A stretch of DNA of 64,000 bases from Gaiellaceae bacterium. GTDB taxonomy: Bacteria; Actinomycetota; Thermoleophilia; Gaiellales; Gaiellaceae. The DNA lies in the NCBI GenBank assembly GCA_026002995.1, contig BPGK01000001.1:992001-1056000 (forward strand). The letters run 5' to 3'. Shown here in pieces: positions 1-64,000 of the stretch (position 1 is its first letter; the number at the start of each line of letters is the position of its first letter). The notes beneath the pieces were generated by a model, which saw only the letters and a program-made list of their open reading frames with translations, had not been told where the DNA came from and ran no database searches. Both the position numbers and the translations under genes were made by a program.

Positions 1-49
1 CGAGCTGCGCGCCAACGAGGCCGTCCGCAGGAGCTACCTGGGGTACTGA
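1..49 (+). CDS. livF: C-terminal tail of a LivF-type ABC ATPase (5' part outside window)
   Basis: Reading from base 2 gives 15 codons ending SYLGY and a TGA at 47-49. The tail closely resembles the end of the complete LivF at 39.8-40.5 kb (NEQVRKAYLGED against NEAVRRSYLGY). The next gene, livH, starts inside the stop (TGATG), as expected for translationally coupled liv genes. This is therefore the last gene segment of the ATPase that energises the LivHM permease which follows. Only the tail is visible, so the family call leans on similarity to the second copy and on context. Confidence 0.75.
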   Translation, partial: ELRANEAVRRSYLGY

Positions 50-966
50 TGCTCGGCGCCTTCGACACCGCCTACTTCGCCCAGCAGGTCGTCTCGGGGC
101 TCGCCTCGGGGGGCGTCTACGCGCTCCTCGCGCTCGCGCTCGTCATCATCCACCGCTCGACGGGCGTCATCAACTTCGCGCAGGGGGAGATGGCGACCTT
201 CTCCGCGTACATCTGCTGGGCGCTCGTCACGAGCCACGGTTGGTCGTACTGGCCCGCGCTCGTCGCGACGCTCGTTCTCTCGTTCGTCGGCGGCGTCGGG
301 ATCCACCGAGTCGTCATCCGGCCCGTCGAGCGCGGGAGCGTCCTGCGCATCGTGATCGTCACGATCGGGCTCCTGATCGCGATCAACGGCTTCATCATCT
401 GGCAGTGGTCGGGTGAGCCGCAGCAGCTCCAGAGCCCCTTCGGCACCGACATCGTCACGATCGGCGACGTCGCCGTCTCCGAGCACGACATCGGGACGAT
501 CGCCGTCGCGCTCGGGATCGTCGTCCTGCTCTGGCTCTTCTTCCAGTTCACGAAGGTGGGTCTCGCGCTTCGCGCCACGGCGGTCAACCCGGAGGAGGCC
601 CGTCTCGTCGGCGTCCGCGTGACCTGGATGCTCGCGCTCGGCTGGGGGCTCGCGGCCACGCTCGGCGCGGTCGCCGGGGTGCTGACCGCGCCCATCGTGG
701 GGCTCGACCCGAACATGATGGTCGCAGTCCTCATCTACGCGTTCGCGGCGGCGGTCCTCGGCGGTATCGACTCGCCGGCGGGCGCGGTCGTCGGCGGGCT
801 CCTGCTCGGGCTCATGCTGAACATGCTCACGTTCTTCAGCCAGTACCGCGCGTTCGACTGGTTCTCCGAGGAGCTGCGCCTCCCGATCGCGCTCCTGATC
901 ATCCTCGTCGTCCTGCTCGTGCGGCCCTCCGGCCTCTTCGGGCACGCCCACGTGAAGCGGGTGTGA
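49..966 (+). CDS. livH: Branched-chain amino acid ABC transporter permease LivH
   Basis: A 305-residue, almost entirely hydrophobic protein with about eight membrane segments. It carries the LivH-type N-terminal pattern (GLASGGVYALLALALVIIHRSTGVINFAQGEMA) of the polar/branched amino acid permeases, and a typical GGIDSPAGAVVGG segment near the C-terminus. It forms one half of the inner-membrane channel with LivM, driven by LivG/LivF. The ATG at 49 overlaps the stop of the upstream ATPase (TGATG) and livM follows after 4 bases, so this is one operon. It is one of two liv systems in the window; the exact substrate (Leu/Ile/Val, urea, or another) cannot be read from the permease. Confidence 0.93.
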   Translation: MLGAFDTAYFAQQVVSGLASGGVYALLALALVIIHRSTGVINFAQGEMATFSAYICWALVTSHGWSYWPALVATLVLSFVGGVGIHRVVIRPVERGSVLRIVIVTIGLLIAINGFIIWQWSGEPQQLQSPFGTDIVTIGDVAVSEHDIGTIAVALGIVVLLWLFFQFTKVGLALRATAVNPEEARLVGVRVTWMLALGWGLAATLGAVAGVLTAPIVGLDPNMMVAVLIYAFAAAVLGGIDSPAGAVVGGLLLGLMLNMLTFFSQYRAFDWFSEELRLPIALLIILVVLLVRPSGLFGHAHVKRV

Positions 967-970
967 GCGG

Positions 971-2032
971 ATGAGCCCTCGCGCGCAGCGGATCGTCGGC
1001 TTCGTCGCCTTCGGCGCTCTCGTTGTCGTCGTTGTCGTGCTACCGACGCTCGTCTCCGACTTCAAGGCGCAGCAGTACGCGTACGTCGGCATCTACTTGA
1101 TCGCCCTCCTCGGCCTGAACATCCTCACGGGCTACACAGGGCAGATCTCGCTCGGGCACGGCGCCTTCATGGCCATCGGCGGCTACACGACGGCCATCCT
1201 CATGGTCGGAAACGAGCAGTTCGGCGGGCCGATCGCGGGTGGGATGCGGGACGTCTGGACGCTCCCGTTCGCAGCGCTCGTAGCGGGGCTCGTGGGGCTC
1301 CTCTTCGGGCTCCCGGCGCTGCGCCTCTCCGGCCTCTACCTCGCGCTCGCGACCTTCGCCATCGCCGTTGCCTTCCCGTCGGCGGTGAAGCGATTCGCCG
1401 AGTTCTCGGGTGGTGGTCAAGGGATCAACCTGTTCGGCACGGAGCAGCTCACGGGCTCGAGCGCGCAGCGGGTCGAGATCCTCGGCTTCACGCTCAGCTA
1501 CAACGACTGGCTCTACGCCCTCTCCTGGTCGGTCGCGCTGCCCGCCTTCGTCGTGGCCTGGCTGATCGTGCGCGGACGCACGGGGAGGGCGCTGCGGGCG
1601 GTGCGGGACAGCGAGACGGCCGCCGTCTCCTCCGGAGTCAGCCTCGCGCGCTACAAGACGCTCGCCTTCGGGGTGAGCGCGGCCTACGCGGGACTCGCGG
1701 GAGGGCTCTTCGCGATCGCGAACACCTTCGTCAACCCGGACACGTTCCCCATCGCGCTCTCGATCTTCCTCCTCATCGGCATCGTGGTCGGCGGTCTCGG
1801 TGGGCTCTCCGGGCTCGTCTTCGGCGCGATCTTCGTCTACTTCCTGCCGCTGTGGGCGCAGGGGGAGGACCTCGGGTCGATCCTGCCGGACCGAGTCATC
1901 GAGGAGACCACGAAGCCGGGCGGCCCCGCGATCGTCTACGGGGTCGTCCTCATCCTCCTCATGTTCCTGATCCCGAACGGCGTGAGCGGGCTCTTCCGCC
2001 GCGTCGGAGCGTTCCTCGCCCGACGCCGCTGA
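971..2032 (+). CDS. livM: Branched-chain amino acid ABC transporter permease LivM
   Basis: A 353-residue polytopic membrane protein. It shows the LivM family hallmark GLNILTGYTGQISLGHGAFMAIGGYT near residues 48-73 and a conserved loop RALRAVRDSETAA around residue 208. It pairs with LivH as the second permease half. The ATG at 971 lies 4 bases after the livH stop. The C-terminus ends with the usual NGVSGLFRR motif. No periplasmic binding protein gene for this system is in the window, so it must lie upstream or elsewhere. Confidence 0.92.
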   Translation: MSPRAQRIVGFVAFGALVVVVVVLPTLVSDFKAQQYAYVGIYLIALLGLNILTGYTGQISLGHGAFMAIGGYTTAILMVGNEQFGGPIAGGMRDVWTLPFAALVAGLVGLLFGLPALRLSGLYLALATFAIAVAFPSAVKRFAEFSGGGQGINLFGTEQLTGSSAQRVEILGFTLSYNDWLYALSWSVALPAFVVAWLIVRGRTGRALRAVRDSETAAVSSGVSLARYKTLAFGVSAAYAGLAGGLFAIANTFVNPDTFPIALSIFLLIGIVVGGLGGLSGLVFGAIFVYFLPLWAQGEDLGSILPDRVIEETTKPGGPAIVYGVVLILLMFLIPNGVSGLFRRVGAFLARRR

Positions 2033-2070
2033 CGGTCGCCGCAGCAGGCGCGCGTGCGACGATACGCGTC

Positions 2071-4431
2071 GTGCCTCCGCTCGACGACCTCCTCGTCGCT
2101 CCGCTCGACGACCTCCTCGCCGAGGCGCGCCGGTTGCGGCGCGGCCGTCTCGTCACGTACTCGCCCAAGGTCTTCATCCCGCTCACGACGCTCTGCCGCG
2201 ACGTGTGCGGCTACTGCACGTTCGCCCGCCCGCCGCGCAGGGGAGAGCGCGCGTACCTGACGGAGGAGGAGGTGCTCGCGATCGCGCGCGCGGGCGCGGC
2301 TGCGGGCTGCCGCGAGGCGCTCTTCACCCTCGGGGACAAGCCCGAGCTCCGCTACGCGCTGGCGAGGCGCGAGCTGCGCGCGCTCGGCTGCGAGACGACG
2401 CTCGAGTACCTCGCCCGCTGCGCGAAGCTCGTGCTCGAGGAGACGGGCCTGTTGCCTCATCTGAATCCGGGCGTGCTGACGCGCGAGGAGCTCGAGCTGC
2501 TGCGCCCCGTCTCGGCCTCGATGGGGATCATGCTCGAGACGACCGCTGACCGGCTCGGCGAGCGCGGCGGCCCGCACTGGGCCTCGCCGGACAAGGTTCC
2601 GGCACGCCGTCTCGAGACGATCCGACTCGCGGGCGAGCTCGCGATCCCCTTCACGAGCGGGATCCTGATCGGCATCGGGGAGACGCGCGAGGAGCGGATC
2701 GACGCGCTGCTCGCGCTCCGGGCGCTCGGCGAGGAGCACGGGCACGTACAGGAGGTCATCGTCCAGAACTTCCGCGCGAAGCCCGGGACGCGCATGGCGT
2801 CGCACCCCGAGCCGCCGCTCGAGGAGCACCTGTGGACGATCGCCGTCGCGCGCATCCTCCTCGGGCCCGACTGGCACGTGCAAGCGCCACCGAACCTCGC
2901 CTACGACGACTTCCCGCGCCTCCTCGACGCCGGCATCGACGACTGGGGCGGTGTCTCGCCCGTCACGATCGACCACGTGAACCCGGAGGCGCCCTGGCCC
3001 GAGGTCGCGCGGCTCGCGGAGGCGACCCGGAGCCGCGGCCTCGAGCTCGCGCCTCGGCTCGCGCTCTACCCCGAGTTCGTCGCCGACCTCGAGCGCTGGG
3101 TCGACCCGGCCGTCGCGCCCTCGGTCCGCCGCGCATCCGACGCGAGCGGACTGGCGCGCGACGACGCCTGGGCGCCGGGGGAGCCTGGCGCGGTTCCGTT
3201 CCTCGTGCGGCGCGACGCGGCGCCGCTCCACCTCTCCGGCGACGAGCTCGGGGAGGACGAGGTCACGCGGCTCCTCGAGGCACGAGGCGGGGAGGCGCAG
3301 CGCGTCTTCGCCGCCGCCGATCGCCTCCGACGCGAGACCTGCGGCGACGAGGTGACGTACGTGGTCACCCGGAACATCCAGTACACGAACGTCTGCTACT
3401 TCCGCTGCGGCTTCTGCGCCTTCTCGAAGGGGAAGCTCGCTGCGAGCCTGCGCGGCTCCCCCTACCTCGTCCCGCTCGAGGAGATCGGCCGCCGGGCGCA
3501 GGAGGCGTGGGAGCGAGGCGCGACCGAGGTCTGCCTCCAGGGCGGGATCCACCCGGCCTTCACGGGCGACTACTACGCCGACGTCGTACGAGCGGTAAAG
3601 GAGGCCGCGCCCGGGATCCACGTGCACGCGTTCTCTGCGCTCGAGATCTGGCAGGGAGCGGCGACGCTCGGGCTCGGGCTCGAGGAGTACCTGAGCCGAC
3701 TGCGCGACCTCGGGCTCGGCTCGCTTCCCGGCACCGCGGCCGAAGTCCTCGACGACGACGTGCGGCGGATCATCTGCCCGGACAAGGTGACGACGGAGCA
3801 GTGGCTCGCCGTCCACGACGCCGCCCACCGCGTGGGTCTCCGCTCGAACGTGACGCTCATGTTCGGACACGCGGACACCCCGCGGAGCTGGGCGCGCCAC
3901 CTCCTGCGCGCTCGGGAGCTCGCGCGCCGCACGGGCGGCTTCACCGAGTTCGTGCCTCTGCCCTTCGTGCCCATGGAGGCGCCCATGTACCTCCAGGGAC
4001 GCGCGCGCCGCGGCCCCACCTTCCGCGAGACGCTCCTCGTCCACGCCGTCGGCCGGCTCGCGCTCCATCCCTGGATCCAGAACGTGCAGGCCTCCTGGGT
4101 GAAGCTCGGGCCCGAGGGCGTTCGCGAGGCGCTCGCAGTGGGCGTCAACGATCTCGGCGGGACGCTCATGAACGAGTCGATCTCGCGCTCCGCCGGCGCC
4201 GCCTTCGGGCAGGAGCTCTCGCCGGAAGCGATGGAGGGCCTCATCCGCTCTGCCGGCCGGGTGCCGCGTCAGCGCACGACGCTGTACGGCGAGCCGCCGG
4301 AGGAGCGCGTGAGAGCCTCGTTCGGCGCGCCGCCGCTCGCCGAGCCGGTGAGCCTGCCCGTCAAGGACGCGGGCCTTGTGGCCCCGCCGCGACTCGTCCG
4401 TCCGGGCCTCGCCGCGAGCCTCCCGAGCTAG
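2071..4431 (+). CDS. fbiC: Bifunctional FO synthase (CofG-CofH fusion, FbiC type)
   Basis: A 786-residue fusion of two radical-SAM enzymes. Together they make FO, the deazaflavin core of coenzyme F420, from tyrosine and 5-amino-6-ribitylaminouracil. The CofG half is about residues 1-370 and has the cluster motif C42-x3-C46-x2-C49 (CRDVCGYC). The CofH half is about 400-786 and has C442-x3-C446-x2-C449 (CYFRCGFC). Fusion of both halves is the actinobacterial arrangement, whereas archaea and cyanobacteria keep them separate. The reading frame stays open far upstream into livM, but the GTG at 2071 gives a sensible N-terminus (MPPLDDLL), 38 bases after livM, and I chose it. Other F420 genes (cofC, cofD, cofE) are not in the window. 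Confidence 0.93.
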   Translation: MPPLDDLLVAPLDDLLAEARRLRRGRLVTYSPKVFIPLTTLCRDVCGYCTFARPPRRGERAYLTEEEVLAIARAGAAAGCREALFTLGDKPELRYALARRELRALGCETTLEYLARCAKLVLEETGLLPHLNPGVLTREELELLRPVSASMGIMLETTADRLGERGGPHWASPDKVPARRLETIRLAGELAIPFTSGILIGIGETREERIDALLALRALGEEHGHVQEVIVQNFRAKPGTRMASHPEPPLEEHLWTIAVARILLGPDWHVQAPPNLAYDDFPRLLDAGIDDWGGVSPVTIDHVNPEAPWPEVARLAEATRSRGLELAPRLALYPEFVADLERWVDPAVAPSVRRASDASGLARDDAWAPGEPGAVPFLVRRDAAPLHLSGDELGEDEVTRLLEARGGEAQRVFAAADRLRRETCGDEVTYVVTRNIQYTNVCYFRCGFCAFSKGKLAASLRGSPYLVPLEEIGRRAQEAWERGATEVCLQGGIHPAFTGDYYADVVRAVKEAAPGIHVHAFSALEIWQGAATLGLGLEEYLSRLRDLGLGSLPGTAAEVLDDDVRRIICPDKVTTEQWLAVHDAAHRVGLRSNVTLMFGHADTPRSWARHLLRARELARRTGGFTEFVPLPFVPMEAPMYLQGRARRGPTFRETLLVHAVGRLALHPWIQNVQASWVKLGPEGVREALAVGVNDLGGTLMNESISRSAGAAFGQELSPEAMEGLIRSAGRVPRQRTTLYGEPPEERVRASFGAPPLAEPVSLPVKDAGLVAPPRLVRPGLAASLPS

Positions 4432-4507
4432 CCCGAGCGAGCCTCCGCGACGCCGAGCGGCTGGCAGCGGAGCCCCCTGCGCCGTTAAACTCCTTGCGCA
4501 GTCAACG

Positions 4508-4515
4508 AAAGGAGG
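4508..4515 (+). promoter_or_regulatory. Strong Shine-Dalgarno before the DoxX gene
   Basis: AAAGGAGG ends 5 bases before the ATG at 4521. It is one of the few near-perfect SD sequences in a window where many genes have none, and it fixes the start of the DoxX protein. Confidence 0.8.
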
Positions 4516-4520
4516 AGCTG

Positions 4521-4940
4521 ATGGACTGGGTCTTCCTCGTCGGCCGGATCGCGTTCGCGCTCATCTTCATCGCCTCCGGCCTCTTCTTCCACCTCCTCGG
4601 TGGCCGCCGGATGGCCGTCGAGTACGCGCGGGCGAACGGCGTTCCCGCGCCCGAGGCCGCCGTTCCCCTGACGGGCGTCCTCATCCTCGTCGCAGGGCTC
4701 ATGATCGTCGTCGGGCTGTGGATGGACCTGGCAGCGCTCGCGCTCGTCGTCTTCCTCGTCCCCACGATGCTCCTCATGCACGCCTTCTGGAAGGTCGACG
4801 ACGCCGAGCGGCGGATGCTCGAGCAGGTGCAGTTCCAGAAAGACCTCGCGCTCGCCGGAGCCGCGCTCATTCTCTTCGTCGCGGCCCGCGAGCTCGGGGA
4901 CGCGATCGGGATCGCGCTCGAGCCCGCGCTCTTCGACTAG
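4521..4940 (+). CDS. DoxX-family integral membrane protein
   Basis: A 139-residue protein with four predicted membrane helices (about residues 4-25, 50-70, 73-95 and 115-135). It has the DoxX family layout, including the basic GGRRMAVEYARANGVPAPEAAVPLTGVL stretch after helix 1. DoxX proteins are small membrane proteins linked in some species to oxidative stress or quinone-linked redox, but the function of this member is unknown. It follows FO synthase by 89 bases and is preceded by a strong SD. It ends tail to tail with the reverse-strand gene at 4937, with a 4-base overlap. Confidence 0.8.
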   Translation: MDWVFLVGRIAFALIFIASGLFFHLLGGRRMAVEYARANGVPAPEAAVPLTGVLILVAGLMIVVGLWMDLAALALVVFLVPTMLLMHAFWKVDDAERRMLEQVQFQKDLALAGAALILFVAARELGDAIGIALEPALFD

Positions 4941-5542
4941 CGGAAGGCGAGCGGCAGGCGCAGGAGGAGGCCTGGGAGCCGCCGCCGGCTCTCGGCGAGC
5001 GCGCGCGAGAGCGCGGCGGCGGCTTCCGGCCCGTGCAGTCCCTCGCCGTGCCCGACGAGCAGGTGCTCGGGCTCGTAGTCGGCGAGCGCCCGGGGCGGGG
5101 TCAGCCGCAGGAGCAGGTGGACGCCGAGCGGCGCCCTCCCGCCGGTGAAGAAGCGGTTCGTGCCGACCGCCTCGGCGACGACGAGCGTCCGTCGCTCCGG
5201 CCACCAGAGGGCCGTCTCCTGCCAACGGCGGCGGCGCTCGAGCGCGAGACACTCGAACGGGCTGTCCGGGACCTCGTCGGGCGCCACGAGGTGCGGCACG
5301 CCCAGGCGTCCGGCGATCGCGGCGCAGTCGCGGTTGTGGCGGTCGAGGAGCTGGAGGATCGCCGTCGGCCGCCCGAGCTCGAGCGCGCGCTCGATCGCTG
5401 CGGGCCAGTCCACGGGGTCGACGAGCCAGATCCGTCCGTCTGCTGCCAGGGCATGCGACGTGCGCGTGAGCGGCTCCTCGACGAGCCAGGAGAAGCCCTC
5501 CTCGCCGCGCTCGTCGCAGTACGTGAACGCCCGATCCGTCAC
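4937..5542 (-). CDS. Degenerate metallo-beta-lactamase-fold protein, metal site apparently lost
   Basis: A 201-residue soluble protein. Its order of segments recalls a small MBL-fold hydrolase: WLVDP near residue 40, a hydrophobic strand then a loop at the HxHxDH position, and LLVGHGEGLHG near the end like the LLPGHG motif of the family. However, the metal-binding loop reads LDRHNRDC (residues 66-73), so two of the three histidines are replaced and only H69 and D72 remain. The GTG start at 5542 overlaps the lysA stop (GTGA), so the two are translationally coupled. Function unknown; the fold assignment is my inference from motif spacing. Confidence 0.55.
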   Translation of the reverse strand: MTDRAFTYCDERGEEGFSWLVEEPLTRTSHALAADGRIWLVDPVDWPAAIERALELGRPTAILQLLDRHNRDCAAIAGRLGVPHLVAPDEVPDSPFECLALERRRRWQETALWWPERRTLVVAEAVGTNRFFTGGRAPLGVHLLLRLTPPRALADYEPEHLLVGHGEGLHGPEAAAALSRALAESRRRLPGLLLRLPLAFR

Positions 5543-6798
5543 GTCTCTGAGCGGAGGAGGTCGTCGACCGTCTCCCGACACCGGACGAGACGAGCCTCGC
5601 CGCCGCGCACGAGCACGGCGGCAGGGCGCGGAACGCCGTTGTAGGTCGAGCTCATCGCGAGCGTGTACGCGCCGGTCGCCGGGACGGCGAGCAGGTCGCC
5701 GCGGCGCGGGGAGGGCAGCCGGACGTCGTCGATGAGGACGTCGCCGGACTCGCAGTGCATCCCCGCGACGCTGGCGAGCTCGTCGGGTTGCTCGTCGGCG
5801 CGGGCGGCCGAGAGGGCCGTGTAGCGGGCGCCGTAGAGCTGCGGGCGCGGGTTGTCGGACATGCCTCCGTCGATCGCGACCCATGTGCGCTCCGGCAGGC
5901 GCTTCACCGCGCCGACGCGGTAGAGCGTCACGCCCGCCCGGCCGACGAGGCAGCGACCAGGCTCGAGCCAGATCGCCGGCTGCGGCAGGCCGAGGTCGCG
6001 GAAGGCCGCGCGTGCCGTCGAGGCTGCGACCTCCGCGAGCGCGACGGCGTCGGGGACGTCCTCGTCCGGGTGGTGGCGGATGCCGAAGCCGCCGCCGAGG
6101 TCGGCGACGCGCGCCTCCCAGCCGAGCTCGTCGCGACAGGAGGCCGCGAACGCAGCGAGTCGTAGGATCGTCTCCGCTTGGGCGGTGAAGTCGGGGAGCT
6201 GCGAGCCGACGTGCACGTGGACGCCGAGGACGTCGAGCCCCCGCGCGAGCGCGTCGCGAACTGCCCGCAGCGCCTCGTCGGGCGGCAGCCCGAACTTCGA
6301 CCCGTGGTGGCCGGTGACGATCGCCTCGTGCGTGTCCGCGTCGACCCCGAGGGTCACGCGCACGAGAGCTCGCTCGACCCCGGCTGCGGCGGCGAGGGCG
6401 ACCTCGTCGGGGGCGTCCACCACGATGGGCGCGCGCAGGCGGGCCGCCTCGCCGAGGAGGGCTTCGTCCTTGTTGTTACCGTGGATGACGAGCTCGTCGC
6501 CGCCGAGCCCGGCCGCGACGGCGAAGGCGAGCTCGCCGGCAGAGGCCACGTCCGCGCCGAGGCCGTCCTCGCGGAGGAGCCGCAAGACGGCGACGTTGGG
6601 GAAGGCCTTCGTCCCGTAGAAGACCCTGCCGTCCGTCCCTACCGCGTCTCGAAGCGACCGCGCCCGCTCGCGAACGGTCTCTTCGCAGTAGACGTAGAGC
6701 GGCGTCCCGAAGCGGTCGGCGAGCTCGCTCGCTGCGAGGCCGCCGAGCACGAGCTCACCTCCCTCGATCCGAGCCGAGAGCGGGAACAGGTCGAGCAT
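5539..6798 (-). CDS. lysA: Diaminopimelate decarboxylase
   Basis: A 419-residue PLP enzyme that decarboxylates meso-diaminopimelate to lysine, the last step of lysine synthesis. The PLP lysine sits in FYGTKAFPN (K64). The glycine-rich and phosphate-binding region GGGFGIR, the EPGR motif and the CESGD catalytic motif that completes the dimer active site are all visible. The ATG at 6798 gives the usual N-terminal length. The gene is divergent from leuS, and both share the 147-base intergenic region. The downstream MBL-like gene overlaps its stop and is probably co-transcribed. Confidence 0.95.
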   Translation of the reverse strand: MLDLFPLSARIEGGELVLGGLAASELADRFGTPLYVYCEETVRERARSLRDAVGTDGRVFYGTKAFPNVAVLRLLREDGLGADVASAGELAFAVAAGLGGDELVIHGNNKDEALLGEAARLRAPIVVDAPDEVALAAAAGVERALVRVTLGVDADTHEAIVTGHHGSKFGLPPDEALRAVRDALARGLDVLGVHVHVGSQLPDFTAQAETILRLAAFAASCRDELGWEARVADLGGGFGIRHHPDEDVPDAVALAEVAASTARAAFRDLGLPQPAIWLEPGRCLVGRAGVTLYRVGAVKRLPERTWVAIDGGMSDNPRPQLYGARYTALSAARADEQPDELASVAGMHCESGDVLIDDVRLPSPRRGDLLAVPATGAYTLAMSSTYNGVPRPAAVLVRGGEARLVRCRETVDDLLRSET

Positions 6799-6815
6799 CG
6801 CGAGATCTTGCCTGT

Positions 6816-6821
6816 TACGCT
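6816..6821 (+). promoter_or_regulatory. Probable -10 element (TACGCT) of the leuS leader transcript
   Basis: TACGCT lies 9 bases before the ATG of the leader peptide at 6831, so the predicted transcript would start at or just before that ATG. No convincing -35 is visible, as at other TANNNT sites in the window. This is an inference from spacing only. Confidence 0.45.
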
Positions 6822-6830
6822 TTCGATCGC

Positions 6831-6851
6831 ATGACGCGGCTTCTTCCGTAG
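6831..6851 (+). CDS. Putative leuS leader peptide MTRLLP with tandem rare Leu codons
   Basis: A seven-codon ORF: ATG ACG CGG CTT CTT CCG TAG. Two adjacent leucine codons are both CTT, which is uncommon in this genome where CTC and CTG dominate. It sits between a -10-like element and a hairpin plus intrinsic terminator, all upstream of leucyl-tRNA synthetase. That is the textbook layout of a ribosome-mediated transcription attenuator: low charged tRNA-Leu would stall the ribosome on the CTT codons. There is no separate SD, so the peptide would be leaderless. Very short ORFs arise by chance; the supporting argument is the combination of codon identity, position and downstream terminator. Confidence 0.6.
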   Translation: MTRLLP

Positions 6852-6855
6852 CGTA

Positions 6856-6889
6856 GGAACCGCAGCGCGGCGCGAGCCGCGACGGTTCC
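6856..6889 (+). promoter_or_regulatory. Attenuator hairpin in the leuS leader
   Basis: Outer stem GGAACCG (6856-6862) pairs with CGGTTCC (6883-6889). The inner stem 6866-6871/6876-6881 is closed by a GCGA (GNRA-type) tetraloop. Bases 6870-6876 (GCGCGAG) can alternatively pair with 6899-6905 (CTCGCGC), the 5' side and loop of the downstream terminator. A mutually exclusive antiterminator is therefore possible. Which structure wins under stalling is not derivable by eye. Confidence 0.55.
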
Positions 6890-6894
6890 GCCGG

Positions 6895-6918
6895 GCCTCT
6901 CGCGCGAGAGGCTTTTTT
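6895..6918 (+). terminator. Intrinsic terminator in the leuS leader
   Basis: GCCTCTCG (6895-6902) and CGAGAGGC (6905-6912) form a GC-rich stem followed by six T at 6913-6918. It lies 27 bases before the leuS ATG. The gene on the other side (lysA) reads away, so the terminator can only serve a transcript that starts in this intergenic space, i.e. the leuS leader. Confidence 0.85.
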
Positions 6919-6945
6919 GTCCCCCCAGTCGAACAGTGCGAGGCG

Positions 6946-9366
6946 ATGGAGCGGTACGACCCACAGGCGATCGAGGCGAAGTGGCAGGAGGTCTGGGCCC
7001 AGGAACGGGCGTTCGAGGTGCCGAACCCGAGCCCTGAGGAGCGCGAGCGGAGCGCGAAGTCGTACGTCCTCGAGATGCTCCCCTACCCCTCGGGGACGCT
7101 CCACATGGGGCACATGCTCGTCTACACGATCGGGGACGTCGTCACGCACTTCCGGCGTCGCAACGGGATGCGCGTGCTCCACCCGCAGGGGTTCGACTCG
7201 TTCGGGCTGCCGGCGGAGAACGCCGCGATCAAGGAGGGCGCGCATCCGCGGCTGACGACGGAGCGCAACATCGCGCACATCCGCCGCTCGATGCGCCGGA
7301 TCGGGTGGGCCATCGACTGGTCGCGTGAGCTCTCGACCCACGAGCCCTCCTACTACCGCTGGCAGCAGTGGCAGTTCCTGCGCTTCTACGAGCGCGGGCT
7401 CGCGTACCGCAAGGGCGCGCCGGTGAAGTGGTGCCCGGTCGACCAGACGGTCCTCGCGAACGAGCAGGTGCACGACGGGCGCTGCGAGCGCTGTGGCGCG
7501 GAGGTCGTCTCCCGCGTGATGGAGCAGTGGTTCTTCCGCATCACCGACTACGCGCAGGCGCTGCTCGACGACCTCGAGACCGTCGACTGGCCGGAGTCGA
7601 TCAAGGCGCGCCAGCGGAACTGGATCGGGCGCTCGGAGGGGGCGGAGATCCTCTTCCGCATCGAGGAGTGGAACGAGGACGTCGCCGTATTCACCACCCG
7701 TCCGGACACGCTCTACGGGGCCACCTTCTTCGTCCTCGCGCCCGAGCACGAGCTCGTACGGCGGATCGACTCCGAAGAGGTGCAGACGTACGTGCAGCGC
7801 GCAGCGGCGAAGAAGACCGAGGAGCGGGCGACCGCAGTCGAGAAGACGGGTGTCTTCACCGGCCTGCACGCGGTCAACCCCGTGAACGGGGAGCGGCTGC
7901 CCGTCTACGTCGCCGACTACGTCCTCGCCGACTACGGGACGGGCGCGATCATGGCCGTGCCCGCGCACGACCAACGCGACTTCGACTTCGCGCGCGCGTT
8001 CGGTCTCCCCGTACGGCAGGTGGTGCGTCCGCGCGCAGGCGCGGTGGACGAGGGTGCCGCCTACCTCGAGCACGGCGAGGACGCGGTGCTCGTGGGCTCC
8101 GGTGAGTTCGACGGTCTACCTGCCTCCGAGGGCGGTCGACGGATCGTCGAGAAGCTCGCCGCCGAGGGCCGCGGCCGCTTCGCCGTCAACTACCGGCTTC
8201 GTGACTGGGGCTTCTCGCGCCAGCGCTACTGGGGGTGCCCGATCCCGATCGTCTACTGCGGGGCCTGCGGCATCGTGCCGGTACCCGAAGACGAGCTCCC
8301 CGTCGTCCTCCCGGAGATCGAGGACTACAAGCCCAAGGGTCGGCCGCCGCTTGCGCAGGTCGAGGAGTGGGTGAACGTGTCCTGTCCGACCTGCGGAGGC
8401 CCGGCGCAGCGCGAGACGGAGACGATGGACACCTTCGTCGACTCCTCCTGGTACTTCCTGCGCTACTGCGACGCGCGGAACGACCACGCGCCGTTCGATC
8501 GCGAGGCGGTCGACTACTGGAACCCAGTCGACCTCTACATCGGGGGCGTCGACCACGCGACGATGCACATGATCTACGCCCGCTTCTGGGTCAAGGTGCT
8601 GAACGACATGGGGCTCGTCGGCTTCCGCGAGCCGTTCGCTCGCTTCTTCTCGAACGGCTGGGTCACGCTCGGCAAGTCGAAGATGTCGAAGCGGGCCGGG
8701 AACATCGTCGGCCCGGACGACTTCGTCGAGCGCTACGGCGCCGACGCCTGCCGACTGAACATCCTCTTCCTCGGCCCCGCCGACGAGGACATGGAGTGGA
8801 CCGAGACGAGCGTCGAGGCGATGGAGCGCTTCTTGCGCCGGCTGTGGCGGATCGTGAACGAGGTGGCCGAGCGCGCGCCGCAGGGCCCGCCAGCCGGCGG
8901 GCCGCTCGCGCGCAAGGCGCACTGGGCGATCGCGAAGGCGACCGACGACATCGGGCGTCGCTTCGCTTTCAACACCGCGATCGCCGCGGTCATGGAGCTC
9001 GTGAACGAGCTCTCGCACGACCGCGCCGGCCCGGACTCCCGCCTCGCCGCGGAGACGGCCGTCTCGCTGCTCCAGCCGTACGCCCCGCACGTGACCGAGG
9101 AGTTGTGGTCGAGGCTCGGGCACGAGCGGCTGTGGGAGACGCCGTGGCCCGTCGCCGACCCGGCGCTCCTCGAGCGGGAGACGGTCGAGGTCGTCGTTCA
9201 AGTGAACGGGCGGATTCGCGATCGCCTCCACGTCGCCCCGGGGACGAGCGAGGACGAGCTCGTCGCGCTGGCGCGCGCGTCCGCGCGCGTGCAGGCGTAC
9301 CTCGACGGGGGAGAGCCGCGCCGGGTCGTCGTCGTGCCCGACAAGCTCGTCAACTTCGTCGTCTGA
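6946..9366 (+). CDS. leuS: Leucyl-tRNA synthetase
   Basis: An 806-residue class Ia synthetase that charges tRNA-Leu. It has the HIGH-type motif HMGH at residues 53-56 and the KMSKS-type motif KMSKR at 579-583. The CP1 editing domain lies between, with the conserved GTGAIMAVPAHDQRD segment around residues 325-340, and a C-terminal anticodon-binding region follows. Length is normal for the bacterial enzyme. The ATG at 6946 gives MERYDPQAIEAKWQ, the standard N-terminus. Expression is probably controlled by the leader and terminator just upstream. A tRNA-Leu(CAA) lies at 35.1 kb. Confidence 0.97.
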   Translation: MERYDPQAIEAKWQEVWAQERAFEVPNPSPEERERSAKSYVLEMLPYPSGTLHMGHMLVYTIGDVVTHFRRRNGMRVLHPQGFDSFGLPAENAAIKEGAHPRLTTERNIAHIRRSMRRIGWAIDWSRELSTHEPSYYRWQQWQFLRFYERGLAYRKGAPVKWCPVDQTVLANEQVHDGRCERCGAEVVSRVMEQWFFRITDYAQALLDDLETVDWPESIKARQRNWIGRSEGAEILFRIEEWNEDVAVFTTRPDTLYGATFFVLAPEHELVRRIDSEEVQTYVQRAAAKKTEERATAVEKTGVFTGLHAVNPVNGERLPVYVADYVLADYGTGAIMAVPAHDQRDFDFARAFGLPVRQVVRPRAGAVDEGAAYLEHGEDAVLVGSGEFDGLPASEGGRRIVEKLAAEGRGRFAVNYRLRDWGFSRQRYWGCPIPIVYCGACGIVPVPEDELPVVLPEIEDYKPKGRPPLAQVEEWVNVSCPTCGGPAQRETETMDTFVDSSWYFLRYCDARNDHAPFDREAVDYWNPVDLYIGGVDHATMHMIYARFWVKVLNDMGLVGFREPFARFFSNGWVTLGKSKMSKRAGNIVGPDDFVERYGADACRLNILFLGPADEDMEWTETSVEAMERFLRRLWRIVNEVAERAPQGPPAGGPLARKAHWAIAKATDDIGRRFAFNTAIAAVMELVNELSHDRAGPDSRLAAETAVSLLQPYAPHVTEELWSRLGHERLWETPWPVADPALLERETVEVVVQVNGRIRDRLHVAPGTSEDELVALARASARVQAYLDGGEPRRVVVVPDKLVNFVV

Positions 9367-9384
9367 GCAGCCCGTTGCGCTTCC

Positions 9385-9404
9385 GGCACGAAGTCGTGTC
9401 CCAC
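9385..9404 (+). repeat. Small intergenic hairpin repeat, copy 1 (GAAGTC loop, CCAC tail)
   Basis: GGCAC (9385-9389), loop GAAGTC, GTGTC (9396-9400), then CCAC. A related copy at 26219-26238 has the same loop and tail, but its stem has changed at two pairs in a way that preserves pairing. It lies between leuS and comEA. Confidence 0.45.
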
Positions 9405-9434
9405 CGGTAGACGGAGTACGGGCACGCTCGAGGC

Positions 9435-10031
9435 GTGCCGGAGATCCCGATCTCGCGCGCGAGCGCCCTCGCCCTCGTCGGCCTCCTCCTCGCCGCGCTC
9501 GCGCTCGCGGGAAGCCGCCTGGCGGCGACCGGCGCCGCATCGGCGCCCGAGGTCGTAGCACCGCTTCAGACGGTCGCCGAGGGGCCCTCCGGGCGCGCCG
9601 CGCTCGTCGTGCACGTGGTCGGAGCGGTGCGACGCCCGGGGCTCTTCCGACTTCCCGACGGATCCCGCGTCGCGGACGCGGTCGCTCGTGCGGGCGGCGC
9701 GACGCGGGCTGCCGACCTCGCCGGGCTGAACCTCGCCGCGCCGCTCGTGGACGGAACGCAGGTCCTCGTCCCGTCGCGCGCAGAGGTCCGAGCGGCGGAC
9801 CTGGGCGGAGCCGGCTCGCGGCCGAGCTCGAGCCCGTCCGGCCCGGTCAGCTTGTCGTCCGCGACGGCCGAGGAGCTCGACGCGCTTCCCGGGGTGGGGC
9901 CGATCACCGCGCAGAAGATCCTCGACTACCGGGCCGAGCACGGGCCCTTCGCCTCGGTGGAGGAGCTCGACGCCGTGCCGGGGATCGGCCCGACGAGGAT
10001 CGAGCAGCTGCGCCCCCTGGTGACCCCGTGA
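9435..10031 (+). CDS. comEA: ComEA-like DNA-binding competence protein
   Basis: A 198-residue protein with an N-terminal membrane anchor (about residues 8-30). A SLBB-type domain follows (VVHVVGAVRRPGLFRLPDGSRVADAV, about 55-110). Two helix-hairpin-helix motifs close the protein (LDALPGVGPITAQKIL and LDAVPGIGPTRIEQL, about 140-195). ComEA binds double-stranded DNA outside the membrane and hands it to ComEC. The GTG at 9435 has no SD; a TANNNT-like CACGCT lies 6 bases upstream. Its stop overlaps the comEC start (GTGA), so the two are coupled. Confidence 0.92.
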   Translation: MPEIPISRASALALVGLLLAALALAGSRLAATGAASAPEVVAPLQTVAEGPSGRAALVVHVVGAVRRPGLFRLPDGSRVADAVARAGGATRAADLAGLNLAAPLVDGTQVLVPSRAEVRAADLGGAGSRPSSSPSGPVSLSSATAEELDALPGVGPITAQKILDYRAEHGPFASVEELDAVPGIGPTRIEQLRPLVTP

Positions 10032-12382
10032 GGAACGACCGTCGAGCTCCTCGCTCCCGCTCCGAGGTGATGGGAGGAGTACAGCTCGATGCGCTCGCGA
10101 GGGTCATCGAGCTCCACTGGCCGACGCTCGTCGTCGCGTCCGCCTGCGCGGGTCTCGTCGCCGCGACGGTCGTCGCTCCGGGTTCGTCGGTGTGTGCGGT
10201 CCTCGCCGGGCTCGGCCTCGCGGGGGTCGCCCTGACGGACGGGCGGAGTCGCCTGCTGGGGCTCGCCCTGGCGGTCGGTGCAGTGGGGCTCTGGTGGGGG
10301 TCGCTCCGGGTCGAGGCGCTCGAGCGGAGCGCCCTCCGCGACCGCGTCGGGCTCGCAGGCTCGGCGGAGGTCGTCGTCACAGGACCCATTCGCCGATCGG
10401 AGCGGGGGAGCCGAGCCCTCGCTGAGGTGAGGCGGTTTCGAGGCGTCGAGCTCAGCGAGCGCGTGCTCCTCACGCTCCCCGTCGGCCGCTCGCCGCCGCG
10501 TGGCGCAGTCCTGGACGCGGAGGTTCGGATCGCGGCGCCGCGGCCGCGGACGGACGGCTTCGACGAGCGTGCCTGGCTCGCTCGCCAGGGAGCGCACGTC
10601 GTCTTGCGCGCGAGCGCGTGGCGGGAGTCCGGGCGTCGCGGCGGTCTCGCCGGGGTGGGCGATCGCCTGCGCGACCGCGTGGCGCGGGCCGTCGCGCGGG
10701 GCACGGACGGGACGCGGCGAGCGATCGTTCTCGGGGTCGTCCTCGGGGAGGACGAGGCGCTTCCGCGCGAGGTGCGCGAGGCGTTTCGCGCCTCGGGCCT
10801 CTACCACCTGCTCGCGGTCTCGGGCCAGAACGTCGCCTTCATCGCGGGCGGCGTCATCGGCGTGGGCTGGCTCCTTCGCCTTCCGCGTGTCGGGCGGGAG
10901 GTCGCGACGCTCCTCGCGATCGCTGCCTACGTCCTCGCCGTCGGCTGGCAGCCCTCTGTCGTGCGGGCGGGGGTGGCGGGGGCGCTCGCGTCGCTCGCCT
11001 GGCTCGCTGCGCGCCCGCGCGACAGGTGGCACGTCCTCGCGCTCGGCGCCCTCGTGCTGCTGGCCTGGACGCCGACGACCGCCTACGAGCCGGGGTTCCA
11101 GCTCTCGTTCGCGGCCGTCGCGGGCATCTTCCTCGGACTTCCGCGGCTCCGGCGTGTCGCGGAGGGGTTTCCGATCCCGGCGTGGGCGGCGGATGTCCTC
11201 GGTGTCTCGTTCGTCTGCGGGCTCATCACGGCGCCGATCGTCCTCTTTCACTTCGACCAGGCACCGGTCTATACCGTCCCTGCCAACGCGCTCGCGTTCG
11301 CTGCGATGCCGTGCGTGCTCGGCCTCGGGCTGCTCGCGGCCGCGCTCGACCCCGTCTCCCCGTCCGCAGCCGCCGCGCTCGCATGGCTCGCCGGCTGGGG
11401 AGCGGCCTGGCTCGACCTGGTGGCGGCCGCGTTCGCTGCGCTTCCCGGAGCGCAGGTCGGGCGACGCACCGCTGCGCTCCTGGTCGGAGCGGTCGTCGTC
11501 GCCTGGGTCTGCGCAGGGTGGGCGCGGGGAGCGAGGTGGAGGCGCTCGGGGCTCGCCGCGCTCCTCGCGGGGGCGGCTCTCGTCGGTGGCGCGCTGGCGC
11601 TCGCGACCCACACGGAGCCCCGCTGGACGCCGCCCAGCGGCCTGCGGGCGACGTTCCTCGACGTCGGCCAGGGCGATGCAGCGCTGCTCGAGACGGCGAC
11701 GGCGCGCATCCTCGTCGACCAAGGGCCGCCAGAGGCCGACGTCGCAGGTCAGCTCCTGCGTTTGGGAGTCCGCTCCCTGACGGCGCTCGTGCTCACGCAT
11801 CCGGAGCGCGATCACGTGGGCGGGGCGGCGGATGTCCTCCGGCGGCTGCGCGTGGCAACCGTGCTCGACCCGATGCTCGCGGCAACCGGGCCAGAGCGCG
11901 AGGAGGCGCTCGCTGCCGCGCGCGCTCGTGGCGTCCCGATCCGCGAGCTTCGTGCCGGAACGGAGCTCCGAGCCGGCGGGCTCGTGCTGCGCGCGCTCTG
12001 GCCCCGCGACGCCGGGCTTCCGTCGGAGAATCCGAATCGGAACGCAGTCGTCCTCGTCGTCTCCTTCGGCGAGACCGATCTCTTCCTCCCCGCGGATGCG
12101 GAGTCGGAGGTGACGGGCGCCCTCCGGGTCGGGGACGTGGAGGTGCTGAAGGTCGCGCACCACGGCTCGGAGGATCCCGGGCTCGAGCGTCAGCTCCGCT
12201 CGCTGCGACCCGAGGTCGCGGTCGTCTCGGTCGGACGCGGCAACTCGTACGGGCACCCCCGCCCGGAGACGCTCGCTGCGCTCGCCACCGTGCCGGGAAT
12301 CGTCGTGCTGCGCACGGACCTCGACGGTCGGATCGTGGTCGAGTCCGACGGGAGGCGGCTGCGGGTCCGAGCGGGCGGCTAG
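10028..12382 (+). CDS. comEC: ComEC/Rec2 DNA uptake channel
   Basis: A 784-residue membrane protein. In order it has N-terminal helices with the OB-like DUF4131 region (about residues 25-200), and the competence domain with multiple membrane segments starting at FRASGLYHLLAVSGQNVAFIAG. A C-terminal metallo-beta-lactamase domain (about 540-784) has DVGQGDA, THPERDHVGG and AHHGS. It forms the inner-membrane channel through which single-stranded DNA enters during transformation, and the MBL domain is thought to be the nuclease. The GTG start lies inside the comEA stop. holA follows after 9 bases, the usual actinobacterial order comEA-comEC-holA. Confidence 0.93.
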   Translation: MRNDRRAPRSRSEVMGGVQLDALARVIELHWPTLVVASACAGLVAATVVAPGSSVCAVLAGLGLAGVALTDGRSRLLGLALAVGAVGLWWGSLRVEALERSALRDRVGLAGSAEVVVTGPIRRSERGSRALAEVRRFRGVELSERVLLTLPVGRSPPRGAVLDAEVRIAAPRPRTDGFDERAWLARQGAHVVLRASAWRESGRRGGLAGVGDRLRDRVARAVARGTDGTRRAIVLGVVLGEDEALPREVREAFRASGLYHLLAVSGQNVAFIAGGVIGVGWLLRLPRVGREVATLLAIAAYVLAVGWQPSVVRAGVAGALASLAWLAARPRDRWHVLALGALVLLAWTPTTAYEPGFQLSFAAVAGIFLGLPRLRRVAEGFPIPAWAADVLGVSFVCGLITAPIVLFHFDQAPVYTVPANALAFAAMPCVLGLGLLAAALDPVSPSAAAALAWLAGWGAAWLDLVAAAFAALPGAQVGRRTAALLVGAVVVAWVCAGWARGARWRRSGLAALLAGAALVGGALALATHTEPRWTPPSGLRATFLDVGQGDAALLETATARILVDQGPPEADVAGQLLRLGVRSLTALVLTHPERDHVGGAADVLRRLRVATVLDPMLAATGPEREEALAAARARGVPIRELRAGTELRAGGLVLRALWPRDAGLPSENPNRNAVVLVVSFGETDLFLPADAESEVTGALRVGDVEVLKVAHHGSEDPGLERQLRSLRPEVAVVSVGRGNSYGHPRPETLAALATVPGIVVLRTDLDGRIVVESDGRRLRVRAGG

Positions 12383-12385
12383 GGT
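12380..12385 (+). promoter_or_regulatory. TAGGGT, possible -10 for leaderless holA
   Basis: TAGGGT with 6 bases to the GTG of holA and no SD. The hexamer overlaps the comEC stop codon TAG, so it could equally be coincidental. Confidence 0.3.
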
Positions 12386-12391
12386 TGTCCC

Positions 12392-13432
12392 GTGGCCGAG
12401 GCCGGCGACCAGCGCTCCGAGAGGGTCCCCGACCGCCCCGTGTACCTGCTGACCGGCGGCGATCGTCCCAAGGTCGAGCGTGCGTTGGCGCGACTGCGAC
12501 GGCACTTCGCGGACGAGGCCATCGAGGTCGTGAGCGCGGTCGAGGTCGCCGGTGAGGGCGCCGTGGCTCTCTGCAACGCCGGCAGCTTGTTCGGGGACGC
12601 TCGTCTCGTCGTCGTCGCCGACGTGGACGGGCGGCGCGACACCGATGGTCGCCGCAAAGGGGGCTGGAAGAGCGCCGACGTCGAGGCGCTCGGGCGCTAC
12701 CTGCGCGATCCCGCCCCGGCGACGGTGCTCGCGCTCGTCGCCGAGGACGTGCGAGCGACGAGCGCCCTCTGGAAGCTCTGCGCGAGAGCCGGCCAGGTCC
12801 TCGCGTTCGACGTCGACCCGAAGCGGCTCGTCGCTTGGGTCGGCGAGCAGTTCCGCCTGCGGGGTGCGCGCGCCGAGCACGACGCGTGCGCCGCGCTCGT
12901 CCAGCTCGTCGGCGACGACGTGCACGCCCTCTCGGCCGAGGTGGACAAGCTCGCGACCTGGGCGGCCGGCGAGGCGATCGGAGAGGACGAGGTGCTCGCG
13001 CTCGTCGCACCGCTCCGGGACGACCCGCTGTACGTCCTCGCCGACGCCGTCGGCGCGCGGGACGCCGCTCGAGCGCTTGCGCTCAGCGAGACGAACTTCG
13101 AGCGTGATCCGCGGCCGCGCCGCGACGTGGCGCCTCGTCAGGCGGGAGTGATCGCGGCGCACGTGACGCGCCTGGCGGCGCTGAAGCGGTTGGCCGCGCG
13201 AGGCGTCGGCCCGAAGGCGGCGGCGGACGAGCTCTCGCTGAACCCGTACCGCGCGAAGAAGCTGCTCGAGCAGGCCGACGGCTACTCGCCCGAGGAGCTC
13301 GAGGACGCGATCGTGCGTCTCGCGACGCTCGACGGCGCGCTCAAGGGGCAGAGCAGGCTCCAGCCGGATCTCGAGGTGCAGCGCGCGATCGTCGACCTCG
13401 CCCGCCGTCCGCGTCCGGCGCGCCGCGGGTAG
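12392..13432 (+). CDS. holA: DNA polymerase III delta subunit
   Basis: A 346-residue clamp-loader subunit. The N-terminal region PVYLLTGGDRPKVERALARLR (about 16-36) is the degenerate AAA+ start typical of HolA. The middle has LVGDDVHALSAEVDKLATWA, the conserved delta-subunit helix near residue 180. It opens the beta clamp during replication. It follows comEC by 9 bases and ends 3 bases from the reverse-strand rpsT stop, so the genes converge. The GTG start at 12392 lacks an SD. Confidence 0.9.
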   Translation: MAEAGDQRSERVPDRPVYLLTGGDRPKVERALARLRRHFADEAIEVVSAVEVAGEGAVALCNAGSLFGDARLVVVADVDGRRDTDGRRKGGWKSADVEALGRYLRDPAPATVLALVAEDVRATSALWKLCARAGQVLAFDVDPKRLVAWVGEQFRLRGARAEHDACAALVQLVGDDVHALSAEVDKLATWAAGEAIGEDEVLALVAPLRDDPLYVLADAVGARDAARALALSETNFERDPRPRRDVAPRQAGVIAAHVTRLAALKRLAARGVGPKAAADELSLNPYRAKKLLEQADGYSPEELEDAIVRLATLDGALKGQSRLQPDLEVQRAIVDLARRPRPARRG

Positions 13433-13435
13433 CCG

Positions 13436-13702
13436 TCAGGACGACGCGCCCGCCGCGAGCTTGGCCGCCTTCGACTTCTTCCGTGCCGCTGTGTTGCGGT
13501 GGAGCGCGCCGCGTGCCGCCGCCCGGTCGATGAGCTGCACGAGCCGGCGGTGCTCGTTCGCGATCCGCTCGGCGTCGCCGTCGGCGACAGCCTCCCGCAG
13601 CCTCCGGGTCAGCGTCTTGATCGTCGAGCGGTAGCGGAGGTTCTCCGCCCGCTGCCGGGCCTGGATCCGAACGCGCTTCTGCTGCTGCTTGATGTTCGCC
13701 AT
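13436..13702 (-). CDS. rpsT: 30S ribosomal protein S20
   Basis: An 88-residue basic protein beginning MANIKQQQKRVRIQ, with the family core NLRYRSTIKTLTRRL and the C-terminal RGALHRNTAARKKSKAAKLA. These match bacterial S20 over full length. S20 binds 16S rRNA early in 30S assembly. Its gene sits between holA and murJ on the opposite strand, which is common in actinobacteria. A hairpin lies just before the start codon in its short leader. Confidence 0.96.
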   Translation of the reverse strand: MANIKQQQKRVRIQARQRAENLRYRSTIKTLTRRLREAVADGDAERIANEHRRLVQLIDRAAARGALHRNTAARKKSKAAKLAAGASS

Positions 13703-13711
13703 CTCGGAGAA

Positions 13712-13742
13712 GCGCCCGCTCGGAGCGGGCGCGGCGATGGTA
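13712..13742 (-). promoter_or_regulatory. rpsT promoter and leader hairpin
   Basis: On the minus strand a -10-like TACCAT (complement of 13737-13742) is followed within the first transcribed bases by a 9-bp hairpin (13712-13720 pairing 13724-13732). The ATG comes 9 bases later. A hairpin at the extreme 5' end of an S20 mRNA suggests stability or autoregulation, but no protein-binding site can be proved from sequence. Confidence 0.45.
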
Positions 13743-13801
13743 GCAGGACCCGCTGGGAGAATCGCGTCCGTGAACCGCCGACGTCGAGGGCGCGCGCGCT
13801 C

Positions 13802-15394
13802 GTGACCGAGCTGCCGGACGGCGCACCGGAGCAGGCCCCTGCCGACCAGCGGCGCCGGATCGCGCGCTCGACCGCCGTCTTCTCGGCGGCCACCGCCGTC
13901 TCGCGGGCGCTCGGCCTCGTGCGGGAGATGGTGAGCGCCTACTTCTTCGGCGTCTCGGGGCTGATCAACGCCTTCACGGTCGCGATCCAGATCCCGAACC
14001 TCGTGCGCGCGCTCGTCGCGGACGCGGCGCTCTCGGGCGCGTTCGTCCCCGTCTTCAGCGAGCTCCTCGAGCGCGGCGAGCGCCGGCGTGCCTGGCGCGT
14101 CGCCTCGACGCTCTTCTGGCTGACGCTCCTCGTCCTCGGCGGTGTCACCGCGCTCTTCATCCTCCTCGCCCCGTTCCTCATGCGCCCGTTCGGGAACCCG
14201 GGCGGCGACGTCGAGCTCGCGGTCGGGCTCTCGCGCGTGCTCTTCCCGATCGTCGTCCTGCTCGGCCTCTCCGGGATCGTCGTCGGGATCCTCAACACGT
14301 ACCACCACTTCGCCCTGCCCGCACTCGCACCGGTGGCGTGGAACCTCGTCATCGTGCTCGGGCTCCTCCTCGGCGTGCCACGAATGTCGGGCGAGAGCGC
14401 GGAGCTCTACCTCTACGCCGCGGTGGTCGTGCTCGGGACGCTCGTTCAGCTCCTCCTGCCCGTGCCCTGGCTCCGCCGGCTCGACGGACGCCTGACGATG
14501 GTGCTCGATTGGCGCGACCCGGCGGTGAAGCGGGTGCTCGTGCTCATGCTCCCGGTGACGCTCACGATCGGGCTCATCAACGTCAACTTCCTCGTCGACA
14601 CGCTCTTCGCCTCGCGACTCCTCGACCCGGAGCTCGCCCCGGCCGCGATCGACAAGGCCTTCCGCCTGTACATGCTCCCGCAGGGGATCTTCGCGGTCGC
14701 CGTCACGACGGTGCTCTTCCCGACCCTCGCGCGGCTCGCCGCCCGCGACGACGCACCCGGACTGCGCCGTGCGCTCGACGGTGGGCTCCGGCAGATCGCC
14801 TTCCTGCTCGTCCCCGCCGGCCTCGTCTCGATCGTCCTCGCTCAACCGATCGTTCGCCTCGTCTACGAGCGTGGGGAGTTCACCGACGAGGACACCGTGA
14901 TCGTGGCCCAGTGTCTCCAGGCGTTCTCGCTCGGGCTCGTCTTCAACGGCTGGATGCTCATCCTGAACCGCGCCTTCTACGCCGTGCAGACGAACTGGGT
15001 GCCGACTGCGGTCGCGCTCGGCGCGGTCGGGCTGAACGCGGCCTTCGACGCCGTCTTCTACCGTCTCGGGATCTGGGGCATCCCCCTCGCGACTGCGACC
15101 GTCAACGTCGTCGGCGCCGCTGTCCTGCTCGAGATGATGCGACGGAGGATCGGCCTCGAGCGCCTGGGGCGCACGCTCGCCGTCGTCGGACGGGTCGTCG
15201 TAGCGGGCGCGCTGGCGGCCGCAGTCGCCTTCGTCGTGTGGGCAGCCGTCGACGCCGAGGTCGGCCGGTCGCTCGGCGCGCAGATCCTCTCGCTCGGCCT
15301 CGCCTTCGTCGCGGGCGGCGCGGCGTATGTGGGTTCCGCGCGTAGCCTCCGCGTCCGCGAGCTCGACGAGCTCCTCGCGCTCCGCCGCCGGTAG
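13802..15394 (+). CDS. murJ: Lipid II flippase MurJ (MviN family)
   Basis: A 530-residue protein with about 14 membrane helices. Family hallmarks include the N-terminal [28 protein letters not shown], a first cytoplasmic loop ending [23 protein letters not shown], and later [18 protein letters not shown]. It moves the peptidoglycan precursor lipid II across the membrane. The GTG at 13802 begins [13 protein letters not shown], a short actinobacterial-style cytoplasmic head; an upstream in-frame extension has no better start. It is divergent from rpsT. The REP element lies 20 bases after its stop. Confidence 0.92.
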
Positions 15395-15413
15395 CGGAAA
15401 CGGGGTCGGAAAC

Positions 15414-15527
15414 GGGGTCAGGTCTGAAACGAAATGGGGTCAGGTCTCTTCTGTCGCACGCTACGTGCAACAGAAGAGACCTGACCCCACGCGAGACGCC
15501 AACGTGCAACATGGAAGACCTGACCCC
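15414..15527. repeat. REP-like element with GGGGTCAGGTC motifs, running into lepA
   Basis: Two forward copies (15414-15425, 15436-15447) and two reverse copies (15477-15488, 15516-15527) of GGGGTCAGGTCT or its complement. Copies two and three sit in a perfect 20-bp inverted repeat (15435-15454 with 15470-15489). Inside it, after one mismatched pair, a 5-bp GCACG/CGTGC stem is closed by a 3-base loop. A 25-base direct repeat, CGTGCAAC plus the motif, occurs at 15464-15488 and 15503-15527. From general knowledge, this motif resembles repeats moved by REP-associated Y1 tyrosine transposases; no transposase is in the window. The last copy is the 5' coding end of lepA. Confidence 0.8.
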
Positions 15528-17313
15528 GCAAGACCGCATCCGCAACTTCGCGATCATCGCGCACATCGACCACGGCAAGTCGACGCTCGCCGATCGCATC
15601 CTCGAGCTCACGGGCGCCGTCTCCGAGCGCGAGATGCGCGAGCAGCTCCTCGACTCCATGGAGCTCGAGCGCGAGCGGGGGATCACGATCAAGGCGCAAG
15701 CGGTGCGCGTGCGCTGGAAGGGCTACCAGCTCAACCTCATCGACACCCCGGGCCACGTCGACTTCACGTACGAGGTCTCGCGCTCGCTGCAGGCCTGCGA
15801 GGGCGCGCTCCTCGTCGTCGACGCGGCGCAGGGAATCCAGGCGCAGACGCTCGCGAACGCGTACCTCGCTCTCGAGGGGAACCTCGAGATCGTTCCCGTC
15901 GTGAACAAGATCGACCTCCCGCAGGCGGATCCAGACCGGGCCGCTGCCGAGCTCGCGGAGCTCCTCGGCGAGACGCCGGACCGCGTGCTGCGCATCTCGG
16001 CGAAGACCGGCCAGGGCGTCGAGGACGTCCTCGACGCGATCGTCGAGCGCATTCCGCCTCCGAGCGGAGACCCGGATGCGCCCGCGCGAGCGCTCGTCTT
16101 CGACTCGTCGTACGACCAGTACCGCGGCGTAGTCGCGTTCGTGCGGGTCGCGGACGGGAGCTTCGAGACGCGCGAGCCGCTGCGCGCGATGGCGACCGGA
16201 ACCGAGCTCGTCGCCGAAGAGCTCGGAGTCATGTCGCCCGCCCGCGAGCCGGTCGATCGACTCGGCGCGGGCGAGGTCGGCTACGTCGTGACAGGGCTCA
16301 AGGACGTCTCACGGCTGCGGGTCGGGGACACCCTGACCTCGCGGCGCCGACCGGCGAGCGAGCCGCTCCCCGGCTACCGCGACGTGAAGCCGATGGTCTT
16401 CGCCGGGATCTTCCCGACCGACTCCGACGAGTACCCGGCGCTCCGGGACGCGCTCGAGCGACTGAAGCTGAACGACGCCTCGCTCACGTACGAGCCGGAG
16501 ACCTCGCAGGCGCTCGGCTTCGGCTTCCGCTGCGGGTTCCTCGGCCTCCTGCACATGGAGATCGTCCGCGAGCGGCTCGAGCGCGAGTTCGACCTCGACC
16601 TCCTCATCACCGCGCCGACCGTCGCCTACCGGGCGACGAAGCGCGACGGGACTGTCGTCGAGGTGCACAACCCGATCGAGCTGCCGCGCGAGGTCGAGCG
16701 CGTCGAGGAGCCGTACGTGAAGGCGTCGATCATCGTTCCCAAGGACTACGTCGGTGCCGTCATGGAGCTCGCGAACGAACGCCGCGGGAGCTTCGACCAC
16801 CTCGAGTACCTGAGCGAGGGGCGCGTCCTGCTCTCGTACGAGCTGCCGCTCGCCGAGATCGTGGTCGACTTCTACGATCAGCTGAAGTCGCGCACCCGTG
16901 GCTACGCGAGCTTCGACTACGAGCTCGCGGGGTTCAAGCCCGGGGACCTCACGCGGGTGGACGTGCTCGTCGCCGGCGAGCAGGTCGATGCGCTCTCGCT
17001 CATCGTGCACCGCGACGCCGCGTACGAACGGGGACGGCAACTCGTCGAGCGGCTGCGCGAGGAGATCCCGCGACAGCTCTTCGACGTGCCGGTGCAGGCC
17101 GCGATCGGCTCGCGGGTGATCGCGCGGGAGACGGTGAAGGCGAAGCGCAAGGACGTGCTCGCGAAGTGCTACGGCGGCGACATCACGCGCAAGCGGAAGC
17201 TGCTCGAGCGTCAGAAGCGAGGGAAGAAGCGGATGAAGCAGGTCGGCGGGGTGGAGGTTCCCCAGGAGGCGTTCCTCGCCGTGCTCAACCTCGACGCGGA
17301 GCGCAAGCGGTGA
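15511..17313 (+). CDS. lepA: Elongation factor 4 (LepA), first codons derived from a repeat
   Basis: A 600-residue translational GTPase. It shows G1 AHIDHGKST (about residues 17-25), G3 DTPGHVDF, G4 NKID, and the LepA-specific C-terminal domain ending KRKKLLERQ-type ([17 protein letters not shown]). It back-translocates or remodels stalled ribosomes. The ATG at 15511 gives [24 protein letters not shown]. The codons for E-D-L-T-P are the last REP copy, so the native start has been replaced or extended by a mobile repeat. No SD is evident. The stop overlaps hemW (GTGA). Confidence 0.97.
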
Positions 17314-18479
17314 GCGGGTCAGGCGCCGTCCGCCACCTCTATGTCCACCTGCCCTTCTGCGCCCATCGCTGCGGGTACTGCGACTTCGTCACTGTCGTCG
17401 GACGCCGCGACGAGCACGCGTCCTACGTCGATGCCCTCCTCGCGGAGCTCGCGCTCGAGCGCGAGCTCCTCGCCGAGCAGGTGGAGACGGTCTTCCTCGG
17501 CGGAGGGACGCCGACGTTCACCGAGCCGCGAGCACTCGTGCGGCTGCTCGAGGCGTTGCCCGAGGCGGAGGAGGTCACGGTCGAGGCGAACCCGGAGACG
17601 GTTACCCCCGAGCTCGCGCGGCGACTCGTCGGGCTCGGCGTGACCCGCGTCTCGCTCGGCGTGCAGAGCTTCCAGCGGCGTCTCTTGTCGGTGCTCCAGC
17701 GGCGCGCCGCGCCCGCTGACGTCCGCCGGGCGGTCGACGCGCTCCGAGCGGCCGGGATCGCCAACCTGTCGCTCGATCTCCTCTACGGCGTCCCCGGCCA
17801 GAGCGAGGCGGACCTCGACGCGGATCTCGAGGAGGCGATCGCGCTCGCGCCCGAGCACCTCTCCTGCTACGAGCTCGAGGCGAAGCCCGGCACGCGGTTC
17901 GCTCACGCGCACGGCGCCGAGCTAGCCCGGCAGGCCGAGCGCATGGAGGGCTACTTCGAGCGCGTCGTGGAGACGCTCGTCGCGGCGGGCTACCGCTGGT
18001 ACGAGACGGCGAACTTCTGTCGCGCGCCCGCACTCGCGGAGGGACGTGACCTCCGCGCCCGACACAACCTCGGCTACTGGCTCGGGCACGACTACCTCGG
18101 TCTCGGGGTCGGCGCGGTTTCGACGATCGCCGGGACTCGGCGTCGCAACCTGCCGAGCCTCGTCGGCTACGTGCGCGCGCTCGCCGCGGGCGAGCCTCCG
18201 CCGCGCGCGCTCGAGCCACTCGACGACCGCACGCGTCGCCGTGAGCTCCTCCTCCTCGGCCTGCGGCTCGACGAGCCCGTGCGCCTTGTGGACGTGGGCG
18301 ACGCCCTGGATCGGGACGCTCTCGACCGCATGGAGTCGCTCGGGCTCGTGGAGCTCCTCGCGAGCGGCCGGGGCGAAGCGCTCCGGCTCACCCGGCGCGG
18401 GCGCTTCTTGGGGGGAGCGGTTACGGCCGAGCTCCTGGCCGCGCTCGAGGAGCCCGTGGGCGTCCGGGTCGCTTCGTAG
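17310..18479 (+). CDS. hemW: HemW-like radical SAM heme chaperone (coproporphyrinogen oxidase-like)
   Basis: A 389-residue radical-SAM protein with cluster motif C17-x3-C21-x2-C24 (CAHRCGYC). The GGGTPTF SAM-binding motif follows at about residue 70. The HNLGYW sequence (HNxxYW type) around residue 250 distinguishes HemW from true coproporphyrinogen dehydrogenase HemN. HemW proteins bind heme and are thought to insert it into respiratory enzymes. The GTG start overlaps the lepA stop, and the lepA-hemW-hrcA-dnaJ order is widely conserved. Confidence 0.93.
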
Positions 18480-18753
18480 ACGACGGAGAGGAGGGGACGT
18501 GTGCACGCGAATGGCGTGTTCCCACGGCGGACGACGCGGTCGACGGCTCGAAGCGCTCGACCTCGCGGTTCGGCAGCCTCGCCGCCGGGTACGACGTCGC
18601 GACCCGTCGACGGGTTGAAGGAGGCCGGTGTTGCGGGGCGCCTCGGTACACCCGCACCGGGCGACGCGACGGGCTCCGGATCGGAGCTGCCCGAGCGCGC
18701 GGCTCGAGGGGCCGTAGCCGCCTGCACACAGGGCCTCGTCGTACCATGACGCC
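18480..18753. other. 274-base gap between hemW and hrcA, no convincing gene
   Basis: The stretch is as GC-rich as its surroundings. Its longest frames (for example 18501-18749 on the plus strand) give arginine/serine-rich translations typical of non-coding GC-rich DNA. No CIRCE inverted repeat (TTAGCACTC-N9-GAGTGCTAA) is present before hrcA. The only signal I see is the TACCAT before the hrcA ATG. Confidence 0.6.
18742..18747 (+). promoter_or_regulatory. TACCAT, possible -10 for leaderless hrcA
   Basis: TACCAT is followed by 6 bases (GACGCC) and then the ATG of hrcA, with no SD between. This spacing would put the transcription start on the start codon. Confidence 0.45.
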
Positions 18754-19782
18754 ATGGAGTTGACGCCGCGCAAGCGGGAGATCCTCCGCCGCGTCGTGGA
18801 GGAACACGTCGCCACGGGGCAGCCCGTGGGCTCGCGCGCGCTCGTCGAGCGCGCCGGGCTGCGCGTGTCGCCGTCGACGGTGCGGGCGGAGCTGGCCGAC
18901 CTCGAGGCCCTCGGCCTGCTCACCCACCCGCACACGTCCGCAGGGCGCGTGCCGACCGAGCGCGGCTACCAGCTCTACGCCGAGGAGCTCGTCGCGACGC
19001 TCGAGGGCCATCCGGGCGGCCTGGGAGTCGATCTGCGGTCGATGCGCGACGAGATCGAGGACGCGCTGCGCCAGACGACGGAGTCGCTCTCGCGCGCGAC
19101 GCGGCTGCTCGCGCTCGTCTCCGCTCCCTCCCTGGAGACCGCCTCAATCCGCCACGTCGAGGTGCTCGGGCTCCAGCCGACGACGGTCGTGGTCGTCGTC
19201 ATCACCTCGACGGGGGGCGTCAGCAAGCGCGTCTTCCGGCTCGACGGCCCCGTCGACCCGGGCCTCGTCTCCTGGGCGTCGGCGTACCTGAACGACGAGC
19301 TCGAGGGCGAGCGGCTCGGGTCGAGCGCGATCCGTCGGCGGCTAGCGGCTCCCGAGCTCACAGAGACCGAGCGCTCCTTCCTCGCGATCATCGGACCGGC
19401 GCTGCTCGAGATCGGCGCCGACGAGGGCCCCGAGGTGTTCGTCGGCGGAACGGCCAGCCTTCTGGAGGAGGCGCGGGCCGAGGAGGTGGAGGCGACGCTG
19501 CGCCTGCTCGAGCGGCTCGAGCGGCGCGCGGCTGTGCTCGAGCTCGTGAGCGAGGCGCTCGAGCCGACGCGCGCGGTCGTACACGTCGGGCCCGAGGTCG
19601 CGGGCGACCAGGTGCACGACGTCGCGCTCGTCGGCTCGACGTACGGGGTGCGGACGACGCCGCTCGGCGCCGTCGGGCTGATTGGGCCGCTGCGTATGGA
19701 CTACGAGAAGGCGATCCGCACCGTCCGCGCCGCCGCGTTCGAGCTCTCGCGGTTCGTCGAGGACGTCTACGACGAGGCCTGA
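18754..19782 (+). CDS. hrcA: Heat-inducible transcription repressor HrcA
   Basis: A 342-residue repressor. The N-terminal winged helix (about 1-90) has LTPRKREILRRVVEEHVATGQPVGSRALVE and the recognition stretch VSPSTVRAELADLEALGLLTHPHTSAGRVPTERGY. A GAF-like central/C-terminal domain ends GPLRMDYEKAIRTVRAAA. HrcA represses chaperone genes through CIRCE operators, none of which I can see here. dnaJ follows after 8 bases; groEL and dnaK-grpE must lie elsewhere. Confidence 0.96.
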   Translation: MELTPRKREILRRVVEEHVATGQPVGSRALVERAGLRVSPSTVRAELADLEALGLLTHPHTSAGRVPTERGYQLYAEELVATLEGHPGGLGVDLRSMRDEIEDALRQTTESLSRATRLLALVSAPSLETASIRHVEVLGLQPTTVVVVVITSTGGVSKRVFRLDGPVDPGLVSWASAYLNDELEGERLGSSAIRRRLAAPELTETERSFLAIIGPALLEIGADEGPEVFVGGTASLLEEARAEEVEATLRLLERLERRAAVLELVSEALEPTRAVVHVGPEVAGDQVHDVALVGSTYGVRTTPLGAVGLIGPLRMDYEKAIRTVRAAAFELSRFVEDVYDEA

Positions 19783-19790
19783 CGCGACCC

Positions 19791-20927
19791 GTGGCGACGA
19801 CGGAGCGCGACTACTACGAGATCCTCGGGGTCGCCCGCGACGCGGACGAGGCCGAGATCAAGCGCGCCTTCCGTCGCCTGGCCCGCGAGCTCCACCCGGA
19901 CGTCTCGGAGGCGCCGGATGCGGAGCAGCGCTTCCGTGAGCTCGCCGAGGCCTACGAGGTGCTGTCCGACAGCGAGCGGCGGGCGACGTACGACCGCTTC
20001 GGCCACGCCGGCCTGCGGCGGGGTGGGTTCGAGCCCACGGTCGCCGACTTCGGCAGCGTCTCGGATCTGTTCGCCGCCTTCTTCGGCGACGACCTCTTCA
20101 CGGGAAGGACGCGGCGCGCCGACGGCGCGTCGCGGGGCGGAGACGTCCAGGCCGTGGTCGAGATCGACCTCGAGGACGCCCTCACCGGCGTCGCCCTCTC
20201 GGTCCCGGTCGAGGTCGCGCTGCCCTGCGAGCGCTGCGACGGGCGTGGAGCGGCGCCCGGGACGGGGCTTCGCACGTGCACGTCCTGTAACGGCGCCGGC
20301 GTCCTCCGGCGCGTCTCCCGGAACGTGTTCGGGCAGTTCGTCCAGCAGCGGACGTGCCCCGAGTGCCGCGGCGCGGGCCAGGTCCTCACGTCCCCGTGCG
20401 AGAGCTGCGGGGGCGAGGGCCGGCTCGCCGGCACACGCACGCTCGAGATCGAGGTTCCACCCGGCGTCGAGGACGGGCAGCGGATACGGGTGCGCGGCGG
20501 CGGACATGCGGGGGTGCGTGGGGGCGCGAGCGGCGACGCGTTCGTCGTCCTCCGCGTTCGTCCCGACCCGCGCTTCGTGCGGGACGGCGACGACCTGCAC
20601 ACCGCGGTGCGCATTCCGATGACGGATGCGGCGCTCGGGACGACCCTGCGCGTCCCGACGCTGGGCGGAGAGCTCGAGCTCGAGATTCCTCCGGGGACGC
20701 AACCCGGCGATCTGCGGGTCGTCCGCGGACAGGGCATGCCCTCGCTCCACACAGGCCGGCGCGGCGACCTCTACGTGCGACTCGACGTGGCAATCCCGCG
20801 AACGTTGACGGACGAGCAGCGGGAGCTCGTGCGGCGGCTCGCGGCGAGCATCGACCCGGACGCGTATCGGGCCGACGACGAGGAAGGCGACGGCTTCCTC
20901 GGCCGGCTCAGGCGCGCCCTGCGCTGA
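19791..20927 (+). CDS. dnaJ: Chaperone DnaJ
   Basis: A 378-residue type I J-protein. The J domain (about residues 4-70) has the HPD motif (ELHPDVSE). A short linker replaces a long Gly/Phe region. Four CxxCxGxG zinc repeats follow (CERCDGRG, CTSCNGAG, CPECRGAG, CESCGGEG, about 145-210), and then the substrate-binding C-terminal domains. It stimulates DnaK ATPase. The GTG at 19791 gives MATTERDYYEIL. It is in an operon with hrcA and prmA. Confidence 0.96.
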   Translation: MATTERDYYEILGVARDADEAEIKRAFRRLARELHPDVSEAPDAEQRFRELAEAYEVLSDSERRATYDRFGHAGLRRGGFEPTVADFGSVSDLFAAFFGDDLFTGRTRRADGASRGGDVQAVVEIDLEDALTGVALSVPVEVALPCERCDGRGAAPGTGLRTCTSCNGAGVLRRVSRNVFGQFVQQRTCPECRGAGQVLTSPCESCGGEGRLAGTRTLEIEVPPGVEDGQRIRVRGGGHAGVRGGASGDAFVVLRVRPDPRFVRDGDDLHTAVRIPMTDAALGTTLRVPTLGGELELEIPPGTQPGDLRVVRGQGMPSLHTGRRGDLYVRLDVAIPRTLTDEQRELVRRLAASIDPDAYRADDEEGDGFLGRLRRALR

Positions 20928-20956
20928 CGCTGGGCCTACGACGCGTCTCGGTCCGG

Positions 20957-21691
20957 GTGCCGGAGGCGGAGGTCGAGCCGACGCTCGCTGCGCTCCTCGC
21001 GCTCGTCCCCGAGGGGCTCGAGGAGGTCGACCGCGACGGCGACGTGGAGCTCGCCGTCTACGTGGACGGCGCAGGCGAGCGCCGCGTGCGCGCCGTGTTC
21101 CCGGAGGCGGAGTCGTGGCCGGTCGAGCCCGGGTGGGGGGATCGCTGGCGCGCCTTCCACCACGCGATCGTCGCAGGCGGCCTCTGGATCGGCCCGCCGT
21201 GGGAGGAGGCTCCCGCCGGGCTCGACGCCGTCGTCGTCGATCCGGGGCGCGCGTTCGGCACCGGCGCCCACCCGACGACGCGGGCCTGCATCGAGCTGCT
21301 CGCGCGCGAGAAGCGGAGAGGGAGCGTGCTCGACGCAGGCTGCGGCTCGGGTGTCCTCGCCGTCGCCGCAGCCCGCCTCGGCTACGCTCCGGTCGTTGCC
21401 GTCGATCGGGACGAGGTCGCGGTCGAGGTCACGCGGGCGACCTGTCGTCGGAACGGCGTCGCGGTCGAGGCGCGGCTCGCTGACGTGCTCGCGGACGCGC
21501 TGCCCTCCGCCGACCTCCTCGTCGCGAACATCGAGCTCGACGTCGTCGAGCGCCTGCTCGCGCGCACCGCCTCGCCGCGGGCGATCACCTCCGGCTATAC
21601 GAGCGGGAACCGGCTCCGCGCGCCCGGATGGACACTCGTCGACCGGCTCGAGCTCGACGGCTGGGCGGCAGACGCGTGGGTCCGCTCGTAA
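20957..21691 (+). CDS. prmA: Ribosomal protein L11 methyltransferase PrmA
   Basis: A 244-residue SAM-dependent methyltransferase. It has the PrmA signature DPGRAFGTGAHPTTRACIELL, motif I LDAGCGSGVLAVAAARLG, and the active-site-like motif VANIELDVVERL (in place of NI(L/A)). It trimethylates ribosomal protein L11. Start uncertain: GTG 20957 is the first standard start, but the frame is open back to a CTG at 20924 that overlaps the dnaJ stop. That start would add LTLGLRRVSVR, which looks like the native first beta strand, so the true protein may be 11 residues longer. Confidence 0.88.
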   Translation: MPEAEVEPTLAALLALVPEGLEEVDRDGDVELAVYVDGAGERRVRAVFPEAESWPVEPGWGDRWRAFHHAIVAGGLWIGPPWEEAPAGLDAVVVDPGRAFGTGAHPTTRACIELLAREKRRGSVLDAGCGSGVLAVAAARLGYAPVVAVDRDEVAVEVTRATCRRNGVAVEARLADVLADALPSADLLVANIELDVVERLLARTASPRAITSGYTSGNRLRAPGWTLVDRLELDGWAADAWVRS

Positions 21692-21694
21692 GCT
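21689..21694 (+). promoter_or_regulatory. TAAGCT, possible -10 for leaderless mtaB
   Basis: TAAGCT overlaps the prmA stop (TAA) and has 6 bases to the GTG of mtaB; no SD is present. Either an internal leaderless promoter or a chance match. Confidence 0.35.
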
Positions 21695-21700
21695 AGTCCC

Positions 21701-22894
21701 GTGGCGACGTTCTCGATCCGGTTCCTCGGCTGCAAGGTCTCGTTCGCCGACGCGCAGGCGGTGCGCGAGCGCCTGCTCGCCGTTGGCCACACGGAGGTCG
21801 AGCGCGGAGGCGAGTTCGCGGTGGTCAACACGTGCTGCGTCACGCACGAGGCGGTCTCGAAGTCGCGGCAGGCCGTGTCCCGAGCCGCGCGGGAGAGCGG
21901 TCGCGTCCTCGTCACGGGCTGCGCCGCGAACCTCGAGGGCGCGTTCGCTCCCGACGACGAGCGCGTGAGCGTCCTCGCGGTGCCGAGCGAGCGCCTGCCC
22001 GAGACGGTCGCCGGTCACGTCGGGGCCATCGGCTGCGTCCGCTCGCAGCCGCGGCTCGAACGCACGCGGGCGTTCGTGAAGATCCAGGACGGCTGCTCGT
22101 TCGGATGCGCGTTCTGCGTCATCCCGCAGGTTCGGGGCGCCACTCGCAGCCGCCGGGCGGAGGCCGTGCTCGGGGAGATCCGCCGTCGGGTCGCCCAAGG
22201 GCATCGGGAGATCGTCCTCACCGGCGTGAACCTCGGCTGCTTCCGCGACCGCGAGGCCGGCGTCACGCTCGCCCAGCTCGTCCGCGAGGCCGGCGCGGTG
22301 CCCGGCGTCGAGCGGCTCCGACTGTCGTCGATCGAGGTCAACCACCTCACCGACGAGCTCGTCGCCGCGCTGCGCGAGACTCCGACCGCCGCGAGACACC
22401 TGCACGTGCCTCTCCAGTCGGGCGACGACGGCGTGCTGCGCGCGATGCGGCGCCGGTACCGGGTCGACCAGTACCTCGCGAAGGTCGGGCCGCTCGCGGA
22501 CTTCAACCGGACGACCGACGTCATCGTCGGCTTTCCCGGAGAGGACGAGGCCGCGTTCGAGCGCACGCTCGAGGCCGTCGAGGCCGCGGGCATCAGCGCC
22601 GTGCACGTCTTCCCCTACTCGCCCCGCCCGGGGACGGCCACCGCGGCGGAGGACACCGTGCCGGTCGAGGTGAAGCGCGAGCGGAGCGCGAGGCTCCGTG
22701 CCCTCTCCGCCATGCTCGCCCGCCGCCGCTGGGAGGCGAAGCTCGGGAGCGTCGAGCGCGTGCTCGTCGATCGGCCGGGTCGCGGGTACGCCGACGACTA
22801 CACCCCGTGGTTCCTCGACGCGCCCGTCGGCGAGATCGTCCCTGCGCGCGCCATCGGGATCGGAGAGGAGGGGATCCTTGCCGTCGCCGCCTGA
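21701..22894 (+). CDS. mtaB: tRNA t6A37 methylthiotransferase MtaB
   Basis: A 397-residue radical-SAM methylthiotransferase. The N-terminal UPF0004 domain has its three cluster cysteines (FLGCKVS, NTCCVT, VTGCAA). The radical-SAM core C132-x3-C136-x2-C139 (CSFGCAFC) follows, then a C-terminal TRAM-like region. It converts t6A37 to ms2t6A37 in ANN-decoding tRNAs. MtaB, rather than MiaB or RimO, is favoured by position after dnaJ-prmA and by the GCKVS start. Its 3' end overlaps the HIT gene. Confidence 0.9.
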   Translation: MATFSIRFLGCKVSFADAQAVRERLLAVGHTEVERGGEFAVVNTCCVTHEAVSKSRQAVSRAARESGRVLVTGCAANLEGAFAPDDERVSVLAVPSERLPETVAGHVGAIGCVRSQPRLERTRAFVKIQDGCSFGCAFCVIPQVRGATRSRRAEAVLGEIRRRVAQGHREIVLTGVNLGCFRDREAGVTLAQLVREAGAVPGVERLRLSSIEVNHLTDELVAALRETPTAARHLHVPLQSGDDGVLRAMRRRYRVDQYLAKVGPLADFNRTTDVIVGFPGEDEAAFERTLEAVEAAGISAVHVFPYSPRPGTATAAEDTVPVEVKRERSARLRALSAMLARRRWEAKLGSVERVLVDRPGRGYADDYTPWFLDAPVGEIVPARAIGIGEEGILAVAA

Positions 22895-23240
22895 GGACTG
22901 CCTCTTCTGCCGGCTCGTCGCCGAGGGCGAGCACGTGCACGCCGAGGACGGCTTCGTCGCGATTCGGGACATCGCCCCGATCGCGGACACGCACCTGCTC
23001 GTGCTCCCCGAGCGCCACGTCGACACGTTCCGGGAGGTCGACGCCTTCCCGGACGAGGAGGCGGCGCGCATGCTCCGGTTCGTCGCTGCGACCGCACGCG
23101 TCGCCGGGCTCGACGACTACCGGATTCTCGTCAACGTCGGCGCCGGCGCGGGGCAGACGATCTTCCACCTCCACTGGCACGTCCTCGGCGGGCGCTACGA
23201 CCGCGAGCGACTGCGACGTATCCTCGAGGAGACGGCATGA
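22878..23240 (+). CDS. HIT-family nucleotide hydrolase
   Basis: A 120-residue histidine-triad protein with HLHWHVLGG near the C-terminus and the N-terminal CLFCRLVAEGE zinc-type motif. HIT proteins of this branch hydrolyse adenosine phosphoramidates or dinucleoside polyphosphates. I start it at TTG 22878 because a strong SD (GGAGAGGAGGGG, 22862-22873) lies just upstream and no ATG/GTG is available before the conserved CLFC motif. It overlaps mtaB by 17 bases and yqeY by 4. Confidence 0.88.
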   Translation: MPSPPEDCLFCRLVAEGEHVHAEDGFVAIRDIAPIADTHLLVLPERHVDTFREVDAFPDEEAARMLRFVAATARVAGLDDYRILVNVGAGAGQTIFHLHWHVLGGRYDRERLRRILEETA

Positions 23241-23680
23241 CGCTCGTACCCCGCATCGAGGAGGAGCTGAAGGCGGCGCGCCTCGCGCGCGACGACGACC
23301 GCCGCGATGCCCTGAGCCTCCTCCTGAACGCGCTCCGCGGCGCGCAGAAGGAGCTCGGTCGGCCCCTCACCGAGGAGGAGACCCTCCAGGTGCTCCAGCG
23401 CGAGCGCAAACGGCGTCTCGAGGCGATCGAGGCGTTCCGGGCCGCCGGGCGCGAGGAGCAGGCCGAGGACGAGGAGTTCGAGCTCGAGGTGCTCGAGGAG
23501 TTCATGCCGGAGCCGCTCTCCGAGGAGGAGATCGAGGAGATCATCGACGACGTCATCTCCGAGGTCGGCGCCACGAGCATCCGCGACCTCGGCCGCGTCA
23601 TGGCCGGCGTGATGCACCAGGTGTCCGGCCGTGCCGACGGGTCGCTCGTCTCGCAGCTCGTCAAGGAGAAGCTCGCGTAG
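23237..23680 (+). CDS. yqeY: GatB/YqeY domain protein
   Basis: A 147-residue helical protein with the YqeY layout: MTLVPRIEEELKAARLARDDDRRDALSLLLNALRGAQKE at the N-terminus and the FMPEPLSEEEI then GRVMAGVMHQVSGRADGSLVSQLVKE C-terminal helix pair. It resembles the tRNA-binding tail of GatB and may aid tRNA-dependent amidation, although the role is not established. ATG overlaps the HIT stop (ATGA). Confidence 0.9.
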   Translation: MTLVPRIEEELKAARLARDDDRRDALSLLLNALRGAQKELGRPLTEEETLQVLQRERKRRLEAIEAFRAAGREEQAEDEEFELEVLEEFMPEPLSEEEIEEIIDDVISEVGATSIRDLGRVMAGVMHQVSGRADGSLVSQLVKEKLA

Positions 23681-23702
23681 GGTCTCCGACGCCCGGCAGC
23701 CC

Positions 23703-23708
23703 TACACT
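23703..23708 (+). promoter_or_regulatory. TACACT, possible -10 for leaderless phoH
   Basis: TACACT lies 7 bases before the GTG at 23716; there is no SD. The same TACACT-to-GTG arrangement occurs before deoC and the gene at 59311. Confidence 0.45.
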
Positions 23709-23715
23709 GAGCGTG

Positions 23716-24678
23716 GTGGCACGGCACGTCCTGGACGTCTCGAACGAGGTCGCGGCGGAGCTGGCCGGCGTCGAGGACGCCGTGCTCGACGCGCTCCGCG
23801 AGCGCCTCGAGTGCACGATCTCACTGCGCGGGAACCGACTCACGCTCGGGGGAGACGAGGAGCACGTCGCCGTCGCCCGCGCGGTCGTGGACGAGTTGGC
23901 AGAGCTCGTCGAAGGGGGGCACCAGATCGGCCCCGACACCGTCGGCGCGGTCTTGAACGCGCTCGACCAGGCGGAGGACGTACGGGATGTCTTCGAGGAC
24001 GTCGTCTGGCGGCACCGGGGCAAGAAGATCGCGCCCAAGACGGTCAACCAGAAGCGCTACGTCGACGCGATCCGCTCCTGCACCGTGACCTTCGGCGTCG
24101 GACCCGCCGGCACCGGGAAGACGTACCTGGCGATGGCGCTCGCCGTGTCCGCGCTCTCCGAGGGGAGGGTGGGGAGGATCATCCTCACGCGGCCGGCGGT
24201 CGAGGCGGGAGAGCGTCTCGGCTTCCTGCCGGGAGACATCCTCGCCAAGGTCGACCCGTACCTGCGGCCACTCTACGACGCCCTCTACGACATGCTCGAC
24301 GCCGAGCGGCTGACGGGCTACATGGAGCGCGGGACGATCGAGGTGGCGCCGCTCGCCTTCATGCGCGGCCGGACGCTCAACGACTCCTTCGTCGTCTTGG
24401 ACGAGGCCCAGAACACGACCCCCGAGCAGATGCAGATGTTCCTCACCCGCCTCGGCTTCGGCTCGAAGATGGTGGTCACGGGCGACGTCACGCAGATCGA
24501 CCTGCCGCGAGAGCAGGCCTCGGGGCTCATCCAGGTGCGGGAGATCCTCGCGGGCATCGACGACATCGGGTTCGTCGAGTTCGGGCACGAGGACGTCGTG
24601 CGCCACAAGCTCGTGCAGCGCATCGTCGAGGCCTACAAGCGGCACGCGGAGAAGACGGGAACCGCGCGCAGCCGCTGA
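23716..24678 (+). CDS. phoH: PhoH-family ATPase
   Basis: A 320-residue PhoH/YbeZ protein. The Walker A GPAGTGKT is at residues 129-136 and the Walker B region FVVLDEAQNTTPEQMQMFLTRLG lies near 230. The N-terminal KH-like part contains LRGNRLTLGG. It acts with YbeY in rRNA processing and RNA quality control. ybeY follows at 24687, the conserved pair. A second GTG three bases upstream of an equally good start exists (23713); I prefer 23716 on promoter spacing. Confidence 0.93.
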   Translation: MARHVLDVSNEVAAELAGVEDAVLDALRERLECTISLRGNRLTLGGDEEHVAVARAVVDELAELVEGGHQIGPDTVGAVLNALDQAEDVRDVFEDVVWRHRGKKIAPKTVNQKRYVDAIRSCTVTFGVGPAGTGKTYLAMALAVSALSEGRVGRIILTRPAVEAGERLGFLPGDILAKVDPYLRPLYDALYDMLDAERLTGYMERGTIEVAPLAFMRGRTLNDSFVVLDEAQNTTPEQMQMFLTRLGFGSKMVVTGDVTQIDLPREQASGLIQVREILAGIDDIGFVEFGHEDVVRHKLVQRIVEAYKRHAEKTGTARSR

Positions 24679-24686
24679 CCGACGTC

Positions 24687-25067
24687 GTGATCGTCGTCGA
24701 GACCCAGAACCGGAGCGGCGTCGACGTCGACGAGGAGGCCGCGGCCGCGCTCGCGCGCTCCGTCATGGCCGCCGAGGGCGTGGAGGAGGGCGAGCTCGGG
24801 ATCGTCTTCGTCGGGCCCGACGAGATTCGCGCACTCAAGCGGGATCACCTCGGCGTCGACGAGGCGACGGACGTCCTCTCGTTTCCGATCGACGGCCTCG
24901 AGGAGCTTCCGCCGGGGGCGCCGCGCTCGCTCGGCGACGTCGTCCTCTGCCCGCAGGTGGTGGGGGAGGGCTGGCGCGCTCCGCTCGTCCACGGCCTCCT
25001 GCACCTCCTCGGCCTCGAGCACGGTGCGGAGATGGAGGCCCGCGAGCGGGCGCACCTCTCCGCATGA
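24687..25067 (+). CDS. ybeY: Endoribonuclease YbeY
   Basis: A 126-residue metalloprotein with the signature HGLLHLLGLEH; the three zinc histidines are H102, H106 and H112. ATDVLSFPID is the second family motif. It matures the 16S rRNA 3' end and takes part in ribosome quality control. The GTG at 24687 is 8 bases after phoH. It is shorter than many homologues (about 150) at the N-terminus but keeps all catalytic parts. Confidence 0.93.
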   Translation: MIVVETQNRSGVDVDEEAAAALARSVMAAEGVEEGELGIVFVGPDEIRALKRDHLGVDEATDVLSFPIDGLEELPPGAPRSLGDVVLCPQVVGEGWRAPLVHGLLHLLGLEHGAEMEARERAHLSA

Positions 25068-25086
25068 GCCGGCGCGTGGAGGGGCG

Positions 25087-25806
25087 ATGAGAGCGCGGCG
25101 GAGCGCGTCGCTCTTCGAGAGCTTCAACCACGCTGCCGAGGGCGTGGTTCACGCCCTGCGCACGCAGCGCAACCTGTGGGTGCACTTCACGATCGCCGGG
25201 GCGGTGCTCGTGGCGGCGGTCGGATTCGGAGCAACGAAGCTCGAGCTCGCCGTCCTCCTCCTCGCGATCACCTTCGTCTTGGTTGCCGAGCTCGTGAACA
25301 CCGCCGTCGAGGCGGCGGTCGATGTCGCCTCCACGGCGTTCGACCCCATGGCGAAGCTCGCCAAGGACATCGCCGCCGGCGCCGTGCTCGTCGCCGCGCT
25401 CAACGCGGTCGCCGTCGGCTACCTCGTCTTCTCCGGCGAGGTCGCCGCCCGGAGCTCGCGCTTCCTGACCCGCCTGAGCGACGCCCCGGCGGAGCTCACC
25501 CTCGTCGCGCTCGCTCTCACCGTCCTCCTCGTGATCGCGGTGAAGGCCTACACCGGCCGCGGGACGCCGCTGCGTGGGGGTCTCCCCTCGGGCCATGCTG
25601 CGGTCGCGTTCGCGTGCTGGATGGCGGTGACGCTCGTCCTCGACGACTCCTCCCACCGCTTCCTCGTCTCCTCGGTGACGTTCATCATGGCGGTGCTCGT
25701 GGCCCAGACCCGTGTCGAGACCGGCGTGCACTCCGCCTCCGAGGTGGCGAGCGGCGCGCTGCTCGGGGCCCTGACGACGCTGCTCCTCTTCCAGGTCTTC
25801 GGATGA
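25087..25806 (+). CDS. Fused diacylglycerol/undecaprenol kinase and PAP2 phosphatase
   Basis: A 239-residue membrane protein joining two enzymes. Residues 1-115 are a DgkA-type kinase (SFNHAAEGVVHALRTQRNLWVH, then the catalytic ELVNTAVEAAVD). Residues 135-239 are a PAP2 phosphatase with its three motifs (KAYTGRGTP, PSGHAA, RVETGVHSASEV). One protein thus holds both a lipid kinase and a lipid phosphatase domain. Undecaprenol recycling is the likely pathway, diacylglycerol the alternative. The ATG at 25087 is preceded by GGAGGGG. The stop overlaps cdd (ATGA). Confidence 0.85.
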   Translation: MRARRSASLFESFNHAAEGVVHALRTQRNLWVHFTIAGAVLVAAVGFGATKLELAVLLLAITFVLVAELVNTAVEAAVDVASTAFDPMAKLAKDIAAGAVLVAALNAVAVGYLVFSGEVAARSSRFLTRLSDAPAELTLVALALTVLLVIAVKAYTGRGTPLRGGLPSGHAAVAFACWMAVTLVLDDSSHRFLVSSVTFIMAVLVAQTRVETGVHSASEVASGALLGALTTLLLFQVFG

Positions 25807-26192
25807 GCGCTGCCCGGATGACCGACGCGGAGCTCCTCGCACGGGCGGACGCCGTCGCGGAGCGCGCGTACGCGCCGTATTCGCGGTTCCACGTCGGCTG
25901 CGCCGTGCTTACCCGCGACGGGCGGGTCGTGGAGGGCGTCAACGTCGAGAACGCCGCCTACCCCCTCGGCGTCTGCGCGGAGCGGACCGCTCTCGCGCGC
26001 GCCGTCGCGGAGGGGTGTCGTCCGGGGGACTTCGCCGCCGCGGCGGTCACCGCTCCCCCGTGCGGCGGCTGCCGACAGTGGCTGCTCGAGCTGGGCGTCG
26101 AGCGCGTCGTGTTCCGCAACGCGGGTCGGGTGGTGACGATGACCCCAGCCGAGCTCTTGCCGGAGTCGTTCGAGCTCTCGCATCCCGCGTGA
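25803..26192 (+). CDS. cdd: Cytidine deaminase
   Basis: A 129-residue homotetrameric-type cytidine deaminase. It has the active-site CAERTAL (Cys ligand plus catalytic Glu) and PCGGCRQ (two further zinc cysteines), as well as the YSRFHVGCAV substrate motif. It converts cytidine/deoxycytidine to uridine/deoxyuridine in pyrimidine salvage. deoC is two genes downstream. ATG overlaps the upstream stop. Confidence 0.95.
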   Translation: MSAARMTDAELLARADAVAERAYAPYSRFHVGCAVLTRDGRVVEGVNVENAAYPLGVCAERTALARAVAEGCRPGDFAAAAVTAPPCGGCRQWLLELGVERVVFRNAGRVVTMTPAELLPESFELSHPA

Positions 26193-26218
26193 CCCGACCT
26201 GCGTTTCGTCACGCAATC

Positions 26219-26238
26219 GACGCGAAGTCGCGTCCCAC
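26219..26238 (+). repeat. Small intergenic hairpin repeat, copy 2 (GAAGTC loop, CCAC tail)
   Basis: GACGC (26219-26223), loop GAAGTC, GCGTC (26230-26234), then CCAC. Compared with copy 1 at 9385 the stem differs at two pairs (A-T against G-T and G-C against A-T) but still folds. It lies between cdd and era. Confidence 0.45.
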
Positions 26239-26304
26239 GCGTACGCCCTTCCGCGGTACGCTGGCAGCGGGTGGTGGGATGGGGTGCCCCACGGGGGCCG
26301 CGGC

Positions 26305-27165
26305 GTGAAGAGCGGCCTCGTCGCGGTCGCCGGTCGTCCGAACGTCGGCAAGTCGACCCTCGTCAACGCGCTCTGCGGCGAGAAGGTCGCGATCACCTCG
26401 CGAGTGCCGAACACGACGCGCCGACGGATCTTCGGCGTCGCGAACGGCCCCGACTACCAGCTCGTCCTCGTCGACCTCCCCGGCTTCCAGCGCCCCATGG
26501 ATCCGCTGACGGAGCGCATGCAGGAGACGGTCGACGCCTCGTTCGAGGACGTCGACGCCGTCCTCTTCGTCGTCAACGCCCGCGAGCGCATCGGGGCCGG
26601 CGATCGCTTCGTCGCGCGCCGGGTGTTCGCCCTCGGCAAGCCCGTCGTCATCGCCCTCAACAAGGTCGACCGGCTGAAGCCGGGCCACATCGCCTCGCAG
26701 ATGAAGGCCGCGGCCGCGCTCGGTGACTTCTACGCTCTCCACCCCGTGAGCGCGCTCACGAAGGAGGGAGTCGACGAGCTGCGCGACGACCTCGTCCACC
26801 TGCTGCCCGAGGGGCCGGCGTACTTCGATCGCGGACAGACGACCGACCTCCCGCTCGAGGAGCGCGTCGCCGAGGTGATCCGCGAGAAGGCGCTCCAGCT
26901 CACGCGCGAGGAGGTTCCGCACGCCGTCCTCGTCGAGGTCACGGAGCTCGAGGAGCGCGTGGTGCGCGCCACGATCTACGTGGAGACCGAGTCGCAGAAG
27001 GGCATCCTCGTCGGGAAGCGCGGCTCGATGGTTCGCGAGATCGGAACGCGGGCGCGGCCGGAGGTGGAGGCTCTGGTCGGCCAGCCGGTGTTCCTCGATC
27101 TCACCGTGAAGGTGCGCCCGAAGTGGCGGCGGGACCCGCGCGCCCTCGAGCGCCTCGGGCTCTGA
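26305..27165 (+). CDS. era: GTPase Era
   Basis: A 286-residue GTPase. G1 is GRPNVGKS (residues 10-17), the G2 region NTTRRRIFG, G3 DLPG and G4 NKVD. A C-terminal KH domain follows (EVPHAVLVEVTELEER then IYVETESQKGILVGKRGSMVREIG). It binds the 3' end of 16S rRNA during 30S assembly. I chose the GTG at 26305 (MKSGLVAVAGRPNVGKS), which matches the family start. A GTG at 26284 would add seven residues (MPHGGRG). A -10-like TACGCT is at 26257-26262. Confidence 0.96.
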   Translation: MKSGLVAVAGRPNVGKSTLVNALCGEKVAITSRVPNTTRRRIFGVANGPDYQLVLVDLPGFQRPMDPLTERMQETVDASFEDVDAVLFVVNARERIGAGDRFVARRVFALGKPVVIALNKVDRLKPGHIASQMKAAAALGDFYALHPVSALTKEGVDELRDDLVHLLPEGPAYFDRGQTTDLPLEERVAEVIREKALQLTREEVPHAVLVEVTELEERVVRATIYVETESQKGILVGKRGSMVREIGTRARPEVEALVGQPVFLDLTVKVRPKWRRDPRALERLGL

Positions 27166-27190
27166 CCTCGGCGTCGCTCGGAGCGGGGGA

Positions 27191-27196
27191 TACACT
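27191..27196 (+). promoter_or_regulatory. TACACT, possible -10 for leaderless deoC
   Basis: TACACT, then 6 bases (CGGGCG), then the GTG of deoC; no SD. The best-spaced example of the recurring signature. Confidence 0.5.
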
Positions 27197-27202
27197 CGGG
27201 CG

Positions 27203-28141
27203 GTGGCGACGACGCCCGCACTCCTCGGGGGGTTCGAGATCCCCGCCGGGCCGAGGCTGCCGCGTGTCGGCGCGGTGGACGCCGTCGCCTTGGAGGAGCG
27301 CGCCGCCACGCTCGCGAAACGCTCGATCAAGCGCGAGTCGAAGCTCCAGGCGCTCGACCTCGCGATTCGGATGATGGATTTGACGACGCTCGAGGGTCAA
27401 GACACCCCCGGGAAGGTCGAGGCGCTCTGCTCGAAGGCGCTGCGCCCCGACCCGGTCGATCGCTCGGTTCCAGCGGTCGCGGCTGTGTGTGTCTACCCGA
27501 GTCTCGTCGAGGTCGCGAAGGCACGTCTCGCCGGGACTGGCGTCAAGGTCGCGTCCGTCGCCACCGCGTTCCCGTCCGGTCAGTCGCCGACGGAGCTCAA
27601 GGTCGCCGAGGCACGAGCGGTCGTCGAGCTCGGCGCCGACGAGGTGGACATGGTGATCGACCGCGGCGCGTTCCTCGCCGGGCGCTACGCGAAGGTCTAC
27701 GACGAGATCGTCGCGGTGAAGGAGGTCTGCGGGAGCGCGCACCTCAAGGTGATCCTCGAGACCGGCGAGCTCGGGACGTACGACAACGTCCGCCGCGCGT
27801 CCCTCCTCGCGATCGCCGCCGGAGCGGACTTCATCAAGACGTCCACGGGCAAGGTGAGCCCTGCGGCGACGCTCCCCGTGACGCTCTGCATGATGGAGGT
27901 CGTCCGCGACGTCCACGCCGAGACGGGACACGTCGTCGGAGTCAAGCCTGCCGGCGGCATCCGAACCTCGAAGCAGGCGGTGCAGTACCTCGTGGCCCTG
28001 TACGAGACGCTCGGGTCGGAGTGGATGACACCGGACCGCTTCCGGTTCGGGGCATCCTCGCTCCTGAACGACGTGCTGATGCAGATCCGCAAGGAGAAGA
28101 CCGGCCGCTACCAGTCCCCGGACTACTTCACGGTCGACTGA
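27203..28141 (+). CDS. deoC: Deoxyribose-phosphate aldolase
   Basis: A 312-residue class I aldolase that splits 2-deoxyribose-5-P to acetaldehyde and glyceraldehyde-3-P. The Schiff-base lysine is K212 in FIKTSTGK, and K248 in KPAGGIR is the second catalytic lysine. It is longer than the E. coli enzyme (about 259), with an N-terminal extension of about 45 residues, as often seen in actinobacteria. Its stop overlaps the ATG of the aldehyde dehydrogenase (TGATG), which fits oxidation of the acetaldehyde product. Confidence 0.95.
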   Translation: MATTPALLGGFEIPAGPRLPRVGAVDAVALEERAATLAKRSIKRESKLQALDLAIRMMDLTTLEGQDTPGKVEALCSKALRPDPVDRSVPAVAAVCVYPSLVEVAKARLAGTGVKVASVATAFPSGQSPTELKVAEARAVVELGADEVDMVIDRGAFLAGRYAKVYDEIVAVKEVCGSAHLKVILETGELGTYDNVRRASLLAIAAGADFIKTSTGKVSPAATLPVTLCMMEVVRDVHAETGHVVGVKPAGGIRTSKQAVQYLVALYETLGSEWMTPDRFRFGASSLLNDVLMQIRKEKTGRYQSPDYFTVD

Positions 28142-29625
28142 TGGGCAGCCTCGAGCAGCGCTCGCCAACGCCGTCGCTCGTCGAGTGGGAGTACGTACCC
28201 GCGCCCGAGGCCCGCGACCTCGTCCGCCTGCGCGAGCGCTACGGCCTCTTCATCGGCGGCGAGGAGGTCGAGCCGCTGTCGGACGAGTGGTTCGCATCCA
28301 TCTCCCCGTCCACGGAAGAGGTGCTGTTCGAGGCGGCGCAGGCCGGACCGGAAGACGTCGATCGGGCCGTGCTCGCGGCCCGGACGGCGTTCGAGGAAGA
28401 CTGGTCGCGGCGCCCGCCTGCGGAGCGCGCGAAGTTCCTCTTCCGCCTCGCGCGACTGATCCAGGAGCGGTCACGGGAGCTGGCTGTCGCGGAGTCGCTC
28501 GACGGCGGCAAGCCGATCCGCGAGTCGCGCGACGTCGACGTCCCGCTCGCGGCTGCCCACTTCTTCTACTACGCGGGGTGGGCCGACAAGCTCGAGTATG
28601 CGTTCCCGAACCGCCGGCCGAGCCCGCGCGGGGTCGCCGCCCAGATCATCCCCTGGAACTTCCCGCTCCTCATGCTCGCGTGGAAGATCGCCCCCGCCCT
28701 CGCGTGCGGGAACACCGTTGTCCTCAAGCCGGCGGAGACGACGCCGCTGAGCGCCATGCTCTTCGCCGACCTCTGCCGGCAGGCGGAGCTCCCACCGGGC
28801 GTCGTCAACATCGTGACCGGAGACGGCCGCACGGGAGCGCACCTCGTCCGCCACGAGGGGATCGACAAGGTCGCGTTCACCGGGTCGACCGAAGTTGGGA
28901 AGCTGATCATGAAGGAGCTCGCCGGCCGCGACGTCGGCCTGACGCTCGAGCTCGGGGGCAAGGCGGCGAACATCGTCTTCGACGACGCCGCTCTCGACCA
29001 GGCGGTGGAGGGCATCGTCAACGGGATCTACTTCAACCAGGGTCACGTCTGCTGCGCGGGCTCGCGTCTGCTCGTGCAGGAGTCGATCTACGAGCCGCTG
29101 CTCGCGAAGCTCAAGCGTCGGCTCTCGACGCTCCGGGTGGGCGACCCGCTGGACAAGAACACCGACGTGGGAGCGATCAACTCGCGCGCCCAGCTCGAGA
29201 AGATCCGCGAGCTCGTCGCGAGTGGAAAGGAGGAGGGCGCCGAGATCTTCCAGCCCGAGTGCCGCCTGCCCGAGCGCGGGTTCTGGTTTGCGCCCACGCT
29301 CTTCACGAACGTCGCGCAGAGCTACCGGATCGCCCAGGAGGAGATCTTCGGGCCGGTTCTCTCCGTGCTCACCTTCCGCACGCCCGCGGAGGCGGTCGAG
29401 AAGGCGAACAACACCCCGTATGGGCTCTCGGCGGGAGTATGGACCGAGAAGGGCTCGCGGATCCTGTGGATGGCCGAGCGGCTGCGGGCCGGCGTCGTGT
29501 GGGCGAACACGTACAACCGCTTCGACCCGACGTCCCCGTTCGGCGGCTACAAGGAGTCGGGGTTCGGGCGCGAGGGCGGACGTCAGGGGCTCGCGCCCTA
29601 CTTGCGGTTCGAGGAGGTCGCATGA
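28141..29625 (+). CDS. NAD(P)-dependent aldehyde dehydrogenase
   Basis: A 494-residue ALDH. It has the Rossmann segment IIPWNFPLLMLAWKIAPAL, FTGSTEVGK, the general-base glutamate in LELGGK (about residue 270), and the nucleophile in GHVCCAGSR (C304 is equivalent to the usual Cys302). The C-terminal FGGYKESGFGREGG follows. It probably oxidises the acetaldehyde from DeoC to acetate. ATG at 28141 is translationally coupled to deoC. Confidence 0.92.
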   Translation: MGSLEQRSPTPSLVEWEYVPAPEARDLVRLRERYGLFIGGEEVEPLSDEWFASISPSTEEVLFEAAQAGPEDVDRAVLAARTAFEEDWSRRPPAERAKFLFRLARLIQERSRELAVAESLDGGKPIRESRDVDVPLAAAHFFYYAGWADKLEYAFPNRRPSPRGVAAQIIPWNFPLLMLAWKIAPALACGNTVVLKPAETTPLSAMLFADLCRQAELPPGVVNIVTGDGRTGAHLVRHEGIDKVAFTGSTEVGKLIMKELAGRDVGLTLELGGKAANIVFDDAALDQAVEGIVNGIYFNQGHVCCAGSRLLVQESIYEPLLAKLKRRLSTLRVGDPLDKNTDVGAINSRAQLEKIRELVASGKEEGAEIFQPECRLPERGFWFAPTLFTNVAQSYRIAQEEIFGPVLSVLTFRTPAEAVEKANNTPYGLSAGVWTEKGSRILWMAERLRAGVVWANTYNRFDPTSPFGGYKESGFGREGGRQGLAPYLRFEEVA

Positions 29626-29712
29626 CGGGTCGAGGAAGACCCATCGCCGCGCTCGACGCTTCGCTTCGGCCTGCGCCGATGCCCACGCCCATCTCGCCCA
29701 TCACACCGACCT

Positions 29713-29749
29713 CCCCACCCTGGGTGGGGTGGTGGGCCACCCACCACCC
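29713..29749 (+). repeat. Two overlapping hairpins between the ALDH genes
   Basis: Hairpin A pairs CCCCACCC (29713-29720) with GGGTGGGG (29722-29729). Hairpin B pairs GGGTGGTGGG (29727-29736) with CCCACCACCC (29740-29749), a perfect 10-bp stem with a CCA loop. They share bases 29727-29729, so both cannot form fully at once. No T-tract follows. Role unknown; a processing or attenuation site between deoC-ALDH and the half-ALDH is possible. Confidence 0.6.
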
Positions 29750-29860
29750 ACCCTCGACCCTACCCGCAGAGCGCGCGCGGGAGCGACACCGGTTCGTGCC
29801 GATCTCGCGCCGACTCGTCCACAGGGGTCGCCTCTGCCAGGGGCCGTCCGCAGTCGCGCC

Positions 29861-30658
29861 GTGAGCAGGCTCCCGGTTCGCAAGACGTACAAGCTCTTCG
29901 TGAACGGCGCCTTCCCGCGCTCCGAGTCCGGGCGCACGTACGAGGTTGAGGGCCACAACGTCGCACGCGCCTCGCGCAAGGACGCGCGTGACGCGGTGCG
30001 TGCCGCGCGCGCTGCCTTCCCCGGCTGGGCGCGCGCGGCCGCGTACAACCGCGGTCAGGTGCTCTACCGGCTAGCCGAAATGATGGAGGCGCGCGCAAGG
30101 GATCTCGAGCGCGTCTGCTCGGGTCGCGACGAGGTCGAAGAGGCTATCGACCTCGTCGTCTGGTACGCGGGGTGGGCCGACAAGCTCCCGCAGGTCCTCG
30201 GCGGCGCCAACCCGGTCGCGGGGCCGTACTTCGACTTCACCGTCCCGGAGCCAACGGGCGTCGTTGCCGTGCTCGCGCCGCGCGAGCCTGCGCTCCTCGG
30301 GCTCGTCTCCCGGCTGCTCCCGCCCCTCGTCGGCGGCAACGTCGTGGTCGCGCTCGCCTCGGAGGAGCACCCGCTCGCCGCGTGCGAGCTCGCTGAGGCG
30401 ATCGCGACGAGCGATGTGCCGCCCGGCGTCGTGAACGTCCTCACCGGCTTCGCAGACGAGCTCGCACCCTGGCTCGCCGGGCACATGGACGTCGACGCGA
30501 TCGATCTCACCGGCGTGAGCGGGGACACCGCCGAGCTCGAGCGCCTGGCGGCGGAGAACGTCAAGCGGGTCGTCCGGTCGTCCCCTGCCGCGCGGAGCCC
30601 GTGGGAGATCGAGGCCTTCCTCGAGCACAAGACCGTCTGGCACCCCGTCGGCCTCTGA
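29861..30658 (+). CDS. Half-length ALDH-like protein lacking the catalytic domain
   Basis: A 265-residue protein resembling only the N-terminal NAD-binding half of an aldehyde dehydrogenase (YKLFVNGAFPRSESGRTYEV, PTGVVAVLAPREPALLGLVSRLLPPLVGGNVVV, PPGVVNVLTG). It has no ELGGK glutamate and no catalytic cysteine region. It closes with FLEHKTVWHPVGL. From memory, this end is shared by partner ALDH-like proteins encoded beside deoC in other actinobacteria, which argues for a real subunit rather than a truncation. It probably lacks dehydrogenase activity and may pair with the full ALDH upstream. GTG start at 29861. Confidence 0.7.
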   Translation: MSRLPVRKTYKLFVNGAFPRSESGRTYEVEGHNVARASRKDARDAVRAARAAFPGWARAAAYNRGQVLYRLAEMMEARARDLERVCSGRDEVEEAIDLVVWYAGWADKLPQVLGGANPVAGPYFDFTVPEPTGVVAVLAPREPALLGLVSRLLPPLVGGNVVVALASEEHPLAACELAEAIATSDVPPGVVNVLTGFADELAPWLAGHMDVDAIDLTGVSGDTAELERLAAENVKRVVRSSPAARSPWEIEAFLEHKTVWHPVGL

Positions 30659-30667
30659 GCGCGCGCC

Positions 30668-32221
30668 TCAACCGAGCGTCGCGTAGACGGCCTGACGCAG
30701 ACGTCCGGCGCGCGGCTCCGTCGCGAGCACCCACACGACGAGGGGGCGCGCTCCGGAGTAGTGGACGGAGACGTAGTCGGCGAGCATCCGTCCGGAACGC
30801 GTGTCCGGCATCCACTCGGGGCGCATCGTGCGAGCGGAGAGGCGACGCGGCGCCCCCCAGCCGCCGCTCGGCCGGGACTCCACGAGCTCGACGTCCACGC
30901 CACCGTCGCGGCCGACGACGTGGTAGACGAGCGCCGTCCGCCCGGTCTCGGGAGAGATGCCGAGCGCGGGGAGGAGCGCGTTTCGCCCGGACGTCGCCGC
31001 CTGCGGAGCGCTCCAGACCTGGCCGTCGGAGGACGTCGAGGTCACGATCGCGTTCGCCGAGCAGCCGGCGCTGAAGCGACAGTCGTGCCAGGCGACGACC
31101 ACGCTGCCGTCGGGTGCAACGTCCGCGGTGGGGAGGGGGAAGAAGCGGAGCCCTCGCGCCGGTCGCACCCGCAGCTCGGCGACCGTGGTCGGAGGCGCGA
31201 AGGTCGCCCCGCCGTCGCGCGAGACCGACGCGCCGACGCTCCGCCCACGCCAGAGGAAGACGACGACGAGATCCCCGTTCGGACGCGGCACGGGAATCGC
31301 TCCGACTGCGTCCGTGACCGGAATCCGGCCCGCTCGGTCCCACCGCAGCCCCCCGTCCGTCGACACCCAGACGACGAGCGAGTCCCGGACGAGCGCGTCC
31401 GTCGCCACGAGGTAGCACGTCCCGAAGCGCGGGCTGGCGGGGCCGTTGTCGCAGACGAGCCACTCCTTGTCGAAGGCGATCCCGTCCGGCGCCGTCGCCT
31501 CTGCCGCGACGACCGGCGCGCTCCAGCGGAAGCCATCCGGCGAGCGGCTCACCGTCAGCCGGGTCGTCGCCCCCTCGAGCGCGAGCGCCGCGACGAGCCA
31601 CGTGCGCGTGGCGGCGTCGTAGCCCACGACCGGGTCGCTCGCCCGCTCGTTCGGGCCCGGTGGCCGGCCCGCCGCGGTCAGCGAGGGGAGGAAGCCGCTA
31701 CGCCAGGTCAGACCGCCGTCGTTCGTGACGGCGAATCCGATGCCGGTGGCGGCGCCGTCGAAGCGACGGCCGACCTGGAAGGCGGCGACCGTCGTCCGTC
31801 CCACGGTCAAGCTGTCCGGCTCGACCTGCGTCTCGTGTTGGCTTGCCGGGTCGTCGAAGGGGTCGCGAGAGAGTCGCCACCCGACGAGCTCGCAGTCGCC
31901 GGCGACGAGATCCCGCAGGTCGGCGTTGACCACGTCCCGCCCCGGCCCGCAGCGCAGCACGTCGCGCGCCCCGTCGTAGGACGCGGCCACCCGGTCCGCG
32001 CCTGGCCCGGCGTCGAGCGCGTCCGCCCCGGTGCCGCCGTCGAGGAGGTCGTCGCCCGCGAGGCCGAAGAGGCGGTCGCTCCCACCGCCCCCGAGCAGGA
32101 CGTCGGCTCGCGGGGTGCCGACGAGGCGATCGTCGCCCTCGCCGCCGACGACGCGCGCGGCCTCGGCCAGGCTCGAGAGGAGAAGCACCGAGACGACGGC
32201 GGCGGCGAGACGGGACATCAC
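30668..32221 (-). CDS. Secreted protein with RTX-type repeats and BNR/sialidase-like propeller
   Basis: A 517-residue protein with a signal peptide (MMSRLAAAVVSVLLLSSLAEA, cleavage about 22). Residues 27-80 hold RTX-like nonapeptide repeats (GGEGDDRLVG, LLGGGGSDRLFGLAGDDLLDGGTGADAL) expected to bind calcium. About 150-510 is a beta-propeller with Asp-box sequences (TNDGGLTW, STDGGLRW, SRDGGATF). Several cysteines suggest disulfides outside the cell. The propeller resembles exo-sialidases, but I cannot identify a sialidase arginine triad, so activity is unknown. It converges with the half-ALDH (9-base gap). Confidence 0.75.
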   Translation of the reverse strand: MMSRLAAAVVSVLLLSSLAEAARVVGGEGDDRLVGTPRADVLLGGGGSDRLFGLAGDDLLDGGTGADALDAGPGADRVAASYDGARDVLRCGPGRDVVNADLRDLVAGDCELVGWRLSRDPFDDPASQHETQVEPDSLTVGRTTVAAFQVGRRFDGAATGIGFAVTNDGGLTWRSGFLPSLTAAGRPPGPNERASDPVVGYDAATRTWLVAALALEGATTRLTVSRSPDGFRWSAPVVAAEATAPDGIAFDKEWLVCDNGPASPRFGTCYLVATDALVRDSLVVWVSTDGGLRWDRAGRIPVTDAVGAIPVPRPNGDLVVVFLWRGRSVGASVSRDGGATFAPPTTVAELRVRPARGLRFFPLPTADVAPDGSVVVAWHDCRFSAGCSANAIVTSTSSDGQVWSAPQAATSGRNALLPALGISPETGRTALVYHVVGRDGGVDVELVESRPSGGWGAPRRLSARTMRPEWMPDTRSGRMLADYVSVHYSGARPLVVWVLATEPRAGRLRQAVYATLG

Positions 32222-32267
32222 CGAAAGAGACGTCCGAAGCGGCCACCGAGTTGCGGCCGGCGGCGAT

Positions 32268-32273
32268 TAGCAT
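32268..32273 (+). promoter_or_regulatory. TAGCAT, possible -10 for leaderless gene at 32281
   Basis: TAGCAT is followed by 7 bases and an ATG at 32281. It supports that start over the ATG at 32272, which overlaps the hexamer. Confidence 0.45.
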
Positions 32274-32280
32274 GCGCGCG

Positions 32281-32829
32281 ATGACGAAGCTCAGCCAGGC
32301 GATCGCCGAGGGCGATGGGATCTCGGTCCTCGTGGAGGTCGCCGACCCGGACGCCGCGGTGCGGGCCGAGAGCCAGGGCGCGGAGGGTCTCGTCGTCGGC
32401 GCACGCGCGAGCGAGATTCGCGCGGCCACGGGGCTGCCGTTGCTCCATCGCGGCACCCCCGCGGACGCGCACGCGGCGGGCGCCCACGCGATCGTCGTCC
32501 CGCCCGAGCGGGCCGCTTGGGACGCGGCGTCCGCGCTCGGGCTCGAGTGCGTGGTCCGCGTCGAGAGCGCGGAGCAGCTCGGGGACGCGCTCGAGCAGCT
32601 CGATCCCGAGGTCCTCCTGCTCGCCGTCGAGGTCGGCTCCGGCGACGACCCGCTCGAGACGCTGCTCGCGCTCCTCCACGACGTGCCCGCCGGGAAGCTC
32701 GCGATCGCGGAGCTTCCGCGCGCGAGCGCCGACGACGTCGCCGAGCTCGAGCGCGCCGGCGTCGACGCCGTGCTCGTCGCCGCTGGCGACATCTCGGCGC
32801 TCGTCGCCGACGGGCACCCGGACGTCTGA
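32281..32829 (+). CDS. Small TIM-barrel-like protein related to TrpC, catalytic lysine region absent
   Basis: A 182-residue protein starting MTKLSQAIAEGDGISVLVEV. It shows repeated beta-alpha units ending in GAEGLVVGARASEIR, AHAIVVPPERAAWD, LECVVRVESAEQL, EVLLLAVEV and GVDAVLVAAGDIS. These resemble strands 2 to 8 of indole-3-glycerol-phosphate synthase. The KxxSPS-type catalytic segment of TrpC and its N-terminal helix are missing, and the length is about 70% of TrpC. I would call it a TrpC-like barrel of unknown function. It converges on pfkA (18-base gap). Confidence 0.5.
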   Translation: MTKLSQAIAEGDGISVLVEVADPDAAVRAESQGAEGLVVGARASEIRAATGLPLLHRGTPADAHAAGAHAIVVPPERAAWDAASALGLECVVRVESAEQLGDALEQLDPEVLLLAVEVGSGDDPLETLLALLHDVPAGKLAIAELPRASADDVAELERAGVDAVLVAAGDISALVADGHPDV

Positions 32830-32847
32830 CGAGCGCGGTCCGCTCCG

Positions 32848-33882
32848 CTACGCCACGATCCGGGCGGCTTCGATCCACTCCGGCGAGAGCCCTCGCCGCT
32901 CGCGGGTCGCCTCCTCGAGGGAGACGTCTCCGATCGTGTCGCCGAGCACGGCCGCCATGCGTCCCCACGAGCCCTCGTCGGCGAGGCGGGCCGCGTGCAG
33001 GCCGAGGCGCGTCGCGACGAACCGATCGCGCGCGGTCGGCGTGCCTCCGCGCTGGACGTGGCCGAGTACGGTGACGCGCGTCTCGAACCCCGTGCCCGCG
33101 CTGATCTCGCGCGCGATCACGTGGCCGATGCCGCCCAGGCGCACGTAGCCGTAGCGGTCGACCTCCTGGATCACGAGCTCCTCCTGCTCGCCGCTCCGCC
33201 GCGTGAGCCGGTACCCCTCGGCCGCGACGACGATCGAGAAGTCCTTGCCCTGCTCATGGCGGGCGAGGATGTGCTCGCACGCGTCCTCGATCGGCGTCGG
33301 CGCCTCGGGGACGAAGATCACGTCCGCCCCGCCGGCGATCCCGCTCGCGGCCGCGATCCAGCCCGTATGGCGACCCATCACCTCGACCACCATCACGCGG
33401 TTGTGCGACTCCGCTGTCGTGTGCAGCCGGTCGATCGCGGCGGTGCAGATGTGGACCGCGGTGTCGAAGCCGATCGTGAGCTCGGTGCCTGCGAGGTCGT
33501 TGTCGATCGTCTTCGGGACGCCGACGACCGGGTAGGCGAGCTCCTCGTGCAGGCGGCGGGCGACTCCGAGCGTCCCCTCGCCGCCGATGACGACGACGCC
33601 GGCGAGACCGAGGGAGCGGGTCGTCGCCCGGACCGCCTCGACGGTCCCCTCCCGGAACGGGTCGTATCCGGTCGTGCCCAGGATCGTCCCGCCCCGCGGG
33701 AGGATGCCGGCGACGGCCGCGCGGTCGAGCGCGACCGTGTCCCCCTCCGCGAGGCCGCGCCAGCCGTGCCGGATCCCGATGACCTCGTAGCCGCGGTCGA
33801 CGGCGCCGCGCACGACCGCGCGGATGGCGGCGTTCAGGCCCGGGCAGTCGCCACCGCCCGTGAGGACGCCGATCGCGCTCAC
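32848..33882 (-). CDS. pfkA: 6-phosphofructokinase, ATP-type signature
   Basis: A 344-residue group III PFK. It has GGGDCPGLNA at the N-terminus, GGEGT at residues 100-104 and PKTIDND at 123-129. From family knowledge, Gly after the acidic residue in the GGxGT motif goes with ATP use, even with Lys in PKTIDND; this is the combination seen in Streptomyces ATP-PFK. It phosphorylates fructose-6-P in glycolysis. GTG start at 33882, 10 bases downstream of the second PFK gene, so both are in one transcript. Confidence 0.92.
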   Translation of the reverse strand: MSAIGVLTGGGDCPGLNAAIRAVVRGAVDRGYEVIGIRHGWRGLAEGDTVALDRAAVAGILPRGGTILGTTGYDPFREGTVEAVRATTRSLGLAGVVVIGGEGTLGVARRLHEELAYPVVGVPKTIDNDLAGTELTIGFDTAVHICTAAIDRLHTTAESHNRVMVVEVMGRHTGWIAAASGIAGGADVIFVPEAPTPIEDACEHILARHEQGKDFSIVVAAEGYRLTRRSGEQEELVIQEVDRYGYVRLGGIGHVIAREISAGTGFETRVTVLGHVQRGGTPTARDRFVATRLGLHAARLADEGSWGRMAAVLGDTIGDVSLEEATRERRGLSPEWIEAARIVA

Positions 33883-33892
33883 CGTCGCACCG

Positions 33893-35041
33893 TCAGTAGA
33901 GGAACATCGGCTTGCCGAGGACGTGGCGGACCTTCGGGCGGTACTCCTCGACGTCGTACAGCTCGTCGACGTCGACGCGCTTGACGCCCTCCCGCGTCGC
34001 GGAGATCGGCACGGTCGTGTAGCTCCCGTTGCGCAGCGAGACCATGCGGCCCGTGTCGCCCTCCACCGCGAGGTCGCCCGCGATCACGGCGTAGTTCGTC
34101 GCGACCATGAGGTCGAGCGAGTCCGGGCTCCCCGAGCGCATGAGGTAGGCGAGCTGCTGGTAGATGACCTCGCCGGCGCGCTCCTTCAGCATCTCGCTCA
34201 GGAGCTGACCGACGCCGCCGAGCTTGCGGTGCCCGTACGCGTCCGCCTCGCCCGAGAGGACGAGTTCGCCGCTCGCTGCCGGCTTCGCGCCCTCGGAGAT
34301 CGTCACCATCGCGTACCGCGACGGGTTCGCGCGCTTGTCGGCGAGGAGCAGCGCGGCGAGCCGATCCGGATCGAACGGAACCTCGGATATGACCGCCCGA
34401 TCGACACCGGCGAGGTAGGCGGTGATGAGCGACGTCTCTCCCGAGTAGCGGCCGAAGAGCTCGACCACCGCGATGCGCTCGTGGCTTCCGGCGCTCGTGC
34501 GCAGGTCGTGGATGAACTGGACGCCGCGGGTGACCGCCGTCGAGAAGCCGATGCAGTAGTCCGTGCCGTGGACGTCGTTGTCCATCGTCTTCGGGATCGC
34601 GATCACCGGCACTCCCTCGTCGTGGAGCCGGAGCGCGTACGAGAGCGTATCGTCGCCGCCGATCGCGACGAGCGCGTCGATCTCGAGAGCCTCGAGGACG
34701 CGCAGCACGTGGACCGTGAAGTCGAAGGGGCCGTCGCCCTCGAGCCCGCCGGCGAGGAACGCCGGTACCTCCGCACGCTTCACGTTCGCCGGGTTCGTGC
34801 GCGAGGTGTGGAGGACCGTGCCTCCCGTCCGGTCGATCGTCCGAACCGTCGCCGGGTCGAGCGCGACGGTGTTCTCGGCGATCGTCTCGTCGTCCTCGGG
34901 ATCGAGGTAGAGGAGCCCCGCCCAGCCCCGGCGGATGCCGACGACCTCGTGGCCGGAGGCGTGTACGCGCGTCACGAGCGCCTTGATGCAGGGGTTGAGG
35001 CCGGGCACGTCGCCGCCGCCGGTGAGGACGCCGAGCTTCAC
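33893..35041 (-). CDS. Phosphofructokinase with PPi-type signature
   Basis: A 382-residue PFK homologue. It has [15 protein letters not shown] at residues 128-132 and PKTMDND at 150-156. Asp in place of Gly in GGDDT together with Lys in PKTMDND is the accepted signature of pyrophosphate-dependent PFK, which is reversible and spares ATP. The GTG start at 35041 ([16 protein letters not shown]) follows a minus-strand TACCCT by 7 bases. It is first in the two-gene unit with pfkA. Substrate could instead be sedoheptulose-7-P; biochemical type is inferred from two residues. Confidence 0.85.
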
Positions 35042-35048
35042 GGGCGTC

Positions 35049-35054
35049 AGGGTA
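35049..35054 (-). promoter_or_regulatory. TACCCT (minus strand), possible -10 for the PFK pair
   Basis: On the minus strand TACCCT is followed by 7 bases and the GTG of the PPi-type PFK, with no SD. Confidence 0.4.
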
Positions 35055-35122
35055 GTCGCTGCCTCTTCGTGGTCGTCCTCGCAGGGAGAGCCTCGAGAGC
35101 TCCGACGCTACGATCGCTCCGA

Positions 35123-35206
35123 GCCGGAGTGGCGGAACTGGCAGACGCGCACGACTCAAAATCGTGTGTCCCGAGGGACGTGTGGGTTCGACTCCCACCT
35201 CCGGCA
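35123..35206 (+). tRNA. tRNA-Leu (anticodon CAA)
   Basis: An 84-base class II tRNA. Acceptor GCCGGAG (35123-35129) pairs with CTCCGGC (35199-35205) and the discriminator is A. The anticodon stem CACGA/TCGTG encloses the loop CTCAAAA, giving anticodon CAA (reads UUG). There is a long variable arm TGTCCCGAGGGACGT, and T-arm GTGGG-TTCGACT-CCCAC. CCA is not encoded. Confidence 0.95.
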
Positions 35207-35252
35207 TCGCTCGCGGTCGGGCTCGCTCGGGTGCCGGGACGCCCTGGTGCGG

Positions 35253-35281
35253 TTGCGTTCGAGCGCGGGAGGGCGGATACT
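35253..35281 (+). promoter_or_regulatory. Probable livK promoter
   Basis: TTGCGT (35253-35258), a 17-base spacer, then GATACT (35276-35281). A 7-bp hairpin (GTCCGGC 35291-35297 with GCCGGAC 35304-35310) would sit at the very 5' end of the transcript. The liv operon thus appears to have an ordinary leader of about 65 bases, unlike the leaderless genes. Confidence 0.4.
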
Positions 35282-35340
35282 TGCCCTCGAGTCCGGCCGT
35301 CGTGCCGGACGCAGGTGGTAATCCGGATCCAACGGACGTG

Positions 35341-35346
35341 AGGAGG
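35341..35346 (+). promoter_or_regulatory. Strong SD that fixes the TTG start of livK
   Basis: AGGAGG ends 6 bases before TTG 35353. No ATG lies in a sensible place, and the signal peptide begins right after this TTG. Confidence 0.75.
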
Positions 35347-35352
35347 GACAGC

Positions 35353-36582
35353 TTGACCAGGAAGCGGATCGCCTCCATTGCCCTCGGGATCGTCGTCGTG
35401 TCGCTCGCGGTCGTGGCGGCAGGCTGCGGTGGCGGGGGAGATGGGAAGACGCTCAAGATCGTGTCCGACCTCCCGCTGCAGGGCTCCGATCGGGTACAGA
35501 CGGAGCAGATGAACCGCGCGATCGAGTTCGTGCTCGAGCAGGCGGATTACAAGGCGGGCGACTACACGATCGAGTTCGAGGCCTTCGACGACTCGACCGC
35601 GGCCGCCGGGAAGTGGGACGAGGCGAAGTGCGCGGAGAACGCCCGGACGTACGTCGACGAGGAGGTCGCCGGCGTCATCGGGACGTACAACTCGGGGTGC
35701 GCTGCGATCATCATCCCGATCCTGAACGAGGTGCCGATCGCAATGGTCAGCCCGGCGAACACGTACGTCGGTCTGACCACCTCGGGGCCCGGCACCGAGG
35801 AAGGCGAGCCCGACAAGTACTACCCGACGGGTGAGCGCAACTACGCGCGTGTCGTCGCTCACGACGGCTTCCAGGGCAAGGTCGGGGCCGCCTTCATGAA
35901 GGACACCCTCGGGGTGACGAAGGTCTTCATCCTCGACGACAAGGAGCTGTACGGGAAGGGCGTCGCCGACTCGTTCGAGGGCGCGGCGCGCGAGATCGGG
36001 CTCGAGGTCGTCGGGCACGAGGGCTGGGACAAGGACGCCCCGAACTACACCGCCCTGATGACGAAGATCAAGGCGAGTGGCGCCGACGGCATCTACATCG
36101 GCGGCGTGTCCACGAACAACGGCGGCCAGCTCGTGAAGGACAAGGTCGCTGTGCTCGGGGACAACGAGCAGGTGAAGATGGTCGTCTCCGACGGCTTCGT
36201 GCTCTCGTCGCTCTTCGACGAGGCCGGCGCCGAGAACGTCGAAGGCGCGTACGGAACTGCGCCCACGCAGCCGCCGGACAAGCTGACGGGCGCAGGCGCC
36301 GAGTTCATCCAGCAGTTCCAGGAGGCCGAGGGCGAGGGTGTGGCCATCGAGGTCTACACGATCTACGCCGCTGCGGCAGCTCAGGTGCTGCTCGATGCGA
36401 TCGCGCGCTCAGACGGCACGCAGGCCGATATCGTCGCCAAGCTCTTCGAGACGAACCTCGAGGACAGCGTCCTCGGCCCGATCTCGTTCGACCAGAACGG
36501 CGATCCGGCTGCAGGGGTGGAGTCGATCTACAAGGCCATCGACGGAGCTTGGGTCTGGCAGGAGGCGAAGTCCGCCTCGTAG
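35353..36582 (+). CDS. livK: Branched-chain amino acid ABC transporter substrate-binding lipoprotein
   Basis: A 409-residue periplasmic-binding-protein-type lipoprotein. The signal peptide runs RKRIASIALGIVVVSLAVVAAGC with lipobox VAAGC (C25 lipidated). The Peripla_BP_6/Leu-binding fold follows (KIVSDLPLQGSD, GVIGTYNSGCAAIIIPILNE, VTKVFILDDKELYGKGVADSFEGAA, GIYIGGV). It delivers the amino acid to LivHM. I start it at TTG 35353 because AGGAGG precedes it. A strong hairpin separates it from livH, which may keep binding protein in excess over permease. Confidence 0.93.
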   Translation: MTRKRIASIALGIVVVSLAVVAAGCGGGGDGKTLKIVSDLPLQGSDRVQTEQMNRAIEFVLEQADYKAGDYTIEFEAFDDSTAAAGKWDEAKCAENARTYVDEEVAGVIGTYNSGCAAIIIPILNEVPIAMVSPANTYVGLTTSGPGTEEGEPDKYYPTGERNYARVVAHDGFQGKVGAAFMKDTLGVTKVFILDDKELYGKGVADSFEGAAREIGLEVVGHEGWDKDAPNYTALMTKIKASGADGIYIGGVSTNNGGQLVKDKVAVLGDNEQVKMVVSDGFVLSSLFDEAGAENVEGAYGTAPTQPPDKLTGAGAEFIQQFQEAEGEGVAIEVYTIYAAAAAQVLLDAIARSDGTQADIVAKLFETNLEDSVLGPISFDQNGDPAAGVESIYKAIDGAWVWQEAKSAS

Positions 36583-36599
36583 CCGGCCTCAGAGGTCGT

Positions 36600-36629
36600 G
36601 AGAGGGCCGCCCGCGAGGGCGGCCCTCTC
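36600..36629 (+). terminator. Strong hairpin between livK and livH
   Basis: A 13-bp perfect GC-rich stem: GAGAGGGCCGCCC (36600-36612), GCGA loop, GGGCGGCCCTCTC (36617-36629), then GTTC. The weak T-run suggests partial termination or mRNA end protection, which would give more livK than livHMGF transcript. Confidence 0.75.
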
Positions 36630-36640
36630 GTTCACCGCCC

Positions 36641-37744
36641 GTGACCGACATCCCCGCTCCCGCTCCGCTCCTCGCTCGTCGGCGACCACCGGTCTCCGAC
36701 CTCCTGCGCTGGATCTTCGGCGCCCTCATCGTCCTCGGGCTGGGGTACTGGCTCGTCGGGGAGGCGGTCGCGAATCCCGAGCGATTCGCCCAGGTCTCGG
36801 TGATCGGGCTCTCGAACGGGATGATCTATGCGCTCGTCGCCCTGGGCTACACGCTCGTCTACGGGATCATCGAGCTGATCAACTTCATGCACGGCGACAA
36901 CTTCATGCTGGGCAGCTTCCAGGCCCAGTCGATGCTCGCCGACGGGTCGTTCCAGCTCCCGCTCCTCTTCTTCACGATCTCGATCCCCCTGGGGACGGCC
37001 GTCACGGTGAGCGACTCCGCTGCGCAGAAGGCGTTCGCGATCGGGCTCACCCTGATCGTGGCGATGGCCTTCTGCATGACCATCAACGTGACCATCGAGC
37101 GGATCGGCTACAAGCCCCTGCGCGCCCAGCCACGGCTCGCGGCGCTCATCACGGCGATCGGCTTCTCGTTCATCCTCCAGGGGATCGGGCTCTCCTGGAA
37201 GGGCGCAGGCCGCGTGCCCGTCCCGGCCATCGTTCCCGACACGCCGCTCATCGAGGCGAACGGGATCGTCTACTACGACCTGCGCGACCTCATGGTCCTC
37301 CTCATCACCATCCCCGTTCTCCTCGGCCTCACCTGGCTCGTGCAGCGCACGAAGCAGGGGAAGGCGATGCGCGCCACCGCCCAGGACCGGGACGCCTCCG
37401 CGATGATGGGCATCGACGTCGACCGTACGATCTCGTTCACGTTCGCTCTCGGGGGCGCGCTGGCGGGAGCGGGCGGCGTCATCTACGCGCTCTACGTCGG
37501 GACGACGTACTTCACCCTCGGCTTCCGGCTCGGGCTCATCGCTTTCACCTCGGCCGTGCTCGGCGGGATCGGCAACCTCACCGGCGCGGTGCTCGGAGGC
37601 ATCCTCATCGGCCTCGTCGCGGCCTACAACGACGGCTTCGGCGACGCCCGCTGGACGTACAGCATCATCTTCACGATCCTCATCCTCATCCTCGTCTTCC
37701 GGCCCTCGGGCCTCCTCGGCGAGCGCGTCCCGGAGGGGCAGTGA
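36641..37744 (+). CDS. livH: Branched-chain amino acid ABC transporter permease LivH
   Basis: A 367-residue membrane protein. A hydrophilic N-terminal tail of about 20 residues is followed by the LivH core (GLSNGMIYALVALGYTLVYGIIELINFMHGDNFMLGSF). It ends with VLGGIGNLTGAVLGGILIGLV and FRPSGLLGERVPEGQ. An extra hydrophobic segment of about 60 residues (about 95-155) makes it longer than the first LivH in the window (305). GTG start at 36641, 11 bases after the hairpin. It pairs with LivM immediately downstream (1 base gap). Confidence 0.93.
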   Translation: MTDIPAPAPLLARRRPPVSDLLRWIFGALIVLGLGYWLVGEAVANPERFAQVSVIGLSNGMIYALVALGYTLVYGIIELINFMHGDNFMLGSFQAQSMLADGSFQLPLLFFTISIPLGTAVTVSDSAAQKAFAIGLTLIVAMAFCMTINVTIERIGYKPLRAQPRLAALITAIGFSFILQGIGLSWKGAGRVPVPAIVPDTPLIEANGIVYYDLRDLMVLLITIPVLLGLTWLVQRTKQGKAMRATAQDRDASAMMGIDVDRTISFTFALGGALAGAGGVIYALYVGTTYFTLGFRLGLIAFTSAVLGGIGNLTGAVLGGILIGLVAAYNDGFGDARWTYSIIFTILILILVFRPSGLLGERVPEGQ

Positions 37745-37745
37745 G

Positions 37746-39020
37746 GTGAGCTCGCAGGCCGGGAGCGCACGAGCACGGGCCTTTTTCGGCGCGCCGGAGC
37801 GGTGGCTGCCCTGGGCCCTCGTCGTCCTCGCCCTCACGTACCCGTTCTGGTTCGACGTGCCGCCCTTCAGCTACGTGACGCTCGACGTGCTCGGGCTGAA
37901 GCAGGACGTGATCATCTCGATGGGTGTCTACGTGATGCTCGCGCTCGGCCTGAACATCGTCGTCGGGTTCGCGGGTCTGCTCGATCTCGGATACGTGGCG
38001 TTCTTCGCGCTCGGCGCCTACACCGTCGGCTGGTTCGCCTCTGACAAGTTCTCGGGCGTGAGCTGGCACTTCGCCTCGACGGCCGTCGAGGGCGCAGCCG
38101 GCATCCACCTCAACCTCTGGATCGTCATGCTCCTCCTCGCTGCGGTCATCGCGGCGATCGCCGGCGTCATCATCGGCTGGCCGACGCTCAGGCTGCGCGG
38201 CGACTACCTCGCGATCGTGACGCTCGGCTTCGGCGAGATCATCCCCGACGTCTTCCGCAACGCCGACAAGCTGCCCGTCCCCACTGGCGTGCAGTGGACG
38301 CCGCCGTTCCTCGACTTCTCGAACCTCAACCTGACGAACGGGGTGCGGGGGATCAGGCAGCTCGACCGGCCCGGCTTCGGGGAGCACCTCGACGCCTGGA
38401 CCGCCGGGAGGCTGCCCGAGCGCTTCGGGCCCACCGACCTCGAGCCCTGGTACTTCACGATCGTCGTCTTCGTCGCGGTCGCGATCTTCGTGATCCGGCG
38501 GCTCGAGCACTCGAAGATGGGGCGCGCGTGGGTCGCCGTGCGCGAGGACGAGGTCGCCGCCTCCGCGATGGGGGTTCCGCTCATGCGCACGAAGCTGTGG
38601 GCGTACGGGATCGGCGCGGTCTTCGGCGGCGTCGTCGGCGCGTACTACGGCTCCTTCATCGGCTCCGTCTTCCCGACGAGCTTTTTCTTCAACATCTCGA
38701 TCATCGTCCTCTGCATGGTCATCGTCGGCGGCATGGGGAACGTCTACGGCGTCATTCTCGGTGCGGTCGTGCTCCAGTACCTGAACGTCGCGGGCCTCGA
38801 CAAGATCGGCCGCGCCTTCAACCAAGCCTTCGGCACGAACGAGACCGTCTTCGCGCAGTACAAGTTCCTCATCTTCGGGGCGCTGCTCGTGACGATGATG
38901 CTGCTCCGCCCCGAGGGGATCATCCCGAGCGCGCGCCGCAAGGCGGAGTTCCACGAGGCGGAGGAGGAAGGGGCCCCGCCGGCCGGCGACCTCGCCGACG
39001 CCCACCGGGAGGGGTCGTGA
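37746..39020 (+). CDS. livM: Branched-chain amino acid ABC transporter permease LivM
   Basis: A 424-residue membrane protein with the LivM hallmark LALGLNIVVGFAGLLDLGYVAFFALGAYT and the conserved cytoplasmic loop MGRAWVAVREDEVAASAMGV. It is about 70 residues longer than the first LivM, mostly from a periplasmic insert around residues 175-235 (ending near PERFGPTDLEPWY) and a charged C-terminal tail. GTG start at 37746. The stop overlaps the GTG of livG. Confidence 0.93.
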   Translation: MSSQAGSARARAFFGAPERWLPWALVVLALTYPFWFDVPPFSYVTLDVLGLKQDVIISMGVYVMLALGLNIVVGFAGLLDLGYVAFFALGAYTVGWFASDKFSGVSWHFASTAVEGAAGIHLNLWIVMLLLAAVIAAIAGVIIGWPTLRLRGDYLAIVTLGFGEIIPDVFRNADKLPVPTGVQWTPPFLDFSNLNLTNGVRGIRQLDRPGFGEHLDAWTAGRLPERFGPTDLEPWYFTIVVFVAVAIFVIRRLEHSKMGRAWVAVREDEVAASAMGVPLMRTKLWAYGIGAVFGGVVGAYYGSFIGSVFPTSFFFNISIIVLCMVIVGGMGNVYGVILGAVVLQYLNVAGLDKIGRAFNQAFGTNETVFAQYKFLIFGALLVTMMLLRPEGIIPSARRKAEFHEAEEEGAPPAGDLADAHREGS

Positions 39021-39802
39021 GCGAGGGCTCGCACCTCCTCGAGGCCTACCGGGTCCGCAAGGAGTTCGGCGGGCTCGTCGCCGTAAACGATGTCGACTTC
39101 ACGATCCCGCACGGGAAGATCGTGAGCCTGATCGGGCCGAACGGCGCCGGCAAGACGACCTTCTTCAACATCCTGACGGGCGTCTACAAGCCGACCCGCG
39201 GCGAGGTGACCTTCCTCGGCCAGCGGGTAACGGGCCTGCCTCCGCACAAGGTGACACGGCTCGGGATGGCGCGCACCTTCCAGAACATCCGCCTCTTCCA
39301 CAACATGACGGCGGTCGAGAACGTGCAGGTCGCGATGCACAGCAAGCTCAAGGGCGGCGTTTGGGCATCCATCTTCCGAACACCCCGGCTCAAGCGGGAA
39401 GAGGCCGAGGCGGAGTCGCGCGCCCGCGAGCTCCTCGGCTACTGCGGGCTCGACCGCTCGCAGTTCGACGAGTACGCGAAGAACCTCCCCTACGGCGATC
39501 AGCGGCGGCTCGAGGTGGCGCGCGCGCTCGCAGCCGAGCCCGTGCTTCTCCTCCTCGACGAGCCGACCGCCGGCATGAACCCCCAAGAGACGGCCGCGTT
39601 CATCGACTTCGTGTACCGGGTGCGCGACGAGAAGGGCCTGACGATCCTCCTTATCGAGCACGACATGAAGCTCGTGATGGGCGTCTCCGATCGCGTGACC
39701 GTCCTCGACTACGGAGAGAAGATCGCGGAGGGGTCGCCGGCCGAGGTGCAGCGAGACCCTCGCGTCATCGAGGCCTACCTCGGAAAGGCGGCGACAGCGT
39801 GA
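39017..39802 (+). CDS. livG: ABC transporter ATP-binding protein LivG
   Basis: A 261-residue ATPase. Walker A is GPNGAGKT (residues 40-47). A degenerate signature NLPYGDQRRLEVARAL replaces LSGGQ, as is normal for LivG. Walker B is LLLLDEPTAGM, with the switch histidine in LIEHDMK. The family C-terminus IEAYLGK is present. GTG overlaps the livM stop, and an SD (GGGAGGGG) lies in the end of livM. Confidence 0.95.
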   Translation: MSEGSHLLEAYRVRKEFGGLVAVNDVDFTIPHGKIVSLIGPNGAGKTTFFNILTGVYKPTRGEVTFLGQRVTGLPPHKVTRLGMARTFQNIRLFHNMTAVENVQVAMHSKLKGGVWASIFRTPRLKREEAEAESRARELLGYCGLDRSQFDEYAKNLPYGDQRRLEVARALAAEPVLLLLDEPTAGMNPQETAAFIDFVYRVRDEKGLTILLIEHDMKLVMGVSDRVTVLDYGEKIAEGSPAEVQRDPRVIEAYLGKAATA

Positions 39803-40533
39803 GCAGCGAGAACGGCGCGGCGCTCCTCGAGGTCGACGACATCCACGTCTACTACGGGACGATCCACGCCCTCAAGGGGATCTCCCTGACCGTCCGAGAG
39901 GGGGAGATCGTCACCCTCATCGGCGCGAACGGCGCGGGCAAGTCGACGACGCTGCGGTCGATCAACGGCCTCCACCATCCCCGCAGCGGGACGATCCGCT
40001 TCCGGGGCGAGGACATCACGAACCGGCCCGCGCACGAGGTCGTGCGGATGGGGATCTCGCAGTCCCCCGAGGGCCGCCACGTGTTTCCGCGCATGTCCGT
40101 GCTCGAGAACCTCGAGATGGGCGCCTACCAGCGCGAGAAGGGGACGCCCGAGTACAAGGAGGATCTCGAGCGCGTGTACACGCTCTTCCCACGACTCCGT
40201 GAGCGGGCGAGCCAGAAGGCCGGGACGCTCTCGGGCGGCGAGCAGCAGATGCTCGCGATGGGGCGCGCGCTCATGGCACGACCGCGGCTCCTGCTCCTGG
40301 ACGAGCCGTCGATGGGCCTCGCGCCGATCTTCGTCGAGCGGATCTTCGAGATCGTCGTCGAGATCAACCGCCAAGGAACCCCCGTGCTCCTCGTCGAGCA
40401 GAACGCGCTCATGGCGCTCGAGGTCGCGAGCCGCGGCTACGTCCTCGAGACCGGGACGGTCGCGCTCGCCGACGATGCGGCCGCCCTCCGCCGAAACGAG
40501 CAGGTTCGGAAGGCCTACCTGGGCGAGGACTGA
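39799..40533 (+). CDS. livF: ABC transporter ATP-binding protein LivF
   Basis: A 244-residue ATPase. Walker A is GANGAGKS (42-49), the signature TLSGGEQQMLAMGRALM, and Walker B LLLLDEPSMGLAP with LVEQNA. It is the second ATPase of the LivGF heterodimer. GTG start overlaps the livG stop (GTGA). The 3' end overlaps the end of the reverse-strand LarA-like gene by 19 bases. Confidence 0.95.
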   Translation: MSSENGAALLEVDDIHVYYGTIHALKGISLTVREGEIVTLIGANGAGKSTTLRSINGLHHPRSGTIRFRGEDITNRPAHEVVRMGISQSPEGRHVFPRMSVLENLEMGAYQREKGTPEYKEDLERVYTLFPRLRERASQKAGTLSGGEQQMLAMGRALMARPRLLLLDEPSMGLAPIFVERIFEIVVEINRQGTPVLLVEQNALMALEVASRGYVLETGTVALADDAAALRRNEQVRKAYLGED

Positions 40534-42065
40534 GGGGCGGGCACTTGGGCGTTCGTCGCTCGCGCCCTCGCGTCCGGCTCCTCTTCTCCGACGATCAGGG
40601 GTGCATAGGGCGGTGCCAGGAGCACGCCGAGCCGGGCTCTGCCGCCGGCGAGGCCGTGTGCCATCTCGAGGGCGCTTCCGACGCCGTGGCTCGGGACGAG
40701 TCCGAGGGCGCGAGCGGCGAGCGCGTCACGGCAGCCGGCGACGACGACGGCTCCGAGCCTCGAGAGCGCCGGGACGCACGCCGCCCAGTCGGCGAACGGG
40801 AGCAGCGGATGGCACGCCTCGCCCCGGCGGTAGGAGGCGATCGCAGCCGCGTCGGAGGCCACGGCTCGCTCCGCTGCGGCGAGCGCTGCAGGCTCACGCG
40901 TCCGGAGCGCCTCGAGCAGAGCGACGTACGGCGTCTCGTGTCGCGCGAACGTCCGCGTCAGTGGGTGGACGAGGACGAGCGTTCCGCCCTCGCGAATCGG
41001 GGAGGCGTTCCGGTAGAGCCTCGCCGCGAGACCGAGCGCGAGAGACGCCGCGGTCACCGGGTTCGGCCGCGCGCGCGGCAGGTGCGGGCCGACCCAGGGG
41101 ACGCCGACCACGAGGGCGTCGACTGGCTGCGCGAGCCGGACGCCGCGGAGCTCGACTCCGCGGACGAGCGCCTCGGCGTGGGCGACCGAAGGCGGGCCGG
41201 CGAAGGCGGCGGTCGCGTCGAGGCGACGGCCGAGCCGCCCGAGGATCTCCGCGCGCGCGACACCGGGAAGCCGCGAGAAGATGGCTCGCGATCGCGAGCG
41301 GGCCACCCGCTGCACTGTCTCCACGTCGTCGGGGTAGCCGCGGAACGCTCCGACGATCCGCGGCAGGTCGAGGACGAGCGATACCCCGAGGAGCGGCGCC
41401 CTCGAGGCGATGGCGCCCTCGAGGCGGGTCGCCGTCGCCCACGCGGGCGCGGTCGCCGCCTCGAGGAGGGAGCGCGCGCCGGTGGCACGACGCACCGTCG
41501 CCGTGTCGCACGCGCCGAGGAGCGCGCCCGTGCCGCCGTGCACGACGGTCTCGGCCGCGGTCACCGTCACGACGAAGTCGGTCTCGATCAGCTCCGGGCT
41601 CACCCGGACGTCGTCGAAGAGCGGGACGAGGCCGGCGTCCTCCACGTCGTGCACGACGACGCGGCCGTGGAACGACCGAGCCTCGGGGGGTGGCAGCAGC
41701 GTCTCGAGCTCGCGCCGCCCGAGCCGACGTCCGAGGCCCCCCGCGACGAGGATCGTGACCCGCTCGCCGCGGACGCCGCAGCGCTCGAGCTCACGGAGCG
41801 TCGCGGCGAGCGCGGTGGCTCGCGGATCTCGGCTCCCGCCGGGGACGGGGAGCGCCGGGGGCTCGACGACGATCGTCACGCGGCCGGCGCGCGGTGCAAC
41901 CCTCTCGAGCGGCGGCCCGGAGAGGGGGAAGCGCAGCGCGTCGCGGACGGCGGCGTCCACGTCGACGACGCGCTCGGGAGGCGGTGGAGGGTGGAGGACG
42001 ACGTCGTCGTCTGCGACGGGCACGAGCACGACGCGCGTCCCGGCGAGAAGCGGAATGCGGCGCAC
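40515..42065 (-). CDS. LarA/DUF2088-like protein without the lactate racemase catalytic lysine
   Basis: A 516-residue soluble protein related to the nickel-pincer lactate racemase family. The N-terminal DUF2088-like half has VTIVVEPPALPVPG in place of the DxTRPxP motif, VTILVAGG, and TVTAAETVVHGGTGALLGACD where LarA has the HGFAGFSGGAK loop. The C-terminal half has VDALVVGVPWVGPH and GGTLVLVHPL. The pincer-bearing lysine is not visible in the GG loop, so racemase activity is doubtful. I start it at GTG 42065; a TTG at 42077 is possible. Divergent from polA. Confidence 0.6.
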   Translation of the reverse strand: MRRIPLLAGTRVVLVPVADDDVVLHPPPPPERVVDVDAAVRDALRFPLSGPPLERVAPRAGRVTIVVEPPALPVPGGSRDPRATALAATLRELERCGVRGERVTILVAGGLGRRLGRRELETLLPPPEARSFHGRVVVHDVEDAGLVPLFDDVRVSPELIETDFVVTVTAAETVVHGGTGALLGACDTATVRRATGARSLLEAATAPAWATATRLEGAIASRAPLLGVSLVLDLPRIVGAFRGYPDDVETVQRVARSRSRAIFSRLPGVARAEILGRLGRRLDATAAFAGPPSVAHAEALVRGVELRGVRLAQPVDALVVGVPWVGPHLPRARPNPVTAASLALGLAARLYRNASPIREGGTLVLVHPLTRTFARHETPYVALLEALRTREPAALAAAERAVASDAAAIASYRRGEACHPLLPFADWAACVPALSRLGAVVVAGCRDALAARALGLVPSHGVGSALEMAHGLAGGRARLGVLLAPPYAPLIVGEEEPDARARATNAQVPAPQSSPR

Positions 42066-42102
42066 ACGCGTATCCAAGCCGAAGCCTCCGCGAGCGCGGG
42101 CG

Positions 42103-42108
42103 TAGAGT
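42103..42108 (+). promoter_or_regulatory. TAGAGT, possible -10 for leaderless polA
   Basis: TAGAGT lies 7 bases before the ATG of polA. CGGAG within that gap is too close to act as a normal SD. Confidence 0.4.
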
Positions 42109-42115
42109 TGCGGAG

Positions 42116-44689
42116 ATGAGCCCGAAGACGTTGACCGGGGAGGAGCTCGAGCTCGACGACGCGCCCGCGCGGCAAGCCGAGCTCTTCCTCGTGGACGGCA
42201 ACAACCTCGCCTATCGGGCGTTCTACGCGCTCCCCGAGGAGTTGCAGACGACCGAGGGCCAACCCACGAATGCGCTGCTCGGCTTCGCGAACATGCTCTT
42301 CAAGCTCCTCACCGACTACCGGCCGCGTGGCGTCGCTGTGGCCTGGGACACGAGACCCGTGCACCGTGAGGAGATCTCCGCCGCGTACAAGGCCGAGCGC
42401 CGACCCATGCCCGATCTCCTGCGCGAGCAGTTCCCGCACTTCCGCCCCATCGTCGAGGCGTTCGGCTACGTGAACCTCGAGTTCGAGGGCTGGGAGGCGG
42501 ACGACGTGATCGCCACGCTCGCGACGCGCGCGGACACCACCGGGATCAAGACGTGCGTCGTGTCGACGGATCGCGACGCCTTCCAGCTCGTGAGCGAGAA
42601 CGTGTGCCTGATGATGACCCCGCGCGGCGTCGCGGACGTCCAGGTCTACACGCCCGAGCGGGTGGAGCTCCGCTACGGCGTGCGGCCCGATCAGGTGCCC
42701 GACTTCATCGGCCTGAAAGGCGACCCGAGCGACAACATCCCCGGAGTTCCCGGGATCGGCGACAAGACCGCGGCGCAGCTGATCGCCCAGTACGGGTCGC
42801 TCGAGGCCGTGCTGGAGCACGCGAGCGAGCTCTCCCCGGCGCGCGCCCGCGCGCTCCTCGAGCACGCAGAGCAGGCGCGCGCGTCCAAGGAGCTCGCGAC
42901 GATGCGCCGCGACCTCGACCTCGGTATCGATCCCGCCGCCCTCGTCTCGAAGCCGCCGGATCGCTCGCGGCTGAAGGAGATCTTTCGCCGCTTCGAGTTC
43001 CGCGCGTTGCTCGGGCGCGTGGACGAGCTCGACGAGGCGCTGCCCGCGGCCGAGCGGCCACACGCGGAGTCGCACGCGGTTCCCTGGCGCGAGGGTGACC
43101 TCCCGCGTCTGCGGGGGACGGTCGGGGTCGCCGGGGACGAGGACCGCCTCGCCGTTGCCGGTGAGGACGGAGTGGTGACCGTCGTTCCGAGAGAGGCCCG
43201 CGACCGCCTGCTCCACGCTCCCGGTGTCCGGATCGCGACGCACGACGCGAAGTCGCTGCGACTCCCGGCTGCCGACGACTCGCTCCTCGCTGCCTACCTG
43301 ATCGACCCAGGCCGGGCCGAGTACGCGCTCGATGACCTCGCCCACGAGGCCGGCATCGAGCTCGAGCCGGATCCGCCCGCGGAGGAGGAAACAGCTGCTC
43401 TCGTCTGCCACGCCGAGGCGGCGCGCAGGCTCGCGCCGCTCCTCCGCCGGCGCCTGCGGGAGCGTGACCTCGAGCGACTCTACGACGCGGTCGAGCTCCC
43501 GCTCTCGGGCGTCTTGGCTGCGATGGAGGACGCCGGGGTGCGGATCGACACGTACCGCATGGGGGAGATCACGGCGCGTCTCCGCGACCGCATCGAGGAG
43601 CTCGAGGCTCGCGCGTACGAGCTCGCCGGGGAGGAGTTCGTCCTCGGCTCGCCGCAGCAGCTCGGCCGCATCCTGTTCGAGAAGCTCGGCCTCACCCCCG
43701 GCCGCAAGGGGAAGACCGGCTACTCGACCGACGCCAAGGTGCTCCGCGCGATCCGCGCGGAGCACCCGATCGTGCCCGTCGTCGAGGAGTGGCGGGAGTT
43801 GACGAAGCTCGTCAACACGTACCTCGGCCCTCTTCCCGAGCTCATCGGCCCGGACGGTCGGCTGCATACGACGTTCAACCAACACGTCGCGGCGACCGGA
43901 CGGCTTTCGACCTCGAACCCGAATCTGCAGTCGATCCCGATCCGGACGGAGCTCGGGCGCGAGATCCGCTCCGCCTTCGTCGCCGAGCCGGGGAACCGGC
44001 TCCTCTCGGCCGACTACTCCCAGATCGAGCTCCGCATCCTCGCGCACGTCTCAGGGGAGCCGAAACTCCGGGAGGCATTCCTTCGCGGCGAGGACATCCA
44101 CACGGCGACCGCGGCCGAGGTGCTCGGGAAGGATCCGGCCACGCTCACGAAGGAGGAGCGCAACGTCGCCAAGATGATCAACTTCGGGATCATCTACGGG
44201 ATCTCCGCCTTCGGCCTCTCCGAGAACCTCGACATCCCGAAGGAGCAGGCGCAGGCCTACATCGACGCCTACCTGGCGCGCTTCCCGAAGGTGCAGGAGT
44301 TCATCGCCCGTACGATCGCGCAGGCGGCGCAGGACGGCTATGCGACGAGCCTCCTCGGGCGTCGCCGTCCGGTGCCCGAGCTGCGCGCCTCCAACCGCCA
44401 GACCCGGGGCTTCGGCGAGCGGGTCGCGGTGAACTTCGTCATGCAGGGCTCGAACGCGGACATCATCAAGGTCGCGATGGTGGCCATCCACCGGCGCCTG
44501 CGCGCGGAGGGGAGGGGCGCACAGCTCGTGCTCCAGATCCACGACGAGCTCCTGCTCGAGGTGCCGCAGACCGAGGTCTCCGGCGTCCGCGAGCTCGTCC
44601 GCGAGGAGATGGAGGGCGCCTACGATCTCGACCCGCCGCTCGCGGTGGACATCGGCGTCGGGGAGGACTGGGCAGAGGCGAAGGCGTGA
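42116..44689 (+). CDS. polA: DNA polymerase I
   Basis: An 857-residue polymerase. It has an N-terminal 5'-3' exonuclease (about 20-300; LFLVDGNNLAYRAFYALP, EGWEADDVIATLA, GDPSDNIPGVPGIGDKTA). A central remnant of the 3'-5' exonuclease (about 310-470) lacks the DxE and other metal residues, so proofreading is probably absent, as in many actinobacterial and Thermus enzymes. The polymerase domain follows (DYSQIELRILAHVSG, RNVAKMINFGIIYGIS, QIHDELLLEVP). It fills repair gaps after UvrABC and primer removal. The ATG at 42116 gives MSPKTLTGEELELDD. Confidence 0.96.
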   Translation: MSPKTLTGEELELDDAPARQAELFLVDGNNLAYRAFYALPEELQTTEGQPTNALLGFANMLFKLLTDYRPRGVAVAWDTRPVHREEISAAYKAERRPMPDLLREQFPHFRPIVEAFGYVNLEFEGWEADDVIATLATRADTTGIKTCVVSTDRDAFQLVSENVCLMMTPRGVADVQVYTPERVELRYGVRPDQVPDFIGLKGDPSDNIPGVPGIGDKTAAQLIAQYGSLEAVLEHASELSPARARALLEHAEQARASKELATMRRDLDLGIDPAALVSKPPDRSRLKEIFRRFEFRALLGRVDELDEALPAAERPHAESHAVPWREGDLPRLRGTVGVAGDEDRLAVAGEDGVVTVVPREARDRLLHAPGVRIATHDAKSLRLPAADDSLLAAYLIDPGRAEYALDDLAHEAGIELEPDPPAEEETAALVCHAEAARRLAPLLRRRLRERDLERLYDAVELPLSGVLAAMEDAGVRIDTYRMGEITARLRDRIEELEARAYELAGEEFVLGSPQQLGRILFEKLGLTPGRKGKTGYSTDAKVLRAIRAEHPIVPVVEEWRELTKLVNTYLGPLPELIGPDGRLHTTFNQHVAATGRLSTSNPNLQSIPIRTELGREIRSAFVAEPGNRLLSADYSQIELRILAHVSGEPKLREAFLRGEDIHTATAAEVLGKDPATLTKEERNVAKMINFGIIYGISAFGLSENLDIPKEQAQAYIDAYLARFPKVQEFIARTIAQAAQDGYATSLLGRRRPVPELRASNRQTRGFGERVAVNFVMQGSNADIIKVAMVAIHRRLRAEGRGAQLVLQIHDELLLEVPQTEVSGVRELVREEMEGAYDLDPPLAVDIGVGEDWAEAKA

Positions 44690-44725
44690 TCGGGCCGTCC
44701 CGAGGACGGACGGGTGCGGCCGTCG

Positions 44726-44746
44726 GGGCGACCACTCGGGTCGCCC
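44726..44746 (+). terminator. Hairpin after polA, weak terminator
   Basis: GGGCGACC (44726-44733) pairs with GGTCGCCC (44739-44746) with a 5-base loop. No T-run follows. The right arm lies in a 14-base sequence (TCGGGTCGCCCTCG, 44736-44749) that recurs at 44866-44879, on the far side of the REP element. Confidence 0.4.
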
Positions 44747-44769
44747 TCGTCCCGCCAGCGCGCAATCCC

Positions 44770-44839
44770 GGGGTCAGGTCCCTGTCGTTGCGCGCGTGCA
44801 CGGTGCCATCCCTCGCTGCAACACGGGAGACCTGACCCC
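44770..44839. repeat. Second REP-like element with GGGGTCAGGTC ends
   Basis: A 70-base element bounded by GGGGTCAGGTC (44770-44780) and its complement GACCTGACCCC (44829-44839). The right side (GCAACACGGGAGACCTGACCCC) matches the units at 15.4 kb (GCAACAGAAGAGACCTGACCCC). It is flanked by the 14-base direct repeat TCGGGTCGCCCTCG at 44736-44749 and 44866-44879. No transposase is present. It sits in the 222-base gap between polA and the reverse-strand MBL gene. Confidence 0.75.
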
Positions 44840-44911
44840 CCTTGTTGCGCGCGGAGGGGCGGCCTTCGGGTCGCCCTCGCCACGGAAGGCAACGGGCGAG
44901 GCAAGCCTCGC

Positions 44912-45625
44912 CTACGGCGTGAGCGTCTCGCCGTCCTCAGGGACGAGGACGGCGGGGACGGCCGCGCGCAGCTCGGAGCGCGTGAGGAAACAGTGGTTGA
45001 GCGCCTCGAGGTGGACGGCGATCACGACCGGCACGCGGGCGGCGACCTCGCGCACGTCCTCGATTCCCATGATGATGAGACCGCCCTCGAGGAACCTCGC
45101 CCCACCGGCGTTCACCACCGCGACGCGCGGTCGGTGGCGCGCGATCGTCTCCTCGACGCCGTCGAACCACACCGTGTCCCCCGCGAGGTAGAGATCACCG
45201 AGGACGAAGCCGCTGACCGGCGCCAGGAGCTCCGCGATTCGTCCCGAGCCGTGGTGCGCGGGAGTGCGGACGATCCGAAGGCCGTCCCAGTCCGTCGACT
45301 CCGCGACCGGCCGTACGTCGAGCCCGAGTGCGCGCAACGGCGTCTCGTCCTCCGGTTGACAGAACACCGGCACGTCGCGCGGCAGGAGCTCCTCGGCGCG
45401 GGCGTCGAGGTGGTCGCGGTGCCGGTGCGTCACGAGCACGGCGTCGATCCCGCGGACGACCTCGTGCGCCGGGATCGGCAGCGGCACGGTCGGGTTGGGC
45501 ACCGGGTTCGCGGTGTTCTCGATCGGCGGCCGCGCCCCCGCGTCGTCGAGCATGGGGTCGACGAGGATCCGCTTGCCCGCGAGCTCGAGGATCACGGTCG
45601 CGTTGCGGATCAGCCTCACGCGCAC
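44912..45625 (-). CDS. UlaG-like metallo-beta-lactamase-fold hydrolase
   Basis: A 237-residue MBL protein with an intact metal motif THRHRDHLD (HxHxDH). Further motifs are PAHHGSGRIAE, the LAGDT strand (YLAGDTVWFDG) and a C-terminal VIAVHLEALNH histidine. The N-terminus LIRNATVILELAGKRILVDPML is typical of the UlaG/RomA branch, which includes lactonases and phosphodiesterases. Substrate unknown. GTG start at 45625, divergent from rpsA. Confidence 0.82.
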   Translation of the reverse strand: MRVRLIRNATVILELAGKRILVDPMLDDAGARPPIENTANPVPNPTVPLPIPAHEVVRGIDAVLVTHRHRDHLDARAEELLPRDVPVFCQPEDETPLRALGLDVRPVAESTDWDGLRIVRTPAHHGSGRIAELLAPVSGFVLGDLYLAGDTVWFDGVEETIARHRPRVAVVNAGGARFLEGGLIIMGIEDVREVAARVPVVIAVHLEALNHCFLTRSELRAAVPAVLVPEDGETLTP

Positions 45626-45686
45626 GAGGGGGTTCTAGCGCATCGCCGGCTCTGTCGCGCACAGCGGAACTCCGGCAGAACCTGGC

Positions 45687-45692
45687 TATACT
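45687..45692 (+). promoter_or_regulatory. TATACT, -10 element of rpsA
   Basis: TATACT, close to consensus TATAAT, lies 10 bases before the rpsA ATG. The leader would be 0-4 bases, so rpsA is probably leaderless or nearly so. No clear -35. Confidence 0.55.
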
Positions 45693-45702
45693 CCGCGCTC
45701 CG

Positions 45703-47085
45703 ATGGCGAACGACACCGTCGAGAAGCCGCTTGCCGCCGAGGAGGGCGTCTGGGTCACCGGCCCGGACGGCGAGCTCGTCCCGGACTACGACGCCTCGAT
45801 CCCCGAGATCAAGGAGGGCGAGGTCGTCCACGGCACCGTGGTTCGCGTGGATAAGGACGAGGTGCTCGTCGACATCGGCTACAAGTCCGAGGGCGTCATC
45901 CCCGTCTCCGAGCTGACGATCCGTCGCTCGGTCGACCCGGCGGACGAGGTCTCGGTGGGAGACGAGATCGACGCGCTCGTCCTCACGAAGGAGGACGCCG
46001 AGGGGCGTCTGATCCTCTCGAAGAAGCGCGCCCGCTTCGAGCTCGCCTGGAAGCGGATCGAGCAGGCGGCCGAGTCCGGAGAGCCTGTCGAGGGCAAGGT
46101 GATCGAGGTCGTCAAGGGCGGGCTCATCCTCGACCTCGGCGTGCGTGGCTTCCTCCCCGCGTCGCTCGTCGACATCCGCCGCGTGCAGGACCTCGACGAG
46201 TTCCTCGGGCGCGAGCTGCGCTGCAAGGTCATCGAGCTGAACCGCTCGCGGAACAACGTCGTCCTCTCCCGCCGCGCCGTCCTCGAGGACGAGCGCAAGG
46301 AGATGCGGCAGGCGATCCTCGACCGCCTGAGCCCGGGCGACGTGATCGAGGGGCAGATCTCGAACATCGTCGACTTCGGCGCCTTCGTCGACCTCGATGG
46401 CATGGACGGGCTCATCCATATCTCGGAGCTCTCGTGGAGCCACGTCAACCACCCCTCGGAGGTGCTCGAGATCGGGCAGACGGTGAAGGTCAAGGTGCTC
46501 GACATCGATCGAGAGCGCCAGCGGATCTCGCTCGGGCTCAAGCAGACGCAGACGGATCCGTGGCAGCAGGTGCTCGACCACTACGCCGAGGGCGACGTCG
46601 TCGAGGGCAGGGTGGCGAAGGTCGTCACCTTCGGCGCCTTCGTCGAGATCCTCCCCGGCGTCGAGGGGCTCGTGCACATCTCCGAGCTCGCGCCCCACCA
46701 CGTCGAGAACCCGCGCGAGGTCGTCTCGCAGGGTCAACCGGTGAACGTGAAGATCCTCGAGATCGACGGCGAAAGGCGGCGCCTGTCGCTCTCGCTCAAG
46801 CGCGTCGAGGAGGGAGAGCGGCCCGTCCCGCGCGCGGACGGAGGGGAGTCCGTCCACGTCACGCCCGACCTGCAGCTCTCGGAGGACGCCTTCCCGACGA
46901 CGCCGGCGCAGGTCGAGGGGGTCGAGGAGCCTGTCGCGGAAGACGCCGAGTCGGTGGAGGCCGTGGGCGCGGCGCTCGTCCCCGGCTCCTCCGAGGTGGA
47001 CGAGTCGGAGCGGTCCGCGACGGCCGTCACGGACGAGGCCGAGCTCGCGGAAGCACTCGCCGACGACGCCGGCGAGAGCGCCTGA
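45703..47085 (+). CDS. rpsA: 30S ribosomal protein S1
   Basis: A 460-residue protein with four S1 RNA-binding domains (about 34-110, 127-195, 212-284, 297-370). Each has the GxVxGxV...GAFVDL...GLxHxSEL pattern; domains 3 and 4 are the most canonical. An acidic, low-complexity tail follows to the end. Four domains rather than six is usual outside proteobacteria. It delivers mRNA to the 30S subunit. An S1 from a genome with many apparently leaderless mRNAs is of interest. coaE follows after 7 bases. Confidence 0.95.
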   Translation: MANDTVEKPLAAEEGVWVTGPDGELVPDYDASIPEIKEGEVVHGTVVRVDKDEVLVDIGYKSEGVIPVSELTIRRSVDPADEVSVGDEIDALVLTKEDAEGRLILSKKRARFELAWKRIEQAAESGEPVEGKVIEVVKGGLILDLGVRGFLPASLVDIRRVQDLDEFLGRELRCKVIELNRSRNNVVLSRRAVLEDERKEMRQAILDRLSPGDVIEGQISNIVDFGAFVDLDGMDGLIHISELSWSHVNHPSEVLEIGQTVKVKVLDIDRERQRISLGLKQTQTDPWQQVLDHYAEGDVVEGRVAKVVTFGAFVEILPGVEGLVHISELAPHHVENPREVVSQGQPVNVKILEIDGERRRLSLSLKRVEEGERPVPRADGGESVHVTPDLQLSEDAFPTTPAQVEGVEEPVAEDAESVEAVGAALVPGSSEVDESERSATAVTDEAELAEALADDAGESA

Positions 47086-47092
47086 CCGGCCG

Positions 47093-47707
47093 TTGACGCG
47101 CCCGATCGCCGTCGCCATCACCGGCGGGATCGGCGCCGGCAAGTCGACCGCACTCGCCTGCTTCCGTCGTCACGGCGCGGCGACGGTCTCGAGCGACGAG
47201 ATCGTGCACCACCTCCTCGCGACCGATCCCGACGTCAAGGCCGCGCTCGTCGAGCGGTTCGGCGAGGAGATTTTGGGTGAGGACGGTCGCCCCGACCGGG
47301 AGCGGATCGCGTTCAAGGTGTTCCGGGATCGCGACGCGCTCGACTTCCTGGAGAAGCTCCTCCACCCGCTCGTCTCGCGCGAGTACCTCGCCTGGCGCGA
47401 GCAGCTCGCGGCGCTCCCCGATCCGCCGAAGGTGTGCGTGACAGAGGTGCCGCTGCTCTACGAAGCCGGTGCGGAGGAGCGGTTCGACAAGGTCGTCCTC
47501 ATCACCGCGCCCGCCAAGCTGCGCGAGGCCCGTCGCGGCGGCCGAAAGGACGACCGCGAATCGCGGCTGATCCCGGACCGCGAGAAGGCGAAGCGCGCCG
47601 ATTTCGTGTACGTGAACACCGGGACGCCGGAAGAGCTCGACGCGTGGGTCGCGGAGGTGATGGCTACCCTTACGCGCGAGCACCCGCCCGTCGACCCCGT
47701 CGCGTAG
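47093..47707 (+). CDS. coaE: Dephospho-CoA kinase
   Basis: A 204-residue P-loop kinase with Walker A GGIGAGKS (residues 11-18), the family strand VTEVPLLYEAGAEERFDKVVLITAP, and the lid arginines near RESRLIPDREKAKRADFVYVNTG. It phosphorylates dephospho-CoA, the last step of CoA synthesis. I start at TTG 47093 because no ATG/GTG precedes the P-loop in a usable place. rpsA-coaE is a conserved actinobacterial pair. Confidence 0.93.
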   Translation: MTRPIAVAITGGIGAGKSTALACFRRHGAATVSSDEIVHHLLATDPDVKAALVERFGEEILGEDGRPDRERIAFKVFRDRDALDFLEKLLHPLVSREYLAWREQLAALPDPPKVCVTEVPLLYEAGAEERFDKVVLITAPAKLREARRGGRKDDRESRLIPDREKAKRADFVYVNTGTPEELDAWVAEVMATLTREHPPVDPVA

Positions 47708-47757
47708 CCGTCCGCCGTGTCGGCACCGCGGTCCCGCGTCTCTCGTCCGCTCGTGCC

Positions 47758-48303
47758 GTGCGCCTCCTGACTCTCGCAGCCGCCGCGCTCCTCGCTCTCG
47801 CCGGGCTCGCGGCCTGGGTCGTGGAGTCCGAGCCGGAGTTCTACCTGCGCGCGCGCTATCCCCTCGAGTACGAGCACATCATCCGCGGCCACGCGCGCAC
47901 CTACGACCTCGACCCCGCGCTCCTCGCCGCCGTCATCTACACGGAGAGCCGCTTCGATCCCTCCGCCCGCTCGTCCGCCGGCGCCGTGGGGCTCATGCAG
48001 CTCCTCCCCGACACTGCCAAGGGCATCGCGCTCAGGACCGGCGGGAACCGCTTCGTCGTCGCCGACCTGCTCGATCCGGAGATCAACGTCCGCTACGGCT
48101 CGTGGTACCTCGATCACCTGCGCGACCGTTACGGGGACACGCGGCTCGCGCTCGCCGCCTACCACGCCGGCCAGGGAAACGTCGACGCGTGGCTGCGGAG
48201 CGGGGGCGGGATCCGGTTCCCCGAGACGCGGGCCTACCTCGACGCGGTGACGAGCGTCAGGCGCGTGTACGCGAAGGCGTATCGCTCCGAGCTCGGCCTG
48301 TAG
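47758..48303 (+). CDS. Membrane-anchored lytic transglycosylase (SLT domain)
   Basis: A 181-residue protein. A signal anchor (RLLTLAAAALLALAGLAAWVV) is followed by an SLT/lysozyme-like domain with catalytic Glu in AVIYTESRFDPSARSSAGAVGLMQLLPDTA and the later ALAAYHAGQGNVDAW. It cleaves peptidoglycan glycan strands. GTG start at 47758. The last 47 bases overlap the end of the reverse-strand tetR. Confidence 0.9.
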   Translation: MRLLTLAAAALLALAGLAAWVVESEPEFYLRARYPLEYEHIIRGHARTYDLDPALLAAVIYTESRFDPSARSSAGAVGLMQLLPDTAKGIALRTGGNRFVVADLLDPEINVRYGSWYLDHLRDRYGDTRLALAAYHAGQGNVDAWLRSGGGIRFPETRAYLDAVTSVRRVYAKAYRSELGL

Positions 48304-48859
48304 CGGGCTCGATCGCCGCGCGGACGAGCTCGACGAGCGTGTCGACGTCGCGGATCGGCTCGCCGCTTCCCGTCTGGGCCGCGACGCCGTTCGCGACGAG
48401 GCTGACGAATCCGGCCAGCTTCTCGGGTGCGAGATCGGAGCGGAGCTCGCCCCGCTCTTGCGCGCGGCGTACGTGCTCGACGAGCATGGGGCCGAGCTCC
48501 TCTCGGCTCCGCGACGCGTGCCGGGCGCGGAACTCGGGATCGGTGCGCTCTTTGCGGCTGAGCTCCAGGTAGACGCCCATCCAGTCGGGGTCCTCGCGGA
48601 CGATCTCGCGCAGCGTCTCCTCCCAGCCCTTCTCGATCCAGAGGCGCACGAGGCGTTCGTTGTCGCGCCACGCGAGCTCGAGGAAGAGGTCCTCCTTCGA
48701 GCCGAAGTAGTTGAAGATGGCGCCGCGGGAGAGGCCGATCGCCTCCTCCAGGCGTGCGACGGTGGCGCCGTCGTAGCCGTGCTCGGCGAAGCAGCGGCGG
48801 GCGCCGGCCAGGATCTGCTCGATCCGCTCGGCCTTCCGTTCCTCGGAGATCTTCGGCAT
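48257..48859 (-). CDS. TetR-family transcriptional repressor
   Basis: A 200-residue regulator. The N-terminal helix-turn-helix (about 10-55) reads ERIEQILAGARRCFAEHGYDGATVARLEEAIGLSRGAIFNYFGSKEDLF; the C-terminal ligand domain resembles the TetR_C_6 group. It is divergent from an MFS exporter and probably represses it. The shared 47-base gap holds an inverted repeat inside the exporter promoter. A minus-strand TAAAAT (complement of 48870-48875) lies 10 bases before its ATG. Confidence 0.92.
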   Translation of the reverse strand: MPKISEERKAERIEQILAGARRCFAEHGYDGATVARLEEAIGLSRGAIFNYFGSKEDLFLELAWRDNERLVRLWIEKGWEETLREIVREDPDWMGVYLELSRKERTDPEFRARHASRSREELGPMLVEHVRRAQERGELRSDLAPEKLAGFVSLVANGVAAQTGSGEPIRDVDTLVELVRAAIEPATGRARSDTPSRTRA

Positions 48860-48871
48860 CGCACGTCGTAT

Positions 48872-48900
48872 TTTACAAAACCGTACGTTCGTACTATTAT
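48872..48900 (+). promoter_or_regulatory. MFS exporter promoter with embedded operator
   Basis: The -35 TTTACA (48872-48877), a 17-base spacer and -10 TATTAT (48895-48900) each differ from consensus by one base. The start codon lies 6 bases after the -10, so the message would be leaderless. The inverted repeat GTACG-TT-CGTAC (48883-48894) fills the spacer and is the likely TetR operator. Confidence 0.7.
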
Positions 48901-48906
48901 CACGCC

Positions 48907-50142
48907 ATGGAGACGGCCTCGGCACCCGGCGTGAGGTCGAAGGCGGTCGGCGCGCTGGTCGTCGCTGAGGTCGTGTCGGTGCTCGGCACGCGCATGACGT
49001 ACCTCGCGCTCCCGTGGTTCGTGCTCGTGACGACAGGCTCTGCGGGGAAGATGTCGCTCGTCCTCGCGGCCGAGATCGCGCCCATGGCGATCCTCGGGAT
49101 CCCGAGCGGGACGCTCGTCCAGAAGATCGGCTCGCGGAGCACGATGCTGCTGGCCGACTTCGCGCGCGCACCCATCCTGGCCTCGATCCCGCTGCTCCAC
49201 TCGCAGGGGATGCTTGGTTTCCCGCTGCTGCTCGGCCTAGTGGCGCTCCTCGGCTGCTTCATGCCGCCGTACTTCGCGTCGCAGCGGACGATCCTCCCGG
49301 AGCTCGTCGGCGAGAACGAGCGGCTCATGTCGCAGGGGAACAGCCTGATCGAGGGTGGCGCGGCGTTCGCCGCGATGATGGGGCCGGCGCTCGCCGGGCT
49401 CCTGATCCCGTTTATCGGCGCGTCGAACGTCCTCTACGTGGACGCGGCGACGTACCTCGTCGCGTTCGTCCTCGTGCTCGTGTTCGTCCCGCGCCGCAAA
49501 CCGCTCATCGGCGCCGTGCAATCCGGCGTGCTCGCGGGCGTCCGCGTCCTCGCGGCGGATCGGTTCCTCGGGCCGGTGGCCGCGGTCGTCGTGGTCACGG
49601 GGTTCCTGGGCGCGGGCATGTCCGCCGGTCTGCCGGTGTATGCGTTCGCGGAGTTCGACGGGAGCTCGCGCATCGCCGGGCTCTTCTATGCCGCTCTGGG
49701 CGCCGGCGCGCTCGTCGGCAGCCTCGTCGCAGTCGCGGCGGTCAGGAAGGTCGCGCCGCTCCGCCTGGCGGCGTTCGGGATCCTCGCGTTCTCCATCCCG
49801 CTCTGGGTCCTGCCCTTCCTGCCGCCGTGGCCGGTGGTGTTCGTCGCGCTCTTCGTCGCGACGCTCTTCACGCCCCTCGTCAACGGCCCGATCATCGCCG
49901 TCCTCACGAAGCGGACGCCCGACGACCTTCGCGCGAAGGTGATCACCGCCGTGATCTCGGTGAACACCGTCGCCGCGCCGCTCGGGTTCCTCGTCGCCGG
50001 GCAGGTGCTCGAGCACTGGGGCGTCGTGCCGTTGTTCACCGCCGTCGTCCTCGGGATGACCGGGATCGCGATCGTCTTCGCAGCAATCGTGCTGCGCCGT
50101 GGCGCCGAGCTCGACGCGGCGACCGAAGCGGCAACTGCCTGA
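48907..50142 (+). CDS. MFS transporter, likely drug exporter controlled by TetR
   Basis: A 411-residue protein with about 12 membrane helices. It resembles the MFS_3/enterobactin-exporter-like group (SVLGTRMTYLALPWFVLVTTGSAGKMSLVLAAEIAPMAILGIPSG, RTILPELVGENERLMSQGNSLIEGGAAFAAMMGPALAG). It is likely to export small hydrophobic compounds; the substrate is unknown. ATG at 48907, with the promoter and operator directly before it. uvrB follows after 27 bases. Confidence 0.9.
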   Translation: METASAPGVRSKAVGALVVAEVVSVLGTRMTYLALPWFVLVTTGSAGKMSLVLAAEIAPMAILGIPSGTLVQKIGSRSTMLLADFARAPILASIPLLHSQGMLGFPLLLGLVALLGCFMPPYFASQRTILPELVGENERLMSQGNSLIEGGAAFAAMMGPALAGLLIPFIGASNVLYVDAATYLVAFVLVLVFVPRRKPLIGAVQSGVLAGVRVLAADRFLGPVAAVVVVTGFLGAGMSAGLPVYAFAEFDGSSRIAGLFYAALGAGALVGSLVAVAAVRKVAPLRLAAFGILAFSIPLWVLPFLPPWPVVFVALFVATLFTPLVNGPIIAVLTKRTPDDLRAKVITAVISVNTVAAPLGFLVAGQVLEHWGVVPLFTAVVLGMTGIAIVFAAIVLRRGAELDAATEAATA

Positions 50143-50156
50143 GCCGCGCCCGCGGC

Positions 50157-50162
50157 TACGCT
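50157..50162 (+). promoter_or_regulatory. TACGCT, possible -10 for leaderless uvrB
   Basis: TACGCT, 7 bases, then the GTG of uvrB; no SD. No LexA-type inverted repeat is visible nearby. Confidence 0.45.
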
Positions 50163-50169
50163 GGCGCTC

Positions 50170-52173
50170 GTGCGCCCGTTCAGGACCACCGACGCCTACG
50201 CGCCCACCGGCGACCAACCGCGCGCGATCGAGGAGATCGCCTCCTCGGTCGCGGCCGGCAACCGCTTCCAGACGCTCCTCGGGGCGACCGGGACGGGCAA
50301 GACGGCGACGATGGCCTGGATCATCGAGCGCCTGCAGCGCCCCGCGCTCGTCATCGCCCACAACAAGACGCTCGCCGCGCAGCTCTGCAACGAGTTCCGG
50401 GAGTTCTTCCCCGAGAACGCGGTCGAGTACTTCGTCTCCTACTACGACTACTACCAGCCTGAGGCGTACATCCCGCAGGCCGACCTGTACATCGAGAAGG
50501 ACTCCTCGCAGAACGACGACATCGCCCGGCTGCGGCTCTCCGCCACCTCGTCGCTTCTGACCCGCCGCGACGTCATCGTCGTCGCCTCCGTCTCCTGTAT
50601 CTACGGCATCGGGTCGCCGGAGGAGTGGCGCGAGCGCGTGCTCGTCCTCGAAGTGGGCTCCGAGCAGGACCGCGACGAGGTGCTGCGCAAGCTGATCGAG
50701 AGCCAGTACGTCCGCAACGACACCGTCCTCGGCCGGGGCCGCTTCCGCGTCAAGGGCGACACCCTGGAGATCCAGCCCGCGAACCTAGAGACCGCCTACC
50801 GCGTCTCCTTCTTCGGGGACGAGGTCGAGCAGATCACCCACTTCGACCCGCTCACGGGGGAGGTGTACGCGCGGCTCGACAACCTCGTCGTCTGGCCGGC
50901 GACCGAGTACGTCACCTCGAGGCCCACGGTCGAGCGTGCGATCGCGGAGCTGCGCGCCGAGCTGGAGGAGCAGGTCGCGCGCTTCGAGGCCGAGGGACGG
51001 ATGCTCGAGGCCCACCGGCTCCGCCAGCGCACCGAGTACGACCTGGAGCTGCTGCGCGAGCTCGGCTTCTGCCCGGGGATCGAGAACTACTCACGCGTGC
51101 TCGAGGGCCGTCCGCCCGGCTCGCACCCGTTCACGCTCATCGACTACTTCCCCGACGACTTCGTCTGCTTCATCGACGAGTCCCACCAGACGGTGCCCCA
51201 GCTCGGGGGGATGTACGAGGGCGACCGCTCCCGCAAGCAGACGCTCGTCGAGTACGGGTTCCGGCTGCCTTCGGCGCTCGACAACCGGCCGCTCCGCTTC
51301 GACGAGTTCCTCGCCAAGGTGCCGCAGCTCGTCTTCGTCTCCGCCACGCCGGGCCCGTTCGAGCTCTCGCGCTCCGCCGTCGTCGCCGAGCAGCTCATCC
51401 GCCCGACGGGGATCGTCGATCCCGAGGTCGAGGTGCGCCCGACCCGCAACCAGATCGACGACCTCCTGAACGAGATCCGCCGCCGCGAGCAGGCGGGCGA
51501 GCGCGTCCTCGTCACCACGCTGACGAAGAAGATGGCCGAGGACCTGACCGACTACCTGCTCGAGGCCGGCGTCCGCGCCCGCTACCTGCACTCGGAGATC
51601 GACACGCTCGAGCGCATCGCGATCATCCGCGAGCTGCGCCTGGGCGAGTTCGACGTCCTCGTCGGCGTCAACCTCCTGCGCGAGGGGCTCGACCTGCCCG
51701 AGGTGTCGCTCGTCGCCGTCCTCGACGCCGACAAGGAGGGCTTCCTGCGCGGCAAGACGGCGCTCATCCAGACGATCGGCCGGGCGGCGAGGAACACCGC
51801 CGGCACCGTCCTCCTCTACGCCGACAAGCGCACGGAGGCGATCGTGGGCGCGCTCGAGGAGACGAACCGCCGCCGCGCCTACCAGCTCGCCTACAACGCC
51901 GAGCACGGGATCACGCCGGAGACGATCGTCAAGGGCGTCTCCGACATCGCCGAGCTGCTCGCGCTCGAGTCGCCGCACGTCCCCTCCTCGCGCCGCCGCC
52001 GGGGCAAGGCCGAGGTCGAGGGGATGAGCCGAGAGGAGCTCGAGCGCCTCGTCGTCACCCTCGAGGAGGAGATGTCCCTCGCCGCCGAGGAGCTCCGCTT
52101 CGAGTACGCGGCGAAGCTCCGGGACGAGATCAAGGAGCTGCGCAGAGAGCTGACCGCGCTCGCCGAGGCGTAA
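50170..52173 (+). CDS. uvrB: Excinuclease ABC subunit B
   Basis: A 667-residue DNA helicase-like repair protein. Walker A is GATGTGKT (residues 38-45). The damage-binding beta-hairpin region is around [21 protein letters not shown]. The DESH-type Walker B is in [14 protein letters not shown], motif V/VI is [29 protein letters not shown], and the C-terminal UvrC-binding helix pair comes at about 630-665. It verifies lesions found by UvrA. GTG at 50170. Confidence 0.97.
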
Positions 52174-52174
52174 G

Positions 52175-52270
52175 TCGTACTTCGTCGAGCGGATCTGCAC
52201 GCTTGGCCCCGAGCGGATGGCGCAGGTGTGCCGGGCGCTCGGGCTCGCCACCGGCTGCCGCGCCGCTTGA
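52175..52270 (+). pseudogene. Remnant of a MazF/PemK-like toxin C-terminus
   Basis: A 31-codon open frame follows the uvrB stop: SYFVERICTLGPERMAQVCR then ALGLATGCRAA and a TGA. The pattern (VERI-TL-GPERM-VC-AL--A-GC) looks like the last helix of MazF/PemK-family endoribonucleases. There is no upstream body and no start codon, so it can only be a fragment. It lies immediately before the vapBC promoter. The match is from memory of family patterns and is weak. Confidence 0.35.
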
Positions 52271-52295
52271 CATATCGATGTATCGCTGTTACATC
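52267..52295 (+). promoter_or_regulatory. vapBC promoter and candidate operator
   Basis: A perfect -35 TTGACA (52267-52272), then TTACAT (52289-52294) at 16 bases spacing, and the vapB ATG 8 bases later. The palindrome GATGTA-N7-TACATC (52277-52295) covers the spacer and -10, the expected place for VapB/VapBC autorepression. Confidence 0.6.
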
Positions 52296-52302
52296 ACGAT
52301 GC

Positions 52303-52551
52303 ATGCGAACGACGATCCGCCTCGACGACGAGCTCCTGACGCGGGCGAAGCGGGCTGCTCTCGAACGCGGCACGACGCTCACCGCCGTCATCGAGGATGC
52401 GCTTCGGCGAGCGCTCGCCCCCACCGGATCGACACGGCGTGAGCCCTTCCGCATGCGCACGTTCCACGGGGACGGTCTCTTGCCGGGCGTGGATCTCGAC
52501 GACAGCGCCGCGCTGCTCGACCTGATGGACGAGCACGATGCTCGCGCCTGA
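52303..52551 (+). CDS. vapB: VapB-type antitoxin (ribbon-helix-helix)
   Basis: An 82-residue protein starting MRTTIRLDDELLTRAKRAALERGTTLTAVIEDALRRAL, a clear ribbon-helix-helix/MetJ-Arc DNA-binding domain. A C-terminal tail for toxin binding (FHGDGLLPGVDLDDSAALLDLMDE) follows; the last part is the motif seen in many actinobacterial VapB proteins. It neutralises the PIN toxin and represses its own promoter. Leaderless ATG at 52303; the stop overlaps vapC by 14 bases. Confidence 0.9.
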   Translation: MRTTIRLDDELLTRAKRAALERGTTLTAVIEDALRRALAPTGSTRREPFRMRTFHGDGLLPGVDLDDSAALLDLMDEHDARA

Positions 52552-52969
52552 CGTCAACGTCCTCGTCTACGCGCACCGTGCGGAGTTGCCGGAGCACGAA
52601 GCGTGTCGCCTCTGGCTGGAGGGTCTCGTCAACTCCGATGCCGCCTTCGGCCTGGCGGACATCGTGCTGAGCGGCTTTCTCCGAGTCGTCACCCATCCGC
52701 GGGTCTTCAACCGCCCGACACCTCTCACCGAGGCGCTGGCCGAGGCGGCGGCGCTGCGCGCGCAGCCGAACCGCGTTCCGCTCGAGCCCGGTCCGCGTCA
52801 CTGGTCGATCTTCGAGCGGCTGTGTCGCGAGTCGCGTGCGAAGGGGAGTCTGGTCGCCGACGCGTACCTCGCCGCACTCGCGATCGAGTCCGGGTGCGAG
52901 TGGGTCACGACCGACCGCGACTACGCAGCGTTCCGCGGTCTCCGCGTTCGCAGCCCGTTCGACGGCTAG
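52538..52969 (+). CDS. vapC: VapC-type PIN-domain ribonuclease toxin
   Basis: A 143-residue PIN protein beginning MLAPDVNVLVYAHRAELPEH, with acidic residues D5, the central SLVADAYLAALAIESG segment and the C-terminal TTDRDYAAFRGLR. VapC toxins cleave specific tRNAs or rRNA. It overlaps the vapB end, the standard coupled arrangement. A second PIN toxin is cut by the window end at 63.7 kb. Confidence 0.9.
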   Translation: MLAPDVNVLVYAHRAELPEHEACRLWLEGLVNSDAAFGLADIVLSGFLRVVTHPRVFNRPTPLTEALAEAAALRAQPNRVPLEPGPRHWSIFERLCRESRAKGSLVADAYLAALAIESGCEWVTTDRDYAAFRGLRVRSPFDG

Positions 52970-52972
52970 CCT
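52967..52972 (+). promoter_or_regulatory. TAGCCT, possible -10 for the DUF2277 gene
   Basis: TAGCCT includes the vapC stop codon and has 8 bases to the ATG at 52981; no SD. Confidence 0.3.
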
Positions 52973-52980
52973 CAGGCCTC

Positions 52981-53256
52981 ATGTGCCGGAACATCAAGAC
53001 GCTCCACAACTTCGAGCCGCCGGCGACGGACGAGGAGATCCACGCGGCCGCACTCCAGTACGTGCGCAAGGTCGTCGGGTCGACGAAGCCGTCGAAGGCG
53101 AACGAGGTCGCCTTCGGACGGGCGGTCGACGAGATCGCGCAGGTCACTCGGCGCCTCCTCGGCGAGCTCGTCACGTCGGCGCCCCCGCGAGATCGCGAGG
53201 TGGAGGCGGCGAAGGCTCGGGCGCGCGCCGCCAAGCGCTTCGGCGCCGCTGCGTAG
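52981..53256 (+). CDS. DUF2277 family protein
   Basis: A 91-residue protein starting MCRNIKTLHNFEPPATDEEIHAAALQYVRKVVG, the hallmark of DUF2277 (conserved CRNIK, FEPPAT and FVRK-like motifs). Its C-terminal half is a helical, Ala/Arg-rich tail. The family is found across actinobacteria and other phyla; no function is established. It follows vapC by 11 bases but is not typical of toxin-antitoxin operons. Confidence 0.88.
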   Translation: MCRNIKTLHNFEPPATDEEIHAAALQYVRKVVGSTKPSKANEVAFGRAVDEIAQVTRRLLGELVTSAPPRDREVEAAKARARAAKRFGAAA

Positions 53257-53288
53257 AGAGATCCGCGCCGGGTGCTTCCCGGGTGCGC

Positions 53289-53819
53289 CTACGAGCTCGC
53301 GTCGGGGAAGAGGCTCTCGACGCGGCGGCGGAAAGCCGGCGGATCGATCGCCGGGAAGCGGTAGAGCTCGGGCTCGATCTGCTGGAAGGCGGCACGCACG
53401 GCGCGCGGGTCGACGAGGCCGAGGTCGACCATCGCCGCGATGTCCTCGAGATCCTGCGCGTGCGCTCGCTCGGCCTTCGCAAGTGCCTGGGAGACGAGGT
53501 CGAAGTGGGCGAAGCGCAGGCGACCCTCGCGTCGGATGGAGACGCTGCGCTCCTCCCAGCCCGGGACGACAGGGATGAAGTCGAGGGGAGAGGCGAGCTC
53601 GACGTTGATGCGAAGCTCGTCCTTCAGGTCCCGAATCGCGCGGAGGAGAGCGTCGCTCTCGGGCACGAGGAGGACGTCGACGTCGATCGTCGATGCCCGC
53701 CAGCCGTGGAGAACGGCGGTCGCTCCCCCTGTCAGGTAGCACGTGCCGTCGCGATCGGCGGATCGACCGAGCGCGCGCATGAAGCGCCCGATCCGCTCGC
53801 GATCGGCTAGCGCGCGCAC
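53289..53819 (-). CDS. Nucleotidyltransferase-like protein (DUF6036/AbiEii-like)
   Basis: A 176-residue protein. Its core CYLTGGATAVLHGWRASTIDVDVLLVPESDAL matches the GG(T/A)-xx-LHG-R-T-DiD motif of minimal nucleotidyltransferases such as the toxin part of type IV toxin-antitoxin and DUF6036 proteins. D46 and D48-type acids are present. FDLVSQALAKAERAHAQDLEDI in the C-terminal half is also typical. GTG start at 53819 overlaps the preceding small gene by 13 bases, so the two form a unit. Confidence 0.7.
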   Translation of the reverse strand: MRALADRERIGRFMRALGRSADRDGTCYLTGGATAVLHGWRASTIDVDVLLVPESDALLRAIRDLKDELRINVELASPLDFIPVVPGWEERSVSIRREGRLRFAHFDLVSQALAKAERAHAQDLEDIAAMVDLGLVDPRAVRAAFQQIEPELYRFPAIDPPAFRRRVESLFPDASS

Positions 53820-54097
53820 TCAGCCCCGCGCTCGAAGCTCACGAGCCGGCGCAGGAGCGCGTTGTAGCGCGAATGGGCGGCGTCGGGCTCGTCGCGGGCG
53901 AGCAGCGCGTAGAGCCGGTGCTCGGCATCGTCGAGCGGCCGGCGCACGTCGATGCCGAGCTCTCGCAGCCGCGGCGCTCCGATGGACACGAGGAGCGCCT
54001 CGATCGACTCGATGCCGTTCTCGAGGTCCTCGCAGCCGCGTTCGACGAGGTCTGCTCCCGGAAGGAGCGTCGGCTCGCTCTCGACTCGCGCTCTCAT
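53807..54097 (-). CDS. Small protein paired with the nucleotidyltransferase
   Basis: A 96-residue, mostly helical protein (MRARVESEPTLLPGADLVERGCEDLENGIESIEALLVSIGAPRLR, ending LLRRLVSFERGAECAR). I do not recognise the family. Its gene is upstream of and overlaps the nucleotidyltransferase by 13 bases on the same strand. Size and coupling fit an antitoxin or an accessory partner, but this is inference from arrangement only. Confidence 0.55.
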   Translation of the reverse strand: MRARVESEPTLLPGADLVERGCEDLENGIESIEALLVSIGAPRLRELGIDVRRPLDDAEHRLYALLARDEPDAAHSRYNALLRRLVSFERGAECAR

Positions 54098-54160
54098 GGC
54101 TCGAGGATAGGCGACCGAGGCGACACGAGGGAAACGGCCGCCGGGGGAGTAGAGAGCTTT

Positions 54161-54179
54161 CATGCCGCGTCGCGGCATG
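54161..54179 (+). repeat. Perfect hairpin spanning the two candidate starts of the PQQ gene
   Basis: CATGCCGC (54161-54168), GTC, GCGGCATG (54172-54179). Both in-frame ATG codons (54162 and 54177) lie in the two arms. No SD is seen before either. It could limit translation or be a protein-binding site at the divergent junction. Confidence 0.6.
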
Positions 54180-55679
54180 CGCATCTACCCCTCGGAGGCG
54201 GTCCGCTTCCGGAGGCTCTTCCTCCTCTGCGCCTCCCTCGCGGCCGTGCTCGCCACCCTCAACGGAGTGGCGCTCGCGCTCGTCTCGGCCGCGCCCGATC
54301 GGCGCGAGACGGTCGCGGCGTCGGCCGTCGCGCCGACGTCGAGGCGCGCGCAGTCTGCCCGCTCGACGGCGGTCGTTCCGCCGGCCGGGTTGTGGACCTT
54401 CCGCGGCAACCCGGAGCGCTCGCTGTCGGGCGTGGGGCCGATCCCGCGCCGGGAGCCGCGTGTCCTCTGGCGCTACCCGGAGCACGGAGGCCTGTGCGCG
54501 CCGTCGAGGGACGAGACCGGCACCTCCACCTGGTGCGGACTCGGCTGGACTGGGCAGCCGAGCGTCGTGCCGCGCGCAGGCGGCCGCCTCGAAGTTCGCT
54601 TCGGGGCCTTCGACCGCTCCTACCACTTCCTCGACGGCGAGACCGGGGAGCGCGTCCGTCCGTCGCTTGCGACCGGCGATCTCGCGAAGGGCTCGGCCAC
54701 GTCCGACCCGGACGGCTTTCCCCTCTACTACGCGGGCTCACGTGACAACAAGCTGCGGATCGTGGCGCTCGACCGCCCGCTCCCGACCGTGCTCTGGGCC
54801 CTCGACAGCCGCGACGCGCCGGTGATCTGGAACGACGACTGGGACGGCGCGCCGCTCGTCGTGCGCGGTCACCTCCTCGTCGGCGGCGAGAACGCGTGGT
54901 TCTACGTGATCCGGCTGAACCGCTCGTACGGGCCGGACGGGAAGGTGCGCGTGCGGCCGCGCATCGTCGCCCGGGTCGCTGGGTGGGATGAACGCTTGCT
55001 CGCCAAGCGACCCGACCGCGCGTTCTCGATCGAGTCGTCCGTCACCTACAGCAAAGGGGTCGCGTACGTCGCGAACTCCGCCGGACTGGTACAGGGGTGG
55101 GACCTGCGGAGGACGTTCTCGCACGGGACGAAGCCGCGCCGCGTCTTCCGCTTCTGGATGGGGGACGACACGGACGCGACGGTCGTCGTCGACGACGAGG
55201 GCTACCTCTACGCCGCGAGTCAAGTCGAGCGGTTCAGCAAGCGCTCGCGGGAGGTCGGGCAGCTCGTGAAGATCGACCCGCGCCGGCCGCGCAACCCGGT
55301 CGTCTGGTCGCTGCCGCTTACGCGCATCGGCTGGCAGGGCAAGGCGGGGGTGTGGTCGACGCCTGCGGTCGACCGGAGCACCGTGTACGTGACGACGAAC
55401 GCCGGCGAGCTCGTCGCGGTGCACCGGCGCTCCGGGAGGGTGCGGTGGCGGGTCGAGCTCCCCGGCCATCTCTGGAGCTCGCCGGTGGTCGCGAACGGCG
55501 TCCTCATCCAGGGCGACTGCGAGGGGACGCTGCACGCGTTCGACGTCCGCGACGAGCGCCGTGTGCCGCGCGAGCTCTGGTCGGTGTACCTCGGCGGCTG
55601 TATCGAAGCGACGCCGGCGGTCTGGCGCGGCCGGATCTGGGTCGGGACGCGCGGCGGCGCGCTCTACGCTCTCGGCTGA
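54162..55679 (+). CDS. Membrane-anchored PQQ-like beta-propeller protein
   Basis: A 505-residue protein with an N-terminal signal anchor (RLFLLCASLAAVLATLNGVALALV). A beta-propeller of the PQQ/WD-like type follows: WTFRGNPERSLSGVG opens it, GVWSTPAVDRSTVYVTTNAGELVAVHRRSGRVRW gives the clearest blade, and ATPAVWRGRIWVGTRGGALYALG closes it. Four or more cysteines suggest disulfides outside the membrane. Function unknown; it resembles BamB-like or outer-face sensor proteins. Start at ATG 54162 or 54177, both within an inverted repeat. Confidence 0.82.
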   Translation: MPRRGMRIYPSEAVRFRRLFLLCASLAAVLATLNGVALALVSAAPDRRETVAASAVAPTSRRAQSARSTAVVPPAGLWTFRGNPERSLSGVGPIPRREPRVLWRYPEHGGLCAPSRDETGTSTWCGLGWTGQPSVVPRAGGRLEVRFGAFDRSYHFLDGETGERVRPSLATGDLAKGSATSDPDGFPLYYAGSRDNKLRIVALDRPLPTVLWALDSRDAPVIWNDDWDGAPLVVRGHLLVGGENAWFYVIRLNRSYGPDGKVRVRPRIVARVAGWDERLLAKRPDRAFSIESSVTYSKGVAYVANSAGLVQGWDLRRTFSHGTKPRRVFRFWMGDDTDATVVVDDEGYLYAASQVERFSKRSREVGQLVKIDPRRPRNPVVWSLPLTRIGWQGKAGVWSTPAVDRSTVYVTTNAGELVAVHRRSGRVRWRVELPGHLWSSPVVANGVLIQGDCEGTLHAFDVRDERRVPRELWSVYLGGCIEATPAVWRGRIWVGTRGGALYALG

Positions 55680-55739
55680 CGGAGTCGGCCGCCGGGTCCC
55701 AGCACCGGTACCCCTTCGATGCGCCGGGTCTTGGCTGCG

Positions 55740-56298
55740 TCATCGCATCCGCACCGCATCGACTGCGAGCTTCCGAGCAAGCGGATCCTCCCGGTCGCGA
55801 GGAGCCGGCAGGCCTCGTTGCAGGAGGCGCTCAGGCGCACGGCGCGCTGGCGGCTGACCCGCTGCGGGAGGCTGCCCTGAGCGTGAGCGCGGGAGCGGTC
55901 ATGTCGGGCGGCGCCGCGACCGTCACGACGAGGTTCGCGCTCACGCTCCCGGCGAGATCGGTCATCGTCACCCGGTGGGTCGTCCGGGCCTGCGCCGTGG
56001 TCGGCGTCCCCGTGCCCCTGCAGCCGCAGGCCGCCGAGAAGCGGTGGAGACACCTGGAAGGTCGGCGTGCCGTACGAGCGAGCTGCGTCGGCTCGTGCGG
56101 CTCGATCACCTTGCCGACCTGCGCCTGCAGCGGGCGGTAGGCGAGCTGCGGCCTGCCGTAGCCGTCCACGACGTAGGCGGAGCCGGACGCCGTGCGGCCG
56201 TTGTTGTCGGCGTTCGGCGCACCTACGAGCACGTCCGGGCGCCTATCGCCGTTGACGTCGCCCGCCGACACGGGTCCACCCGTGGCGAAGAGCTGCAC
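55740..56298 (-). pseudogene. Decayed FG-GAP repeat protein
   Basis: On the minus strand, about 50 codons from 56298 read GGPVSAGDVNGDRRPDVLVG then APNADNNGRTASGSAYVVDG, a clear FG-GAP (integrin alpha type) repeat. The frame then drifts through unrelated sequence, recovers VSANLVVTVAAPPDMTAPALTL, and continues only in another frame (RAVRLSASCNEACRLLATGR). At least one frameshift and no usable start mean the gene is dead. It was probably a secreted surface protein. Confidence 0.65.
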
Positions 56299-56415
56299 TC
56301 CCTGCGTTCAGCGAGGGCATCTCCTCTTGGTGGCCCAGCCGGCCTCCTCGGCGGTGATCACCCGCCCAGCCGCCTGGCGGGCGGAGCATCGCGTGCAAGG
56401 TCTCATCACGCGCTT

Positions 56416-56691
56416 TCACGGCTCTCTCCCGTCGTCGGTGCTGCCAGCGACGGCGATCGAGATCACGTCGATGTCGGCGCGCTCGGCCGCCGCCCTCACC
56501 TCGGCGGCCGAGGAGGCTTCGTAGAGCAGGAACCAGCGGTCGTCCTCGGGGACGTAGATCGACCTCAGGAAGCGCGTGCTCCCCGCGCCGCGCCGGGCGC
56601 GTCCTCCGAGCGGCGCTTTCCCGGCCTGCGAGCGCGGTGCGACCTCGACCAGGAACGTCCGAGTCTGCGCGTCGTCCACGGTGCTCTCCAC
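56416..56691 (-). CDS. Small DUF4242-like protein
   Basis: A 91-residue protein with TRTFLVEVAPRS at the N-terminus and RFLRSIYVPEDDRWFLLYEASSAAEVRAAAERADIDVISI at the C-terminus. This resembles the DUF4242/SCO4226-like ferredoxin-fold family, some of which bind nickel. The middle (GKAPLGGRARRGAGS) is shorter than in relatives. It starts at GTG 56691 or 56679. It lies exactly where the frame of the upstream delta-60 repeat remnant breaks, so it may be a true gene or part of a disrupted fusion. Confidence 0.5.
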   Translation of the reverse strand: MESTVDDAQTRTFLVEVAPRSQAGKAPLGGRARRGAGSTRFLRSIYVPEDDRWFLLYEASSAAEVRAAAERADIDVISIAVAGSTDDGREP

Positions 56692-56699
56692 GGTCAGCC

Positions 56700-57757
56700 C
56701 TGATGGCGCGCACGAGGAAGTCGGTGCGCAAGCCGCATTGGTTGACGCCGCGCTCGGACGCCCCGACTGCGACGATTCGGCCGTCGAGCTGTACTGAGAC
56801 GGCCGTCGCGCGTGAGCTCGGTCCGGCCCGGAGGACGCGACCGTCCCCGTCGAAGCTCGGGTCGGGCCGTCCGTCTGCGAGGTAGCGGACGAGAGCGAGC
56901 CTGTAGATGCTGCAGCGATGGATGGTCGCGGGGCGGCGCTCGCGAGCCTCCCCGGCCACGACGATCCTCCCATTTGGCGTGAGGGCGACCGCGGTGGCGA
57001 CGAGGTTCCACGGGCCTGCGCCGGTGATCGCTATGCCGTCGCCGTCGAGGCTCGGATCGAGGCTCCCGTCGGCGCGGTAGCGCGCGAGCGCGAAGCGGTA
57101 GCGCGGCGCCGACTCCGTGCCAACGTTCGCGACGCCGGCGACGACGATCTCTCCGTCCGGCTGGATCGCCACCGCGTGTGCGGCCTCGTCGCGCGAGGTC
57201 GTGACGTTCGTGAGGACACGGCCGTCGCCGTCGAAGGTCGGATCCAGAGTGCCGTTCGTCCGGTAGCGCACGAGCGCGAGCCTCGCGCTTCCGTCGACGT
57301 CGGCGGCTCCCACCACGACGATCCGCCCGTTCGGCTGGATCGTGACCGCGTACGCCTCGGCGTCGTCCGCCGAGGGGAACGACGTCGTGACGACGCCGCT
57401 CGAGCCGCCAAACGTCGTGTCCGTCGCTCCGCTCGGCGTGACGCGCACGACGACGAAGACGCGCCGGCAGGAGCCGTCAACCACGGGCTGTGTCCCTTCG
57501 CAACCGTGCCCGGCGAGGACGATCCTGTCGTCGGACTGGACGGCCGTTCCGGTCACCTCCTCCCTGTAGACGCCCGGCACGTCGACGAGCGGTCCGCCGC
57601 CCCCTTCGAACGACGGGTCGCGGGCGCCCCTCCGTGTGAGCCGGAGGACGCCGAAACGGTTGCTGCCCGATGCCGTCTCGTACGTGCCGGCCACGACGAG
57701 CCTGCCGCTCGACTGGCGCTCGATCCCGGCGACGCCCGCGGGCTCGATCTGCTCGCG
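56700..57757 (-). pseudogene. Delta-60 repeat (beta-propeller-like) protein, 5' end lost
   Basis: A continuous minus-strand frame of about 350 codons with at least six delta-60 repeats (AVAIQPDGEIVVAGVANVG, AVTIQPNGRIVVVGAADV, LDPTFDGDGRVL, PDPSFDGDGRVL). It has no start codon of its own with a signal peptide. The first codons (REQIEPAGVAGIERQSSGRL) follow directly and in the same frame after the M32 peptidase stop. It ends abruptly at FLVRAI near 56705. It looks like a secreted repeat protein whose two ends were removed. Confidence 0.6.
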
Positions 57758-59248
57758 TCAGGCCGCGGCGAGGGCGCCGAGCTTCTCGCGCAGGTACGCG
57801 AGGTACGGCTGCGGGTCGATCGGCCCGCCGACGACCCGCTCGATCGTCTCGAGCGGCGGGAACTTCGACCCGAGCGCGTACAGGTTCTCGCGCAGCCAGG
57901 CGTGGAGCTCGCCCAGCTCGCCGCGCTCGATCTGCTCCTCCACGTCGCCGAGCGCGGCCTTCGCGCGCTCCCAGATCTGCACCGAGACGACCGAGCCAAG
58001 GAGGTAGGTCGGAAAGTACCCGAAGGAGCCCCCGGACCAGTGCGCGTCCTGGAGGACGCCGTGGCGGTCGTCCGGCACCGGGATCCCCAGGAGCTCCTCG
58101 AAGCGCGTGTTCCAGGCATCGGGCACTTCGCGTACCGCGAGACGCCCGTGCACGAGTTCCTGCTCCAGCTCGAAGCGGAGAACGACGTGCAGCCCGTACG
58201 TCGTCTCGTCCGCGTCGACGCGGATGTGTGAGCGGCGCGCGCGGTTGATCGCGCGGTGGAAGGCCTCGAGCGAGACGCCGCCGAGCTGGGTCGGGAATGC
58301 CTCCTGGAGACGGGGGTAGAACCAGCGCCAGAAGGGAAGGGAGCGCCCGACGACGTTCTCCCACAGCCGGCTCTGGGACTCGTGCAGCGTGGAGGAGCGA
58401 CAGCCCGCGAGCGGCGTGCGGTCGAGCGTCGGGCTCGAGCCCCACTCGACGAGGCCGTGGCCTCCCTCGTGGAGCGCGGTGAAGAGGGAGAGGACGTCGT
58501 CTTCCGTGTAGCGGCTCGTGAGCCGGATGTCGCCGGGGCCGAGGGAGGTGGCGAAGGGGTGAACCGCGAGATCGAGCCTGAACTCGTCCCAGCGCACGCC
58601 CATCGCCTCGAGCAGCTCGCGCGCGAGGCGCTCCTGGAGCGGGATCGGAAACGGCCCGCGCCAGGGGTCGTCCTCGTCGGACGCGTGCTCGGCGACGAGC
58701 GCGACGAGCTCCGGCGCGAGCGCGTCGAACACCGCCCGCACGTGCTCCGTCGTCAGCCCTTCGTCGTAGTCGTCGAGGAGCACGTCGTAGGGGTCGTCGT
58801 AGGGCGCGAAGCACTCGGCGTAGCGAAGCCGCAGCTCGAGCATCCGCTCGAGCCAGGGGCGGAAGGAGGCGAAGTCGTCGTCCTCGCGCGCGCGCACCCA
58901 CGCCTCGTAGGAGCGCGCCTGTGTCTCGGCGAGCTCGGCCATGAGCGCGGTCGGGACGCGTCGCGCCTTCTCCCAGTCCCGACGCGCGACGCGCAGGAGG
59001 CAGGCGTCGTCGGAGTCGGGATCGAGCGAAGCCGCGTATGGCTCGAGCTCGTCGAGGAGCTCGCCGATCCGATCGTCGGTCGACCGCTCGTGGATCACGG
59101 ACGAGAGCGTCGCGAGCTGCAGCGCCCGCGAGTCCGCTCCTGCGGGGGGCATGCAGACCTCGAGATCCCAGTGCAGGAGGGTTTGCGTGCGGCCGAGGTC
59201 GACGATCTCCCCGAGACGCCCCTTCAGCTCGGCCAGCGCGGGCTCCAT
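57758..59248 (-). CDS. Carboxypeptidase Taq, M32 family
   Basis: A 496-residue metallopeptidase. The zinc motif is HEGGH at residues 260-264, and the family segments HESQSRLWENVVGRSLPFW and SLEAFHRAINRARRSHIRVDADE follow. The N-terminus LGEIVDLGRTQTLLHWDLEVCMPPAGADSR matches the M32 start. It removes C-terminal residues from peptides in the cytoplasm. ATG at 59248, with minus-strand TACAGT 10 bases upstream. The stop is fused in frame to the dead delta-60 sequence. Confidence 0.94.
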   Translation of the reverse strand: MEPALAELKGRLGEIVDLGRTQTLLHWDLEVCMPPAGADSRALQLATLSSVIHERSTDDRIGELLDELEPYAASLDPDSDDACLLRVARRDWEKARRVPTALMAELAETQARSYEAWVRAREDDDFASFRPWLERMLELRLRYAECFAPYDDPYDVLLDDYDEGLTTEHVRAVFDALAPELVALVAEHASDEDDPWRGPFPIPLQERLARELLEAMGVRWDEFRLDLAVHPFATSLGPGDIRLTSRYTEDDVLSLFTALHEGGHGLVEWGSSPTLDRTPLAGCRSSTLHESQSRLWENVVGRSLPFWRWFYPRLQEAFPTQLGGVSLEAFHRAINRARRSHIRVDADETTYGLHVVLRFELEQELVHGRLAVREVPDAWNTRFEELLGIPVPDDRHGVLQDAHWSGGSFGYFPTYLLGSVVSVQIWERAKAALGDVEEQIERGELGELHAWLRENLYALGSKFPPLETIERVVGGPIDPQPYLAYLREKLGALAAA

Positions 59249-59298
59249 CGCGCGGAGGACTGTAGCCGTCGCGGAGGGCTCACCGCCGGGCCACGGGG

Positions 59299-59304
59299 TA
59301 CACT
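59299..59304 (+). promoter_or_regulatory. TACACT, possible -10 for the gene at 59311
   Basis: TACACT, 6 bases (CGCGCC), then GTG; identical layout to deoC. Confidence 0.45.
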
Positions 59305-59310
59305 CGCGCC

Positions 59311-59556
59311 GTGTCCAGCGACGTCCCCGAGATCTTCGACGACATCTACCTCGGGCTGCAGGCCGGAGGCGCCGCGCGAAAGCGCCGGCGCGGCGAGCCG
59401 CTCTCGGACGAGGAGCGCGAGGTGCTCGGCCGCTGGCAGAGCCTCTCGCTCTGGCGCAAGCTCGTCGCCGTGGGCGCGTTCGCGCTCGGCACCTTCGGGC
59501 TCGGCTTCACGGTCGGCGGTCTCGTCTTCGGCCGCTGGCGCGCCGCGCGACGGTAG
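59311..59556 (+). CDS. Small single-pass membrane protein, unknown function
   Basis: An 81-residue protein. A charged N-terminal part ([40 protein letters not shown]) is followed by one membrane helix (about 50-72, [24 protein letters not shown]) and a basic tail. I do not recognise it. GTG start with a leaderless-type promoter, 44 bases before uvrA, which it may be co-transcribed with. Confidence 0.6.
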
Positions 59557-59566
59557 CGCGAAGATC

Positions 59567-59580
59567 GAACGTCTGTTCGC
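59567..59580. promoter_or_regulatory. Candidate LexA (SOS) box before uvrA
   Basis: CGAACGTCTGTTCG matches the known actinobacterial SOS box form CGAAC-N4-GTTCG exactly. It ends 5 bases before the TAGACT -10 element, the right place for repression of uvrA by LexA. Confidence 0.75.
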
Positions 59581-59585
59581 TCGGG

Positions 59586-59591
59586 TAGACT
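59586..59591 (+). promoter_or_regulatory. TAGACT, possible -10 for uvrA
   Basis: TAGACT, 9 bases, then the ATG of uvrA. CGAACGTCTGTTCG at 59567-59580 is a near-palindrome of the actinobacterial/Gram-positive SOS box type (CGAAC-N4-GTTCG), so LexA control is plausible. Confidence 0.55.
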
Positions 59592-59600
59592 GACCGACGC

Positions 59601-62441
<2,841 letters not shown>

Positions 62442-62602
62442 CTCCGAGCAGGGTGCACGCGTCGGTGGAGCGGTGGATGCGGGGGGCGGCAAGCACGGGA
62501 GGGTGGCGCCACGCTCATCGTCAGCATCCGGCGGACGGCGCTGCGCTTTGCTGCTGCCGGGCCCGGCTTCACGACGGAGGACGGATACGAGGGAGGACGG
62601 AG

Positions 62603-62854
62603 ATGAGCAAGATCCCGACGTTCTCAGAGCTCCAGAAGCTCTCCGACGAGAAACTCATCGAGCGCTATGACCAGGCAGCCGAGCGCACGGTCGTCGGAAC
62701 AGAGTTCTACCTCCGCGAACTCTCGCGCCGAGACACGCGGCGACAGTCGGAGACGCTCCTGAAGTTCACTCAGCAGATTCGCACGTTGACGATCGTCGTC
62801 GCTCTCCTGACCTTGGTCAACGTGTTCTTCGTTGGTTACTCGGTCTTGCGATGA
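62603..62854 (+). CDS. Small C-terminally anchored membrane protein, unknown
   Basis: An 83-residue protein (MSKIPTFSELQKLSDEKLIERYDQAAERTVVGTEFYLRELSRRD) with a soluble helical part and one C-terminal membrane helix (about 58-80, IRTLTIVVALLTLVNVFFVGYSVL). I do not recognise the family. A good SD (GGGAGG, 62591-62596) is present. Base composition is clearly lower in GC than the neighbours, suggesting acquisition from elsewhere. Confidence 0.65.
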   Translation: MSKIPTFSELQKLSDEKLIERYDQAAERTVVGTEFYLRELSRRDTRRQSETLLKFTQQIRTLTIVVALLTLVNVFFVGYSVLR

Positions 62855-62948
62855 GTCGGAGGCTTATCGAGCGTCTGACCTTCGGCGGGCGAGAGGTAGG
62901 CCCGCCGACTGGCGTAGACATCGGAGTTCGAGCAATACAGGAGACTCC

Positions 62949-63539
62949 ATGAAGACACTCATCACGGAATTCATAAGCCTCGATGGTGTCGTCCAGGCGC
63001 CCGGTGCCTCCACGGAAGACACCGACGGCGGCTTTGCTCACGGTGGCTGGATGACGAAGTACTTCGATCCGGAAGTCGTGGGCGGAGCGTTTGACGAGCT
63101 GGCCAAGCAGAGCGACGCGCTCCTGCAAGGACGCCGCACCTACCAGGTGTCGGCCACTGCCTGGCCTAGCCGCTCCGGAGACGACTTCTCCGACTGGATC
63201 AACCGCGTGCAGAAGTACGTCGTCTCCGACACGCTCACCGAGGACGCCATCACTTGGCACCCGACCACCATCATCCGCGGCAGAGACTTTCTGAAGACCG
63301 TGGCCGACCTGCGGGCGCAGCCGGGCGGCTACATCTACGTGTATGGCAGCCCGACCATGGTGCACTCGCTCCTGGCCGCCGACTTGGTAGACGAACTCGT
63401 GCTCACGGTCGTGCCCCTCGTCATCGGGAGCGGCAAGAAGCTCTTCCCAGCGATGGTCGAGCCGCTGCCCTTCGACCTCGTTTCCGCCGTGATGGCGAGC
63501 ACGGGTGCCCAGGTCTGCCGCTATGTGCGGGCACGGTAG
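62949..63539 (+). CDS. Dihydrofolate reductase-like (RibD C-terminal) protein
   Basis: A 196-residue protein of the RibD_C/DHFR-like fold family: MKTLITEFISLDGVVQAPG opens it, ALLQGRRTYQ follows, and YIYVYGSPTMVHSLLAADLVDELVLTVVPLVIGSGKKLF is the conserved C-terminal signature. Such proteins are NAD(P)H reductases of uncertain substrate; RibD itself reduces a riboflavin precursor. SD AGGAG precedes ATG 62949. GC content is lower than the genome, like the preceding gene. Confidence 0.88.
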   Translation: MKTLITEFISLDGVVQAPGASTEDTDGGFAHGGWMTKYFDPEVVGGAFDELAKQSDALLQGRRTYQVSATAWPSRSGDDFSDWINRVQKYVVSDTLTEDAITWHPTTIIRGRDFLKTVADLRAQPGGYIYVYGSPTMVHSLLAADLVDELVLTVVPLVIGSGKKLFPAMVEPLPFDLVSAVMASTGAQVCRYVRAR

Positions 63540-63707
63540 CGCGCTTCGCAACTATGGCGCTGGACTCCAGTAGGGGTCGGCGTAGCGTCCGTCGGGGAAT
63601 TGGAGTTCCCCGCTTTCGTGGACACCCGAGCGCTCGGTCGCGAGCGGAGGATCGCCCGAAATTCCACCGCGAACGGGACAACCTCCCAGGCACCGGCGGG
63701 GGCGTAG

Positions 63708-64000
63708 TCAGGCGTCCGCGGGCAGGAGCTCGAACGTCCCGCCAGCCAGCGGCTCGAGCGCGCGGAAGTGGCGCTCGTCGAGCGTGAAGATCCGGTTCGT
63801 GCGGTAGCGGTCGGCGAGGACGACGAGCGACGCCTCGGTCAGCCCGATCCGGAGGTCGCGGTACCGGGCGATGACCCGTCGAGCTGACATGAGGTCCTGG
63901 ACATCGAAGCTCGCGAGGAGGTAGCCACCGCTCGAGAGCTCGTCGAGCAGCGCCAGCTCTGCGACGACCCCGGCATCTCGCGTCGTCAGGTAGTCGAGCT
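63708..64000 (-). CDS. PIN-domain toxin (VapC-like), 5' end beyond the window
   Basis: About 97 codons of a PIN-domain protein run from the window end to the stop at 63708. They read LDYLTTRDAGVVAELALLDE, SGGYLLASFDVQDL, RYRDLRIGLTEASLVVLADR and TLDERHFRALEPLAGGTFEL. The DLRIGLTEASLVVLA and TLDERHF motifs with the acidic residues are the usual C-terminal half of PIN toxins. The antitoxin would lie upstream, outside the window. It is the second PIN toxin here. Confidence 0.8.
   Translation of the reverse strand, partial: LDYLTTRDAGVVAELALLDELSSGGYLLASFDVQDLMSARRVIARYRDLRIGLTEASLVVLADRYRTNRIFTLDERHFRALEPLAGGTFELLPADA

Follow-up and report, generated by a model that had tools for sequence, protein, structure and literature searches.

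The window, a 64,000-nucleotide stretch of DNA from a Gaiellaceae bacterium, belongs to a genome represented by one 2.62-Mb contig. Two divergent genes flank the region of interest. lysA, encoding diaminopimelate decarboxylase, is located upstream on the minus strand at 5539-6798 (NCBIfam TIGR01048 equivalog, 407 bits). leuS, encoding leucyl-tRNA synthetase, is located on the plus strand at 6946-9366 (NCBIfam TIGR00396 equivalog, 978 bits; Pfam LeuRS editing domain), and its closest named relative, with 82% identity, is from a Gaiellaceae MAG; we term the family Gaiellaceae-like. The intergenic region, 6799-6945, contains on the plus strand a promoter element, a very short ORF with leucine codons, a hairpin (hairpin A) and an intrinsic terminator. 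The original prediction read these elements as an attenuator that controls leuS through a leucine-containing leader peptide. Further upstream, a single plus-strand ORF at 1852-4431 resembles fused CofG and CofH domains (FO synthase), as judged by eye only.

The promoter element is the extended -10 sequence TGTTACGCT (6813-6821), composed of the predicted TACGCT at 6816-6821 and TGT in front of it. We extracted leuS upstream regions from about 70 relatives. In all 41 homologous leaders a TAnnnT box is found 7-11 nt ahead of the start codon, compared to a background of about 1% in flanking sequence, and TG is present at the extended -10 position in 30 of them. The predicted leader ORF, MTRLLP, is present at 6831-6851 (ATG ACG CGG CTT CTT CCG TAG; six amino acids and a stop). 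There is no space for a Shine-Dalgarno sequence, suggesting that the ORF is probably read from a transcript that is leaderless, or nearly so. The spacing from the -10 box is compatible with a leaderless ORF at the putative start in 41/41 family leaders.

The tandem codons CTT CTT at 6840-6845 are the candidate regulatory codons. Tandem leucine codons are found in 40 of the 41 leaders and Leu-Ala-Leu in the remaining one, so that no leader in this set lacks leucine codons. The relatives keep the pattern M-x-(Q/E)-L-L-x-stop, and the residues beside the leucines are variable. The leader leucine codons are CTT (53), CTC (21) and CTG (20). Since both the third codon positions and the neighboring residues vary, it is the amino acid that is conserved, beyond mere base sequence. 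CTT accounts for 56% of leucine codons in the leaders, whereas within the leuS genes of this set of genomes the figure is 2.7%. In the window genome its share is 4% in leuS and 6% in one neighboring ORF, in agreement with its earlier description as rare. The E. coli leu leader likewise uses rare leucine codons. A sub-group of the family (L024, L025, L036 and L061) has 11-codon leaders, for example MENVLLIDGQG, with the stop codon within hairpin A as in Streptomyces and the distance from leucine codon to hairpin roughly held at 14-20 nt. Fusion of the leader to leuS by frameshift or read-through was considered and rejected, as every frame is closed in at least one relative.

Hairpin A, with the arms GGAACCG...CGGTTCC and a GCGA (GNRA) loop, is found at 6856-6889. 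Its folding energy is -23.8 kcal/mol (z -4.0), and that of hairpin A together with the terminator is -40.7 kcal/mol (z -3.4). It contains a semi-conserved internal loop, CGAACGCGGC. The terminator at 6895-6918 consists of the stem GCCTCTC/GAGAGGC (6895-6912) closed by a GCGC loop and the run TTTTTT (6913-6918). It was also picked up by a terminator scan, and the sequence places the leuS ATG, at 6946, 27 bases past the T run. Both structures are thus present as the original prediction described them. In nearly all relatives the terminator likewise has the arms GCCTCTC and GAGAGGC around a short loop, with a run of T after them. The motif is not a genome-wide repeat: across the 2.62-Mb genome CCTCTC/GAGAGG occurs three more times, in no case with a T run behind it, and these copies are apparently within coding sequence and are not terminators.

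Pairing was examined by comparing the energies of cognate arms with those of arms exchanged between species; the permutations ignore relatedness and serve as a guide only. The arms of hairpin A covary, as none of 2000 permutations equaled the cognate fit. The terminator arms also prefer their own partners (permutation fraction 0.009). RNAalifold applied to the same alignment retrieves both structures. The alignment of relatives thus retains the leucine codons together with a covarying hairpin and terminator, and the attenuator reading for leuS is well supported as an interpretation of the sequence.

Additional evidence comes from the distribution of the unit. A covariance model made from 35 leaders found it in 72 of 103 family genomes, and in 28 of the 35 high-quality ones. 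This recurrence indicates that the unit did not arise by chance. The element order is constant in the family: TAnnnT, 7-11 nt, leader ORF, hairpin and terminator. Within the order, the covariance model search found the unit essentially limited to the Gaiellaceae-like family. The one strong match elsewhere (G064, family f2) lies at the end of a contig and could represent contamination. Weak matches in L195 and L192 are tRNA-like sequence, and another in L191 has no terminator; none is a leader. Neither leader nor terminator is found in eight family genomes whose leuS start could be read, L033 among them, where what looks like a motif match is a chance hit beside the start; these absences count against the attenuator reading.

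A simpler reading is that the region consists of a plain promoter, a spacer and a terminator that ends an upstream or antisense transcript, the leucine ORF being incidental. The shortness of the ORF would fit this. However, the leader ORF and the terminator are jointly present or jointly absent in nearly all genomes, which together with the tandem leucines and the CTT enrichment makes an incidental ORF very improbable. Moreover, lysA diverges, so the terminator receives no transcription from a neighboring gene. One genome, L022, retains the leucine codons and the terminator without hairpin A; it represents a naturally occurring deletion in the switch and is another point against the proposed attenuator. 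Its leader ORF (GTG CAG GAT CTG CTG ...) has no stop and continues through the terminator for 26 codons.

We also searched other actinobacterial families with the covariance model and by scanning leuS upstream regions. The same layout is found before leuS in at least six further families (f16, f18, f28, f37, f42, f51 and f60), and also before leuA (f20) and ilvB (f47). Three leaders in f28 encode exactly MRAVRLLLSEPR, identical to the leuL2 leader of Streptomyces lividans. In L189 (about 1501-1579, minus strand), leuA follows a leaderless-looking leader, MSQNLLLT and a stop, with a GC hairpin and a CCTCTC terminator in the same layout. The Streptomyces leuA leader has been described without such a terminator (PMC8079986).

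The spacing of the elements is informative. In the window, the 5' arm of hairpin A starts 16 nt past the first leucine codon. This distance has a median of 16 nt in the 41 family leaders (sd 2.2), and is 14 nt (range 13-17) in 12 leaders from other families or operons. Distances of 14-16 nt should be close to the leading edge of a ribosome that holds the leucine codon in its A site, judging by toeprint distances. The stop codon, in contrast, has no constant distance to hairpin A, the values running from -16 to +5 among 53 leaders. The gap between hairpin A and the terminator is usually 0-5 nt, with medians of 4 nt in the family and 0.5 nt in other families and operons. In the same 53 leaders hairpin A ends -1 to 6 nt from the terminator, with the exception of L030, in which another hairpin is predicted.

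In silico masking is consistent with a ribosome-responsive hairpin. Hairpin A forms with the ribosome placed at the leucine codons and is largely lost with the ribosome at the stop codon (index 1.1 and 0.18, respectively). Four leaders from other families behaved similarly upon folding, with hairpin A complete in the first position and destroyed in the second; in these leaders hairpin A and the terminator adjoin and have no base in common. The geometry and folding models thus give good support to the sensor half of the proposal, in which the leucine codons and a stalled or advancing ribosome would determine the folding of hairpin A. Partition-function folding gave a probability of about 1 for the terminator with the ribosome in either position. 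Since the terminator forms in both, there is no classical mutual exclusion, and the link between hairpin A and antitermination rests on a steric argument.

The lack of mutual exclusion bears on a classical attenuator, in which a stretch of the leader or hairpin A would pair with the 5' arm of the terminator upon ribosome stalling. Two variants are an alternative pairing of 6870-6876 with 6899-6905, put forward in the original prediction, and an overlap at the boundary GCC as in Corynebacterium glutamicum ilvBNC, a precedent backed by mutations (PMC11857589). The 7-bp complementarity of the first variant does exist in the window. However, relatives are no richer in it than shuffled sequences, and as an antiterminator it would be specific to the window, with no conservation. 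An overlap of hairpin A with the boundary GCC was rejected, as it was not better than shuffled flanks (54/100). In a trp-type test, no base-paired mutual exclusion of antiterminator and terminator was found. Compared to swapped partners, no covariation was detected between the leader and the 5' arm of hairpin A, between the 5' arms of hairpin A and the terminator, or between their 3' arms. The same was true for the leader and the terminator 3' arm, the upper part of hairpin A and the terminator, and the upstream sequence and each of these elements.

The pairing between the leader and the terminator 3' arm is stable, averaging -9.8 kcal/mol. In the minimum-energy folds of several relatives, calculated in the absence of a ribosome, the leader leucine codons pair with GAGAGGC, which would favor a classical mechanism. 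The terminator arm is nearly invariant and this pairing is therefore beyond covariation testing; a stalled ribosome would mask it. No pairing examined shows cognate preference or enrichment in relatives, the terminator stays formed with the ribosome at leucine, and hairpin A and the terminator adjoin without overlap in other families. Taken together, a classical attenuator is unlikely, though it is the strongest of the alternatives.

We also considered a T-box or a protein-binding leader, for example autoregulation by LeuRS on hairpin A, in place of ribosome control. The semi-conserved internal loop of hairpin A could suit such a mechanism, and leuS T-boxes occur in other actinobacterial families. 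However, no T-box match reached the gathering score in the window and none was found close to leuS at E<=10, and an Rfam search at E<=10 returned weak chance matches only. In addition, a T-box or protein-binding leader leaves unexplained both the leucine codons and their fixed distance to the hairpin. We regard it as the least probable of the readings considered. In three other actinobacterial families (f15, f27 and f58), a tRNA-Ala(GGC) gene is found inside the leuS T-box leader, between the T-box stem regions and the antiterminator AGGGTGGTACCGCG. The genes are at 203-277 in L249, 208-282 in L276 (minus strand) and 304-378 in L278 (minus strand); the T-box scores of L249 and L278 are under the Rfam gathering threshold. 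In L219 (f27), tRNA-Ala(GGC) likewise sits just upstream of leuS.

We propose that the unit is probably a ribosome-mediated transcription attenuator of leuS, in which hairpin A would act as a steric antiterminator. RNA polymerase would initiate at the leader ATG or a few bases upstream of it, and a ribosome would engage the 5' end of the new RNA. With ample Leu-tRNA, the ribosome would pass CTT CTT to the stop codon and cover the 5' arm of hairpin A. The terminator would then form alone, and transcription would end ahead of leuS. When charged tRNA-Leu is scarce, the ribosome would stall at the first or second leucine codon, with its leading edge not quite reaching hairpin A, which could then fold fully and allow read-through into leuS. 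A steric action is proposed because hairpin A and the terminator have no common base pairs. A working terminator is expected to have its base inside the RNA exit channel of the polymerase, where a folded helix joined 0-5 nt away on the 5' side would not fit. If true, the switch would operate with no alternative base pairing.

The effect of hairpin A could also have the opposite sign. Hairpin clusters have been argued to strengthen termination, and tandem hairpins were reported to be better terminators than single ones (PMC8355165). Hairpin A formed upon stalling would then reinforce termination, and leuS expression would drop when leucine is short. Such a response is contrary to the one expected for a leucyl-tRNA synthetase and to the leader-peptide attenuator model (PMC13236596), and we consider it improbable, about as much so as the incidental ORF. 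The proposed steric antitermination may, more tentatively, extend to actinobacterial attenuators of leuS, and some of leuA and ilvB: these could commonly use a non-overlapping antiterminator hairpin located 0-5 nt from the terminator, with a 14-16 nt ruler, a generalization that we hold to be possible rather than probable.

The regulation of leucyl-tRNA synthetase by a leader peptide was originally described as unusual. This did not hold up, as leuS leaders with a terminator have been described in Streptomyces (PMC1262725, where candidate attenuators were first proposed; PMC8079986), and further actinobacterial families have them too. In S. lividans, leuL2 (MRAVRLLLSEPR and a stop codon) precedes leuS; it was mapped as leaderless, with a hairpin and then a run of uridines behind it (PMC8079986). 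The window unit is similar to it in having a leucine leader ORF (leaderless there, putatively so here), a hairpin and a U-tract terminator directly before leuS. The first leucine codon is 14 nt from the hairpin in leuL2 and 16 nt in the window. The leader has 12 codons in leuL2 compared to six in the window, its stop codon is inside the 5' arm of the hairpin rather than 4 nt before it, and the gap between hairpin and terminator is 0 nt instead of 5 nt. Beyond the leucine codons and the style of the terminator, the two have no recognizable sequence similarity. On the sequence evidence, the window unit is a real, conserved and functional-looking leucine attenuator, new and very small, of a kind known from Streptomyces. 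Six codons, and about 90 nt from the start codon to the last T, make it the smallest example found in this comparison. With it, control of a tRNA synthetase by a leader peptide reaches a family of actinobacteria that are mostly uncultured.

Other systems have individual features in common with the unit. The 'fast' attenuator of C. glutamicum ilvBNC has a short leader whose start codon lies one nucleotide away from the beginning of the transcript (PMC11857589). Its antiterminator hairpin also lies beside the terminator, and a boundary trinucleotide is common to both. Unlike the window unit, it controls a branched-chain biosynthesis operon, and a three-nucleotide overlap and an additional H1 hairpin have been proposed for it; by analogy, it is the nearest published counterpart of the proposed steric step. 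Mycobacterial ilvB1 similarly has a uORF with regulatory codons and a terminator, and a ribosome at its stop codon masks the antiterminator. It differs in its 166-nt leader, its mutually exclusive hairpins and its amino acid biosynthesis gene (PMC13236596). Leaderless short ORFs with regulatory codons are also found among the mycobacterial polycysteine ORFs (Canestrari 2020), which, as cited in PMC13236596, are attenuators; the codons there are for cysteine, and the citation is to translation attenuation, not to intrinsic termination. The T-box (RF00230) also senses tRNA charging before an aminoacyl-tRNA synthetase gene, but binds the tRNA directly. The comparison suggests that actinobacterial leucine attenuators keep a set spacing from codon to hairpin and place their hairpins side by side instead of in competition, unlike the textbook trp model.
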